From: Kluyvera intermedia
GTDB lineage: Bacteria; Pseudomonadota; Gammaproteobacteria; Enterobacterales; Enterobacteriaceae
Direction of reading: 5' to 3'
Length of the DNA: 46,534 nt
NCBI RefSeq assembly: GCF_021440345.1
Contig: NZ_JAKCNS010000050.1
Span: forward strand, 1-46,534
Part shown: one piece after another, positions 1 through 46,534 of the stretch
Numbering within the stretch: position 1 is the stretch's first letter
How the letters are laid out: the number at the start of each line of letters is the position of its first letter
Made by a program: the position numbers and the translations under genes
Notes under the pieces: model-generated
What the model was told of the DNA's origin: nothing
Database searches by the model: none
Seen by the model: only the letters and a program-made list of their open reading frames with translations

Positions 1-223
1 AATACATCAAACCAGCAGTACATTCCACAAATATATTTATAACATTCTGAGCAATATGAACACCTAATGTTAATTTAAATACAATTTATGACACGGAGAT
101 GACAGTATTATTACAAAGTAATGAAGTTTAATTGAATAGCCGCAAAACGCAGATGCAAATAACCACATTTATATTGTGGAAATGGCATGTTCAGGAAGGT
201 TGAAAAATCAGGAAGGTACAAAT
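1..223. other. AT-rich intergenic stretch beyond the 3' end of ffs
   Basis: No open reading frame or RNA gene could be supported here. The stretch is clearly more AT-rich than the rest of the window. A weak inverted repeat (CCACA at 163-167, TGTGG at 175-179) is visible but is too short to call. The gene to the left lies outside the window. Confidence 0.4.
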
Positions 224-337
224 GGGTGGGGGCCCTGCCAGCTACATCCCGGCACACGCGTCATCTGCCTTGGCTGCTTCCTTCCGGACCTGACCTGGTA
301 AACAGAGTAGCGTTGCGGGAGAACCAACAGGGCCCCC
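224..337 (-). ncRNA. ffs: 4.5S signal recognition particle RNA
   Basis: This is the RNA core of the bacterial signal recognition particle. It binds Ffh and targets nascent inner-membrane proteins to FtsY and the SecYEG translocon. Read on the minus strand it begins GGGGGCCCTG and ends CCCCCACCC, so the two ends pair into the closing stem. The conserved Ffh-binding hairpin, including the GGTCAGG, GGAAGCAGC and AAGG segments, lies in the middle. The length of 114 nt is that of mature E. coli 4.5S RNA. About 24 nt separate the mature 5' end from the expected transcription start, which fits the leader that RNase P is known to remove. Identification is by recognition of the sequence. Confidence 0.97.
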
Positions 338-368
338 ATTGAGAGCGTTGTTCCCAACGCGCTGGCGC

Positions 369-397
369 ATTATCACTGCTGAGCCTGGCAATTGCAA
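369..397 (-). promoter_or_regulatory. Sigma-70 promoter of ffs
   Basis: On the minus strand a -35 box TTGCAA (392-397) and a -10 box GATAAT (369-374) are separated by 17 bp. A GC-rich discriminator follows the -10 box, as is typical of stable-RNA promoters subject to growth-rate control. Transcription would start near 362, giving a leader of about 24 nt before mature 4.5S RNA. Confidence 0.7.
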
Positions 398-493
398 GCT
401 ATCCGCTTTTACCTGCTGGATTCTTGCACAATCCCCTCTTCACAGCGACCATCAGTCTGATTATGCTGAGAGTTCTGTCTCCAGGAATAGACT

Positions 494-805
494 ATGGACG
501 AACAAGACTCTTTCCCGCATCGGGTATGGCAAATCGTTGCCGCGATCCCAGAAGGTTATGTCACCACCTACGGCGACGTCGCCAGACTGGCGGGTTCACC
601 ACGCGCCGCAAGACAGGTTGGCGGCGTGCTCAGACGTTTGCCGGAAGGTTCTACGCTCCCCTGGCACCGGGTGGTAAATCGCCATGGTGCGATTTCGCTA
701 ACCGGCCCCGACCTGCAGCGACAACGACAGGCACTATTGGCCGATGGAGTGCAGGTTTCCGGGAGTGGGCAAATTGATATGCAGAAATACCGCTGGCAAT
801 ACTGA
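494..805 (+). CDS. atl: Alkyltransferase-like DNA lesion-binding protein Atl (YbaZ)
   Basis: This is a 103-residue protein of the O6-alkylguanine-DNA alkyltransferase fold. The alkyl-acceptor motif PCHR is replaced by PWHR (LPWHRVVN, near residue 57), so it should bind O6-alkylguanine but not remove the alkyl group. Atl proteins flag such lesions for nucleotide excision repair. The helix-turn-helix segment with the arginine finger (SPRAARQVGG) is intact. I took the start at MDEQDSF because it matches the conserved beginning of the family. E. coli YbaZ is annotated with about 26 extra N-terminal residues, which are not conserved here. It stands alone, convergent with ybaY. Confidence 0.92.
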   Translation: MDEQDSFPHRVWQIVAAIPEGYVTTYGDVARLAGSPRAARQVGGVLRRLPEGSTLPWHRVVNRHGAISLTGPDLQRQRQALLADGVQVSGSGQIDMQKYRWQY

Positions 806-836
806 CGCTTGGTTTTACTCCTGACCGGCTCAGGCC

Positions 837-863
837 AAAAAAATGCCCTCACATAGAGGGCAT
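837..863 (-). terminator. Rho-independent terminator of ybaY (bidirectional form)
   Basis: An 8-bp stem (843-850 with 856-863) has a 5-nt loop. On the minus strand it is followed by seven T residues, so it terminates ybaY. On the plus strand it is followed by a T-containing run and could also stop atl transcripts. Confidence 0.8.
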
Positions 864-885
864 CTGTCTTTTATCTCACCTGAAC

Positions 886-1386
886 TTACGGAATCTGGAC
901 GGGCGCAGGGTCCTGAACCGGAACCGGCGTTTGCTGCACAGGGACCATGATCAGGTCAGCTTTGGTTCCGCCGTGGTTAATCACTTCCTGAATGGTATCG
1001 GTGATAAACAGCAGTTTGCCGTTGAGAGTCACCGCCGCGCTTAACAGGATACGGGCGTTCGGCTGGATATCAGCCGGGTTGTACGGCAGCACGAAGCTAA
1101 ATGGCGCCTGTTTACCTTCCGTACGGGTCACTTTCTGCGCCAGCACCTTCGATGGTGCATCGGCCAGCGACGCGTCGGACAACGTCACCGTTAATACCGC
1201 ATCAGGCGGCAGCGCCACTTTCTGGCGGATGAGGACATTACCGGAGACGTTCGGCCCGGATACCGCTTGCTGCGCGGCCGCTGCTTCTGGTGCTGGTGTC
1301 TGATTCTGACTTTGCTGGTGCGTCTGCGCACAGCCTGCTACGGCCAGTGCAATCGCCAGACCGCTTAAGATCGGCACAAGTTTCAT
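886..1386 (-). CDS. ybaY: YbaY family lipoprotein (YscW domain)
   Basis: Predicted lipoprotein of 166 residues. A short basic start (MKLVPILSG) leads into a hydrophobic stretch and a lipobox ending AVAGC, so the mature protein would be lipidated at Cys in the cell envelope. A low-complexity Gln/Ala/Pro linker follows, then a YscW-type beta domain of about 100 residues (from NVSGNV to about ADLIMV) and a Pro/Val-rich tail. The start codon at 1386 is preferred over the ATG six bases upstream because only it has good spacing to the AGGAG ribosome site. The tail is shorter than in E. coli YbaY (about 190 residues). The exact function is not known. Confidence 0.88.
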   Translation of the reverse strand: MKLVPILSGLAIALAVAGCAQTHQQSQNQTPAPEAAAAQQAVSGPNVSGNVLIRQKVALPPDAVLTVTLSDASLADAPSKVLAQKVTRTEGKQAPFSFVLPYNPADIQPNARILLSAAVTLNGKLLFITDTIQEVINHGGTKADLIMVPVQQTPVPVQDPAPVQIP

Positions 1387-1551
1387 TAGCATTCTCCTTT
1401 TTGCTCACTCGAATTAAGCCATTTTTCTCAATTGAGTGACAACGCTTTAACAAACTTAACCGCTTCAGTGTGGCACATATTTCACATGAATGCCTGCAAA
1501 CACCTCATTATTCAGATAATTGAACCCATCGGACCACTCGCGAAATTACGT

Positions 1552-1557
1552 TATAAT
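1552..1557 (+). promoter_or_regulatory. Likely -10 box of the tesB promoter
   Basis: A perfect TATAAT lies upstream of the ERIC element and on the tesB strand. The -35 region 17 bp upstream (TCGGAC) is poor, so this is a moderate call. If correct, the ERIC element lies inside the transcribed tesB leader. The remainder of 1387-1570 is AT-rich and shows no other clear element. Confidence 0.45.
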
Positions 1558-1570
1558 GAAAGCATTCACC

Positions 1571-1703
1571 TGCCGTAATAGCCTGAATAATTCACGTTGC
1601 ATGAAGGCGGCAAAGGAGTGAATCTCAGGAGCTTACTCGGGTAAGTGACCGGGGTGAACGAACGCAGCCAACGCGTATGCAACGTGAAGTATGACGGGTA
1701 TAT
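1571..1703 (+). repeat. ERIC (intergenic repeat unit) element
   Basis: The core GTGAATCTCAGGAGCTTAC and the following GTAAGTGACCGGGGTGA segment match the enterobacterial repetitive intergenic consensus used for ERIC-PCR primers. The right end GAAGTATGACGGGTATA also matches. The element has long imperfect dyad symmetry: TTCACGTTGCAT (1591-1602) is an exact inverted copy of 1677-1688. The left boundary is approximate because the terminal bases have diverged. It ends 25 bp before the tesB start codon. Confidence 0.93.
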
Positions 1704-1728
1704 GAGAGTAAAATTATAGAGGGTACCA

Positions 1729-2589
1729 ATGAGCCAGGCGCTATCGAATCTGCTGACGTTATTAAATCTGGAAAAAATTGAAGAAGGTCTGTTCCGCGGC
1801 CAGAGTGAAGATCTCGGTCTGCGCCAGGTCTTTGGCGGACAGGTCGTTGGCCAGGCATTGTATGCCGCGAAAGAGACCGTTCCAGCTGACCGGTTAGTCC
1901 ACTCGTTCCACAGCTATTTTCTGCGTCCAGGCGACAGCCAGAAGCCGATTATTTACGATGTAGAAGTCCTGCGCGATGGCAACAGCTTTAGCGCGCGCCG
2001 CGTGGCCGCGATTCAAAACGGCAAACCTATCTTCTACATGACCGCCTCCTTCCAGGCACCAGAGTCGGGTTACGAGCACCAAAAAACCATGCCGGCCGCC
2101 CCTTCTCCGGACGGTCTGCCATCTGAGACCGATATCGCCCGCTCGCTGGCACACCTGCTGCCGCCGCAGGTTGCCGAGAAGTTTCTGTGCGATAAACCGA
2201 TTGAGATCCGCCCGGTAGAATTCCACAACCCGCTGAAAGGCCACACCGCTGAGCCGCGCCGCCAGGTATGGATGCGCGCCAACGGTGCCGTGCCGGACGA
2301 TCTGCATATTCATCAGTATCTGCTGGGCTATGCATCAGACTTCAACTTCCTGCCGGTCGCGCTGCAGCCACACGGCGTAGGCTTCCTTGAGCCGGGCATG
2401 CAGGTAGCGACGATTGACCATTCAATGTGGTTCCACCGTCCGTTCAACATGAACGAATGGCTGCTGTATAGCGTGGAGAGCACCTCAGCTTCCAGCGCCC
2501 GCGGCTTTGTGCGCGGTGAATTCTATACCCAGGACGGCATACTGGTTGCCTCCACGGTGCAGGAAGGGGTGATGCGTAATCGCGGATAA
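1729..2589 (+). CDS. tesB: Acyl-CoA thioesterase II
   Basis: Hydrolyses medium- and long-chain acyl-CoA to free fatty acid and CoA in the cytosol. The 286-residue length is that of E. coli TesB. It has the double hotdog fold, with the N-terminal [10 protein letters not shown] segment near residues 35-44. The known catalytic positions are present: Asp204 in YASDFNFL, and Gln278 in [10 protein letters not shown] modest ribosome site (AGAGGG) precedes the ATG. The gene is monocistronic, ends at a strong terminator, and carries an ERIC repeat in its upstream leader, which is the main departure from the textbook locus. Confidence 0.97.
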
Positions 2590-2606
2590 CCCGCCCCCGC
2601 ATGCAC

Positions 2607-2635
2607 AAAAAAGCCTCCCAATGGGAGGCTTTTTT
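2607..2635 (+). terminator. Rho-independent terminator of tesB
   Basis: A 9-bp stem (AAGCCTCCC with GGGAGGCTT) with a 3-nt loop is followed by a T run. It is flanked by A residues on the other side, so it may act in both directions. Confidence 0.9.
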
Positions 2636-2687
2636 GGCTTTGGAGATAACTTCAGGTCTTTCGGGCGAGGCGCAAACGTCGCGGTTG

Positions 2688-2722
2688 AAAAACCCAGGGT
2701 CGGCGTCATCGCCTCCCCCGGT
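2688..2722 (-). terminator. Probable terminator of glnK-amtB
   Basis: On the minus strand, just after the amtB stop codon, a GC-rich imperfect hairpin (2692-2722, containing GGCG...CGCC) is followed by five T residues (2688-2692). Its stem has a few mismatches, so the call is moderate. Confidence 0.5.
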
Positions 2723-2730
2723 TATGATTA

Positions 2731-4017
2731 TCAAGCGTTGTAGGCGTTTTCGCCGTGGCTGTTGACGTCCAGACCTTCACGTTCCTGATCTTCTGGAACA
2801 CGCAGACCGACGGTCAAATCTGCCACTTTGTAGCCGATGAAAGCGACTACACCGGACCAGACGATGGTGATGCCGATACTTTCCAGCTGTACCAGAACCT
2901 GATGGCCCATGGTCACGCCTTCTGCGTAGCCCACGCCGCCAAGCGCCGTTGAAGCGAAGATGCCGGTCAGGATACAGCCGATGATGCCGCACACGCCGTG
3001 TACACCGAACACATCGCAAGGGTCATCGACGCGCAGCAGACGTTTCAGTGAAGTCACGCCCCACAGCCCCGCCAGACCGACAACAACACCCAGAATCAGC
3101 GCACCGCCCACTCCGATATAACCACAAGCTGGGGTGATCCCCACAAGACCAGCAATCGCACCGGAACACGCACCCAGCAGAGATGGTTTTCCGCGCAGAG
3201 CCCACTCGCCGAAGACCCAGCCGAGAATCGCGGCCGCGGTGGCAACCACGGTATTGACGAAGGCCAGACCGGCAATTTCATTCGCGGCGCTAGCGGAACC
3301 GGCGTTGAAGCCGAACCAACCGAAATAGAGGATCGCGGTACCGATGAACACCATCGGCAGGTTGTGCGGTTTGAAGGCTTCTTTGCCAAAGCCCACGCGT
3401 TTACCAATCAGGTACGCACCGACCAGGCCCGCAACCGCGGCGTTGATGTGTACGACAGTACCACCAGCGAAGTCGAGCGCGCCGTGGCTGGCTAGCAGAC
3501 CGCCGCCCCATACCATGTGTGCAATCGGCACGTAGGAGAGCGTCAGCCAGATGACCACGAAGATCAGCACCGCAGAGAAGCGGATACGCTCCGCCAGCGC
3601 ACCAACAATCAGGCCTACGGTGATACAGGCGAAGGAGCCCTGGAACGCCACGTGAATGTACTGATAGAAGGAGCCCATCAGGTCAGTAATCTTAATATTT
3701 TTCAGCATGATCCAGTCGAAGCTGCCGAAGAAGCTGCCGCCAGTGCCGAAGGCCAGTGAGTAGCCGTAAACCACCCACAGCACGCAGACCAGCGCGAAAG
3801 TCACCGCGACCTGCGTCAGCATAGAGAGTACGTTTTTGCCGCGAATCAGGCCGCCGTAGAACAGCGCAATGCCCGGAATGGTCATAAACAGCACCAGCGC
3901 GGTACACAGCATCATAAAGGCGTTATCGGCCTTATCTACGACCGCAGGGGCGGCCATCGCCAGACCCGGCAACAGCGCCAGTGCGCTCAACCCCGTTTTT
4001 ACCATTGTTTTTTTCAT
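2731..4017 (-). CDS. amtB: Ammonium transporter AmtB
   Basis: Inner-membrane ammonium channel/transporter, active as a trimer and inhibited by GlnK when nitrogen is plentiful. The start is placed at MKKTMVKTG, giving 428 residues, the length of E. coli AmtB. An in-frame GTG 18 nt upstream is less likely. The cleaved signal peptide ends LAMA-APAV, followed by eleven membrane helices. The pore twin histidines are visible in IPIAHMVW and VFGVHGVCG. The C-terminal tail ending GENAYNA is conserved and is the part that responds to GlnK. The gene follows glnK by 33 nt in one operon driven by the sigma-54 promoter upstream of glnK. Confidence 0.97.
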   Translation of the reverse strand: MKKTMVKTGLSALALLPGLAMAAPAVVDKADNAFMMLCTALVLFMTIPGIALFYGGLIRGKNVLSMLTQVAVTFALVCVLWVVYGYSLAFGTGGSFFGSFDWIMLKNIKITDLMGSFYQYIHVAFQGSFACITVGLIVGALAERIRFSAVLIFVVIWLTLSYVPIAHMVWGGGLLASHGALDFAGGTVVHINAAVAGLVGAYLIGKRVGFGKEAFKPHNLPMVFIGTAILYFGWFGFNAGSASAANEIAGLAFVNTVVATAAAILGWVFGEWALRGKPSLLGACSGAIAGLVGITPACGYIGVGGALILGVVVGLAGLWGVTSLKRLLRVDDPCDVFGVHGVCGIIGCILTGIFASTALGGVGYAEGVTMGHQVLVQLESIGITIVWSGVVAFIGYKVADLTVGLRVPEDQEREGLDVNSHGENAYNA

Positions 4018-4050
4018 CATCTCGATCCCTATCACTGTGCTGGCTGGGAA

Positions 4051-4389
4051 TTACAGCGCCGCTTCGTCGGCTTCGCCGGTACGAATACGGATAACGCGCT
4101 GCAGTTCGGCGACAAAAATCTTACCGTCGCCAATTTTTCCGGTGTAAGCGGCTTTGCTGATCACATCGACGACTTCATCGAGCTGATCGTCGGCGATAGC
4201 CACATCAATCTTTACTTTCGGCAGGAAGTTGACGCTGTATTCCGCGCCGCGATATAGCTCAGCATGACCCTTCTGACGACCGAAGCCTTTCACTTCTGTC
4301 ACCGTTAAGCCCTGAATGCCAATTGAAGACAGCGCTTCGCGAACGTCTTCAAGTTTGAATGGTTTGATTACCACGGTAACCAGCTTCAT
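4051..4389 (-). CDS. glnK: Nitrogen regulatory PII protein GlnK
   Basis: PII signal protein of 112 residues. It binds ATP/ADP and 2-oxoglutarate, is uridylylated by GlnD, and plugs the AmtB pore in its unmodified form. The T-loop ELYRGAEY holds Tyr51, the uridylylation site. The C-terminal signature (TGKIGDGKIFV) is intact. The start at MKLVTVV is supported by a strong GGAGGG ribosome site and the conserved N-terminus. The longer open frame upstream would read through the sigma-54 promoter and is rejected. First gene of glnK-amtB. Confidence 0.98.
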   Translation of the reverse strand: MKLVTVVIKPFKLEDVREALSSIGIQGLTVTEVKGFGRQKGHAELYRGAEYSVNFLPKVKIDVAIADDQLDEVVDVISKAAYTGKIGDGKIFVAELQRVIRIRTGEADEAAL

Positions 4390-4440
4390 AGATCCCCTCC
4401 AGTCAGAATTCGGTAATGGCTGCGAACACGAATTAGGTAA

Positions 4441-4456
4441 AGCAAGGGGCGTGCCA
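4441..4456 (-). promoter_or_regulatory. Sigma-54 (RpoN) promoter of glnK-amtB
   Basis: On the minus strand TGGCAC-GCCCC-TTGCT matches the -24/-12 consensus (TGGCAC-N5-TTGC) exactly. Transcription is expected to start near 4431, about 40 nt before the glnK ATG. It requires activation by phosphorylated NtrC. Confidence 0.92.
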
Positions 4457-4501
4457 AAAATTAAAATCACCATGCCAGGCGGTAAAATCAGGGGTGAAGG
4501 C

Positions 4502-4507
4502 GGTGCA
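4502..4507 (-). promoter_or_regulatory. Possible second NtrC half-site
   Basis: A TGCACC half-site on the minus strand, about 70 bp upstream of the predicted start, has no good partner half. It might be a weaker NtrC contact. Confidence 0.3.
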
Positions 4508-4517
4508 ATGGCGGGAT

Positions 4518-4555
4518 AAAAAAGAAAAACGCACCATGCGGGTGCATGATGCGTG
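4518..4555 (-). terminator. Terminator of mdlAB, overlapping an NtrC site
   Basis: On the minus strand, 43 nt after the mdlB stop, ACGCA and TGCGT arms enclose an inner GCACC/GGTGC alternative pairing. The T-rich run GTTTTTCTTTTTT follows directly. The inner dyad is also the NtrC palindrome. Confidence 0.65.
4530..4546. promoter_or_regulatory. NtrC (NRI) enhancer site for glnK
   Basis: Minus-strand TGCACC-N5-GGTGCG matches the NtrC dyad TGCACC-N5-GGTGCA except at the last base. Its centre is about 107 bp upstream of the predicted glnK start, a normal enhancer distance. Confidence 0.8.
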
Positions 4556-4597
4556 TCACAAAGGCATTCTGTTAGAAAAATGCCTGACGCTGGTGCA

Positions 4598-6376
4598 TCA
4601 GGCGGTCAATGCATCGTCCTGGGCGCTGGCGGCCAATTCCTCACCGGCCAGCTGTAGTTGATACATTTGCCAGTATCGCCCTTTAGCTTCAAGCAGTTGC
4701 TGGTGAGAACCCTGCTCGACCGCTTGCCCGCGGTGAAGCACCATAATGGTATCCGCATCCACAATCGTCGATAGACGGTGGGCAATCACCACCAGCGTAG
4801 TGTGCTGGCGAACGGCAGCCAGCGCTTGCTGAATAGCGCGCTCTGTGCCGGAGTCAATATTGGCCGTGGCCTCGTCCAGAATCAGCACCTGCGGGGTATC
4901 CACCAGCACGCGGGCCAGCGCCAGCAGCTGTTTTTGCCCCACGGAAAGATTATTCCCCTGCTCGCCAAGATGGGTGTAAAGGCCATCGCTCATGCCGCGA
5001 ACCATCTCCGCCAGCTGCACCGTTTCCAGCACCTGCCAGACCTGCTGTTCACTAATCTCACGCCCCAGCGTAACGTTGGCGAAGAAGGAGTCTGCCAGCA
5101 CCACCGGATCCTGTTGCACCACCGCGATGCCCTCACGTAGCACCTGGTGACTAAGACTCGGTAATGGACGACCACCGAGGCGGATCTCGCCCGAGTTTGG
5201 CGGGTAGTAGCCCATCAGCAGGCTGGCAAGGGTACTTTTTCCGCTGCCGGTATGACCGACCAGCGCCACAAAACTGCGCGCCGGAATCGACAGCGAGATA
5301 TTTTGCAGCACCATTTTGTCATCGCGGTAGGCAAACGACACGTTGTCGATATCAATATCCCCGCTCGTCAGCGGGGCAATATCCTGCCCGTACTGCTGGC
5401 GCGGCCGGTCCATCAGCTCAAACACGCGCTCCCCGGCCACCACCGCCTGTTGCAGCATCGACTGCTGAGTGGTCAGTTCGATCAGTGGTTCATTAAGCCG
5501 GCCAAGATAGCTGATAAATGCGTACAGCACGCCGACCTCGATAGAGCCCGTCGCGCTAAAGCCAAACAGCATCAACAGGCCGCACAGCACCAGCGAGGAG
5601 AACAGGCTGAGCAGCGGACGCAGCAGGAAGCCATCCAGCCGCAGCGTCTGCATACGCGCCAGATAGTGTGAACGGCTCACTTCACCAATCCGCTCGCCAA
5701 AACGCACCTGCTGACGAAACTGCTGGATAACGCTCATGCCGTTGATGACTTCATTAAAACCGTCGTTGATATCCGCGAGATAGGCACGAACGCGGCGCAC
5801 AATCGGCGTGCTGTAACGTTGATAGATGATCATCACCGTCATCACCGCCGGGAAGATGGCCAGCGCCACCAGCGCCATGCGCCAATCGAGACTGAACATC
5901 GCCACCAGCATCGCGCCGATAAGCGCGGCGCTGCGCAGCACCGTCGCCACCACCGTGACGTACAGGTCGCGAATCACTTCGGTATCGTTGGTGACGCGGG
6001 AGATAAGCTGCCCCACCGGCTGGGTATCGAATTCGCTCAGCGGCTGGCGCAGCGCGGCATCCATCACATCGATGCGCAGCTGCTGTACCACGCCGACCGC
6101 CGCCCGGTTAAACAGCAGCGACTGGCTGTAGTGCAGCCCTGCCGCCAAAAGCTGTAAGCCGACATAGGCGGCCGCCAGCCCGATGACTTTGCCCCACGGC
6201 AGCAGATCTTTTGCCACCATATTGTCGATAAAATAGCTTATCAGCAGCGGCCCGCTAACCTCTGCCGCCGCGGCAATCCACAGCATGAGTACCGCAATCG
6301 ACAGCGGTTTACGCCACGGCGAGCCGTAGGCCAGCAGGCGTTTTAAGGTTGGCCACAGTTGCCCAAAACTACGCAT
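4598..6376 (-). CDS. mdlB: ABC exporter half-transporter MdlB (SmdB)
   Basis: Inner-membrane ABC exporter subunit of 592 residues: six-helix membrane domain (about residues 10-310), then a nucleotide-binding domain. Walker A GHTGSGKS, signature LSVGQKQ, Walker B LILDEATA with the catalytic Glu, and the switch His in IAHRLST are all present. It should pair with MdlA as a heterodimer; the transported substrate is not established. The start at MRSFGQLW gives the E. coli length. It overlaps the mdlA stop by 8 nt (ATGCGTAG), showing translational coupling. A longer reading frame upstream is inside mdlA and is not used. Confidence 0.93.
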
Positions 6377-8144
6377 CGGCCACCTCCGTTTTATCTTCTT
6401 CCGGCGCATCGTTCAGCGCCGCTTCTAGCTGTTGGTAGCGATACATATCGCGATACCAACCTGACTGCGCCGCCAGCTGTTCGTGCTGACCGCGCTGGGC
6501 GATGTGTCCGTGCTGCATCACAATAATTTCGCTGGCATCGAGCAGCGCCGACAAGCGGTGGGCGCTGATGATAAGCGTCCGCCCTTCTCCCCACTGCCGC
6601 AGATTATGGAGAATTTGGTGTTCAGTACGGCCATCGACTGCCGATAACGCATCGTCGAGGATCAAGATTTCCGCATCCAGCAGCAATGCGCGCGCAATCG
6701 AAATACGCTGTTTTTGTCCACCGGAGAGCATCACGCCGCGCTCGCCAACTTCCGTCTCGTAACCCTGCGGCAGGCGCAGGATATCGTCATGAACGCAGGC
6801 CAACCGCGCCGCTTGTTCAATTTCTTCCTGCGTCGCGCTCGGGCAGCCCAGCGCGATATTACTGGCGACCGTGTCAGAAAACAGGAACGGCGTCTGGCTC
6901 ACTACGGCCAGACGGCTACGCCACGCGTCCAGCTGTAGCTGGTGCAGCAGGATGTTGTGGAAGCGAATATCACCTTCATCGACGTCAAAATGGCGCTGAA
7001 TCAGCGACAGAATGGTCGATTTCCCCGAACCGGTTGGCCCACAAATGCCAAGCATATTGCCCGGTTTAAGGGTGACGTCGACGTCGGTCAACATCGGTTT
7101 TTCCGTTTTGGGGTAGCTAAAGCGACGAATAGCCAACTCAAGCGTGCCACGCCCTTCAGGTACTGTCTGGGTGCCATCATTGACCACCGGCGCTTCCGCC
7201 AGCAGCGTGCGGATACGGCTATAGGCAGCGCTGCCGCGCTCAACGATGTTAAACATCCACGCCAGCGCCAGCATTGGCCAAATCATCAGCCCCAAATACA
7301 TCATAAAGCTGGTTAACTGGCCGAGGGTTAACTCATCCTGCATCACCATCCAGCTTCCGCCGGCAATCGCCAGCAGGTTCGCCATCGCAACGGCTATGTA
7401 GATAGTCGGGTCGAAGCGGGCATCAATGCGCGCCACGCGCATGTTTTTAATCCCGGTGTCCGCCGCATCGGCAGCAAACTGCGCGGACTGGCGGTCTTCG
7501 AGGCCAAACGCTTTGATCATGCGAATGCTGGTCAGGCTCTCCTGAGTACGGTCGTTCAGGCTGGAGAATGCCGCCTGCGCCAGCTTGAAGCGCTCGTGCA
7601 GCAGATTGCCGTAACGATGGATGACCAGCGCCATAATTGGCATCGGCACCAGCGCCAGCAGCGTAAGCTGCCAGCTGATCTGAGTGGACATCACAATCAG
7701 CACCGCGCAGCCCATTACCAGCGAGTCCACCAGCGTCAGCACCCCTTCACCGGCGGCAAACACCACGCGATCGACATCGTTTGTCGCGCGAGCCATCAGG
7801 TCGCCGGTACGGTGGCGCAGATAGAATTCGGGATGCTGGCGGCTGAGCTGGCGGTAGAAATCCTCACGCAGTTCAACGGCGAGCTGATAGGAGGCACCAA
7901 ACAGCAACACGCGCCAGACATAGCGCAGCAGGTAAACCACGATGGCAATAAGAACCATGGTGCCAAGCCACATCAGCAGCGTTGCGGCCGAGAAGTGGTG
8001 CTGCGTGACGCCATCGACCACAATGCCTACCACCTTCGGGGGGATAAGCTGCAGGACGGCAATGATAATGAGCAGGGAAACTGCGCCGAGATAGCGACGC
8101 CATTCCCGACGGAAGTACCAGCTTAATTGAGCAAATAATCGCAC
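6369..8144 (-). CDS. mdlA: ABC exporter half-transporter MdlA (SmdA)
   Basis: Partner subunit of MdlB, 591 residues, with membrane domain then nucleotide-binding domain. Walker A GPTGSGKS and signature LSGGQKQ are canonical. Walker B reads LILDDAL, so the catalytic Glu is Asp; this marks the degenerate ATP site usual in heterodimeric exporters. The start is a GTG at 8144 (reading VRLFAQLSW), which matches the known N-terminus of the family and lies 25 nt after decR. The longer open frame up to 8216 would overlap decR. Because of the short gap, decR-mdlA-mdlB may be cotranscribed. Confidence 0.92.
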
Positions 8145-8169
8145 GCGGTAAAATTCCAGAGATAAAGTG

Positions 8170-8628
8170 TTATCCGATGGGGAGAGCGGTGGTGGATTTA
8201 ATCTGTTCCATCGCAAAGCTCGAAGTGACGTCCGACAGTCCAGGGACGCGGTTCACCAGGCTTTTATAAAAATCATCGTAGCGTTTCATGTCAGCCACCT
8301 GAACGCGCATCAGGTAGTCATATTCCCCAGCCATGCGCCAGAAACCGAGGACTTCAGGCATTTGCGTCACTTCGCTGACAAACAGGCTGTACCACTCGCT
8401 GCTGTGGTGCTGGGTCTTAATCAGCACGAAGGCCGTGAGCCCCAGCCCCAGCTTTTCCGCATCAAGCAGCGCGACGCGCCCAATCAAAACGCCATCGTCT
8501 TCGAGACGTTTGAGCCGTTTCCAGCACGGTGTGGTGGTCAGATTAACGGCATCAGCGAGCGCCTGCAAAGAGAGCGTGCAGTCATTCTGCAAAAGCGAGA
8601 GCAGCTTTCGGTCAATTTTATCTAACAT
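8170..8628 (-). CDS. decR: Lrp/AsnC-family cysteine-responsive regulator DecR (YbaO)
   Basis: 152-residue regulator with an N-terminal helix-turn-helix (about residues 5-55; [12 protein letters not shown] then [12 protein letters not shown]) and a C-terminal RAM effector domain (about 65-150). In E. coli DecR (YbaO) responds to cysteine and activates cysteine desulfidation; in Salmonella its orthologue controls the neighbouring cdsH. The divergent cdsH gene here fits that role. The start at MLDKIDRK matches E. coli; a GTG 9 nt upstream is in frame but not needed. A 19-bp palindrome lies 10 bp before the start codon. Confidence 0.92.
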
Positions 8629-8638
8629 AAGGGCCACC

Positions 8639-8657
8639 GGGAGAAAATATTTCTCCC
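8639..8657. promoter_or_regulatory. Palindrome in the decR-cdsH control region
   Basis: GGGAGAAA and TTTCTCCC form perfect 8-bp arms around a 3-bp centre. The element lies between the divergent decR and cdsH genes, next to the decR start. A DecR operator is the natural guess; the binding itself is inference. Confidence 0.5.
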
Positions 8658-8743
8658 TTCATTCTATTTTAAAGGCCAGATGGCAACAATTTTTTCTGTG
8701 CTTTTCGCTATGCTGGGCACAAAATGACAAACGGATAAACACG

Positions 8744-9793
8744 ATGAATAGCACCTGGGTCAAAAACGCCATTAGCGAAATTAACGCCGATTATCAACGC
8801 AGCGCCGATACGCATTTGATTCGTCTGGCGCTACCGGCTTTTCCCGGCATTCAGCTGTATCTCAAAGATGAAAGCACCCACCCGACCGGCAGCCTGAAGC
8901 ACCGTCTGGCGCGCTCGCTGTTCCTGTACGGCCTGTGCAACGGCTGGATTAAAGGAGGCACCACCATTATTGAATCGTCATCCGGTTCAACGGCGGTTTC
9001 CGAAGCTTATTTCGCTCGCCTGCTGGGGCTGCCATTCATCGCCGTTATGCCTTCCTGTACCGCGAAACGCAAAATCGAACAGATTGAGTTTTACGGCGGC
9101 CGCTGCCATTTCGTGGAGAGCGCCTGTGAAATTTATGCCGCGTCGGAAAAGCTGGCCCGTGAACTCAACGGCCACTATATGGATCAGTTCACCTACGCCG
9201 AGCGCGCCACCGACTGGCGTGGTAACAACAACATCGCCGACAGTATCTTCCGCCAGATGTCCCATGAGCCGAACCCGGTTCCGGCCTGGGTGGTGATGAG
9301 CGCCGGCACCGGCGGCACTTCGGCCACCATTGGCCGCTATATCCGCTGCCAGGGCTACGAAACCCAACTGATGGTGGTCGACCCGGAAAACTCGGTGTTT
9401 ATGGATTACTGGCAGCACCGCGACGCCGGCCTGCGCGGCACCGTCGGCAGCAAAATTGAAGGCATCGGTCGCCCGCGCGTCGAACCGTCATTCATTCCGG
9501 ACGTAGTCGATAGCATGATGCGCGTACCGGATGCGGCAAGCGTTGCTACCGCCCAGTGGCTGGAGACCCAGTTGGGTCGTAAGGTCGGTGCCTCGACCGG
9601 TACCAACATGTGGGGCGCGCTGCAGCTTGCCGCGCAGATGCGCGATGAAGGTAAAACCGGGTCGATTGTGACGCTGCTGTGCGACAGCGGCGAGCGCTAT
9701 CTCGATACCTATTACAATCCGCAGTGGGTGGCGGCGAACATTGGCGACGTAACGCCGTGGCACCAGCAGATTCAACAGCTTATTGGGCAATAA
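8744..9793 (+). CDS. cdsH: L-cysteine desulfhydrase CdsH (PLP-dependent)
   Basis: Cytosolic enzyme of PLP fold type II, resembling cysteine synthase, 349 residues. The known family member (Salmonella CdsH, next to ybaO/decR) breaks L-cysteine into pyruvate, ammonia and sulfide. The PLP Lys is Lys52 in PTGSLKHR. The substrate loop SSSGSTAVS (78-86) and the phosphate-binding loop [10 protein letters not shown] are visible. The start is MNSTWVKN, preceded by a CGGA ribosome site; the much longer open frame running back through decR is antisense and rejected. Function is assigned from sequence class plus the decR neighbourhood; a cysteine synthase role is the main alternative. Confidence 0.85.
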
Positions 9794-9823
9794 AAAAAGC
9801 CAGGCATCATCTGAGCCTGGCTT
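9792..9823 (-). terminator. Terminator of cof (convergent with cdsH)
   Basis: An 8-9 bp stem (AGCCAGGC with GCCTGGCT) is followed on the minus strand by seven T residues. On the plus strand it sits directly after the cdsH stop and may also act there. Confidence 0.85.
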
Positions 9824-9837
9824 GCTGGAAATTTTCT

Positions 9838-10656
9838 CTATTCGGGGGAATAAGGAAGATTCGGTGTATCCAGCCAATGCATTAAATAGTGGGAAACCGC
9901 CTGAGTATTGCAGTTTCCAATAACCGGTAGATGGGGCAATGCCGCTTTAAGTTGCCCCATCGCGTTGCCCATAATCACGCCGCGCCCCACCAGCCCCAGC
10001 ATTTCACGGTCGTTCATCGCATCACCAAAGGCCATGCATTCATCCATTCCAACGCCGATATGGTTGCTCAGCACCGTCAGCGCTGCGCCTTTGTTGCTTT
10101 CCGGCGGCAGCACTTCAAGACAGTCAACAGCCGAAAAACAGATGTTGGCCCGCTTATCCAATGCTTCCACCAGCTGAATTCGCAGGCGGCAGAGATCGTC
10201 GTGATCGCCGCAGAAGCAGACCTTAGTCACCTGATGCGCGGGGATCCGTCGCAGATCGCGCAGCTGGTAGCGAAAACCGCTGTAGACATGCGCCTGCAGC
10301 ATTTCGGGGATCTCACGCCCGGTAAACCAGCCGTTGTCATTGAATACGTGAACGCTGGCCTGAGTATCCCAGTGGCTGTGCAGCACCTGTTCGGCCACAT
10401 CGGGGGAAAGATCGCTGCGGTGCATAACTTCGCCCTGCTGCGAATGCAGGCGCGTGCCGTTGCCGGTAATGAGATAGGCATTCAGCGACAGCGATTCAAT
10501 CAGCGGACGCATCTCCAGGACGTGACGCCCGGTGGCAAAAGTCAGCGTAATATCGCGTTCGCGCAGCCGTTTAAGCGCCGCAATGGTTCTCTCACCCAAA
10601 CGATGGTTAGGCATCAAAAGGGTGCCATCCATATCAAACGCTGCCAGTCTTGCCAT
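9838..10656 (-). CDS. cof: HAD-family HMP-pyrophosphate phosphatase Cof
   Basis: Cytosolic HAD-superfamily phosphatase of 272 residues, the same length as E. coli Cof, which hydrolyses the thiamine intermediate 4-amino-2-methyl-5-hydroxymethylpyrimidine pyrophosphate and other phosphosugars. Motif I is DMDGT at residues 8-12, motif II lies in TFATGR, and motif IV in GDAMNDREM. The C2-type cap domain lies between them. It starts at MARLAAFD and ends PYSPE as in E. coli. It diverges from ybaE. Confidence 0.95.
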
Positions 10657-10755
10657 TATTTATCCCGCCTGTGATCGCTCTCTCTTGCCACTCAGTATCC
10701 GCTGGGATATACGGAAGTAATACTGAATACTTCACATTTATTGTTCCGGGTTTCT

Positions 10756-12456
10756 ATGCGTCTGTTAAATCGTTTAAATCAGTTTCAGCGTCTGTGGCAG
10801 CCATCGCAGGGAGAAACGCAGCAGGTCACCATTGCCGAGCTGGCGGCCCTCTGTTTTTGTAGCGAACGGCATGTTCGTACGCTGTTGCGCCAGGCGCAGG
10901 AAGCGGGTTGGCTCAGCTGGCAGGCGCAGTCCGGGCGCGGCAAACGTGGAAGCCTGGCGTTTCATACCACGCCGGAAGCGCTGCGCAACGAAATGATGGA
11001 AACCGCGCTGGAACGTGGACAGCAGCATAACGCGCTGGAGCTGGCGCAGATTGCGCCGGTAGAGCTGCGGGCGCTGCTGCATCCGTTTCTCGGCGGTCAG
11101 TGGCAAAACAATACGCCGACGCTGCGTATCCCCTACTATCGCCCTCTCGAACCCTTGCATCCGGGCTTTCTCGCCGGTCGCGCCGAACAGCATTTGGCCG
11201 GGCAGATTTACTCTGGCCTGACCCGTTTTAATCATGATGCCTCACAGCCACGTGGCGACCTGGCGCACCATTGGTCGGTCTCGCCGGACGGCCTGTGCTG
11301 GCAATTTTATATTCGTTCCACGCTGCATTGGCACAACGGAGACGCGGTGGAGACCGAGCAGCTGCGTCGCCGCCTGCTGATGCTGCTGACGCTCCCTGAG
11401 CTGGCAAGGCTATTCTCCAGCGTCAAAGACATCAGCCAGACGCATCCGCAGTGCCTGACCTTTACTCTGCACCGTCCGGACTACTGGCTTGCGCACCGAC
11501 TGGCGAGCTATTGCAGCGTGCTGGCGCATCCGGATGAGCCAGATCAGGGTACCGGCCCGTTCATGTACAAAATCTTCGAGCCGGAGCTGGTACGCATTGA
11601 AAGCCATCATCGCTATCATCTTGCCCACCCGCTGCTGCAGGCAATTGAATACTGGATCACGCCCCAGCTATTTGAGCAGGGTTTAGGCACCAGCTGCCAG
11701 CATCCGGTGCAAATCGCGATTGGTAAACCTGAAGAACTGGGGAAATTGCGTCTGGTGAGCCACAGTATCAGCCTGGGCTTTTGTTATCTGGCGCTGCGCC
11801 AGAGCCCGCGGCTTAGCATGGCGCAGGCGCAGCGGGTAATGGCGCTTATCCACCGTTCCGGGCTGCTGCAAAGCCTGCCGCTGGGCGAGAATCTGATTAC
11901 TCCCAGCGAGGAGATGCTGCCGGGCTGGGCGATTCCACTGGCACAAGATGACCCTGATGTTGCGTTGCCGTCCCGACTTACGCTCATCTACCATCTTCCC
12001 GTCGAACTGCACACCATGGCCGAGCAGTTAAAAACCGCCTTAGCCGGGCTTGGCTGCGAACTGACGGTCATTTTTTACGATGCTAAAAGCTGGAATGGTT
12101 GCGAAGACCTGCCGCAGGCCGATCTGTTTATGGGCGACCGACTGATTGGTGAAATGCCCGAGTATGCGTTAGAGCAGTGGTTACGCTGCGATGCCCTGTG
12201 GCCTGCGCTGTTTACCGATGAACAGGCGCGCCGGGTCCAGGGCTCGCTGGATGAAGCCCAGGCACAGCCGGACGATTCGCTGCGTATTGCCGCGCTCAAA
12301 CGCATTTTTACCCGCCTGATGCGCGATGCCATTCTGACGCCGCTGTTTAACTATCAATATCAGGTTAGCGCGCCGCCGGGGGTTAACGGCATTCGCCTGA
12401 ATGCCCGCGGCTGGTTTGACTTCTCCGAAGCCTGGCTGCCGCCGGATACGCGGTGA
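10756..12456 (+). CDS. ybaE: SgrR-like regulator with solute-binding domain (YbaE)
   Basis: 566 residues. The N-terminal winged helix (about residues 1-110; CSERHVRTLLRQAQEAGW) resembles that of SgrR. The rest (about 150-560) resembles the family 5 periplasmic solute-binding fold, starting near LRIPYYRPLEPL, but there is no signal peptide, so it is cytosolic. This architecture suggests a transcription factor that senses a small molecule. Its ligand and targets are unknown. The ATG at 10756 matches the E. coli start; a TTG 15 nt upstream is possible but unneeded. It follows divergent cof. Confidence 0.88.
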   Translation: MRLLNRLNQFQRLWQPSQGETQQVTIAELAALCFCSERHVRTLLRQAQEAGWLSWQAQSGRGKRGSLAFHTTPEALRNEMMETALERGQQHNALELAQIAPVELRALLHPFLGGQWQNNTPTLRIPYYRPLEPLHPGFLAGRAEQHLAGQIYSGLTRFNHDASQPRGDLAHHWSVSPDGLCWQFYIRSTLHWHNGDAVETEQLRRRLLMLLTLPELARLFSSVKDISQTHPQCLTFTLHRPDYWLAHRLASYCSVLAHPDEPDQGTGPFMYKIFEPELVRIESHHRYHLAHPLLQAIEYWITPQLFEQGLGTSCQHPVQIAIGKPEELGKLRLVSHSISLGFCYLALRQSPRLSMAQAQRVMALIHRSGLLQSLPLGENLITPSEEMLPGWAIPLAQDDPDVALPSRLTLIYHLPVELHTMAEQLKTALAGLGCELTVIFYDAKSWNGCEDLPQADLFMGDRLIGEMPEYALEQWLRCDALWPALFTDEQARRVQGSLDEAQAQPDDSLRIAALKRIFTRLMRDAILTPLFNYQYQVSAPPGVNGIRLNARGWFDFSEAWLPPDTR

Positions 12457-12523
12457 AGAAGCTGGTCGCCGTGGCGCACAGGCGTTACCATAGCGGCTTT
12501 GAGAACCACAGACAGGAAATGCA

Positions 12524-13219
12524 ATGAAACGTGCCGTTGTCGTTTTTAGCGGTGGACAAGACTCCACTACATGCCTGGTGCAGGCGTTGCATCAATACGA
12601 TGAAGTTCACTGCGTCACGTTTGATTATGGCCAGCGCCATCGCGCCGAAATTGACGTTGCTCGCGAACTAGCGCTGACTCTTGGCGCTCGTGCTCACAAG
12701 GTGCTGGACGTTACCCTGCTAAACGAACTGGCGGTCAGCAGCCTGACCCGCGATAGCATTCCGGTGCCCGATTACGAGCCCGATGCCGACGGCATCCCGA
12801 ATACCTTTGTGCCAGGACGTAATATTCTGTTCCTGACACTTGCGGCCATCTACGCCTATCAGGTGAAGGCCGAAGCGGTGATAACCGGCGTATGCGAAAC
12901 CGACTTCTCCGGCTACCCGGACTGCCGAGATGAGTTCGTCAAAGCACTAAACCATGCGGTAAGCCTGGGCATGGCAAAAGATATTCGCTTTGAAACTCCG
13001 TTGATGTGGCTGGATAAAGCGCAGACCTGGGCGCTGGCGGACTACTGGGACAAGCTGGAACTGGTGCGTACCGAAACGCTGACCTGCTATAACGGCATTA
13101 AAGGCGACGGCTGTGGTCACTGCGCGGCCTGTAGCCTACGTGCCAACGGCCTCAACCATTATCTGGCAGATAAACCCGGCGTAATGGCTGCCATGAAGCA
13201 GAAAACCGGGCTGAAATAA
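12524..13219 (+). CDS. queC: 7-cyano-7-deazaguanine synthase QueC
   Basis: ATP-dependent cytosolic enzyme that converts 7-carboxy-7-deazaguanine to preQ0 in queuosine biosynthesis. 231 residues, the standard length. The PP-loop SGGQDSTT lies near residues 9-16. Four zinc-binding cysteines, Cys188, Cys197, Cys200 and Cys203, lie in the C-terminal [16 protein letters not shown] segment. A GACAGGAA ribosome site precedes the ATG. It follows ybaE by 67 nt on the same strand. Confidence 0.97.
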
Positions 13220-13288
13220 GTCTGAAGATGTTCCGGGCCGGCGTCAGCGCCGCGCCCGCAAGATATACCGCAAAGTTGTGCAACTGAA

Positions 13289-13317
13289 AGCCCGGACGAA
13301 TGTGAGTAGCCCGGGCT
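13289..13317 (-). terminator. Weak hairpin between queC and fadM
   Basis: AGCCCGG (13289-13295) pairs with CCGGGCT (13311-13317) around a 15-nt loop. No long T run follows in either direction, only CTTTC on the minus side, so terminator activity is uncertain. Confidence 0.35.
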
Positions 13318-13323
13318 GACAAA

Positions 13324-13722
13324 TCACTCTACCATCGCCTCCAGATGCTCACGCAACTCCCCTTCCAGCGCCAGCGCTTTCTGCGTCTTCAGATCGATGC
13401 AGACGAACGTGATCAGCGCATCCGCCACCACCTGCCCTTCAGGCTCCAGCGTCACCACCTGGCTTAATACGCCGCTTTTACCGTTGAGTTGTTCCACCTT
13501 GCTGGTAACTGTCAGTAAATCGCCCAACACCGCCGGACGGCGATAGTTAATATTGATATTCACCACCACAAAGGCGATGTGGTTCGCACTCATCCACTGG
13601 AAACCCGCACTGCTCTCCAGCCCATCCCAGCGGGCTTCTTCGAGAAACTCCAGATAGCGAGCGTTGTTGACGTGTTGATAGACGTCCAGGTGATAACCGC
13701 GAACTTTGATTTGTGTCTGCAT
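13324..13722 (-). CDS. fadM: Long-chain acyl-CoA thioesterase FadM (YbaW)
   Basis: Single-hotdog acyl-CoA thioesterase III of 132 residues. It cleaves long-chain and oxidation-derived acyl-CoAs such as 3,5-tetradecadienoyl-CoA in the cytosol. The 4-hydroxybenzoyl-CoA thioesterase-type active site is visible as YHLDVYQHVNNARYLEFLEE, with Asp13 as the likely catalytic residue. E. coli fadM is repressed by FadR; a FadR-like palindrome lies upstream here. An ERIC repeat fills most of the space between that palindrome and the start codon, so the message probably carries the repeat in its leader. Confidence 0.94.
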   Translation of the reverse strand: MQTQIKVRGYHLDVYQHVNNARYLEFLEEARWDGLESSAGFQWMSANHIAFVVVNININYRRPAVLGDLLTVTSKVEQLNGKSGVLSQVVTLEPEGQVVADALITFVCIDLKTQKALALEGELREHLEAMVE

Positions 13723-13742
13723 AGCGCCATAGCCTTATTATT

Positions 13743-13868
13743 TTATACACGTTATCCCTCAAGCTGCCTCCGCATTGGCTTCGTTCGTTCACCCGAATCG
13801 CTTACTTGGGTAAGCTCATCGGGATTCACTCTCTTGCCGCTTGATGCAACTTGAATGATTTTGTGTAG
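13743..13868 (-). repeat. ERIC (intergenic repeat unit) element, second copy
   Basis: Read on the minus strand it contains GTGAATCCCGATGAGCTTAC, then AAGTAAGCGATTCGGGTGA and a GCAGCTTGAGGGATAAC right end. These match the ERIC consensus with more substitutions than the first copy. Imperfect terminal inverted repeats are present. It ends about 20 bp before the fadM start codon and has the same orientation relative to fadM as the first copy has to tesB. Confidence 0.9.
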
Positions 13869-13870
13869 AT

Positions 13871-13876
13871 ATTTTA
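13871..13876 (-). promoter_or_regulatory. Possible -10 box of fadM
   Basis: TAAAAT on the minus strand lies between the FadR-like palindrome and the ERIC repeat. The -35 region is weak and overlaps the palindrome. Confidence 0.35.
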
Positions 13877-13885
13877 AATAGAGTC

Positions 13886-13912
13886 AGAGGTCACACCACT
13901 GGTATGACCTCT
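13886..13912. promoter_or_regulatory. 27-bp near-perfect palindrome, FadR-like, upstream of fadM
   Basis: AGAGGTCA and TGACCTCT arms continue inward so that 12 of 13 base pairs match. The plus-strand segment CACTGGTATGACCTCTTT differs by about one core base from the FadR pattern TGGTCNGACC. It could instead be the ybaV terminator, but no T run follows immediately on the ybaV strand. Confidence 0.5.
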
Positions 13913-13956
13913 TTAGTCTGGCAAATTTTCAGACGAGTGCAAACACCCTGGATAAA

Positions 13957-14385
<429 letters not shown>

Positions 14386-14417
14386 TTAACGTTCAAAAGG
14401 CAGATTTTAAATGTGGA

Positions 14418-14439
14418 AAAGGCCGCGAAAGCGGCCTTT
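14418..14439 (-). terminator. Terminator of ppiD
   Basis: AAAGGCCGC and GCGGCCTTT form a 9-bp stem with a GAAA-type loop; T residues follow on the minus strand. The hairpin is symmetrical, so it could act both ways. Confidence 0.8.
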
Positions 14440-14482
14440 GAGGTGTACATCGCATTACAATTTAATGCGAGGCGAGTTCAGA

Positions 14483-16357
14483 TTATTGCTGCTGGTCGAT
14501 GATATCGCCGAGCTTAATCTTCGCTGATTTACGCAGGTTGTTCATCATCGCTTCGAAAGCAATCTGGGCGTTGTTCTGGGTAATCCCCTGAACCATCGCT
14601 TTCTTCTGCGCTTCTGGCATCTCACCGGCTTTCACTTCGTCCAGCGCCAGCAGAACCACGTTGCCCTGCATATCGTTGCCGATACCGTAGCTTGGTTTAT
14701 CTTTCTGCGGCAACGGCAGTGAAAACGCGGCCTGGCTCAGCGGGTCCTGACCAGTACGGCTCAGCGTTTTGCTTGCGCTAAAGCCCAGACCTGCGGCTTT
14801 CATCGCTTCATCGCCTTTACCCTCTTTCAACGCCACCAGCAGTTTTTCCGCATCCAGTTTAGCCTGCTGCTCTGCTTTACTGTGCTTCACGATATCGGTC
14901 ACTTGCGCTTTGACTTCAGCCAGCGGTTTCACCGCTTCGACTTTATGCTCGCTCACGCGCAGGACGAAGGCACGATCGCCATCCACGGTAATGATGTCGG
15001 AGTTACTGCCCGGCATACCGTTCTCGCCTACCAGACCGCCGTTAAAGATAGCGTCGGATACCGGTTTGAAGTTCAGTTCAGCCGGCAGGTTGCTGTGATC
15101 GAACCAACCGGTTTCAACCGCTTTCACGCCTGCTGCTTGCTCAGCGCCCGCCAGTGAGTCGTTGTCGTTGCTCGCCGCATCGCTAACTTTCTGCTGCAGC
15201 GCGTAATACGCGTCGAGAGATTTTTCCTGTTTCACTTTGTTGGCGATATCGTTACGCACTTCTGCCAGTGGTTTCACTTTTGCAGCCTGAACATCATCCA
15301 GACGCGCAACCAGGAAACCGACAGAAGATTTAATCACGCCAGACAGCTGACCTTTTTCTTTCAGACCCGCATTTTTCAGTTCATCAGGGGTTGTGGCATC
15401 TTCCAGCCAGCCCATATCGCCGCCGTTACGCGCGGAGATAATGTCAGCCGATTTCTCTTTCGCCAGGACAGCAAAGTCACCGCCTTTGTTCAGCTCATCG
15501 AGAACCGCTTTGGCATCGGCTTCGGTTTTAGTCTGGATAACGCTGTAGCGATTACGCTGCGCCTGGGTGTACTGGTCCTGATGCTGATCGTAGTAGGCCT
15601 GAACCTCTTCATCTGAGACGTTTTGCGCCATAGATGCCGCATCCAGCTTGATGTAGCTCACGCGGAACTGTTCCGGCGCGACGAACTGACTTTTGTTCTG
15701 CTCGTAGTAGCTGCTGATTTCAGCGTCGCTAACCTGCTGTTTTGCCGCCAGCGCATTAACGTCGATAGTCGCTTCGCGCACCAGACGCTGCTGGGAAACC
15801 AATTCCGCCAGCTGATCGGTTTCGCCCGGCAGCATGAAGTCGGTACCGGCAACGGCGTTAATCAGCTGTTGAGTGGTCAGTTGGTTGCGCAGGGCCGCCG
15901 CGTACTGGTCTGCCGTCATGCCCATCTGATTCACCAGCGCGTTGTAGCGGGTGTTATTGAATTTGCCGTCAACCTGGAAAGCAGGGGTGGCGAAAATGGC
16001 TTTACGCACCTGCTCATCGCTGATGCCAAGACCCAGGTCTTTCGCATACTGATCAAGCAGCGCTTCGTCGATAAGACGATTGAGCACCTGCTGACGCATG
16101 GTTTTGATGTAGTTTTCATTGGCCGCCAGCTCAGAGAACTGGTCGCCAAGCTGCTGCTGCATGCGGTTACGTTCGCTTGCAACGGCATTCTCAAACTGGC
16201 CGCGGCCGATTTCCTGGCCATTCACTTTCGCGGCAAAATTATTGTTACCGCCAATCAGGTAGCCACTCACGCCGGTCAAAATGAACGACACGATAATGAT
16301 ACCGAAAATTACTTTGAGCACGACGCTGTTAGCTGCCGTACGTAAATTGTCCATCAT
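14483..16357 (-). CDS. ppiD: Periplasmic membrane-anchored chaperone PpiD
   Basis: SurA-like chaperone bound to the inner membrane near the Sec translocon (YfgM partner). 624 residues with the start at MMDNLRTAANS, as in E. coli. One membrane helix (about residues 16-35, IFGIIIVSFILTGVSGYL) is followed by a SurA_N-like chaperone region and one parvulin domain (about 265-360; SADIISARNGGDMGWLE). The parvulin is thought to have little isomerase activity. The open frame runs 114 nt further upstream but that part has no conserved residues. The ribosome site is weak. Confidence 0.95.
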   Translation of the reverse strand: MMDNLRTAANSVVLKVIFGIIIVSFILTGVSGYLIGGNNNFAAKVNGQEIGRGQFENAVASERNRMQQQLGDQFSELAANENYIKTMRQQVLNRLIDEALLDQYAKDLGLGISDEQVRKAIFATPAFQVDGKFNNTRYNALVNQMGMTADQYAAALRNQLTTQQLINAVAGTDFMLPGETDQLAELVSQQRLVREATIDVNALAAKQQVSDAEISSYYEQNKSQFVAPEQFRVSYIKLDAASMAQNVSDEEVQAYYDQHQDQYTQAQRNRYSVIQTKTEADAKAVLDELNKGGDFAVLAKEKSADIISARNGGDMGWLEDATTPDELKNAGLKEKGQLSGVIKSSVGFLVARLDDVQAAKVKPLAEVRNDIANKVKQEKSLDAYYALQQKVSDAASNDNDSLAGAEQAAGVKAVETGWFDHSNLPAELNFKPVSDAIFNGGLVGENGMPGSNSDIITVDGDRAFVLRVSEHKVEAVKPLAEVKAQVTDIVKHSKAEQQAKLDAEKLLVALKEGKGDEAMKAAGLGFSASKTLSRTGQDPLSQAAFSLPLPQKDKPSYGIGNDMQGNVVLLALDEVKAGEMPEAQKKAMVQGITQNNAQIAFEAMMNNLRKSAKIKLGDIIDQQQ

Positions 16358-16506
16358 GGTGTAACAACACTCCGCTGTAGGTGACAAATACCTCGAGCAG
16401 CATAGCACGTGATGACTGCTGCGCGTGAGGCCGTATTTTGACAAGAAACCAGGGCGGTTGTCAGCAAACACCGCATATAAACTGTTAAAACGTCACATTA
16501 AGGCAT

Positions 16507-16533
16507 AAAAAAAGGCACATCAGTCGATGCGCC
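16507..16533 (-). terminator. Terminator of hupB
   Basis: On the minus strand GGCGCAT pairs with ATGTGCC (one G-U pair), followed by seven T residues. Confidence 0.8.
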
Positions 16534-16569
16534 CTTGTACTTTGCCACATTCCCGTAACGGGAAAGGGA

Positions 16570-16842
16570 TCAGTTTACCGCGTCTTTCAGTGCTTTACCT
16601 GCACGGAATGCCGGTACTTTAGCCGCAGCGATAGTGATCTCTTTACCTGTCTGAGGGTTGCGGCCAGTACGGGCAGCACGATCTTTGACAGCAAAGGTAC
16701 CGAAACCTACCAGTGCAACGTCATCCCCAGCTTGCAGAGATTCAGTAACAGAAGCAATTAAAGCATCTAACGCACGTCCAGCTGCAGCTTTGGAGATATC
16801 CGCACCAGCAGCAATTTTGTCAATCAGTTGAGATTTGTTCAC
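16570..16842 (-). CDS. hupB: DNA-binding protein HU-beta
   Basis: 90-residue nucleoid protein that bends DNA as an HU homo- or heterodimer. The DNA-binding arm [10 protein letters not shown] and the C-terminal GKALKDAVN are intact. The start codon is GTG at 16842, preceded by AGGAAGAGAACA; the longer frame upstream is not conserved. It lies between lon and ppiD as in E. coli and has its own terminator. Confidence 0.98.
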
Positions 16843-16982
16843 TGTTCTCTTCCTCTCTTTATTATTTATATCGCACCGGAATCCTTCACGATGCAATCGC
16901 GGAGCAGTTATATCAGGACTACCATGCCCTTACAACACCCGTTGTCGACGACACACCTGCCAGCCGTCTAAATTAGCGATAC

Positions 16983-17027
16983 AAAAAAAGGCTGGCAAGT
17001 CAGTTTATGCTTGCCAGCCTTGTTTTT
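16983..17027 (-). terminator. Terminator of lon
   Basis: A 12-bp perfect stem (AAGGCTGGCAAG with CTTGCCAGCCTT) surrounds a 10-nt loop. Seven T residues follow on the minus strand. Confidence 0.93.
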
Positions 17028-17051
17028 ATTAACGCTCTTTGCGCGAGGTCA

Positions 17052-19406
17052 CTATTTTGCGCTTACAATCTGCATTCCAGACGGTTCATTTTGCAGCGCC
17101 AGAGCCAGAACTTCCTCAATACGCTTCACCGGATGGATATCAAGATCGGCCAGAACGTTGTCCGGAATCTCTTCCAGATCGCGTTTGTTCTCGTCAGGAA
17201 TCAGAACTGTCTTAATGCCGCCACGGTGTGCCGCCAACAGTTTTTCCTTCAGACCACCGATAGGCAGAACCAGGCCACGCAGAGTAATTTCCCCTGTCAT
17301 CGCCACATCTGCGCGAACCGGGTTACCGGTCAGACAGGAGACCAGCGCGGTACACATCGCAATACCGGCGCTTGGACCGTCTTTCGGCGTCGCCCCTTCC
17401 GGTACGTGAACGTGGATGTCGCGCTTTTCGTAAAAGTCCGGATTAATACCCAGTTTTTCCGCACGCGCACGCACCACGGTCAATGCAGCCTGAATGGATT
17501 CCTGCATGACTTCACCCAGAGAACCGGTATAAGTCAGTTTACCTTTACCCGGTACGCAGGCGGTTTCGATGGTCAGCAGATCGCCGCCCACTTCCGTCCA
17601 CGCAAGGCCGGTCACTTGACCCACGCGGTTTTCTTCATCAGCGCGACCGTAGTCAAAGCGCTGAATGCCGAGGTAATCGTGCAGGTTGTCGCCGTTAATA
17701 TCGATGTGCTTGAGCTCTTTATCGAGCAGCAGCTGTTTCACCGCCTTACGACACAGTTTCGAGATTTCACGCTCCAGGCTACGTACGCCTGCTTCACGAG
17801 TGTAGTAGCGGATAATGCCGACAATCGCACTGTCATCTACCGTCAACTCGCCTTTTTTCAGGGCGTTACGCTCAATCTGCTTCGGCAGCAGGTGACGCTT
17901 GGCAATGTTCAGTTTTTCATCTTCGGTATAACCCGACAGACGAATCACTTCCATACGGTCCAATAACGGCGCTGGAATGTTCATGGAGTTCGAGGTCGCA
18001 ACGAACATCACGTCGCTGAGATCGTAATCCACTTCCAGATAGTGATCGCTGAACGCTACGTTCTGTTCTGGATCAAGAACTTCCAGCAGAGCCGATGCCG
18101 GGTCACCGCGCATGTCCGAGGACATTTTGTCGATTTCATCCAACAGGAACAGCGGGTTTTTAACGCCCACTTTCGCCATTTTCTGGATCAGTTTACCCGG
18201 CATAGAACCGATGTAAGTACGGCGGTGACCGCGGATTTCCGCTTCGTCACGCACGCCGCCCAACGCCATACGGACATATTTACGTCCGGTCGCCTGAGCA
18301 ATGGACTGCCCCAGAGAGGTTTTACCCACACCCGGAGGCCCTACCAGGCACAGAATCGGGCCTTTAAGCTTGTTCACACGGCTTTGAACCGCTAAATACT
18401 CAAGAATACGGTCTTTGACGCGCTCGAGGCCGTAATGGTCGGTATCAAGGATTTCCTGCGCCTGACGAAGGTCTTTTTTAACCTTGCTGCGCGTGTTCCA
18501 TGGCACCTGAACCATCCAGTCGATATAACCGCGAACTACGGTGGCTTCCGCTGACATCGGCGACATCATTTTCAGCTTCTGCAGTTCGGCTTCGGTTTTC
18601 TCTTTTGCCTCTTTTGGCATTTTCGCCGCGTCGATCTTACGCTTCAGCGCTTCGTTTTCGTCAGGAACTTCGTCCATTTCGCCGAGTTCTTTCTGAATCG
18701 CCTTCATCTGCTCATTCAGATAGTACTCACGCTGGGATTTCTCCATCTGCTTTTTAACGCGGTTGCGAATACGCTTCTCAACCTGCAGCAGATCGATTTC
18801 CGACTCCATCATCGCCATCAGATATTCCAGGCGCTCGTTGATGTCGGACATCTCAAGCACGGACTGTTTATCTGCCAGCTTCAGCGGCATGTGCGCTGCG
18901 ATGGTATCCGCCAGGCGTGCAGGATCGTCGATGCTGTTGAGCGACGTCAGCACTTCTGGTGGGATTTTCTTGTTCAGTTTGATATAGCCTTCAAACTGAC
19001 CGATTGCCGTGCGCACCAGAACTTCCTGCTCGCGCTCTTCAATCGCCGGCGACTCCAGATACTCCGCTTTCGCCGAGAAATGCTCACCGTTATCGGAAAG
19101 CGTGGAGATGCGCGCACGCTGCAACCCTTCAACCAGTACTTTTACCGTACCGTCGGGAAGTTTCAGCATTTGTAAAATAGAGGCCACGGTCCCGACGGTG
19201 AAAAGATCGTTTACACCCGGCTCATCCGTTGAAGCATCTTTCTGCGCGACCAGCATGATTTTTTTATCATGATCCATGGCCGCTTCCAGACAACGGATAG
19301 ATTTTTCCCGCCCTACAAATAAGGGAATGACCATGTGCGGATAAACCACCACATCGCGCAGCGGCAATACGGGGATTTCAATGCGTTCAGAACGCTCAGG
19401 ATTCAT
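17052..19406 (-). CDS. lon: ATP-dependent protease Lon
   Basis: Cytosolic AAA+ serine protease (LonA type) of 784 residues that degrades misfolded and regulatory proteins such as SulA and RcsA. The N-terminal substrate-binding domain spans about 10-200 and is followed by a coiled-coil region. The AAA+ module carries Walker [10 protein letters not shown] near 356 and Walker [11 protein letters not shown]. The C-terminal protease domain holds the Ser-Lys dyad: Ser679 in PKDGPSAG and Lys722 in [11 protein letters not shown] heat-shock sigma-32 promoter lies upstream and a strong terminator downstream, so it is transcribed alone. Confidence 0.98.
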
Positions 19407-19489
19407 AGAGCTCTCTCTTAGTTTAGTGTCCGCCAGGTAAGCTGGTCATGCGACTGTGCTTCACACAACCATTAACATGTAACCAGTAT

Positions 19490-19514
19490 ATGGGGATGTA
19501 TTCCACACATTCAA
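19490..19514 (-). promoter_or_regulatory. Sigma-32 heat-shock promoter of lon
   Basis: On the minus strand GTTGAA (core TTGAA at 19510-19514) and CCCCATATA (CCCCAT at 19490-19495) are 14 bp apart, matching the sigma-32 pattern CTTGAAA-N(11-16)-CCCCATNT. Confidence 0.85.
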
Positions 19515-19534
19515 CGCTATGAATCAGGAAAAAT

Positions 19535-19562
19535 AAAAGGGGAGATAAAATCCCCCCTTTTT
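19535..19562 (-). terminator. Terminator of clpX
   Basis: On the minus strand AAAAGGGGGGA pairs with TCTCCCCTTTT around an AT-rich loop, followed by a T-rich tract. Confidence 0.8.
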
Positions 19563-19589
19563 GATTAACTGATTGTATGAACTGGTGAA

Positions 19590-20864
19590 TTATTCGCCAG
19601 ATGCCTGCTGCGCTTCCGGCTTGCCATAAATCAGCAGCGGTTCGCTTTGGCCAGCAATCACCGACTCGTCGATAACCACTTTTTCAACGTCTTCCATTGA
19701 AGGCAGATCGTACATGGTTTCGAGCAGCGCGGCTTCCACGATAGAACGCAGACCACGAGCACCGGTTTTACGGCTCATCGCTTTCTTAGCAATAGCGTCC
19801 AGCGCTTCATCACGGAATTCCAGATCCACGCCTTCGAGATTAAACAGCGCCTGATACTGCTTAGTCAGGGCGTTTTTCGGCTCTTTGAGGATCTGAATCA
19901 GCGCTTCTTCGCTCAACTCAGTCAGCGTTGCAACCACCGGCAGACGACCGATGAACTCAGGGATCAAACCAAATTTGATCAGATCTTCTGGCTCGACCTG
20001 GCTCAGCAGTTCGCCTTCGCTGGCTTTATCCGTTTTCGATTTCACGGTTGCACCGAAGCCAATACCTGAACCGGTTTCAACGCGGTTGCCGATAACTTTA
20101 TCCAGACCCGCAAATGCGCCGCCACAGATAAAGAGGATCTTAGAGGTATCAACCTGCAGGAACTCCTGCTGCGGATGCTTACGTCCACCCTGCGGTGGAA
20201 CGGCAGCCACGGTGCCTTCGATAAGTTTCAGCAGAGCCTGCTGTACACCTTCGCCGGACACATCGCGCGTAATCGACGGGTTGTCAGATTTACGGGAAAT
20301 TTTGTCGATTTCATCGATGTAAACAATACCGCGCTGTGCTTTCTGTACGTCGTAGTCGCACTTCTGCAGCAGTTTCTGAATAATGTTTTCAACGTCTTCA
20401 CCCACATAACCCGCTTCGGTCAGCGTGGTGGCGTCCGCCATGGTGAACGGAACGTCCAGCAGGCGTGCCAGCGTTTCGGCCAGCAGCGTTTTACCGGAAC
20501 CGGTCGGGCCAATCAGCAGAATGTTACTTTTGCCGAGCTCAATGCCGTTGCTGGTATCGCCATTACGCAGACGTTTGTAGTGGTTATAAACTGCAACAGC
20601 AAGCACCTTTTTCGCCTGTTCCTGACCGATGACGTAATCATCAAGATGGTGACGAATTTCGTGTGGTGTTGGCAGCGCGCTGCGTTCACGATGCGGTGCT
20701 ACTTCTTTAATCTCTTCGCGAATGATGTCGTTACATAAGTCGACACATTCGTCGCAGATATACACGGATGGGCCGGCGATGAGCTTACGCACTTCGTGCT
20801 GGCTTTTGCCGCAAAAAGAGCAGTACAACAGTTTGCCCGATCCATCTTTGCGTTTATCTGTCAT
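19590..20864 (-). CDS. clpX: ClpXP ATPase subunit ClpX
   Basis: AAA+ unfoldase of 424 residues that feeds ssrA-tagged and other substrates into ClpP. The N-terminal zinc-binding domain uses Cys15, Cys18, Cys37 and Cys40. Walker A is GPTGSGKT at 119-126, and Walker B lies in VYIDEIDK. The IGF tripeptide that docks on ClpP is seen in [10 protein letters not shown]. It lies 134 nt downstream of clpP in the same orientation and ends at its own terminator. Confidence 0.98.
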
Positions 20865-20998
20865 GAGTCAAAACCTCTTTTTAAGTTCTTTGTGCCGCAT
20901 ATGACGACGCAAATGCCATTCTTAAGCGCAAGCTGCTACGCAAGCGTTGTGCCGCCTCTAGTAGTATATACCCTGCGGCGACACGTGCCGTCATGACA

Positions 20999-21622
20999 TT
21001 AGTTACGCTGACTCAGGATAGAGTCAACCAAACCATACTCCACAGCTTCAGCGGCAGACAGGAAGCGGTCACGTTCAGTGTCGCTTTCAATCTGTTCTAA
21101 AGATTTGCCGGTATGGTGCGCCATAAGCTCATTCATGCGTCCTTTCACTTTCAGGATCTCACGAGCATGGATTTCAATATCCGTCGCCTGACCCTGATAA
21201 CCACCCAAAGGCTGGTGAATCATTACGCGGGAGTTCGGCAAGCAGAAACGCTTACCTTTTGCGCCTGCCGTCAGCAGGAACGCGCCCATGGACGCCGCTT
21301 GCCCCATACAAATGGTGCTGACGTCCGGCTTAATGAACTGCATGGTGTCATAAATAGACATCCCAGCGGTAATCACGCCACCTGGGGAGTTGATGTACAG
21401 GTAAATATCTTTTTCCGGGTTTTCCGCTTCCAGAAACAGCATTTGCGCCACAATCAGGTTCGCCATGTGGTCTTCCACCTGGCCGGTCAGAAAGATAACG
21501 CGCTCTTTAAGCAGACGGGAGTAGATATCAAAAGAACGTTCGCCACGGGAGGTCTGTTCAATGACCATCGGCACCAGGGCCATGTGGGGTGCTAAGTTAT
21601 CTCGTTCGCCACTGTATGACAT
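20999..21622 (-). CDS. clpP: ATP-dependent Clp protease proteolytic subunit ClpP
   Basis: Tetradecameric serine peptidase partner of ClpX and ClpA. 207 residues with the start at MSYSGERDN, as in E. coli, supported by a CAGGAGACGG ribosome site. The catalytic triad in precursor numbering is Ser111 (GQAASMGAF), His136 (MIHQPLGG) and Asp185. The first 14 residues form the autoprocessed propeptide. A sigma-32 promoter lies about 80 bp upstream; clpX follows. Confidence 0.98.
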
Positions 21623-21699
21623 GTCCGTCTCCTGGATAAAAAATAATATAGCCACAGCATTCTGATTATAGAGATGTGGCGAGTGATTCGTTCCCCCAG

Positions 21700-21728
21700 T
21701 AATGGGTACGATCTTACCCTATTTCAAG
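21700..21728 (-). promoter_or_regulatory. Sigma-32 heat-shock promoter of clpP
   Basis: Minus-strand CTTGAAA (21722-21728) and CCCATTA (21700-21706) are separated by 15 bp, a good sigma-32 match. Confidence 0.8.
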
Positions 21729-21801
21729 CATAACAATATTTTGTTGATACGCTAATACCGAAAAGTCCTTTTATCACGCTCGCGTTGGCTATCGCTGCAA
21801 T

Positions 21802-21837
21802 AAAAAAAAACCCGTCACCAAAAGGCAACGGGCTTTT
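21802..21837 (-). terminator. Terminator of tig
   Basis: A GCCCGTTGCC/GGTGACGGGT hairpin on the minus strand is followed by nine T residues, 27 nt after the tig stop. Confidence 0.88.
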
Positions 21838-21863
21838 CTCAAACCGTAAACCGGAAAGCGAAA

Positions 21864-23171
<1,308 letters not shown>

Positions 23172-23300
23172 TCAAAAAAATCACAGTGCTCGGTCAACTC
23201 TGAATCATGCCTTGCAGTACTGGGACGTTATCTTTAAATCAGAAACACATTCCCTGTAGCCAGAATCATCCCGAAGACATTCCGAAAAATAAGACGCAGC

Positions 23301-23329
23301 ATTATAGCGGCATCACTTTTATGAGTCGA
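23301..23329 (-). promoter_or_regulatory. Sigma-70 promoter of tig
   Basis: Minus-strand -35 TCGACT (23324-23329) and consensus -10 TATAAT (23301-23306) with a 17-bp spacer. The leader to tig would be about 130 nt. Confidence 0.7.
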
Positions 23330-23378
23330 GAACGGTTATCACGCGTTGCTGCGGCATTTTTCACAATTCCCGGCTAAT

Positions 23379-23421
23379 TTTTGTCTGAATACTGTCTTTG
23401 GCGCTCAAAATTCAGACAAAA
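23379..23421. repeat. Perfect 11-bp inverted repeat between bolA and tig
   Basis: TTTTGTCTGAA (23379-23389) is exactly inverted as TTCAGACAAAA (23411-23421), with 21 bp between. It sits between the bolA terminator and the tig promoter. The role is unknown. Confidence 0.6.
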
Positions 23422-23422
23422 C

Positions 23423-23444
23423 AAAACGGCCCGCAGGCCGTTTT
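23423..23444 (-). terminator. Terminator of bolA
   Basis: AAAACGGCC and GGCCGTTTT form a 9-bp stem with a CGCA loop; the arms themselves supply the T run in both directions. Confidence 0.85.
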
Positions 23445-23497
23445 CTCATAATCTGTACGCAACATACTGGAAAAGTTCCGCGTTGAAAATGCCTTTT

Positions 23498-23815
23498 CTA
23501 CGCGATAGTACCCGCTCCACGACATGGCGGCGAAGCAATAACGGTATCTTGTAAACCTTCCCACTCTTTGCGTGTGTAAGTGTGCAGTGCCAGCGCATGT
23601 ACGGTAGAAGCAAACTCCTCTGTGAGGGTGCCATAGATCATCCGGTGGCGATTGAGGAAACGCTCCCCGGTAAATCTGTCGCTAACCAGCACAACTTTAA
23701 AGTGGCTCTCTGAGCCTGCCGGTACGTTGTGGCGGTAGCTTTCATCTACAACCTCCAGGAACACAGGATCAAACGCTGTCCTTAATTTTTCTTCGATTTG
23801 TTCACGCATCATCAT
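23498..23815 (-). CDS. bolA: BolA morphology and stress regulator
   Basis: 105-residue BolA-family protein that works with monothiol glutaredoxin GrxD, influences cell shape and biofilm, and can bind DNA. The class II KH-like fold carries the conserved [12 protein letters not shown] and RHRMIYGTL segments. A GGAGGAG ribosome site is close to the MMM start. Upstream, minus-strand CGGCTAACA (near 23862-23870) resembles the gearbox -10 element described for bolA; that resemblance is only suggestive. Confidence 0.96.
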
Positions 23816-24113
23816 GATATTACTCCTCCGACAACGTTAAGATGCCGCCTATCCCTTTAAATGTTAGCCGCTTTTACTGACTACATTACACAAAGGCAAC
23901 AAAAAATTAGCGTTCGCGTCATTTTATTTGTCAAGTAGATGAAGTTAACGCCTTTTACAATCCGTTTTCATCTGAAATACCCCTGCTTTTTGTATGTGCG
24001 AGCAGAAAAACATCAACACGATGAATTTACATGCATTGCCTACTTCCCCTCGCCGTTGGCGATGTTATGATGACGGGGATTATCAGTAAACAATGCGTTT
24101 TGAGACCCCTAAC

Positions 24114-24692
24114 ATGTTAAAAAAAATCCTCTTCCCTTTGGTTGCACTGTTTATGTTGTCAGGATGCGTAACGCCCCCGACTACCGTTGACGTGTCGCCT
24201 AAAATTGCTCTGCCACAGCAGGATCCAAGCCTGATGGGCGTCACCGTCAGCATCAATGGCGCTGACCAGCGTCAGGATCAGGCGCTGGCAAAAGTGACCC
24301 GCAACAACCAGCTGGTGACTCTCACCGCCTCTCGCGATCTGCGCTTCCTGATGCAAGAAGTGCTCGAAAAACAGATGGCTGCACGCGGCTATATGATTGG
24401 CCCTAACGGTGCGGCTAATCTGCAGATTATCGTAAACCAGCTGTATGCGGACGTTTCCCAGGGCAACGTGCGTTACAACATCAATACCAAAGCGGATATC
24501 GCTATCATCGCGACCGCGGCAAACGGTAACAAGATGACCAAAAACTACCGTTCGAACTATTCCGTTGAGGGCGCATTCCAGGCCTCTAACAAGAATATCT
24601 CCGACACGGTTGATAGCGTACTCAGTGATACCATCGCGGATATGTCCCAGGACACTACCATCCACGACTTTATCAAGCAAAACGCACGCTAA
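24114..24692 (+). CDS. yajG: YajG family lipoprotein
   Basis: 192-residue lipoprotein. The signal peptide (MLKKILFPLVALFML) ends in the lipobox LSGC. The mature part is a single soluble domain. The start at 24114 matches E. coli, and the 21-nt upstream extension is not conserved. It precedes ampG by 45 nt and is probably cotranscribed with it. The role is unknown; the linkage to ampG suggests the cell envelope. Confidence 0.92.
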   Translation: MLKKILFPLVALFMLSGCVTPPTTVDVSPKIALPQQDPSLMGVTVSINGADQRQDQALAKVTRNNQLVTLTASRDLRFLMQEVLEKQMAARGYMIGPNGAANLQIIVNQLYADVSQGNVRYNINTKADIAIIATAANGNKMTKNYRSNYSVEGAFQASNKNISDTVDSVLSDTIADMSQDTTIHDFIKQNAR

Positions 24693-24704
24693 TCTCGTCA
24701 CAGG

Positions 24705-24720
24705 CCCGGCTTATGCCGGG
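24705..24720 (+). other. Short hairpin between yajG and ampG
   Basis: CCCGGC-TTAT-GCCGGG lacks a following T run. It may act as an mRNA processing or stability element rather than a terminator. Confidence 0.4.
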
Positions 24721-24737
24721 TCTGAACGTTAAAGCCC

Positions 24738-26213
24738 ATGTCTAATCACTATCTGCGAATTTTTCAGCAACCAAAATCAGCCATTCTGCTGATTCTTGGC
24801 TTTGCCTCCGGTTTGCCGCTTGCCCTGACCTCCGGGACGCTGCAGGCGTGGATGACGGTCGAGAATATCGATCTGAAAACCATCGGTTTCTTTTCGCTGG
24901 TCGGACAGGCCTACGTTTTTAAGTTTCTTTGGTCACCGGTGATGGACCGCTACACGCCGCCGTTTTTAGGGCGTCGTCGCGGCTGGCTGTTGGCCACTCA
25001 ATGTTTATTGCTCATTGCTATAGCGGCGATGGGCTTTCTTGAACCTTCGTCACAGCTGCGCTGGATGGCCGCGCTGGCGGTGGTTATCGCCTTTTGCTCC
25101 GCGTCCCAGGATATTGTCTTTGACGCCTGGAAAACCGACGTATTACCGACGGAAGAACGCGGTGCCGGTGCCGCCATCAGCGTGCTGGGCTACCGCCTGG
25201 GGATGCTGGTCTCCGGTGGTTTAGCGCTGTGGCTGGCGGATAAATGGCTCGGCTGGCAGGGCATGTACTGGCTGATGGCCGCGCTGCTGGTCCCTTGTAT
25301 TATCGCCACCCTACTCGCCCCTGAACCCAGCGATGTTATTCCGGTTCCCAAAAGTCTGGAACAGGCGGTCGTCGCGCCGCTGAAAGATTTCTTCGGTCGT
25401 AACAACGCCTGGCTTATCCTGCTGCTGATTGTGATGTACAAGCTCGGCGATGCTTTTGCCATGAGCCTGACCACCACCTTTTTGATTCGCGGCGTAGGCT
25501 TTGATGCCGGCCAGGTCGGCATGGTCAATAAAACCCTCGGCCTATTCGCCACCATTCTCGGTGCGCTGTACGGCGGGGTACTGATGCAGCGCCTGACGCT
25601 CTTTCGCGCGCTGCTGATCTTCGGCATTTTACAGGGTGTCTCCAACGCCGGTTATTGGATGCTGTCGATCACTGACAAACATATCTACTCCATGGCGGCG
25701 GCGGTGTTCTTTGAAAACCTGTGCGGCGGCATGGGGACAGCGGCGTTTGTCGCGCTGCTGATGACCTTATGTAACAAATCCTTCTCCGCCACCCAGTTCG
25801 CCCTGCTGTCGGCGCTGTCCGCCGTCGGGCGCGTTTACGTCGGGCCCATTGCCGGCTGGTTCGTTGAAGCCCACGGCTGGCCGACGTTTTATCTGTTCTC
25901 CGTCATTGCCGCCATACCGGGCATTTTACTGCTGCTGGTTTGTCGCCGGACGCTGGAATACACCCAGCAAACCGAACAGTTTATGCCGCGAAATAGCTAC
26001 AGCGGCGGCTATCGTTTTGCCCTGCGTTTACTGCTGGTTGGCGTTGCCTTATTGGGCATCTGGCTGCTGATGATCGTCAGCGATGCGCTGAATTTCACCG
26101 CGTTGACCTGGTCAGGATTTATGCTTGAGGCAGGAGTTCTGGTGGCCTTTGCCGGGATCGTATTTGGCTGCCTGTTGGATTATCTGGCATTACGCAAAAC
26201 GCAGTTTCGATGA
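24738..26213 (+). CDS. ampG: Muropeptide permease AmpG
   Basis: Inner-membrane major-facilitator-type importer of GlcNAc-anhydroMurNAc peptides for wall recycling. It also supplies the signal for inducible AmpC in species with AmpR. 491 residues, equal to E. coli. The FASGLPLALTSGTLQAWM start of helix 1 and the SQDIVFDAWKTDVL segment are characteristic. About 14 membrane helices, with two extra at the C-terminus. Confidence 0.97.
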   Translation: MSNHYLRIFQQPKSAILLILGFASGLPLALTSGTLQAWMTVENIDLKTIGFFSLVGQAYVFKFLWSPVMDRYTPPFLGRRRGWLLATQCLLLIAIAAMGFLEPSSQLRWMAALAVVIAFCSASQDIVFDAWKTDVLPTEERGAGAAISVLGYRLGMLVSGGLALWLADKWLGWQGMYWLMAALLVPCIIATLLAPEPSDVIPVPKSLEQAVVAPLKDFFGRNNAWLILLLIVMYKLGDAFAMSLTTTFLIRGVGFDAGQVGMVNKTLGLFATILGALYGGVLMQRLTLFRALLIFGILQGVSNAGYWMLSITDKHIYSMAAAVFFENLCGGMGTAAFVALLMTLCNKSFSATQFALLSALSAVGRVYVGPIAGWFVEAHGWPTFYLFSVIAAIPGILLLLVCRRTLEYTQQTEQFMPRNSYSGGYRFALRLLLVGVALLGIWLLMIVSDALNFTALTWSGFMLEAGVLVAFAGIVFGCLLDYLALRKTQFR

Positions 26214-26605
26214 ATACGTAAAAAATACGACTAATACGCTGTAGTTACGATACGTAATAATAACGACTGCAGCGTAAATAAAAAAAATATTTGTGCTTTT
26301 GTGCGCTTTAGAATTCTGGAAATTATTGGAACGTCTTAACTGTGCTTTATTTCATTAACCGATTCAGCACGATGGCAATTAATTTTTCGTTTTCTAATTG
26401 TCTATTATTTGATGATTAATTGTTAATTATTTGTATATTTTTGGCAATGGTTATACCAATTGCCCTGTTTGCCTCCACCTCAATCCCCATTTCGTTATAA
26501 CACCCGCCGCATGGGCTTCCCGCCTGAAAAATAGACATATTTGGCAACATCTGTGACAGGTACGGCAGAACCCGGTAACACATAACTGACAGAGCACCAA
26601 TGATG
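26214..26605. other. AT-rich control region between ampG and cyoA
   Basis: This 470-bp gap (to 26684) has no gene. No clear terminator for ampG was found. Its left part carries TACG repeats (26215-26254) and an A-rich tract. Its middle holds an ArcA-like box and its right end the cyo promoter; these are listed separately. Confidence 0.6.
26422..26435 (+). promoter_or_regulatory. ArcA-like box upstream of cyoA
   Basis: GTTAATTATTTGTA resembles the ArcA direct-repeat motif GTTAATTAAATGTTA. ArcA repression of cyo under low oxygen is well known in E. coli, which supports the reading. Confidence 0.55.
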
Positions 26606-26634
26606 TTTACAGTAATGTAACCTTCCCGTAAAAT
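26606..26634 (+). promoter_or_regulatory. Sigma-70 promoter of cyoABCDE
   Basis: A -35 box TTTACA (26606-26611) and a -10 box TAAAAT (26629-26634) with a 17-bp spacer, about 45 bp before the cyoA start codon. Confidence 0.75.
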
Positions 26635-26675
26635 GCCCCCACACTTTAAACGCCACCAACACCCCGTGGAATTGA

Positions 26676-30243
<3,568 letters not shown>

Positions 30244-30244
<1 letters not shown>

Positions 30245-30573
30245 TGAGTCATTCTAACGATCACAGCGGCGCTTCCCACGGCAGCGTGAAGTCCTACATG
30301 ACAGGATTTATCCTGTCTATCATCCTGACGGTCATTCCGTTCTGGATGGTGATGACAGGCAGCGCGTCGCATGCGGTAATTCTGGGGACCATTCTGGTCA
30401 CCGCTGTGGTGCAGATCCTGGTACACCTGGTGTACTTCCTGCACATGAACAGCAAGTCTGACGAAGGCTGGAACCTGACCGCGTTTGTCTTTACCGTGAT
30501 AATCATTGCCATCGTGGTGGTAGGTTCAATCTGGATTATGTGGAACCTGAACTACAACATGATGGTTCACTAA
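30244..30573 (+). CDS. cyoD: Cytochrome bo3 ubiquinol oxidase subunit IV
   Basis: 109-residue assembly subunit with three membrane helices. The start at MSHSNDHSG overlaps the cyoC stop by one base (TAATG). The central [14 protein letters not shown] segment is conserved. The longer frame upstream lies in cyoC and is rejected. Confidence 0.97.
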
Positions 30574-30584
30574 GAGCGGCGAGT

Positions 30585-31472
30585 ATGTTTAAGCGATACC
30601 TGCAAGTTACGAAGCCTGGCATCATTTTTGGCAACCTGATCTCCGTGATCGGCGGTTTCCTGCTGGCCTCCAAAGGCCACATCGATTACCCGCTGTTCGC
30701 CTGGACGCTCATCGGTGTGTCTCTGGTGGTCGCCTCGGGTTGTGTTTTCAACAACTACATCGATCGTGACATCGACCGTAAGATGGAACGTACGAAGAAC
30801 CGAGTGCTGGTTAAGGGATTAATTGCGCCAAAAACGTCGCTGGTCTACGCCACCTTGCTGGGTCTCGCTGGCTTCATGCTGCTGTGGTTCGGCGCCAATC
30901 CCCTCGCCTGCTGGCTGGGGGTGATGGGGTTTGTGGTTTATGTCGGCGTTTACAGCCTGTACATGAAGCGCCACTCCGTCTACGGCACCCTGATTGGGTC
31001 TCTCTCCGGCGCTGCGCCGCCGGTGATTGGCTACTGTGCCGTAACCGGTGACTTCGACAGCGGCGCGTTGATTCTGCTGGCTATTTTCAGCCTGTGGCAG
31101 ATGCCTCACTCCTACGCTATCGCGATTTTCCGCTTCAAGGATTATCAGGCAGCGAATATTCCGGTTCTGCCGGTGGTGAAAGGCATCTCGGTGGCGAAAA
31201 ACCACATCACGCTGTACATCGTGGCCTTTGCTGTCGCTACGCTGATGCTAACTCTGGGCGGCTACGCAGGTTATAAATACCTGATTGTTGCGGCTGCGGT
31301 CAGCGTCTGGTGGTTAGGCATGGCGCTGCGCGGTTACAAAGTGGAAGATGATAAGGTCTGGGCGCGCAAGCTGTTCGGTTTCTCTATCATCGCCATTACC
31401 GCGCTTTCCGTGATGATGTCCGTCGATTTCATGGTGCCGAATTCGCAGAACCTGCTGACTTACGTCTGGTAA
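30585..31472 (+). CDS. cyoE: Protoheme IX farnesyltransferase (heme O synthase)
   Basis: Membrane prenyltransferase that adds farnesyl to heme B to make heme O for CyoB. 295 residues. The UbiA-family aspartate-rich motifs are [15 protein letters not shown] (near residues 62-76) and [10 protein letters not shown]. The start at [11 protein letters not shown] lies 11 nt after cyoD with a GAGCGGCGAG ribosome site. It is the last gene of the operon and ends at a strong terminator, which marks the left edge of the accessory block. Confidence 0.97.
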
Positions 31473-31486
31473 GGTTTGCTCGGTGT

Positions 31487-31513
31487 AAAAAAACCCGCTT
31501 CGGCGGGTTTTTT
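31487..31513 (+). terminator. Bidirectional terminator between cyoE and the iclR-type gene
   Basis: AAACCCGC-TTCG-GCGGGTTT stem with a stable UUCG loop, A run before and T run after. It serves cyoABCDE on the plus strand and the convergent regulator gene on the minus strand. Confidence 0.93.
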
Positions 31514-31523
31514 ATTATCTGAA

Positions 31524-32282
31524 TTACGCCACCAGCATCGCCTGCGCGCTATAGAGCAGATCCAGATGATTGCGGCACATCGCCTCCAGCGAAGTCCGCG
31601 ACTGATGGCTGGTCAGGCTCAGCGCCCCCCAATATAGCCCTTCCCTGTCCGCCAGCGGCACTGCCACCACCAGCATGCCAATTTCAAACTCCTGCTCAAT
31701 GGTGGCATATCCCTGTTGACGAACCAGCGCAATCCGTTCCATTAAGGTGGCAATATCGATAACCGTGTACGGTGTTCTCTGTTCGCGAGTGACCCGCTGG
31801 AGCACCGCTTCGCACTCCGACTCCGGTAGCGATGCCAGCCACAGTCGCCCCCCGGCGGTGCAGTGTATCGGCACGCGCTCGCCCAGACGTACCGAGGTCG
31901 AGTTGAACGGCGTGTGCTTACTGCGGGCAATGTAGACCAGTTCGTTATCATCAATCACGCCAACGGACGCATGCTCCTCCGCCCGGCTGGCGACGTACTC
32001 CACGATCGGCCGCACCATCCGCGGAAACTGCGCCGAATCCACATAGGCCTGCCCCAGGCGCAAATTTTTAGCCGTCAGCCAGTAGTAGCGCCCGTCGGTA
32101 TCCAGATACCCGTCGTGTACCAACGTGAGGAAAAAACGGCGGGCGGCGCTTTGCGTCAGGCCGCTCATTTTTGCCGCCTGCGGTACCGTTAAGCGGGGAT
32201 TCGCCTTCGAGAAAAGCTGGATCAGCGCCAGCCCTTTTTGCAGCCCGACGATCAGATCGCGCTGATGAATCTCGTTTTGCAT
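31524..32282 (-). CDS. IclR-family regulator of the PcaR/PcaU/PobR type
   Basis: 252 residues. An N-terminal winged helix (about 10-70, with LTVPQAAKMSGLTQSAARRF as recognition region) precedes an IclR effector-binding domain (about 80-250, ending near SRTSLEAM). The wording around SAARRFFLTLVHDGYL and KNLRLGQAYVDSA is like the beta-ketoadipate-pathway subgroup, whose members sense protocatechuate, 4-hydroxybenzoate or beta-ketoadipate. It is transcribed away from the adjacent seven-gene operon, and the gap between them holds a palindrome plus direct repeat. It is therefore the likely operon regulator; activator or repressor is not decidable here. Confidence 0.88.
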   Translation of the reverse strand: MQNEIHQRDLIVGLQKGLALIQLFSKANPRLTVPQAAKMSGLTQSAARRFFLTLVHDGYLDTDGRYYWLTAKNLRLGQAYVDSAQFPRMVRPIVEYVASRAEEHASVGVIDDNELVYIARSKHTPFNSTSVRLGERVPIHCTAGGRLWLASLPESECEAVLQRVTREQRTPYTVIDIATLMERIALVRQQGYATIEQEFEIGMLVVAVPLADREGLYWGALSLTSHQSRTSLEAMCRNHLDLLYSAQAMLVA

Positions 32283-32318
32283 AGTTGTTCACACTTTTGC
32301 AACATGAAAGGTCGATTA

Positions 32319-32348
32319 CTGCGATTATCGCACTGTCGGTGCGATTAA
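32319..32348. promoter_or_regulatory. Probable IclR-type operator (palindrome plus direct repeat)
   Basis: TGCGATTATCGCA (32320-32332) is a perfect 13-bp palindrome. TGCGATTA recurs at 32340-32347, exactly 20 bp downstream of its first copy. Related CGATTA also occurs at 32313-32318. Three motifs arranged as a palindrome plus a direct repeat 10 bp away is the layout known for PcaU and PobR operators in Acinetobacter. The identity of the bound protein is inference. Confidence 0.7.
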
Positions 32349-32351
32349 CAA
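32324..32351 (-). promoter_or_regulatory. Promoter of the IclR-type regulator gene
   Basis: Minus-strand -35 TTGTTA (32346-32351) and -10 GATAAT (32324-32329) with a 16-bp spacer. The -10 box is inside the palindrome and the -35 box overlaps the third repeat, so the regulator should control its own gene. Confidence 0.6.
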
Positions 32352-32372
32352 CCAACCCGTCCGAATTCTGCG

Positions 32373-32401
32373 TTGTCGCTCACCGCTTCCATTGAAATAC
32401 T
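32373..32401 (+). promoter_or_regulatory. Candidate promoter of the accessory operon
   Basis: TTGTCG and AATACT are 17 bp apart, downstream of the operator. Both boxes are weak, as expected for a promoter that needs an activator bound just upstream. Confidence 0.45.
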
Positions 32402-32434
32402 CAAGCAACAGTTAGTTAACAATTGAGGTGAGAA

Positions 32435-33256
32435 ATGGTCAGCGGATTTACTCAGGTCGTCGCCGTTATCGGGCACCCTATTACTCAGGTGAAATCACCG
32501 GATAACTTTAACCACTACTTCGCCAGCCAGAACATGGACAAGGTCATGATCCCGGTGGATATCGCCCCGGAAGCGGTCGCTGACTATCTGAACACCCTGC
32601 GCGGCTGGCATAACATGAGCGGCATTTTGGTTACCGTTCCGCATAAACAGCGGGTTGCCGGACTCCTCGACCTTCTGACGCCGCGCGCCCGCCATCTGAA
32701 TGCGGTCAACTGCGTGCGCAAGCTGCCTGACGGGCGTTTAGAGGGCGACATGCTGGACGGCGTTGGGTTCCAGCGCGCGGCGCAGGCCCATGGCTTCGAA
32801 GCCGCAGGTAAGCGCGCCCTGCTCTCCGGCTGCGGCGGCGTCGGGAGCGCCATCGCCTGGGGTCTGTGCGAAGCGGGCATTGACACGCTGGCGCTGTACG
32901 ACCGCGACGACGCTAGCCGTCAGCGCCTGGAAAACCGTCTGGCGACCCACTTTCCGACCGTACACCTGACGACGTTGCCCGCCTCACTGGCTGAGTTCGA
33001 TCTGCTGGTCAATGGCTCCCCGGCGGGTATGGCGGGCTTTGATGAACTCCCGTTGACGCCGGATCTACTGGCAACGCTCACGACGAAAACCCACGTCGCC
33101 GATGTCGTGACTGCACCGGTGATCACGCCGCTACTGGCGTTTGCCCGCGAACGTGGATGCCGTACGCAGACCGGCCCTGAAATGGCGCTGGCACAAATGC
33201 ATCTGATGGGTGAATTCATTGGCGCTCTCCCACAACCGCAAGAGGCTACCGCATGA
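32435..33256 (+). CDS. Shikimate-dehydrogenase-like NAD-type oxidoreductase
   Basis: 273 residues with the AroE two-domain fold. The catalytic pair is kept: Lys71 in VTVPHK and Asp108 in GDMLDGVG. Asn92 and Gln254 are also kept. However, the SKSP carboxylate-binding motif reads VKSP (Val19) and the Asn before VTVP is Leu65, so two shikimate contacts are lost. The nucleotide loop is GCGGVGSA (132-139) and the second strand ends LYDRD, with Asp156 where NADP enzymes have NRT; this favours NAD and a catabolic role. Probable action: oxidation of a ring hydroxyl on a shikimate-like acid other than shikimate itself. GAGGTGAGAA ribosome site; first gene of the operon. Confidence 0.82.
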   Translation: MVSGFTQVVAVIGHPITQVKSPDNFNHYFASQNMDKVMIPVDIAPEAVADYLNTLRGWHNMSGILVTVPHKQRVAGLLDLLTPRARHLNAVNCVRKLPDGRLEGDMLDGVGFQRAAQAHGFEAAGKRALLSGCGGVGSAIAWGLCEAGIDTLALYDRDDASRQRLENRLATHFPTVHLTTLPASLAEFDLLVNGSPAGMAGFDELPLTPDLLATLTTKTHVADVVTAPVITPLLAFARERGCRTQTGPEMALAQMHLMGEFIGALPQPQEATA

Positions 33257-34947
33257 AAAGCTGGGATGTCATCGTCATCGGCAGCGGGGCTGCGGGCTTT
33301 GCCGCTGCCGTCACCGCCTGCTGCAAAGGATTGTCTGTGCTGATGCTGGAGAAAGCCCCGCACTTTGGCGGCACCTCAGCGATTTCCGGCGGTGCAGTTT
33401 GGATTAACGATACCGATCAGGCGCGTAAGTTGGGTAAAAGCGGCAGCCCCGAAGAGATAAAAACCTATCTGCGCACCATCATCGGTGAAGCCAACTATCG
33501 CCCGGAGCTGGTGGAGGCGTTTGTGAACGCCGGGCGCGATGCGCTGGCGTTTCTGGAGCAAGAAGGTGCGGTGAAGTACAGCCTGCGCCCGCTGTCGCCG
33601 GACTATTACCCGGATGAACCCGGCGCGGTGGATGTTGGCCGCGCGCTGGAGGTTGTCGAGTACGACGGCCGCGAGCTGGGCGAGCATTTCCAGACTCTGC
33701 GCTCCCCGCCGCCGGGCATGCTGCTGTTTGGCGGCATGATGGTTAACCGCGTCGATATTCAACATTTCCTCGATATGCGTCGCTCATGGGCCTCTTTCCG
33801 CCACTGCGGCAAACTGCTGCTGCGCTACGGACGCGATCGTCTGCGCCATCACCGCGGTACCCGGCTGGCCATGGGCAATGCGCTGATCGCCCGTATGGCA
33901 ACACTGGCGCTGCGCAAAGGCCTGGAATTACGTTTAAACGTGACGGTAAAGTCGCTCATCGAACATAACGGCCGGGTGACCGGCGTTGAGATTGAGCAAA
34001 ACGGCGAGTCTGCCACGTTGCACGCTCGCCACGGCGTAGTGCTGGCGGCGGGCGGTTTCGCCGCTGGGCGCATCGCCCCGCAGTTCCGCCCGGCAACGCA
34101 ACAGCATTACACCATGTCACCCGCGACCAACGACGGCGCGGCGTTCCAGCTCGGTCTGAGCGTGGATGCCAAACAGGGCGCTGACCTGCCCTCCAACTTT
34201 TTCTGGGCGCCCGTTTCCGTGCTGCGCCGCCCGGACGGCAGCGAAGAGCGCTTCCCGCATCTGGTGACCGACCGCGCCAAACCGGGCGTCATCGCCGTCA
34301 ATCAGCGCGGCGTGCGCTTCGTCAACGAGTCAAACTCTTATCACCATTTTGTCAGCGCCATGCAGCAGCAGGCTGAAAACGCGCCGTGCTTTTTACTCTG
34401 CGATGCGCAGGCGCTGAAAAGCTACGGCCTGGGTCTGGCGCGTCCGGCGCCGGTCAACAACGATGCGCTGGTGAACGCGGGCTATTTGTATAAGGCACAG
34501 AGTTTGGGCGAACTCGCCCAGCAGCTAGGCGTTGATCCACAGTCGCTCGAGCAGACCGTCGCACGCTACAACCGGGACGCACAAAACGGCCACGATACGC
34601 AATTCAATAAAGGCGGCAACAGCTACAACCGCGCGATGGGTGATGCCGCCCACCAACCCAATGCCTGCAACGCACCGCTGGTCAATGCACCGTTTTACGC
34701 TATTAAAATTTTCACTGGCGATTTAGGCACTTCCCGCGGGCTGGTCACCACCGCCGACGCGCAGGTGGTGAATCAGCAGAGCGCACCTATCGGCGGGCTG
34801 TACGCCGTCGGCAACGATATGGACTCGATCATGGCGGGGACCTATCCCGGCCCCGGCATCACCCTCGGCCCGGCGCTGACCTTTGGCTACCTGGCCGCCG
34901 TTCACATGGCTCAACAATCCCCACTCACTTTCGGAGAAACCGCATGA
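33253..34947 (+). CDS. KstD-like FAD-dependent ring desaturase, paralogue 1
   Basis: 564-residue flavoprotein of the FAD_binding_2/3-ketosteroid-1-dehydrogenase type. The FAD dinucleotide motif is IGSGAAG (9-15), with the ribose-binding Glu33 and GGTSAISGG (39-47). Residues that match the catalytic set of KstD are present: a Tyr at 118/119 in PDYYPDEPG, Tyr363 in NESNSYHHF, Tyr531 and Gly535 in GTYPGPG. This set removes hydrogens alpha,beta to a ring ketone. There is no signal peptide, so it acts in the cytosol. It overlaps the previous gene by 4 nt (ATGA) and the next by 4 nt. A fumarate-reductase-like reductase running the other way is the alternative. Confidence 0.82.
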   Translation: MKSWDVIVIGSGAAGFAAAVTACCKGLSVLMLEKAPHFGGTSAISGGAVWINDTDQARKLGKSGSPEEIKTYLRTIIGEANYRPELVEAFVNAGRDALAFLEQEGAVKYSLRPLSPDYYPDEPGAVDVGRALEVVEYDGRELGEHFQTLRSPPPGMLLFGGMMVNRVDIQHFLDMRRSWASFRHCGKLLLRYGRDRLRHHRGTRLAMGNALIARMATLALRKGLELRLNVTVKSLIEHNGRVTGVEIEQNGESATLHARHGVVLAAGGFAAGRIAPQFRPATQQHYTMSPATNDGAAFQLGLSVDAKQGADLPSNFFWAPVSVLRRPDGSEERFPHLVTDRAKPGVIAVNQRGVRFVNESNSYHHFVSAMQQQAENAPCFLLCDAQALKSYGLGLARPAPVNNDALVNAGYLYKAQSLGELAQQLGVDPQSLEQTVARYNRDAQNGHDTQFNKGGNSYNRAMGDAAHQPNACNAPLVNAPFYAIKIFTGDLGTSRGLVTTADAQVVNQQSAPIGGLYAVGNDMDSIMAGTYPGPGITLGPALTFGYLAAVHMAQQSPLTFGETA

Positions 34948-35264
34948 TTTACGAAAAACGCACCTACACCATCAATCCACTGAAAATGGCCGACTGGCTG
35001 GCGCTGTACAAAAGCGATGCCTACGCAGTACAGACCGAGCACCTGGGCAAACTGATTGGCTTCTTCTTTACCGAAATTGGGGTGGTCAATCAGGTGGTGC
35101 ACATCTGGGCGTATGAAAGCCTTGATGACCGACTGGTTCGCCGTGGCCGTATGGCGCAGGACGAGCGCTGGTTGACGTTCTCACGTAAAAACCGCGAGCT
35201 GGCGGCGGTAGAGCGCCTGGAGTCGGTGCTGATGCGTCCGACCGACTTCTCGCCGCTGCAATAA
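34944..35264 (+). CDS. NIPSNAP-family protein
   Basis: 106 residues with a single ferredoxin-like alpha+beta barrel of the NIPSNAP family (MIYEKRTYTINPLKMADWL, then VVHIWAYESLDDR). Such barrels form dimers; some bind or isomerise small ring compounds, but most have no known reaction. It is fused translationally to the preceding flavoprotein gene by an ATGA overlap and precedes the second flavoprotein by 11 nt. Fixed placement between two desaturase genes suggests a partner, isomerase or product-release role; that is inference. Confidence 0.8.
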   Translation: MIYEKRTYTINPLKMADWLALYKSDAYAVQTEHLGKLIGFFFTEIGVVNQVVHIWAYESLDDRLVRRGRMAQDERWLTFSRKNRELAAVERLESVLMRPTDFSPLQ

Positions 35265-35275
35265 GGAGTTCAACA

Positions 35276-36970
35276 ATGAGCAGGCATGTTGAGGTGGATC
35301 TGCTGGTGGTTGGCTCCGGGGCGGCGGGGCTCGCCACTGCCGTCACCGCCGCGCTGCACGGCGCGCGCGTCCTGGTGGCGGAAAAAGAGTCGGTTATCGG
35401 CGGCACCAGCGCCTGGTCCGGCGGCTGGCTGTGGATCCCGCAAAATCCCCTTGCCCGTGAGGAAGGGATTATTGAAGACGACGCCGCACCGCTGGCCTAT
35501 CTGCAAGCGGAAATGGGCGGTCTGGCCGCCGACGCACGCCTGCGCACCTTTTTACGCTACGGCCCGGAAATGGTGGAGTTTTTCCGCCAGAACACGGCGG
35601 TACAGTTCCTCTCCGGCACTAAAATGCCGGACTTTCACAACAGCCACGGTTTTGCCACCGGCGGGCGCTCCGTCACGGCGCAACCCTATGATGCCAGCGG
35701 ATTAGGTGATTGGCTTCATCGCCTGCGCCCGCCTCTGGAGACTATCAGCCTGGCGGGAATGGGCATTGCCGGAGGCGCGGATATGGCGCACTTCTTTAAC
35801 GCCACCCGTTCACCGCGTTCAGCGCTGTACGCCAGCCGCCGTTTGATACGCCACGGTTGGCAGCGCTTGCGCTATGGGCGCGGCCGTCATCTGGTTAACG
35901 GCAATGCGCTCATGGCACGCCTGCTGCGTTCTGCGCTAGACGCCGATGTCCGTTTTCAACTCAACGCCCCGGTCTCTCGGCTACTTGAAGACGAAAATGG
36001 CGTGGCCGGCGCGATCCTCGCTGGCGATGAGGGCGATATTCAGGTCAACGCCCGCGCGGTTGTGCTGGCCTGCGGCGGTTTCCCGCACGACAAACAGCGT
36101 CTGGCGGAGAACGTGGCTCACGCGCGTCAGGGCTATGGCCACTTTTCTGCCGCTCCACCGGGCAATCAGGGCGATGGCATTCGGCTGGGTGAAACCGTCG
36201 GCGGGCAGTTCGATACCACGTTGAAAAACGCCATGGCCTGGGCGCCCGTTTCGCGCGTGCTGTCCGCCAGCGGGCTACAGCTGGCGTTTCCTCATCTGGT
36301 CGAGCGCGCCAAGCCGGGCTTTCTTGCCGTACGCCCAAACGGCAAGCGTTTCGTCAACGAAGCCGACTCCTACCATGACTTTATCGCGGCGCTGATTGAT
36401 GCCACGCCGGAGGGCGAACAGCCGCAGGCCTGGCTTATCGCCGACAGCCGCGCGCTGCATCGCTACGGTCTGGGGCATGCGCGCCCGACGCCGTTCCCGG
36501 TCGAAGCCTGGCTGCGTACCGGCTATCTGCAAAGCGCGACAACGCTCGAAGCGCTGGCAGAAAAATGCGGCATTGACCGCGCAGAACTCAGCGCTACCGT
36601 CGCACGCTTCAACGGTTTCGCCCATCAGGGACGCGATGATGATTTCCAGCGCGGGGCCTCAGCCTACAACTGCGCACAGGGCGACGCCCGGCATCAGCCC
36701 AACCCGACGCTGGGCGCGCTGGAAGATGCGCCGTACTACGCCGTGCGCATTCTCCCCGGTTCACTCGGCTCCTTTAGCGGCCTGAAAACCGATGAACAGG
36801 CGCGTGTGCTCAATGCCGAACAACGGCCCATTCCCGGCCTCTTCGCCGTGGGGAACGATATGTCGAGCGTGATGCAGGGGTACTACCCCAGCGGCGGCAT
36901 CACGCTGGGCCCTGCCATGACCTTTGGTTATCTGGTAGGGAAAAACCTGTCCGCATCGCTGAATAACTAA
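35276..36970 (+). CDS. KstD-like FAD-dependent ring desaturase, paralogue 2
   Basis: 564 residues, the same length as paralogue 1 and clearly related throughout. The FAD motif is VGSGAAG (12-18), with Glu36 and GGTSAWSGG (42-50). Tyr366 (EADSYHDF), Tyr537 and Gly541 (YYPSGGI) match the KstD active site. The position of the first catalytic Tyr is Phe120 (MPDFHNSHG). This difference suggests a different substrate or step, for example a second desaturation. GGAG ribosome site. It ends the tightly coupled first half of the operon; an 80-nt gap follows. Confidence 0.82.
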   Translation: MSRHVEVDLLVVGSGAAGLATAVTAALHGARVLVAEKESVIGGTSAWSGGWLWIPQNPLAREEGIIEDDAAPLAYLQAEMGGLAADARLRTFLRYGPEMVEFFRQNTAVQFLSGTKMPDFHNSHGFATGGRSVTAQPYDASGLGDWLHRLRPPLETISLAGMGIAGGADMAHFFNATRSPRSALYASRRLIRHGWQRLRYGRGRHLVNGNALMARLLRSALDADVRFQLNAPVSRLLEDENGVAGAILAGDEGDIQVNARAVVLACGGFPHDKQRLAENVAHARQGYGHFSAAPPGNQGDGIRLGETVGGQFDTTLKNAMAWAPVSRVLSASGLQLAFPHLVERAKPGFLAVRPNGKRFVNEADSYHDFIAALIDATPEGEQPQAWLIADSRALHRYGLGHARPTPFPVEAWLRTGYLQSATTLEALAEKCGIDRAELSATVARFNGFAHQGRDDDFQRGASAYNCAQGDARHQPNPTLGALEDAPYYAVRILPGSLGSFSGLKTDEQARVLNAEQRPIPGLFAVGNDMSSVMQGYYPSGGITLGPAMTFGYLVGKNLSASLNN

Positions 36971-36988
36971 AAAAACACCTACGCATTT

Positions 36989-37017
36989 TTGCCAACGGAA
37001 GGCGCCAAACATAACAA
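36989..37017 (+). promoter_or_regulatory. Possible internal promoter within the accessory operon
   Basis: TTGCCA and TAACAA are 17 bp apart in the only sizeable gap of the operon. The -10 box is weak; no terminator was seen in the gap, so read-through is also expected. Confidence 0.3.
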
Positions 37018-37050
37018 AAAAACCTTACCTGCAACCGTACTGGAGTCTTT

Positions 37051-37854
37051 ATGAATATGCGTTCTCTGTCCCTTGCCGCACTCACGGTGCTCGACGTATC
37101 ACCGCCCGAGCAGGTGCGTATCGCAGCCCTCACCGGCTACAGCCACGTTGGCCTTCGGCTACTGCCCGCGACCCCTGACGATCCCAATTACGACATGCTG
37201 GGCGATACTGCGACGGTACGCGAAACGCTCGCTGCCCTGCGCGATACCGGCATCCGCGTCTCCGACGTTGAGATTGTGCGTTTGACGCCGGACTTCAGCC
37301 TTGATGCGCTACAGCCCTTCCTTGAAACCGCCGCCCGGCTGGAAGCCCAGCAGGTGCTGGTGGCCGGAAATGATGGCGATATACGACGTAGTGCGGATAA
37401 CCTGGCTCGACTGGCGCAGGCCGGTGCAGCCTACGGCCTGACCATGAATCTGGAACCGATGCCCTGGACGCAGATTCGTACCCTCGCCGATGCCCAGAAG
37501 CTGATTAACGCCAGCGGCCAAAGCAACGTTGGCATTCTGGTCGATGCCATTCACTTCTGGCGCGCAGGGGAATCGCTGGACTCCCTGAAGGCTCTTACCC
37601 CACAACAGCTCAACTATATGCAGCTGTGCGATGCCCCGGCGTTAATTCCTACCGATACGCAAGAGCTTATCTACCAGGCCCGCTGTGCGCGTCAGGTACT
37701 GGGTGAAGGCGGGTTGGATCTACGCGGCCTGATGGCGGCGCTGCCCGCCACGCTACCGGTATCGGTGGAAGTCCCGCTGGCCGGTACTCAAGGGGCGCTG
37801 CCAGCCCAACAACGCGCCCAGCTGCTGTTTAACGCTGCACAATCCTTCCTGTAA
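37051..37854 (+). CDS. Xylose-isomerase-like TIM barrel (sugar phosphate isomerase/epimerase family)
   Basis: 267 residues of the AP-endonuclease-2-type barrel. Likely divalent metal ligands are Glu135 (NLEPMPW), Asp165 and His168 (LVDAIHFW), a Gln/Asp around 191-194, and Glu240 (SVEVPLA). This superfamily contains IolE inosose dehydratase and AsbF-type 3-dehydroshikimate dehydratase, both of which dehydrate ring ketones. In this operon a dehydratase or epimerase acting on an oxidised ring is the natural guess. A GGAG ribosome site supports the first ATG. The MFS gene follows after 13 nt. Confidence 0.8.
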   Translation: MNMRSLSLAALTVLDVSPPEQVRIAALTGYSHVGLRLLPATPDDPNYDMLGDTATVRETLAALRDTGIRVSDVEIVRLTPDFSLDALQPFLETAARLEAQQVLVAGNDGDIRRSADNLARLAQAGAAYGLTMNLEPMPWTQIRTLADAQKLINASGQSNVGILVDAIHFWRAGESLDSLKALTPQQLNYMQLCDAPALIPTDTQELIYQARCARQVLGEGGLDLRGLMAALPATLPVSVEVPLAGTQGALPAQQRAQLLFNAAQSFL

Positions 37855-37867
37855 ACAGGAGCTCGCT

Positions 37868-39232
37868 ATGTCACAGACTCAACGCCTGGATGTCAGAGAA
37901 CTCATTAACACCAACCCGCTCAGCCGTTACCAGAAACTGGTGATTTTCCTGGGTTTCTGCGTGATTGCGCTCGACGGATTCGATATCGCCATCATGGGCT
38001 TTATCGCCCCCACGCTGAAGCAGGAATGGGGCGTCAGCAACCATGAACTCGGCTTTGTGATCAGCACGGCGCTGATTGGCCTCGCCCTCGGCGCGCTTTT
38101 TTCCGGGCCGCTTGCCGACTGGCTGGGGCGCAAAAAAATCATCATTAACAGCGTCTTTTTCTTTGGCTTCTGGACCATTGCCACCGCCTTTTCGCAAAAC
38201 ATTGAGCAGATGATTTTCTTCCGCTTTATGACCGGGCTGGGGCTGGGGGCCGCGATGCCGAATATGAGCACGCTGGTGTCGGAGTATGCGCCGGAGCGCC
38301 AGCGCTCGTTTATTATCACCGTGATTTTCTGCGGCTTTACCTTTGGCGCCGCCGTTGGTGGATTTGCCGCCTCGTGGCTGATCCCCCAGTTCGGCTGGCA
38401 TTCACTGATGGCGCTGGGCGGGATTTTGCCGCTGCTGTTTGCGCCTCTCCTTATCTGGAAACTACCGGAGTCGGCGCGTTTTCTGGTGATCAAACAGGCC
38501 CCAGTCGCCCGCATTCACGCCATTTTGCAGCGTTGTTACCCCGGACAAGTGAGCGAAAACGTCAGCTTTATCCTGCCCCAGCAGCCAATTAAAAGCAGCG
38601 CCATGCGCATCGTGTTGTCGCGCGACTATTTGTTCGGCTCGCTGATGCTGTGGCTGATCTATTTTATGGGGCTGTTTCTGGTCTATATCCTCGGCAGCTG
38701 GCTGCCGACGCTGGTGAAAGAGATTGGCCTGACGGTTAGCCAGGCCGCCATCATGACCGCGCTGTATCAGGCCGGGGGCACCGTCGGTTCGCTGTTTGCC
38801 GGCTGGCTGATGGATAAAATCAACCCACACCGGGCGCTGGGGATTATTTATGCCGTCGGCGGTCTGTTCACCATGGCCATCGGCTACGCCGGGATTAACT
38901 TCCCGCTCCTGTGCTCTCTGGCCTTTGTCAGCGGCGCCTGTCTGAACGGGGCCAACACTGGAATGAACGCCCTGTCGGCGCGGTTTTACCCCACTCAGGC
39001 GCGAGCCACCGGCTCCAGTTGGATGCACGGCGTTGGTCGTATCGGGGCGATTCTGAGCGCCTTTGCGGGTGCCGAAATGCTGGCGATGGGGTTCGATTTC
39101 AGGTCGGTCTTCCTGATTCTGGGGATCCCGGCTGCGCTAACCATCCTCGGCCTCGCCGCCAAAAGCTATTGGGCCGCTGGTCCCGTCGAGACTAAACCCA
39201 CCATCAGCGCATCGCTGAGGAGCCCATCATGA
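37868..39232 (+). CDS. AAHS-family aromatic/hydroaromatic acid:H+ symporter
   Basis: 454-residue major facilitator protein with 12 predicted helices. The DGFD motif in helix 1 (residues 36-39), required in PcaK-type carriers, and the loop 2-3 motif GPLADWLGRKK (80-90) are typical of the aromatic acid:H+ symporter family (PcaK, BenK, MhpT). It should import the operon's substrate, an organic acid with a ring. An AGGAG ribosome site lies before the start. The stop overlaps the next gene by 4 nt (ATGA). Confidence 0.87.
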   Translation: MSQTQRLDVRELINTNPLSRYQKLVIFLGFCVIALDGFDIAIMGFIAPTLKQEWGVSNHELGFVISTALIGLALGALFSGPLADWLGRKKIIINSVFFFGFWTIATAFSQNIEQMIFFRFMTGLGLGAAMPNMSTLVSEYAPERQRSFIITVIFCGFTFGAAVGGFAASWLIPQFGWHSLMALGGILPLLFAPLLIWKLPESARFLVIKQAPVARIHAILQRCYPGQVSENVSFILPQQPIKSSAMRIVLSRDYLFGSLMLWLIYFMGLFLVYILGSWLPTLVKEIGLTVSQAAIMTALYQAGGTVGSLFAGWLMDKINPHRALGIIYAVGGLFTMAIGYAGINFPLLCSLAFVSGACLNGANTGMNALSARFYPTQARATGSSWMHGVGRIGAILSAFAGAEMLAMGFDFRSVFLILGIPAALTILGLAAKSYWAAGPVETKPTISASLRSPS

Positions 39233-40248
39233 GCCGTATTCGTCTTGCCGTTATTGGTGCCGGCGCCATCGGGCGCAAACATATCGATGTGATCAATCAG
39301 GTTTCGCAGGCAGAGCTGGTCGCCATTGCCGACCCGTCACCGCAGGCCGAAGCGCTGGCGCAATCATTAGGCGTGGCGTGGTATGCCGACGTGGAAACCA
39401 TGCTGGAGCAAGCGAAACCGCAGGGAGTGATTAATGCCACGCCAAACACCCTGCATGTCCCTTGCGCCATCGCCTGTATCGAGCGGGGGATTCCGGTGCT
39501 GGTGGAAAAGCCGGTCGCCGAGTCCCCGGAACGCGCGCAGGAACTGGTGTTGGCGGCACAAAAGCACGGCGTGCCGGTGCTGGTCGGCCATCATCGTCGG
39601 CATAATGCGCTAACCGCCGCGGCCAAGGCGCTGATTGATAGCGGTGAGCTGGGCAAAATTGTCGCGGTCTCCGCGCACTGGATTTTGCAAAAGCCCGACG
39701 ACTATTTTGATGTCGCCTGGCGACGCGAGCCGGGTGCCGGGCCGCTGCTGGTCAACCTGGTCCACGATATTGACCTCCTGCGCTACCTGCTCGGCGAGAT
39801 TGAAGAGGTGCAGGCGATGACCTCCAGCGCCACGCGCGGTTTTGCCAACGAAGACAGCGCGGTGGTGAACCTGCGTTTTGCCTGCGGTGCCTTGGGCAGC
39901 GCGGTGCTGAGCGATTGCGGCGTCAGCCCGTGGAGCTGGGAGATGAACTCGGCGGAAAACGCCATCTACGCCCATACGCCGGAGAACTGCTATCTGATTT
40001 CCGGCAGCAAGGGGGCGCTGGCGATTCCCCAAATGCGATGGTGGCGCTACGGCGAGCAAAGCGGCTGGCATGCGCCGCTGTTGCAGGAAACGCTCAACGT
40101 TGAGCCGATCGACCCGTTTATTTTGCAACTGCGCCATTTCCTGCAGGTTATACGCGGTGAGGCAGCCCCAATTATTGACGCCGCCGATGCGTTGCGTTCA
40201 CTGGAAGTGATTGACGCAATTCGCCATATAGCCCCTAAAGCCGCGTAA
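39229..40248 (+). CDS. Gfo/Idh/MocA-family dehydrogenase
   Basis: 339 residues. N-terminal Rossmann fold (GAGAIGRKH, residues 10-18) with acidic Asp35 after strand 2, so NAD is likely. The catalytic EKP motif is at 93-95 (Lys94), and His179 lies in NLVHDIDLLRYLLG. Family members oxidise ring hydroxyls of cyclitols and sugars, such as inositol dehydrogenase. In this operon it may be a second alcohol oxidase for the ring substrate. It ends at the strong terminator that closes the block. Confidence 0.83.
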   Translation: MSRIRLAVIGAGAIGRKHIDVINQVSQAELVAIADPSPQAEALAQSLGVAWYADVETMLEQAKPQGVINATPNTLHVPCAIACIERGIPVLVEKPVAESPERAQELVLAAQKHGVPVLVGHHRRHNALTAAAKALIDSGELGKIVAVSAHWILQKPDDYFDVAWRREPGAGPLLVNLVHDIDLLRYLLGEIEEVQAMTSSATRGFANEDSAVVNLRFACGALGSAVLSDCGVSPWSWEMNSAENAIYAHTPENCYLISGSKGALAIPQMRWWRYGEQSGWHAPLLQETLNVEPIDPFILQLRHFLQVIRGEAAPIIDAADALRSLEVIDAIRHIAPKAA

Positions 40249-40255
40249 ATGCGCC

Positions 40256-40296
40256 CCTCCTCCGGCAGCAGCATTGCCGCCGGAGGAGGTTTTTTG
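40256..40296 (+). terminator. Terminator closing the accessory operon
   Basis: An 11-bp perfect stem (CCTCCTCCGGC with GCCGGAGGAGG) and 12-nt loop are followed by six T residues. Confidence 0.93.
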
Positions 40297-40406
40297 TCTC
40301 TATTCCGCACAAATGATTCAATAATGTAATATTTGTTAATTAAGCGTCTGTTTACCCTGCCCGCTCCCCGCACTACACTACCCCCGGCTTTTATCTTGAG
40401 GTGGGA

Positions 40407-41771
40407 ATGAACGATTACAAAATGACGCCCGGTGAGTTGCGCGCCACCTGGGGTTTAGGAACCGTATTTTCTTTGCGTATGCTCGGCATGTTTATGGTTC
40501 TGCCGGTTCTGACCACATACGGCATGGCATTACAGGGCGCTAGCGAAGCGCTAATTGGCCTGGCCATCGGTATTTACGGCCTGGCGCAGGCGGTATTCCA
40601 AATTCCCTTTGGGCTGATCTCTGACCGCATTGGCCGCAAACCGTTAATTATCGGCGGGCTGGCGATATTCGTTTTAGGTAGCGTGATTGCCGCCATGTCC
40701 GAATCTATCTGGGGCATTATTCTTGGCCGCGCACTGCAAGGCTCCGGAGCCATTGCCGCCGCGGTCATGGCGCTGCTATCCGATTTAACTCGCGAGCAAA
40801 ACCGCACCAAAGCGATGGCGTTTATCGGCGTCAGCTTCGGCGTGACCTTTGCCATCGCCATGGTGCTGGGCCCAATCATCACCCATAAGCTGGGGCTGCA
40901 CGCGCTGTTCTGGATGATTGCCGGGCTGGCCACGCTGGGGATTTTGCTGACCATTCTGGTGGTGCCGGACAGCAAAAATCACGTCCTCAACCGCGAATCA
41001 GGGATGGTGAAAGGCTGCTTTAGCAAAGTGCTGATGGAGCCTCGGCTGCTGAAGCTCAACTTCGGCATTATGTGCCTGCATATTCTGCTGATGTCGACCT
41101 TCGTCGCGCTGCCGGGCCAGCTGGAAGCCGCCGGTTTCCCGGCCGCCGAGCACTGGAAGATTTATCTGGTGACGATGCTGGTGTCGTTCATCTCCGTGGT
41201 GCCGTTTATCATTTACGCCGAAGTAAAACGCCGCATGAAGCGCGTTTTCGTGATGTGTATTTCTCTGCTGCTGATTGCTGAAATCGTGCTGTGGGGTTCC
41301 GGCAACGCCTTCTGGGAGCTGGTTATCGGCGTGCAGATTTTCTTCCTCGCGTTCAACCTGATGGAAGCGCTGCTGCCTTCACTTATCAGCAAAGAGTCAC
41401 CGGCGGGATACAAAGGAACGGCGATGGGCATTTACTCCACCAGCCAGTTCCTGGGCGTGGCAATTGGCGGCTCGTTGGGTGGCTGGGTCGATGGTCTGTT
41501 TGATTCGCAAACGGTGTTTCTCGCCGGGGCGCTGCTGGCCACCGTCTGGCTGCTGGTCTCAATGACGATGCAGGAACCGCAGTACGTCAGTAGCCTGCGC
41601 GTAGAAATCCCAAAAGATATCACCGCCGACGATGCGCTACGTGAACGCCTGCTGGCAACCGAGGGTGTCAAAGAAGTGTTAGTGGTGGCGGAAGAGCACT
41701 CGGCTTACGTAAAAATCGACAGCAAAGTGACCAATCGCTTTGAGGTTGAGCAGGCGATCGCCGCTCGGTAA
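40407..41771 (+). CDS. yajR: MFS transporter YajR with C-terminal YAM domain
   Basis: 454 residues, equal to E. coli YajR. Twelve membrane helices with motif A in FGLISDRIGRKP, then a cytosolic ferredoxin-like YAM domain (about residues 388-454; VSSLRVEIP then EEHSAYVKIDSK). It is probably an exporter; the substrate is unknown. The ATG at 40407 is preferred over an in-frame GTG 6 nt upstream because of a TTGAGGTG ribosome site. It follows the accessory block on the same strand but after a strong terminator. Confidence 0.95.
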   Translation: MNDYKMTPGELRATWGLGTVFSLRMLGMFMVLPVLTTYGMALQGASEALIGLAIGIYGLAQAVFQIPFGLISDRIGRKPLIIGGLAIFVLGSVIAAMSESIWGIILGRALQGSGAIAAAVMALLSDLTREQNRTKAMAFIGVSFGVTFAIAMVLGPIITHKLGLHALFWMIAGLATLGILLTILVVPDSKNHVLNRESGMVKGCFSKVLMEPRLLKLNFGIMCLHILLMSTFVALPGQLEAAGFPAAEHWKIYLVTMLVSFISVVPFIIYAEVKRRMKRVFVMCISLLLIAEIVLWGSGNAFWELVIGVQIFFLAFNLMEALLPSLISKESPAGYKGTAMGIYSTSQFLGVAIGGSLGGWVDGLFDSQTVFLAGALLATVWLLVSMTMQEPQYVSSLRVEIPKDITADDALRERLLATEGVKEVLVVAEEHSAYVKIDSKVTNRFEVEQAIAAR

Positions 41772-41776
41772 ACAGA

Positions 41777-41802
41777 ACTGCCCGCATGATCCTGCGGGCA
41801 GT
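41777..41802. terminator. Hairpin between convergent yajR and yajQ
   Basis: ACTGCCCGCA and TGCGGGCAGT form a 10-bp perfect stem with a 6-nt loop. Following T runs are poor in both directions, so it may be a weak bidirectional terminator. Confidence 0.5.
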
Positions 41803-41812
41803 GCTTACGCAA

Positions 41813-42304
41813 TCAGTCGCGGAAGTTTTTGAACTGGAACGGCTGCCCCAGATCGCCGCCGCGTACCAGCGCCATCGCGGCCTGCAGATCGTCGCGTGCC
41901 TTACCGGTTACACGAAGTTCTTCGCCCTGAATCTGCGTCTGGACTTTCAGCTTGCTGTCTTTAATCAGCTTAACGATTTTCTTCTGAACCGCGCTCTCGA
42001 TCCCCTGCTTCAACTTGGCTTCAACGAACCAGGTTTTCCCGCTGTGGACGAAATCTTCTGGCACGTCCAGCGACGTCCCTTCAATGCCGCGTTTGAGCAG
42101 CTTAGCGCGCAGGATATCCAGCAGCTGATTGACCTGGAAGTCAGACTCGCTCAGCACCTTAATCGTCTTATTCGCTTCGTTTAATTCAAAAGTGGCTTCA
42201 ACACCACGAAAGTCAAAGCGTGATTCTACTTCACGGCTCGCGTTATCAACCGCGTTGCGTGCTTCCTGAAGATCGACTTCAGAGACAATATCGAAAGATG
42301 GCAT
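41813..42304 (-). CDS. yajQ: Nucleotide-binding protein YajQ (UPF0234)
   Basis: 163 residues, equal to E. coli YajQ. Two ferredoxin-like domains; starts [11 protein letters not shown] and ends FQFKNFRD, both conserved. YajQ proteins bind nucleotides, and a Xanthomonas member binds cyclic di-GMP. The function in enterics is not settled. A GGGAGGGG ribosome site supports the start at 42304; the longer frame is rejected. Confidence 0.96.
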
Positions 42305-42482
42305 CTTTTCCCCTCCCATAGTTTCGTTTGCGTTGCATAATACCTGCAACGCGGCATAACTCAACTTGTTATCCCCGACAGCAGAGTTGATAGCGCTATA
42401 CTCACACTATGGCATGATAGCCAGCGTGAAGTATGACATACCCGCTACATCTGGTGTGGTAAGAAGACGGTCAGGAGGATGT

Positions 42483-43394
42483 TTGAAAATTACGGTATTG
42501 GGATGTGGCGCGCTAGGCCAGCTATGGATGACGGCGCTCCACAAAAAAGGATTTGAAGTACAAGGCTGGTTACGCGTACCTCAGCCCTACTGTAGCGTCA
42601 ATTTGTTAGAGCTGGACGGCACCATTTTTAATCAGTCTCTTATCGCCAACGATCCCGATTTTCTGGCGCAAAGCGATCTCCTGCTGGTGACTCTTAAAGC
42701 TTGGCAGGTTTCCGACGCGGTCAGAAGCCTGGCGGCCCGCCTCCCGGCGACTACGCCGATCCTGCTGATTCATAACGGCATGGGTACGCTGAATGAACTG
42801 AATGACCTTCAGCAACCGATTCTGCTCGGGGCAACCACTCAGGCCGCGCGTCGCGACGGTAACGTGATTGTTCATGTCGCCAACGGGACAACCCACATCG
42901 GCCCAGGAAAACGCTATGACGAAGACTACAGCCAGCTTGCGGAAACGCTGCAAGAGGTGCTGCCGGACGTCGCCTGGCACGACAGCATTCATTCCGCCAT
43001 GTGGCGCAAGCTTGCCGTTAACTGCGTTATCAACCCACTCACCGCGCTGATGGACTGTAAGAACGGCGATTTACGCGATCATCAGGAAGAGATAGCCCAC
43101 ATCTGCGAAGAGGTGGCGATGACCATGACGCGGGAAGGATTTCATACCTCGCCGGAAAGTCTGTTATTTTATGTTAACCAGGTGATTGACCTGACAGCGG
43201 AAAATATCTCTTCCATGCTGCAGGACATCCGCGCACTTCGGCATACGGAAATCGACTATATCACCGGTTTTCTGCTCAAACGCGCGCGGGCGCACGGCAT
43301 TCCGGTGCCGGAAAATACCCGCCTGTATGAACTGGTTAAACGTAAGGAGAGTGAATATGAGCGCGTCGGCACTGATTTGCCTCGCTCCTGGTAG
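42483..43394 (+). CDS. panE: 2-dehydropantoate 2-reductase PanE
   Basis: NADPH-dependent reductase making pantoate for coenzyme A synthesis, 303 residues as in E. coli. The Rossmann motif is GCGALGQLW (residues 7-15). The catalytic Lys lies in [16 protein letters not shown]. The start codon is TTG at 42483: the protein-coding match begins at KITVLGCG, and AGGAGG lies a few bases upstream. A TATACT -10-like box lies at 42397-42402. The final 38 nt overlap yajL. An ATG at 42479 is in another frame. Confidence 0.93.
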
Positions 43395-43950
43395 TGAAGA
43401 GATGGAAGCGGTCACCACTATCGATTTGTTAGTGCGTGGCGGAATCCAGGTCACTACCGCCAGCGTCGCAAGCGATGGCAATTTGACGATTACCTGTTCG
43501 CGCGGCGTTAAGCTGCTGGCCGATGCCCCGTTGGTTGAAGTCGCCGACGGTGATTTCGATATCATCATCCTGCCGGGCGGAATTAAGGGAGCGGAATGCT
43601 TCCGCGACAGCCCGCTGCTGGTCGAGACGGTGAGACAGTTTCACCTCTCCGGACGCATTGTCGCCGCTATTTGTGCGGCCGCCGCCACCGTATTGGTCCC
43701 GCACGACCTCTTCCCGATTGGCAACATGACCGGCTTCCCGGCGCTGAAAGATCAGATTCCAGAAGGCCAGTGGCAGGATAAGCGCGTGGTCTGGGACCCG
43801 CGCGTTAACCTGCTGACCAGCCAGGGGCCAGGCACCGCTATCGATTTCGGTCTGAAGATTGTCGACCTGCTGGTCGGGCGTGAAAAAGCCTATGAAATCT
43901 CTACACAGCTGGTGATGGCGGCGGGGATTTATAACCACTACGAAGCGTAG
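43357..43950 (+). CDS. yajL: DJ-1/PfpI family protein deglycase/chaperone YajL
   Basis: 197 residues. The nucleophile is Cys106 in [10 protein letters not shown], supported by Glu14/Glu15 in PGSEEMEA as in DJ-1. YajL protects proteins against oxidative and dicarbonyl stress; the deglycase activity is debated. E. coli has Pro three residues after the Cys where this protein has Ala. The start at [12 protein letters not shown] follows AAGGAGAG and lies inside the panE end, so the two are coupled. It ends at a bidirectional terminator. Confidence 0.95.
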
Positions 43951-43969
43951 TTCTGCGCTCGCAGGCAAT

Positions 43970-43996
43970 AAAAAACCCGGCAATGCCGGGTTTTTT
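43970..43996. terminator. Bidirectional terminator between yajL and thiI
   Basis: CCCGGC-AAT-GCCGGG stem flanked by an A run and a T run, between convergent yajL and thiI. Confidence 0.92.
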
Positions 43997-44013
43997 AGTA
44001 TGCAGATTCACGC

Positions 44014-45462
44014 CTACGGACGGTAAACCTTTACGTTGGCAAAGCCCTGCTCACGCAGATACAGCGCCTGCAGACGGCTCATCACGCCGCGCTCACACCA
44101 CAGCAGATAGGTTTTGCTCTGGTCGAGATCGCCAAACTTGGTGCTCAGCTTGTAGAACGGCAGTGACGCCACTTCCACGCCTTCCACTTTCAGCGGCTTG
44201 TCGTCCTGCTCGTCAATCGAGCGGATATCCAGAATCACGTCGTTTTCAGCGAAACCGCTCACGGTTTCCACTTCCACCACTTCCTGCTGGGTCTGCTGGG
44301 CGATATCGCGAATGTCGACGTTGTTCGCTTCGGCAACCACTTTATCCAGAATGCTGAAATCAAAGTTGGCTTCTTCGGCTTCGATCTTCGCCTTCACCGC
44401 TTTGATGGTTGGGCTTTTCGAGATAACGCCGCAGTATTCCGGCATGGTACGGGCAAAATCTTCGGTGCCAATTTCACGCGCCAGATCGATGATGTGCTCT
44501 TTGTCGTGCGAGATCAGCGGACGCAGAATCAGGGTGTCAGAGACGTTGTCGATAAGACGCAGGTTGGTCAGCGTCTGGCTGGACACCTGGCCCAGCGCTT
44601 CGCCGGTCACCAGCGCCTGCACGCCGTAGCGTTCAGCCACCTGGGATGCCGCGCGGACCATCATGCGCTTAAGCACCACGCCCATCTGGCCGTCTTCCAC
44701 TTTCTCGAGGATTTCGCCAACCACAGGTTCGAAGTTGATCGCCACGAAGCGTACGCGGTGAGAACTGCCAAAGCGGTTCCACAGATAGTGAGCGACCTGG
44801 CGAACGCCGATTTCATGGGCCGCACCGCCGAGGTTGAAGAAGCAGTAGTGCACGCGGCAGCCGCGACGCATCAGCATATAGCTGGAGACGCCGGAGTCGA
44901 ACCCGCCGGAGATCAGCGACAGAACGTCTTCCTGAGTCCCGATAGGGAAACCGCCGATGCCCTCATAACGCCCTTTCACCAGCAGCAGGCGATCGTTTTC
45001 GATTTCGAGGTTAACCGTCACATCCGGGTTGGTCAGCTTCACGCGCGCCGTTTCGATGTGCTGGTTCAGACCGCCGCCAACGTAACGTTCTACTTCGATA
45101 GAAGTGAACTCATGCTTACCGCGACGTTTAACGCGTACGCAGAAGGATTTGCCTTCCAGCGCTTCGCGCCACAGCGGCAGCGTCTGCTCAAAGATATTGT
45201 GCAGCGAGGTAAACGGAACGTCTTCCACTTCCAGAATATGGTGAATACCGGGGATACGCGTCAACGCGTCGCGGAGGATCTCTCGTTTGTCTTCATCTTT
45301 GGAACGCACTTCGATGTGGTCCCAGTGGCGAACGACAGCGAGCGTTTCATCGTGATTTTTAAGAACGTTACGAATGTTACCGGTTAAAATTTTAATAAAG
45401 CGCAAACGCACAGTTTGGCTTTTGATGGTGATTTCCGGGAACAATTTAATGATAAACTTCAT
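44014..45462 (-). CDS. thiI: tRNA 4-thiouridine and thiazole sulfurtransferase ThiI
   Basis: 482 residues as in E. coli. N-terminal ferredoxin-like and THUMP domains (about 1-165) bind tRNA. The PP-loop [11 protein letters not shown] activates U8 for thiolation. The C-terminal rhodanese domain carries the persulfide Cys456 in [11 protein letters not shown]. It makes 4-thiouridine in tRNA and supplies sulfur for the thiamine thiazole. The start at [10 protein letters not shown] is conserved; the 123-nt open extension is not. Divergent from xseB across 199 bp. Confidence 0.97.
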
Positions 45463-45661
45463 GGCGGCAATGGTTCGTTGGCAAGCCCGACGGGGCTTTA
45501 GGCAAAAAGATGTATCGCAGTGCACCATTCTTACCGAGGGAGCCTGCGTCCAGGTCGCGAAGTATACCATCATCCCGCTTACCATTGCGTGTTATTTGCT
45601 TCACGCCCAGACTCCGTTACCATAGACGCAGTCGCGACATAACAAGAGCCAAAAATTCACT

Positions 45662-45904
45662 ATGCCAAAGAAAAATGAAGCCCCGGCCAGTTTTGAAACC
45701 GCATTAACCGAGCTGGAGCAGATTGTTAACCGTCTCGAGAGCGGCTCCCTGCCGCTGGAAGAGGCGTTAAACGAATTTGAACGTGGCGTGCAGCTGGCAC
45801 GTCAGGGGCAGACGAAACTGCAGCAAGCGGAACAGCGCGTGCAGATCCTGCTGGCCGATAACGAAGACGCACCTTTAACGCCTTTCACCCCGGACGCCGA
45901 ATAA
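45662..45904 (+). CDS. xseB: Exodeoxyribonuclease VII small subunit
   Basis: 80 residues; helical hairpin protein that forms ExoVII with XseA and degrades single-stranded DNA. The [20 protein letters not shown] core is characteristic. It is the first gene of the xseB-ispA(-dxs) operon; ispA starts one base after its stop codon. Confidence 0.97.
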
Positions 45905-45905
45905 A

Positions 45906-46534
45906 ATGGATTTCTCGCAACAGCTCAATGCCTGCGTAGAACAGGCAAACGACGCGCTGCGCCGTTTTATCGCTCCGCTGCCGTTTCAGAACACTCCACT
46001 GGTTAACGCCATGCAGTATGGCGCACTATTAGGCGGTAAACGCCTGCGCCCGTTCCTGGTGTACGCCACTGGGAAAATGTTCGGCGTCAGCACCACGACG
46101 CTGGATGCCCCAGCCGCTGCGGTGGAGTGTATTCACGCCTATTCGCTGATGCATGACGATCTGCCGGCAATGGACGATGACGATCTGCGCCGCGGCCAGC
46201 CAACCTGCCACATCAAATTTGGCGAGGCGAGCGCAATTTTGGCCGGTGACGCGCTGCAAACGCTGGCGTTCTCTATACTCAGTGATGCACCGATGACCGA
46301 AGTCTCCGACCGCGATCGCCTGGCGATGCTGTCAGAGCTGGCTACCGCCAGCGGCGTAGCGGGAATGTGCGGCGGCCAGGCGCTGGATCTGGAAGCCGAA
46401 GGGCAACAGGTTAATCTGGAAATGCTGGAGCGCATTCACCGCCATAAAACCGGTGCGCTAATTCGTGCTGCCGTTCGTCTGGGTGCGCTGAGCGCCGGGG
46501 AACAGGGGCGCGCAGCGCGGCCATTTCTGGATAA
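45906..46534 (+). CDS. ispA: Farnesyl diphosphate synthase (partial, runs off the window)
   Basis: The first 209 codons are present and the 3' end lies outside the window. The protein begins MDFSQQLNACVEQANDAL. The first aspartate-rich motif is DDLPAMDDDD in a HAYSLMHDDL context, and MCGGQALDLEAEG follows. It condenses isopentenyl diphosphate with dimethylallyl and geranyl diphosphates, giving farnesyl diphosphate for quinones, undecaprenyl phosphate and heme O. The second aspartate motif is beyond the end. Confidence 0.96.
   Translation, partial: MDFSQQLNACVEQANDALRRFIAPLPFQNTPLVNAMQYGALLGGKRLRPFLVYATGKMFGVSTTTLDAPAAAVECIHAYSLMHDDLPAMDDDDLRRGQPTCHIKFGEASAILAGDALQTLAFSILSDAPMTEVSDRDRLAMLSELATASGVAGMCGGQALDLEAEGQQVNLEMLERIHRHKTGALIRAAVRLGALSAGEQGRAARPFLD

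Follow-up and report, generated by a model that had tools for sequence, protein, structure and literature searches.

A conserved gene set of Kluyvera, Klebsiella and related bacteria that probably turns non-aromatic, shikimate-related plant ring acids into a catabolised aromatic acid

Kluyvera, Klebsiella and related bacteria probably use an unstudied gene set to take in non-aromatic, shikimate-related ring acids of plants and convert them to an aromatic acid that is then catabolised. We describe this set in a contig of 46,534 nucleotides from Kluyvera intermedia (NZ_JAKCNS010000050.1; hereafter the window), where a regulator gene, R, diverges from seven co-directional genes, A-F1-N-F2-T-M-G, between cyoE and yajR. 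With moderate confidence we favor an inducible accessory pathway in which a fully or partly saturated member of the shikimate/quinate family of hydroaromatic carboxylic acids would be aromatised to protocatechuate. The leading candidate substrates are dihydroshikimate and 3,4-dihydroxycyclohexanecarboxylate, both of which are reduction products of quinate and shikimate from fermenting bacteria. Acids derived from quinate and shikimate are common in plant material.

Table 1. Genes and predicted regulatory sites of the locus, in window coordinates, with the match behind each assignment
Feature	Position	Strand	Support
R: IclR-family regulator	31524..32282	-	Pfam IclR_C 100 bits, HTH_IclR 43.6 bits
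A: AroE-like NAD(P)-dependent alcohol dehydrogenase	32435..33256	+	Shikimate_dh_N 67.8 bits
F1: KstD-like FAD protein	33253..34947	+	7p18 316.8 bits
N: NIPSNAP-family small protein	34944..35264	+	PF07978 109.7 bits
F2: second KstD-like FAD protein	35276..36970	+	7p18 286.4 bits
T: TIM barrel, metal-dependent dehydroshikimate dehydratase relative	37051..37854	+	AP_endonuc_2 69.7 bits
M: aromatic acid:H+ symporter-like MFS carrier (AAHS-like)	37868..39232	+	TIGR00895 412.5 bits
G: Gfo/Idh/MocA dehydrogenase, accessory	39229..40248	+	GFO_IDH_MocA 103.2 bits
Predicted operator: palindrome TGCGAT-T-ATCGCA, seven bases, direct half-site TGCGATTA	32320..32347	+	
Promoter-like site for R (weak)	32324..32351	-	Consensus scan, 9/12 positions; overlaps operator

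The operon is compact: neighboring genes overlap by 4 bp at three junctions, 11 and 13 bp separate them at two others, and F2 and T lie 80 bp apart. A sequence-only reading had placed eight genes here; all lie where it put them, and Pfam supports every family name it gave. It had also drawn a seven-gene operon reaching to 40296: seven genes do compose it, with the divergent R counted beside them rather than within, and the last ends at 40248. Of the gene set it proposed, R-A-F1-N-F2-T-M forms a core whose order is kept in all 18 enterobacterial loci found, while G falls outside, having an orthologue in 11 of these loci and not being orthologous in the other seven. The conserved co-occurrence that the same reading proposed looking for extends beyond these loci to nine alpha- and betaproteobacterial records, in which the IclR, AroE-like, F2, NIPSNAP and T genes stand together again with other transporters.

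The module ranges over Enterobacteriaceae, alpha- and betaproteobacteria, other gammaproteobacteria and one Rhodococcus plasmid, lies on plasmids as well as chromosomes, and is annotated in the records examined only as generic oxidoreductases. Every operon gene is under purifying selection, with dN/dS values of at most 0.15 against five enterobacterial loci (four of the five for G). The conserved order, these low ratios and the recurrence in alpha- and betaproteobacteria argue that the operon is more than a chance grouping.

Its regulator appears close to the PcaR/PcaU/PobR type of the IclR family, scoring 268.8 bits with the pcaR_pcaU model TIGR02431, below the family cut-off of 284.75. The 152-bp spacer between R and A holds a candidate three-box operator of PcaU type. 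According to a 2021 study of IclR regulons (PMC8222616), PcaU and PcaR sites combine a CGATWATCG core with an external direct half-site, and the predicted operator has both the palindrome core and the half-site. The pattern GCGATTATCGCA-N7-TGCGATTA occurs in all 18 R-A spacers compared (that of the window and those of 17 of the 18 enterobacterial loci, L028 being left out), and 14 of them carry the full pattern including its first T. There is one match in the window versus none in 100 shuffles; the operator is the sole exact copy in the genome, and two further matches have three mismatches each. A promoter-like site overlapping the operator weakly suggests that R regulates itself, although the region contains two such sites, not above shuffled sequences (mean 2.9). 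The 2021 study (PMC8222616) also describes a co-regulated COG set likely for quinate/shikimate metabolism, which may overlap this operon.

The folds of T and N were assigned from sequence families. T is a single-domain protein of 267 amino acids with no HPPD-like second domain, and it reaches 37.3 bits with the two-domain QuiC dehydroshikimate dehydratase model (NF042435, cut-off 1200). Eight of the ten QuiC1 active-site residues listed in PMC7442255 are identical in T (R64, L97, E134, D165, H168, Q191, R210 and E239), including the metal-site acids, whereas Met replaces L136 and Ala replaces S206. Both departures recur in an alignment of 20 T rows, where the first position is Met in 19 and Phe in one and the second is Ala in 19 and Gly in one; rows L093, L094 and L095 differ also at 64 and 97, and one of them at 191. 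Because nine operon-bearing genomes each carry a second, QuiC1-like match, T probably differs in function from an ordinary dehydroshikimate dehydratase. A separate QuiC1-MFS-AroE-like locus lies at another place in the window's genome.

Genomic linkage also ties T to quinate and shikimate. A search for T homologues regardless of context in 398 Pseudomonadota genomes yielded 24 places outside the window's genome, and neighborhoods of 14-20 kb were scored, the G402 place being taken from a separate NIPSNAP/F2 retrieval. QuiC1, AroQ or a canonical shikimate dehydrogenase (SDH) lies near 14 of the 24 T places, versus none of 15 F2 homologues without T (Fisher p 1.4e-4, with nine of the 15 controls coming from one genus, g383). 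QuiC1 itself is near nine T places, and ten have no quinate marker. AroQ and SDH, used here as markers, can be housekeeping genes. Paired F2 and T genes accompany QuiC1 and SDH in Marinovum, G402, G762, G479 and G659, most of these stretches also having AroQ and a carrier of the TTT or TRAP type, and in Microvirga the pair adjoins pcaHG. Some T relatives may lead elsewhere, because a catA-type intradiol dioxygenase neighbors four T places (L140, L148, L149 and L150; 32-36% identity).

Both flavoproteins have KstD (7p18, 3-oxosteroid 1-dehydrogenase) as their nearest solved relative. F1 has equivalents of all four KstD catalytic residues, Tyr119, Tyr318, Tyr487 and Gly491; F2 keeps the last three and has Phe at the Tyr119 position. 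All 46 aligned rows, which comprise 45 different sequences and include F1 and F2 of the window, have equivalents of Tyr318, Tyr487 and Gly491, to which PMC5348764 gives roles in enolisation and proton removal. In the tree, F2 belongs to a 22-row clade of cluster F2s (support 100/98), the rest of which have Phe, Met, Ile or Thr at the Tyr119 position, and the enterobacterial F1 stands apart from the alpha- and betaproteobacterial F1s. Treating F1 as an orthologue across phyla was abandoned, as the tree does not resolve it. Steroid catabolism, suggested by the KstD similarity, was set aside given the ring-acid context.

The best solved relative of A is 4k28 (271.9 bits), and its best score with NCBIfam SDH models is 162.5 bits (cut-off 252). 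A keeps the Lys and Asp of the dyad, which we take to be catalytic in shikimate dehydrogenase, and the second of two presumably substrate-side serines; the first is Val, in a QVKSP motif. This lost serine, the absence of Tyr119 from F2, and the Ser206-to-Ala and Leu136-to-Met changes of T count against the reading we prefer.

N is the most conserved operon gene, with 96-100% identity to 11 aligned loci, 93% to that of L083, a more distant record, and a dN/dS of 0.006 against the K. oxytoca locus, and it adjoins a flavoprotein gene in those clusters of the set that have N. A NIPSNAP search matched 22 of the 398 genomes. Eighteen stretches were examined, one per genome, from the 21 genomes outside the window's (G599, G713 and G745 being left out); L113 has a distant F1-like gene, and L115 alone has an F2-type gene. 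With one such gene in 18 stretches, NIPSNAP by itself was rejected as a marker of the pathway.

From these features we infer every reaction, substrate and product of the favored pathway. M would import the acid, and A would oxidise a ring alcohol to the ketone with NAD(P)+, G taking its place where the hydroxyl or stereoisomer differs. Modelled on KstD acting on steroids, F1 and F2 would enolise this ketone and remove alpha and beta hydrogens, FAD accepting the hydride, so that double bonds form in the ring. T would eliminate water beta to the ketone in the manner of dehydroshikimate dehydratase, the ring would tautomerise to a phenol, and N could serve as partner or tautomerase of F1 and F2. 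Protocatechuate would pass to PcaGH. R would regulate the genes through a single three-box operator, with either the acid or the aromatic product as its signal. As a point against this scheme, the enzymes cannot all act in series on one substrate, because a dehydrogenase, two desaturases and a dehydratase would over-oxidise a single ring acid. The presence of two desaturases and one dehydratase would be explained if one pathway serves both candidate substrates, with dihydroshikimate using A, one desaturase and T, and 3,4-dihydroxycyclohexanecarboxylate using A and both desaturases but not T.

The sequence-only reading had also proposed a search for pob and pca genes elsewhere in the genome. 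pcaH (protocatechuate dioxygenase) is present in 21 of 21 operon-bearing genomes versus three of nine tested relatives without the operon, and PobA in all nine operon-bearing genomes tested (as two pieces in G007) and in three of nine without it. We give the pcaH association little weight because shared ancestry confounds it. Among the operon-lacking relatives with pcaH, one genome is just 52% complete. 4-Hydroxybenzoate could also be a product, because PobA is present too.

That product would arise if A or G oxidised the 4-hydroxyl of a 4-hydroxycyclohexanecarboxylate-type acid and F1 and F2 acted in series as ChcC1 and ChcC2, with PobA leading into the protocatechuate branch and T in a side role. 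We consider this unlikely. Besides PobA, it draws on M, which scores marginally below the AAHS cut-off of 418.55 and is nearest PcaK, a 4-hydroxybenzoate carrier (NF053517, 487.8 bits, cut-off 770), and on the ChcC2 and ChcC1 models, which match both flavoproteins. However, the Chc scores are roughly half or a third of the cut-offs (F1 432.3 and F2 505.4 bits with ChcC2, NF053677, cut-off 900; 329.4 and 344.9 bits with ChcC1, NF053676, cut-off 1000), both proteins fall outside these named families, and T, a component tied to quinate/shikimate loci, would be left without a clear job. 

The sequence-only reading is partly supported: the pathway class it proposed (import, alcohol oxidation, dehydration, KstD-type desaturation and beta-ketoadipate entry) gains independent support from the active-site residues, the PcaU-type operator, the T linkage and the presence of pcaH in every operon-bearing genome tested.

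Catabolism of a cyclitol or carba-sugar is improbable; it would make G an inositol-type dehydrogenase and T an inosose dehydratase, and the flavoproteins would aromatise the product to a trihydroxybenzene. An IolG-type model is the closest match of G (139 bits against a cut-off of 355), T is weakly IolI-like (29.1 bits), and the T relative at L140 has a maleylacetate reductase beside its dioxygenase; yet G is not part of the conserved core, M and R both have their nearest families among proteins for aromatic acids, and the operator resembles that of PcaU. Quinate genes accompany relatives of G (47-53% identity) in stretches L094, L131, L138 and L148. It is very doubtful that the substrate of F1 and F2 is an open-chain acid, like those of fumarate and tricarballylate enzymes, or that they work as reductases with ring acids as electron sinks. 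FAD_binding_2 is common to them and to TcuA and the fumarate, urocanate and vinyl phenol reductases, and F2 scores 142.6 bits with 8am3, which has a fumarate reductase/succinate dehydrogenase flavoprotein domain, but KstDs score 180-317 bits with F1 and F2 and flavocytochrome fumarate reductases at most 120, the KstD catalytic residues are kept, and Pfam finds no haem or FMN domain in either.

A more specific form of the protocatechuate pathway, possible rather than probable, is that the operon salvages what fermenters leave behind. Lactic acid and gut bacteria using quinate and shikimate as electron sinks would release dihydroshikimate and 3,4-dihydroxycyclohexanecarboxylate, which would be re-oxidised to protocatechuate under a PcaU-like switch by steroid-type desaturases, one paired with T or both without it. 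PMC13204703 describes lactic acid bacteria reducing quinate via shikimate to dihydroshikimate, and a 1957 title by Carr is listed among the references of PMC10558750. If true, salvage would close a cross-feeding loop between ring-saturating fermenters and re-aromatising Enterobacteriaceae.

The enzymes are of known kinds. Among the literature matches listed, from a search taking in a minority of subscription journals, nothing describes the pathway as a whole, an enterobacterial system of this kind, or a bacterial route from saturated quinate- or shikimate-derived acids back to aromatics, and the accessible text of PMC6449761 mentions neither quinate nor NIPSNAP. Confirming the function would put names to several gene families in one step, provide KstD-like enzymes for small polar rings, and make cross-feeding between fermenters and respirers directly testable in Klebsiella and Kluyvera.

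Canonical quinate/shikimate catabolism, which runs through AroQ, SDH or quinate dehydrogenase and QuiC, QuiC1 or QsuB to protocatechuate, shares with this operon an AroE-like dehydrogenase, a dehydroshikimate dehydratase-like TIM barrel, an MFS carrier and a likely end in protocatechuate, and several genomes place the F2 and T pair beside such genes. The operon differs in adding two KstD-like proteins and NIPSNAP, in having no AroQ, in its single-domain, Ser206-to-Ala T, and in coexisting with a separate QuiC1 locus. In the ChcC1/ChcC2 system, an alcohol dehydrogenase and two KstD-like desaturases convert a cyclohexane acid to an aromatic acid; the operon likewise pairs such a dehydrogenase with two desaturases, but these are far under the model cut-offs and are joined by a TIM barrel, NIPSNAP and a PcaU-type operator. 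With 3-ketosteroid delta1-dehydrogenases (7p18, 4c3x), F1 and F2 share the sequence family and catalytic residues, except that F2 lacks Tyr119, and the context here is ring acids rather than steroids. Finally, R resembles the PcaU, PcaR and PobR regulators in scoring near the family cut-off and in its three-box operator, although it lies under that cut-off and its half-site is TGCGAT, where PcaU has TTCGAT and PobR TCCGAT.

The cyoE-yajR interval of this enterobacterial chromosome piece (G000:C134), closest among named relatives to Kluyvera, holds a divergent IclR-type regulator (R) and seven co-directional genes: an AroE-like dehydrogenase (A), two FAD proteins resembling 3-ketosteroid dehydrogenase (KstD; F1 and F2) on either side of a NIPSNAP protein (N), a QuiC1-like TIM barrel (T), an AAHS-like MFS carrier (M) and a Gfo/Idh/MocA dehydrogenase (G). 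The family names assigned earlier in the sequence-only reading agree with the Pfam and NCBIfam matches. Neighboring genes overlap by 4 bp at three joints and are separated by 11 and 13 bp at two others, with 80 bp between F2 and T. The seven genes have a G+C content of 61%, compared to 54% in the window outside the operon and regulator.

Scanning genome contigs with T uncovered 18 enterobacterial loci in Kluyvera, Pseudocitrobacter, Raoultella, Klebsiella and Enterobacter. All 18 keep the order R-A-F1-N-F2-T-M (L028 with its genes in pieces) and have yajR downstream, and 17 have cyoE upstream, the gene not being found at the MAG locus L027. An orthologue of G is present in 11 of the 18; L031 and L034-L039 lack it or have another gene in its place. 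Every operon gene has a dN/dS of 0.15 or less against five of the 18 loci. None of 5,426 E. coli genomes matched the segment from F1 to the start of T in a distant blastn search.

Some Klebsiella, Enterobacter and Raoultella loci (L037, L032, L031) carry extra genes between M (or G) and yajR, encoding a second MFS-like protein, a different 392-aa Gfo/Idh/MocA-like protein, or both; thus catabolic genes seem to accumulate between cyoE and yajR. In L028 (CP022114.1) the operon genes, cyoE and yajR match in frame-shifted pieces, as do pcaH and pobA in genome G007; these breaks are better explained by assembly errors than by decay. L083 (CP125156.1; 5.37 Mb) is catalogued as a plasmid of Klebsiella pneumoniae; it has cyo, yajR and the operon and is probably a chromosome; its R, F1, F2 and M matched in pieces, perhaps through sequencing frameshifts.

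Coordinates of the operon segments and comparison loci
Feature	Sequence	Positions
N gene	window	34944-35264
blastn query (F1, N, F2, start of T)	window	33253-37200
QuiC1-MFS-AroE-like locus, window's genome	L121	6510-10624
Extra genes before yajR	L037	11599-14267
Extra genes before yajR	L032	12633-15329
Extra genes before yajR	L031	11534-12712

A keeps the Lys and Asp of the catalytic dyad of shikimate dehydrogenase (SDH). The GNPIAHSKSP segment of E. coli AroE reads GHPITQVKSP in A, with Val in place of the first Ser, and QVKSP or QVRSP recurs in the A proteins of all nine alpha- and betaproteobacterial clusters described below. SDHs adjoining QuiC1 in L092 and L094 have Ser at this site (the L099 row lacks this part of the alignment), while the AroE-like protein beside QuiC1 in the window's own genome has Phe (NFKAP, versus HSKSP in AroE). 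From this alignment comes a hint, no more, that A acts on a substrate other than shikimate.

The closest solved structures to both flavoproteins are 3-ketosteroid dehydrogenases (7p18: 316.8 bits for F1, 286.4 for F2). With 4c3x as the ruler for numbering, Tyr318, Tyr487 and Gly491 are conserved in all 46 aligned flavoprotein rows, among which the same gene occurs twice. At position 119, F1 has Tyr and F2 has Phe; the other members of the F2 clade have Phe, Met, Ile or Thr there. According to PMC5348764, Tyr487 and Gly491 of KstD enolise the ketone, Tyr119 and Tyr318 take the C2 proton, and FAD takes the C1 hydride. Given these roles and the residues retained, F1 and F2 both look like ring-ketone desaturases, F2 being a predicted desaturase of a distinct subtype. 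In a tree of the 46 rows, enterobacterial F2s fall within a 22-row clade of cluster F2s (support 100/98), and enterobacterial F1s make up a long branch of their own that the tree does not attach firmly to any other group. F2 scores 757.6 with NF004789, a broad 'FAD-dependent oxidoreductase' model whose cut-off is 747.

Ten active-site residues of QuiC1/QsuB are listed in PMC7442255, and T of the window has the same residue at eight (R64, L97, E134, D165, H168, Q191, R210, E239), differing at L136 (Met) and S206 (Ala). E134, D165, H168, R210 and E239 are invariant over 20 T rows; R64 and L97 vary in the Marinovum, Microvirga and Bosea rows, as does Q191 in that of Marinovum. Because of this match, T is probably equipped to dehydrate a keto ring acid with the help of a metal. 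T is distinct from QuiC1, and a separate QuiC1-MFS-AroE-like locus of the canonical quinate/shikimate type is present in the window's genome.

T was also searched for regardless of context in 398 Pseudomonadota genomes (E 1e-20), revealing 24 places outside the window's genome, all of which were fetched as stretches of 14-20 kb (the G402 stretch being scored with a looser cut). At 14 of the 24, the stretch includes a match to QuiC1, AroQ or a canonical SDH; since AroQ and SDH can have housekeeping roles, we also give the count for QuiC1 itself, which is nine. A KstD-like flavoprotein is present at 11. The same search with F2 located 25 places beyond the window with ≥45% identity, eight of which have T in the stretch. 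Stretches were fetched for these with the exception of G687:C25:32372, and for a minority of the places below 45%. These markers occur in none of the 15 fetched F2 places without T, nine of which are in one genus (g383), nor in a further such place, L115. The difference between 14/24 and 0/15 has p = 1.4e-4 by Fisher's test, on places that are not independent. T, rather than F2 alone, is the marker of hydroaromatic loci.

Among the stretches examined, the module is physically tied most closely to protocatechuate cleavage on a Microvirga sp. VF16 plasmid (L093), where pcaH, pcaG and a BKACE-type gene come after T and F2. Four other stretches (L140, L148, L149, L150) hold T relatives at 32-36% identity together with catA-type intradiol dioxygenases, and L140 also has maleylacetate reductase, AroE-like and Gfo genes. 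Such loci suggest a related route with hydroxyquinol as its possible end product.

Among 21 distinct operon-bearing genomes (five duplicates merged), pcaH is present in all, 20 over the cut-off and G007 in frameshifted pieces. It exceeds the cut-off in three of nine relatives without the operon, which were hand-picked from 31 such genomes after small ones and members of other families had been set aside; one of the nine, G001, is 52% complete. This co-occurrence fits protocatechuate as the product and is confounded by kinship. PobA is found in all nine operon-bearing genomes tested, versus three of nine without the operon, making 4-hydroxybenzoate a possible alternative product.

For protocatechuate, the conversion of a cyclohexane acid to a benzene ring takes three unsaturations. 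A, F1 and F2 would supply these from 3,4-dihydroxycyclohexanecarboxylate, and A, one desaturase and T would do so from dihydroshikimate. The former is a reduction product of quinate or shikimate; for the latter, such an origin is given in PMC13204703 and in the title of Carr et al. (1957), cited in PMC10558750. Quinate itself lacks a C1 hydrogen, and the canonical route takes care of it.

Similar gene sets occur outside the Enterobacteriaceae. Of 152 plasmid-collection records matching F2, 16 were examined; 14 have T (L096 and L098 do not), and nine (L084-L092, from Rhizobium, Paracoccus, Burkholderia, Paraburkholderia, Diaphorobacter and Limimaricola) hold IclR, AroE-like, F2, NIPSNAP and T. 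Eight of the nine have a second flavoprotein within the stretch, that of L085 belonging to another clade, and seven have a Gfo protein; carriers, where seen, are of the ABC, tripartite tricarboxylate or MFS type. Rhodococcus rhodochrous GD02 combines dehydrogenases, two flavoproteins, T, an MFS carrier and a LysR regulator without NIPSNAP, which was also not seen in the F2-T pairs beside quinate genes in L094 and L099. N is about half as long as the NIPSNAP of the alpha/beta clusters (about 204 aa) and is the most constrained operon gene (dN/dS 0.006 to K. oxytoca). Its identity is 96-100% to 11 aligned loci, dropping to 93% for L083, a more distant record; in Klebsiella and Raoultella loci it is 96-100%, versus 75-81% for F1, F2 and T.

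The 152-bp spacer between regulator and operon contains TGCGATTATCGCA-N7-TGCGATTA. Eighteen spacers were compared, that of the window and those of all loci except L028; GCGATTATCGCA-N7-TGCGATTA occurs in every one and the full pattern in 14. This full pattern matches once in the window and never in 100 shuffles, and genome-wide there are one exact copy and two matches with three mismatches. The PcaU site is TTTGTTCGATWATCGMACAMA, and PcaU requires an external direct half-site (PMC8222616); the putative operator shares this architecture along with the CGATWATCG core.

Each operon enzyme is a member of a known superfamily. A literature search on the gene set and its chemistry gave no description of the combination among the matches listed. 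F1 and F2 score under the curated cut-offs for ChcC1 and ChcC2, the cyclohexanecarboxylate-aromatising desaturases; the operon's inferred goal is similar to that of the ChcC route and to that of quinate catabolism.
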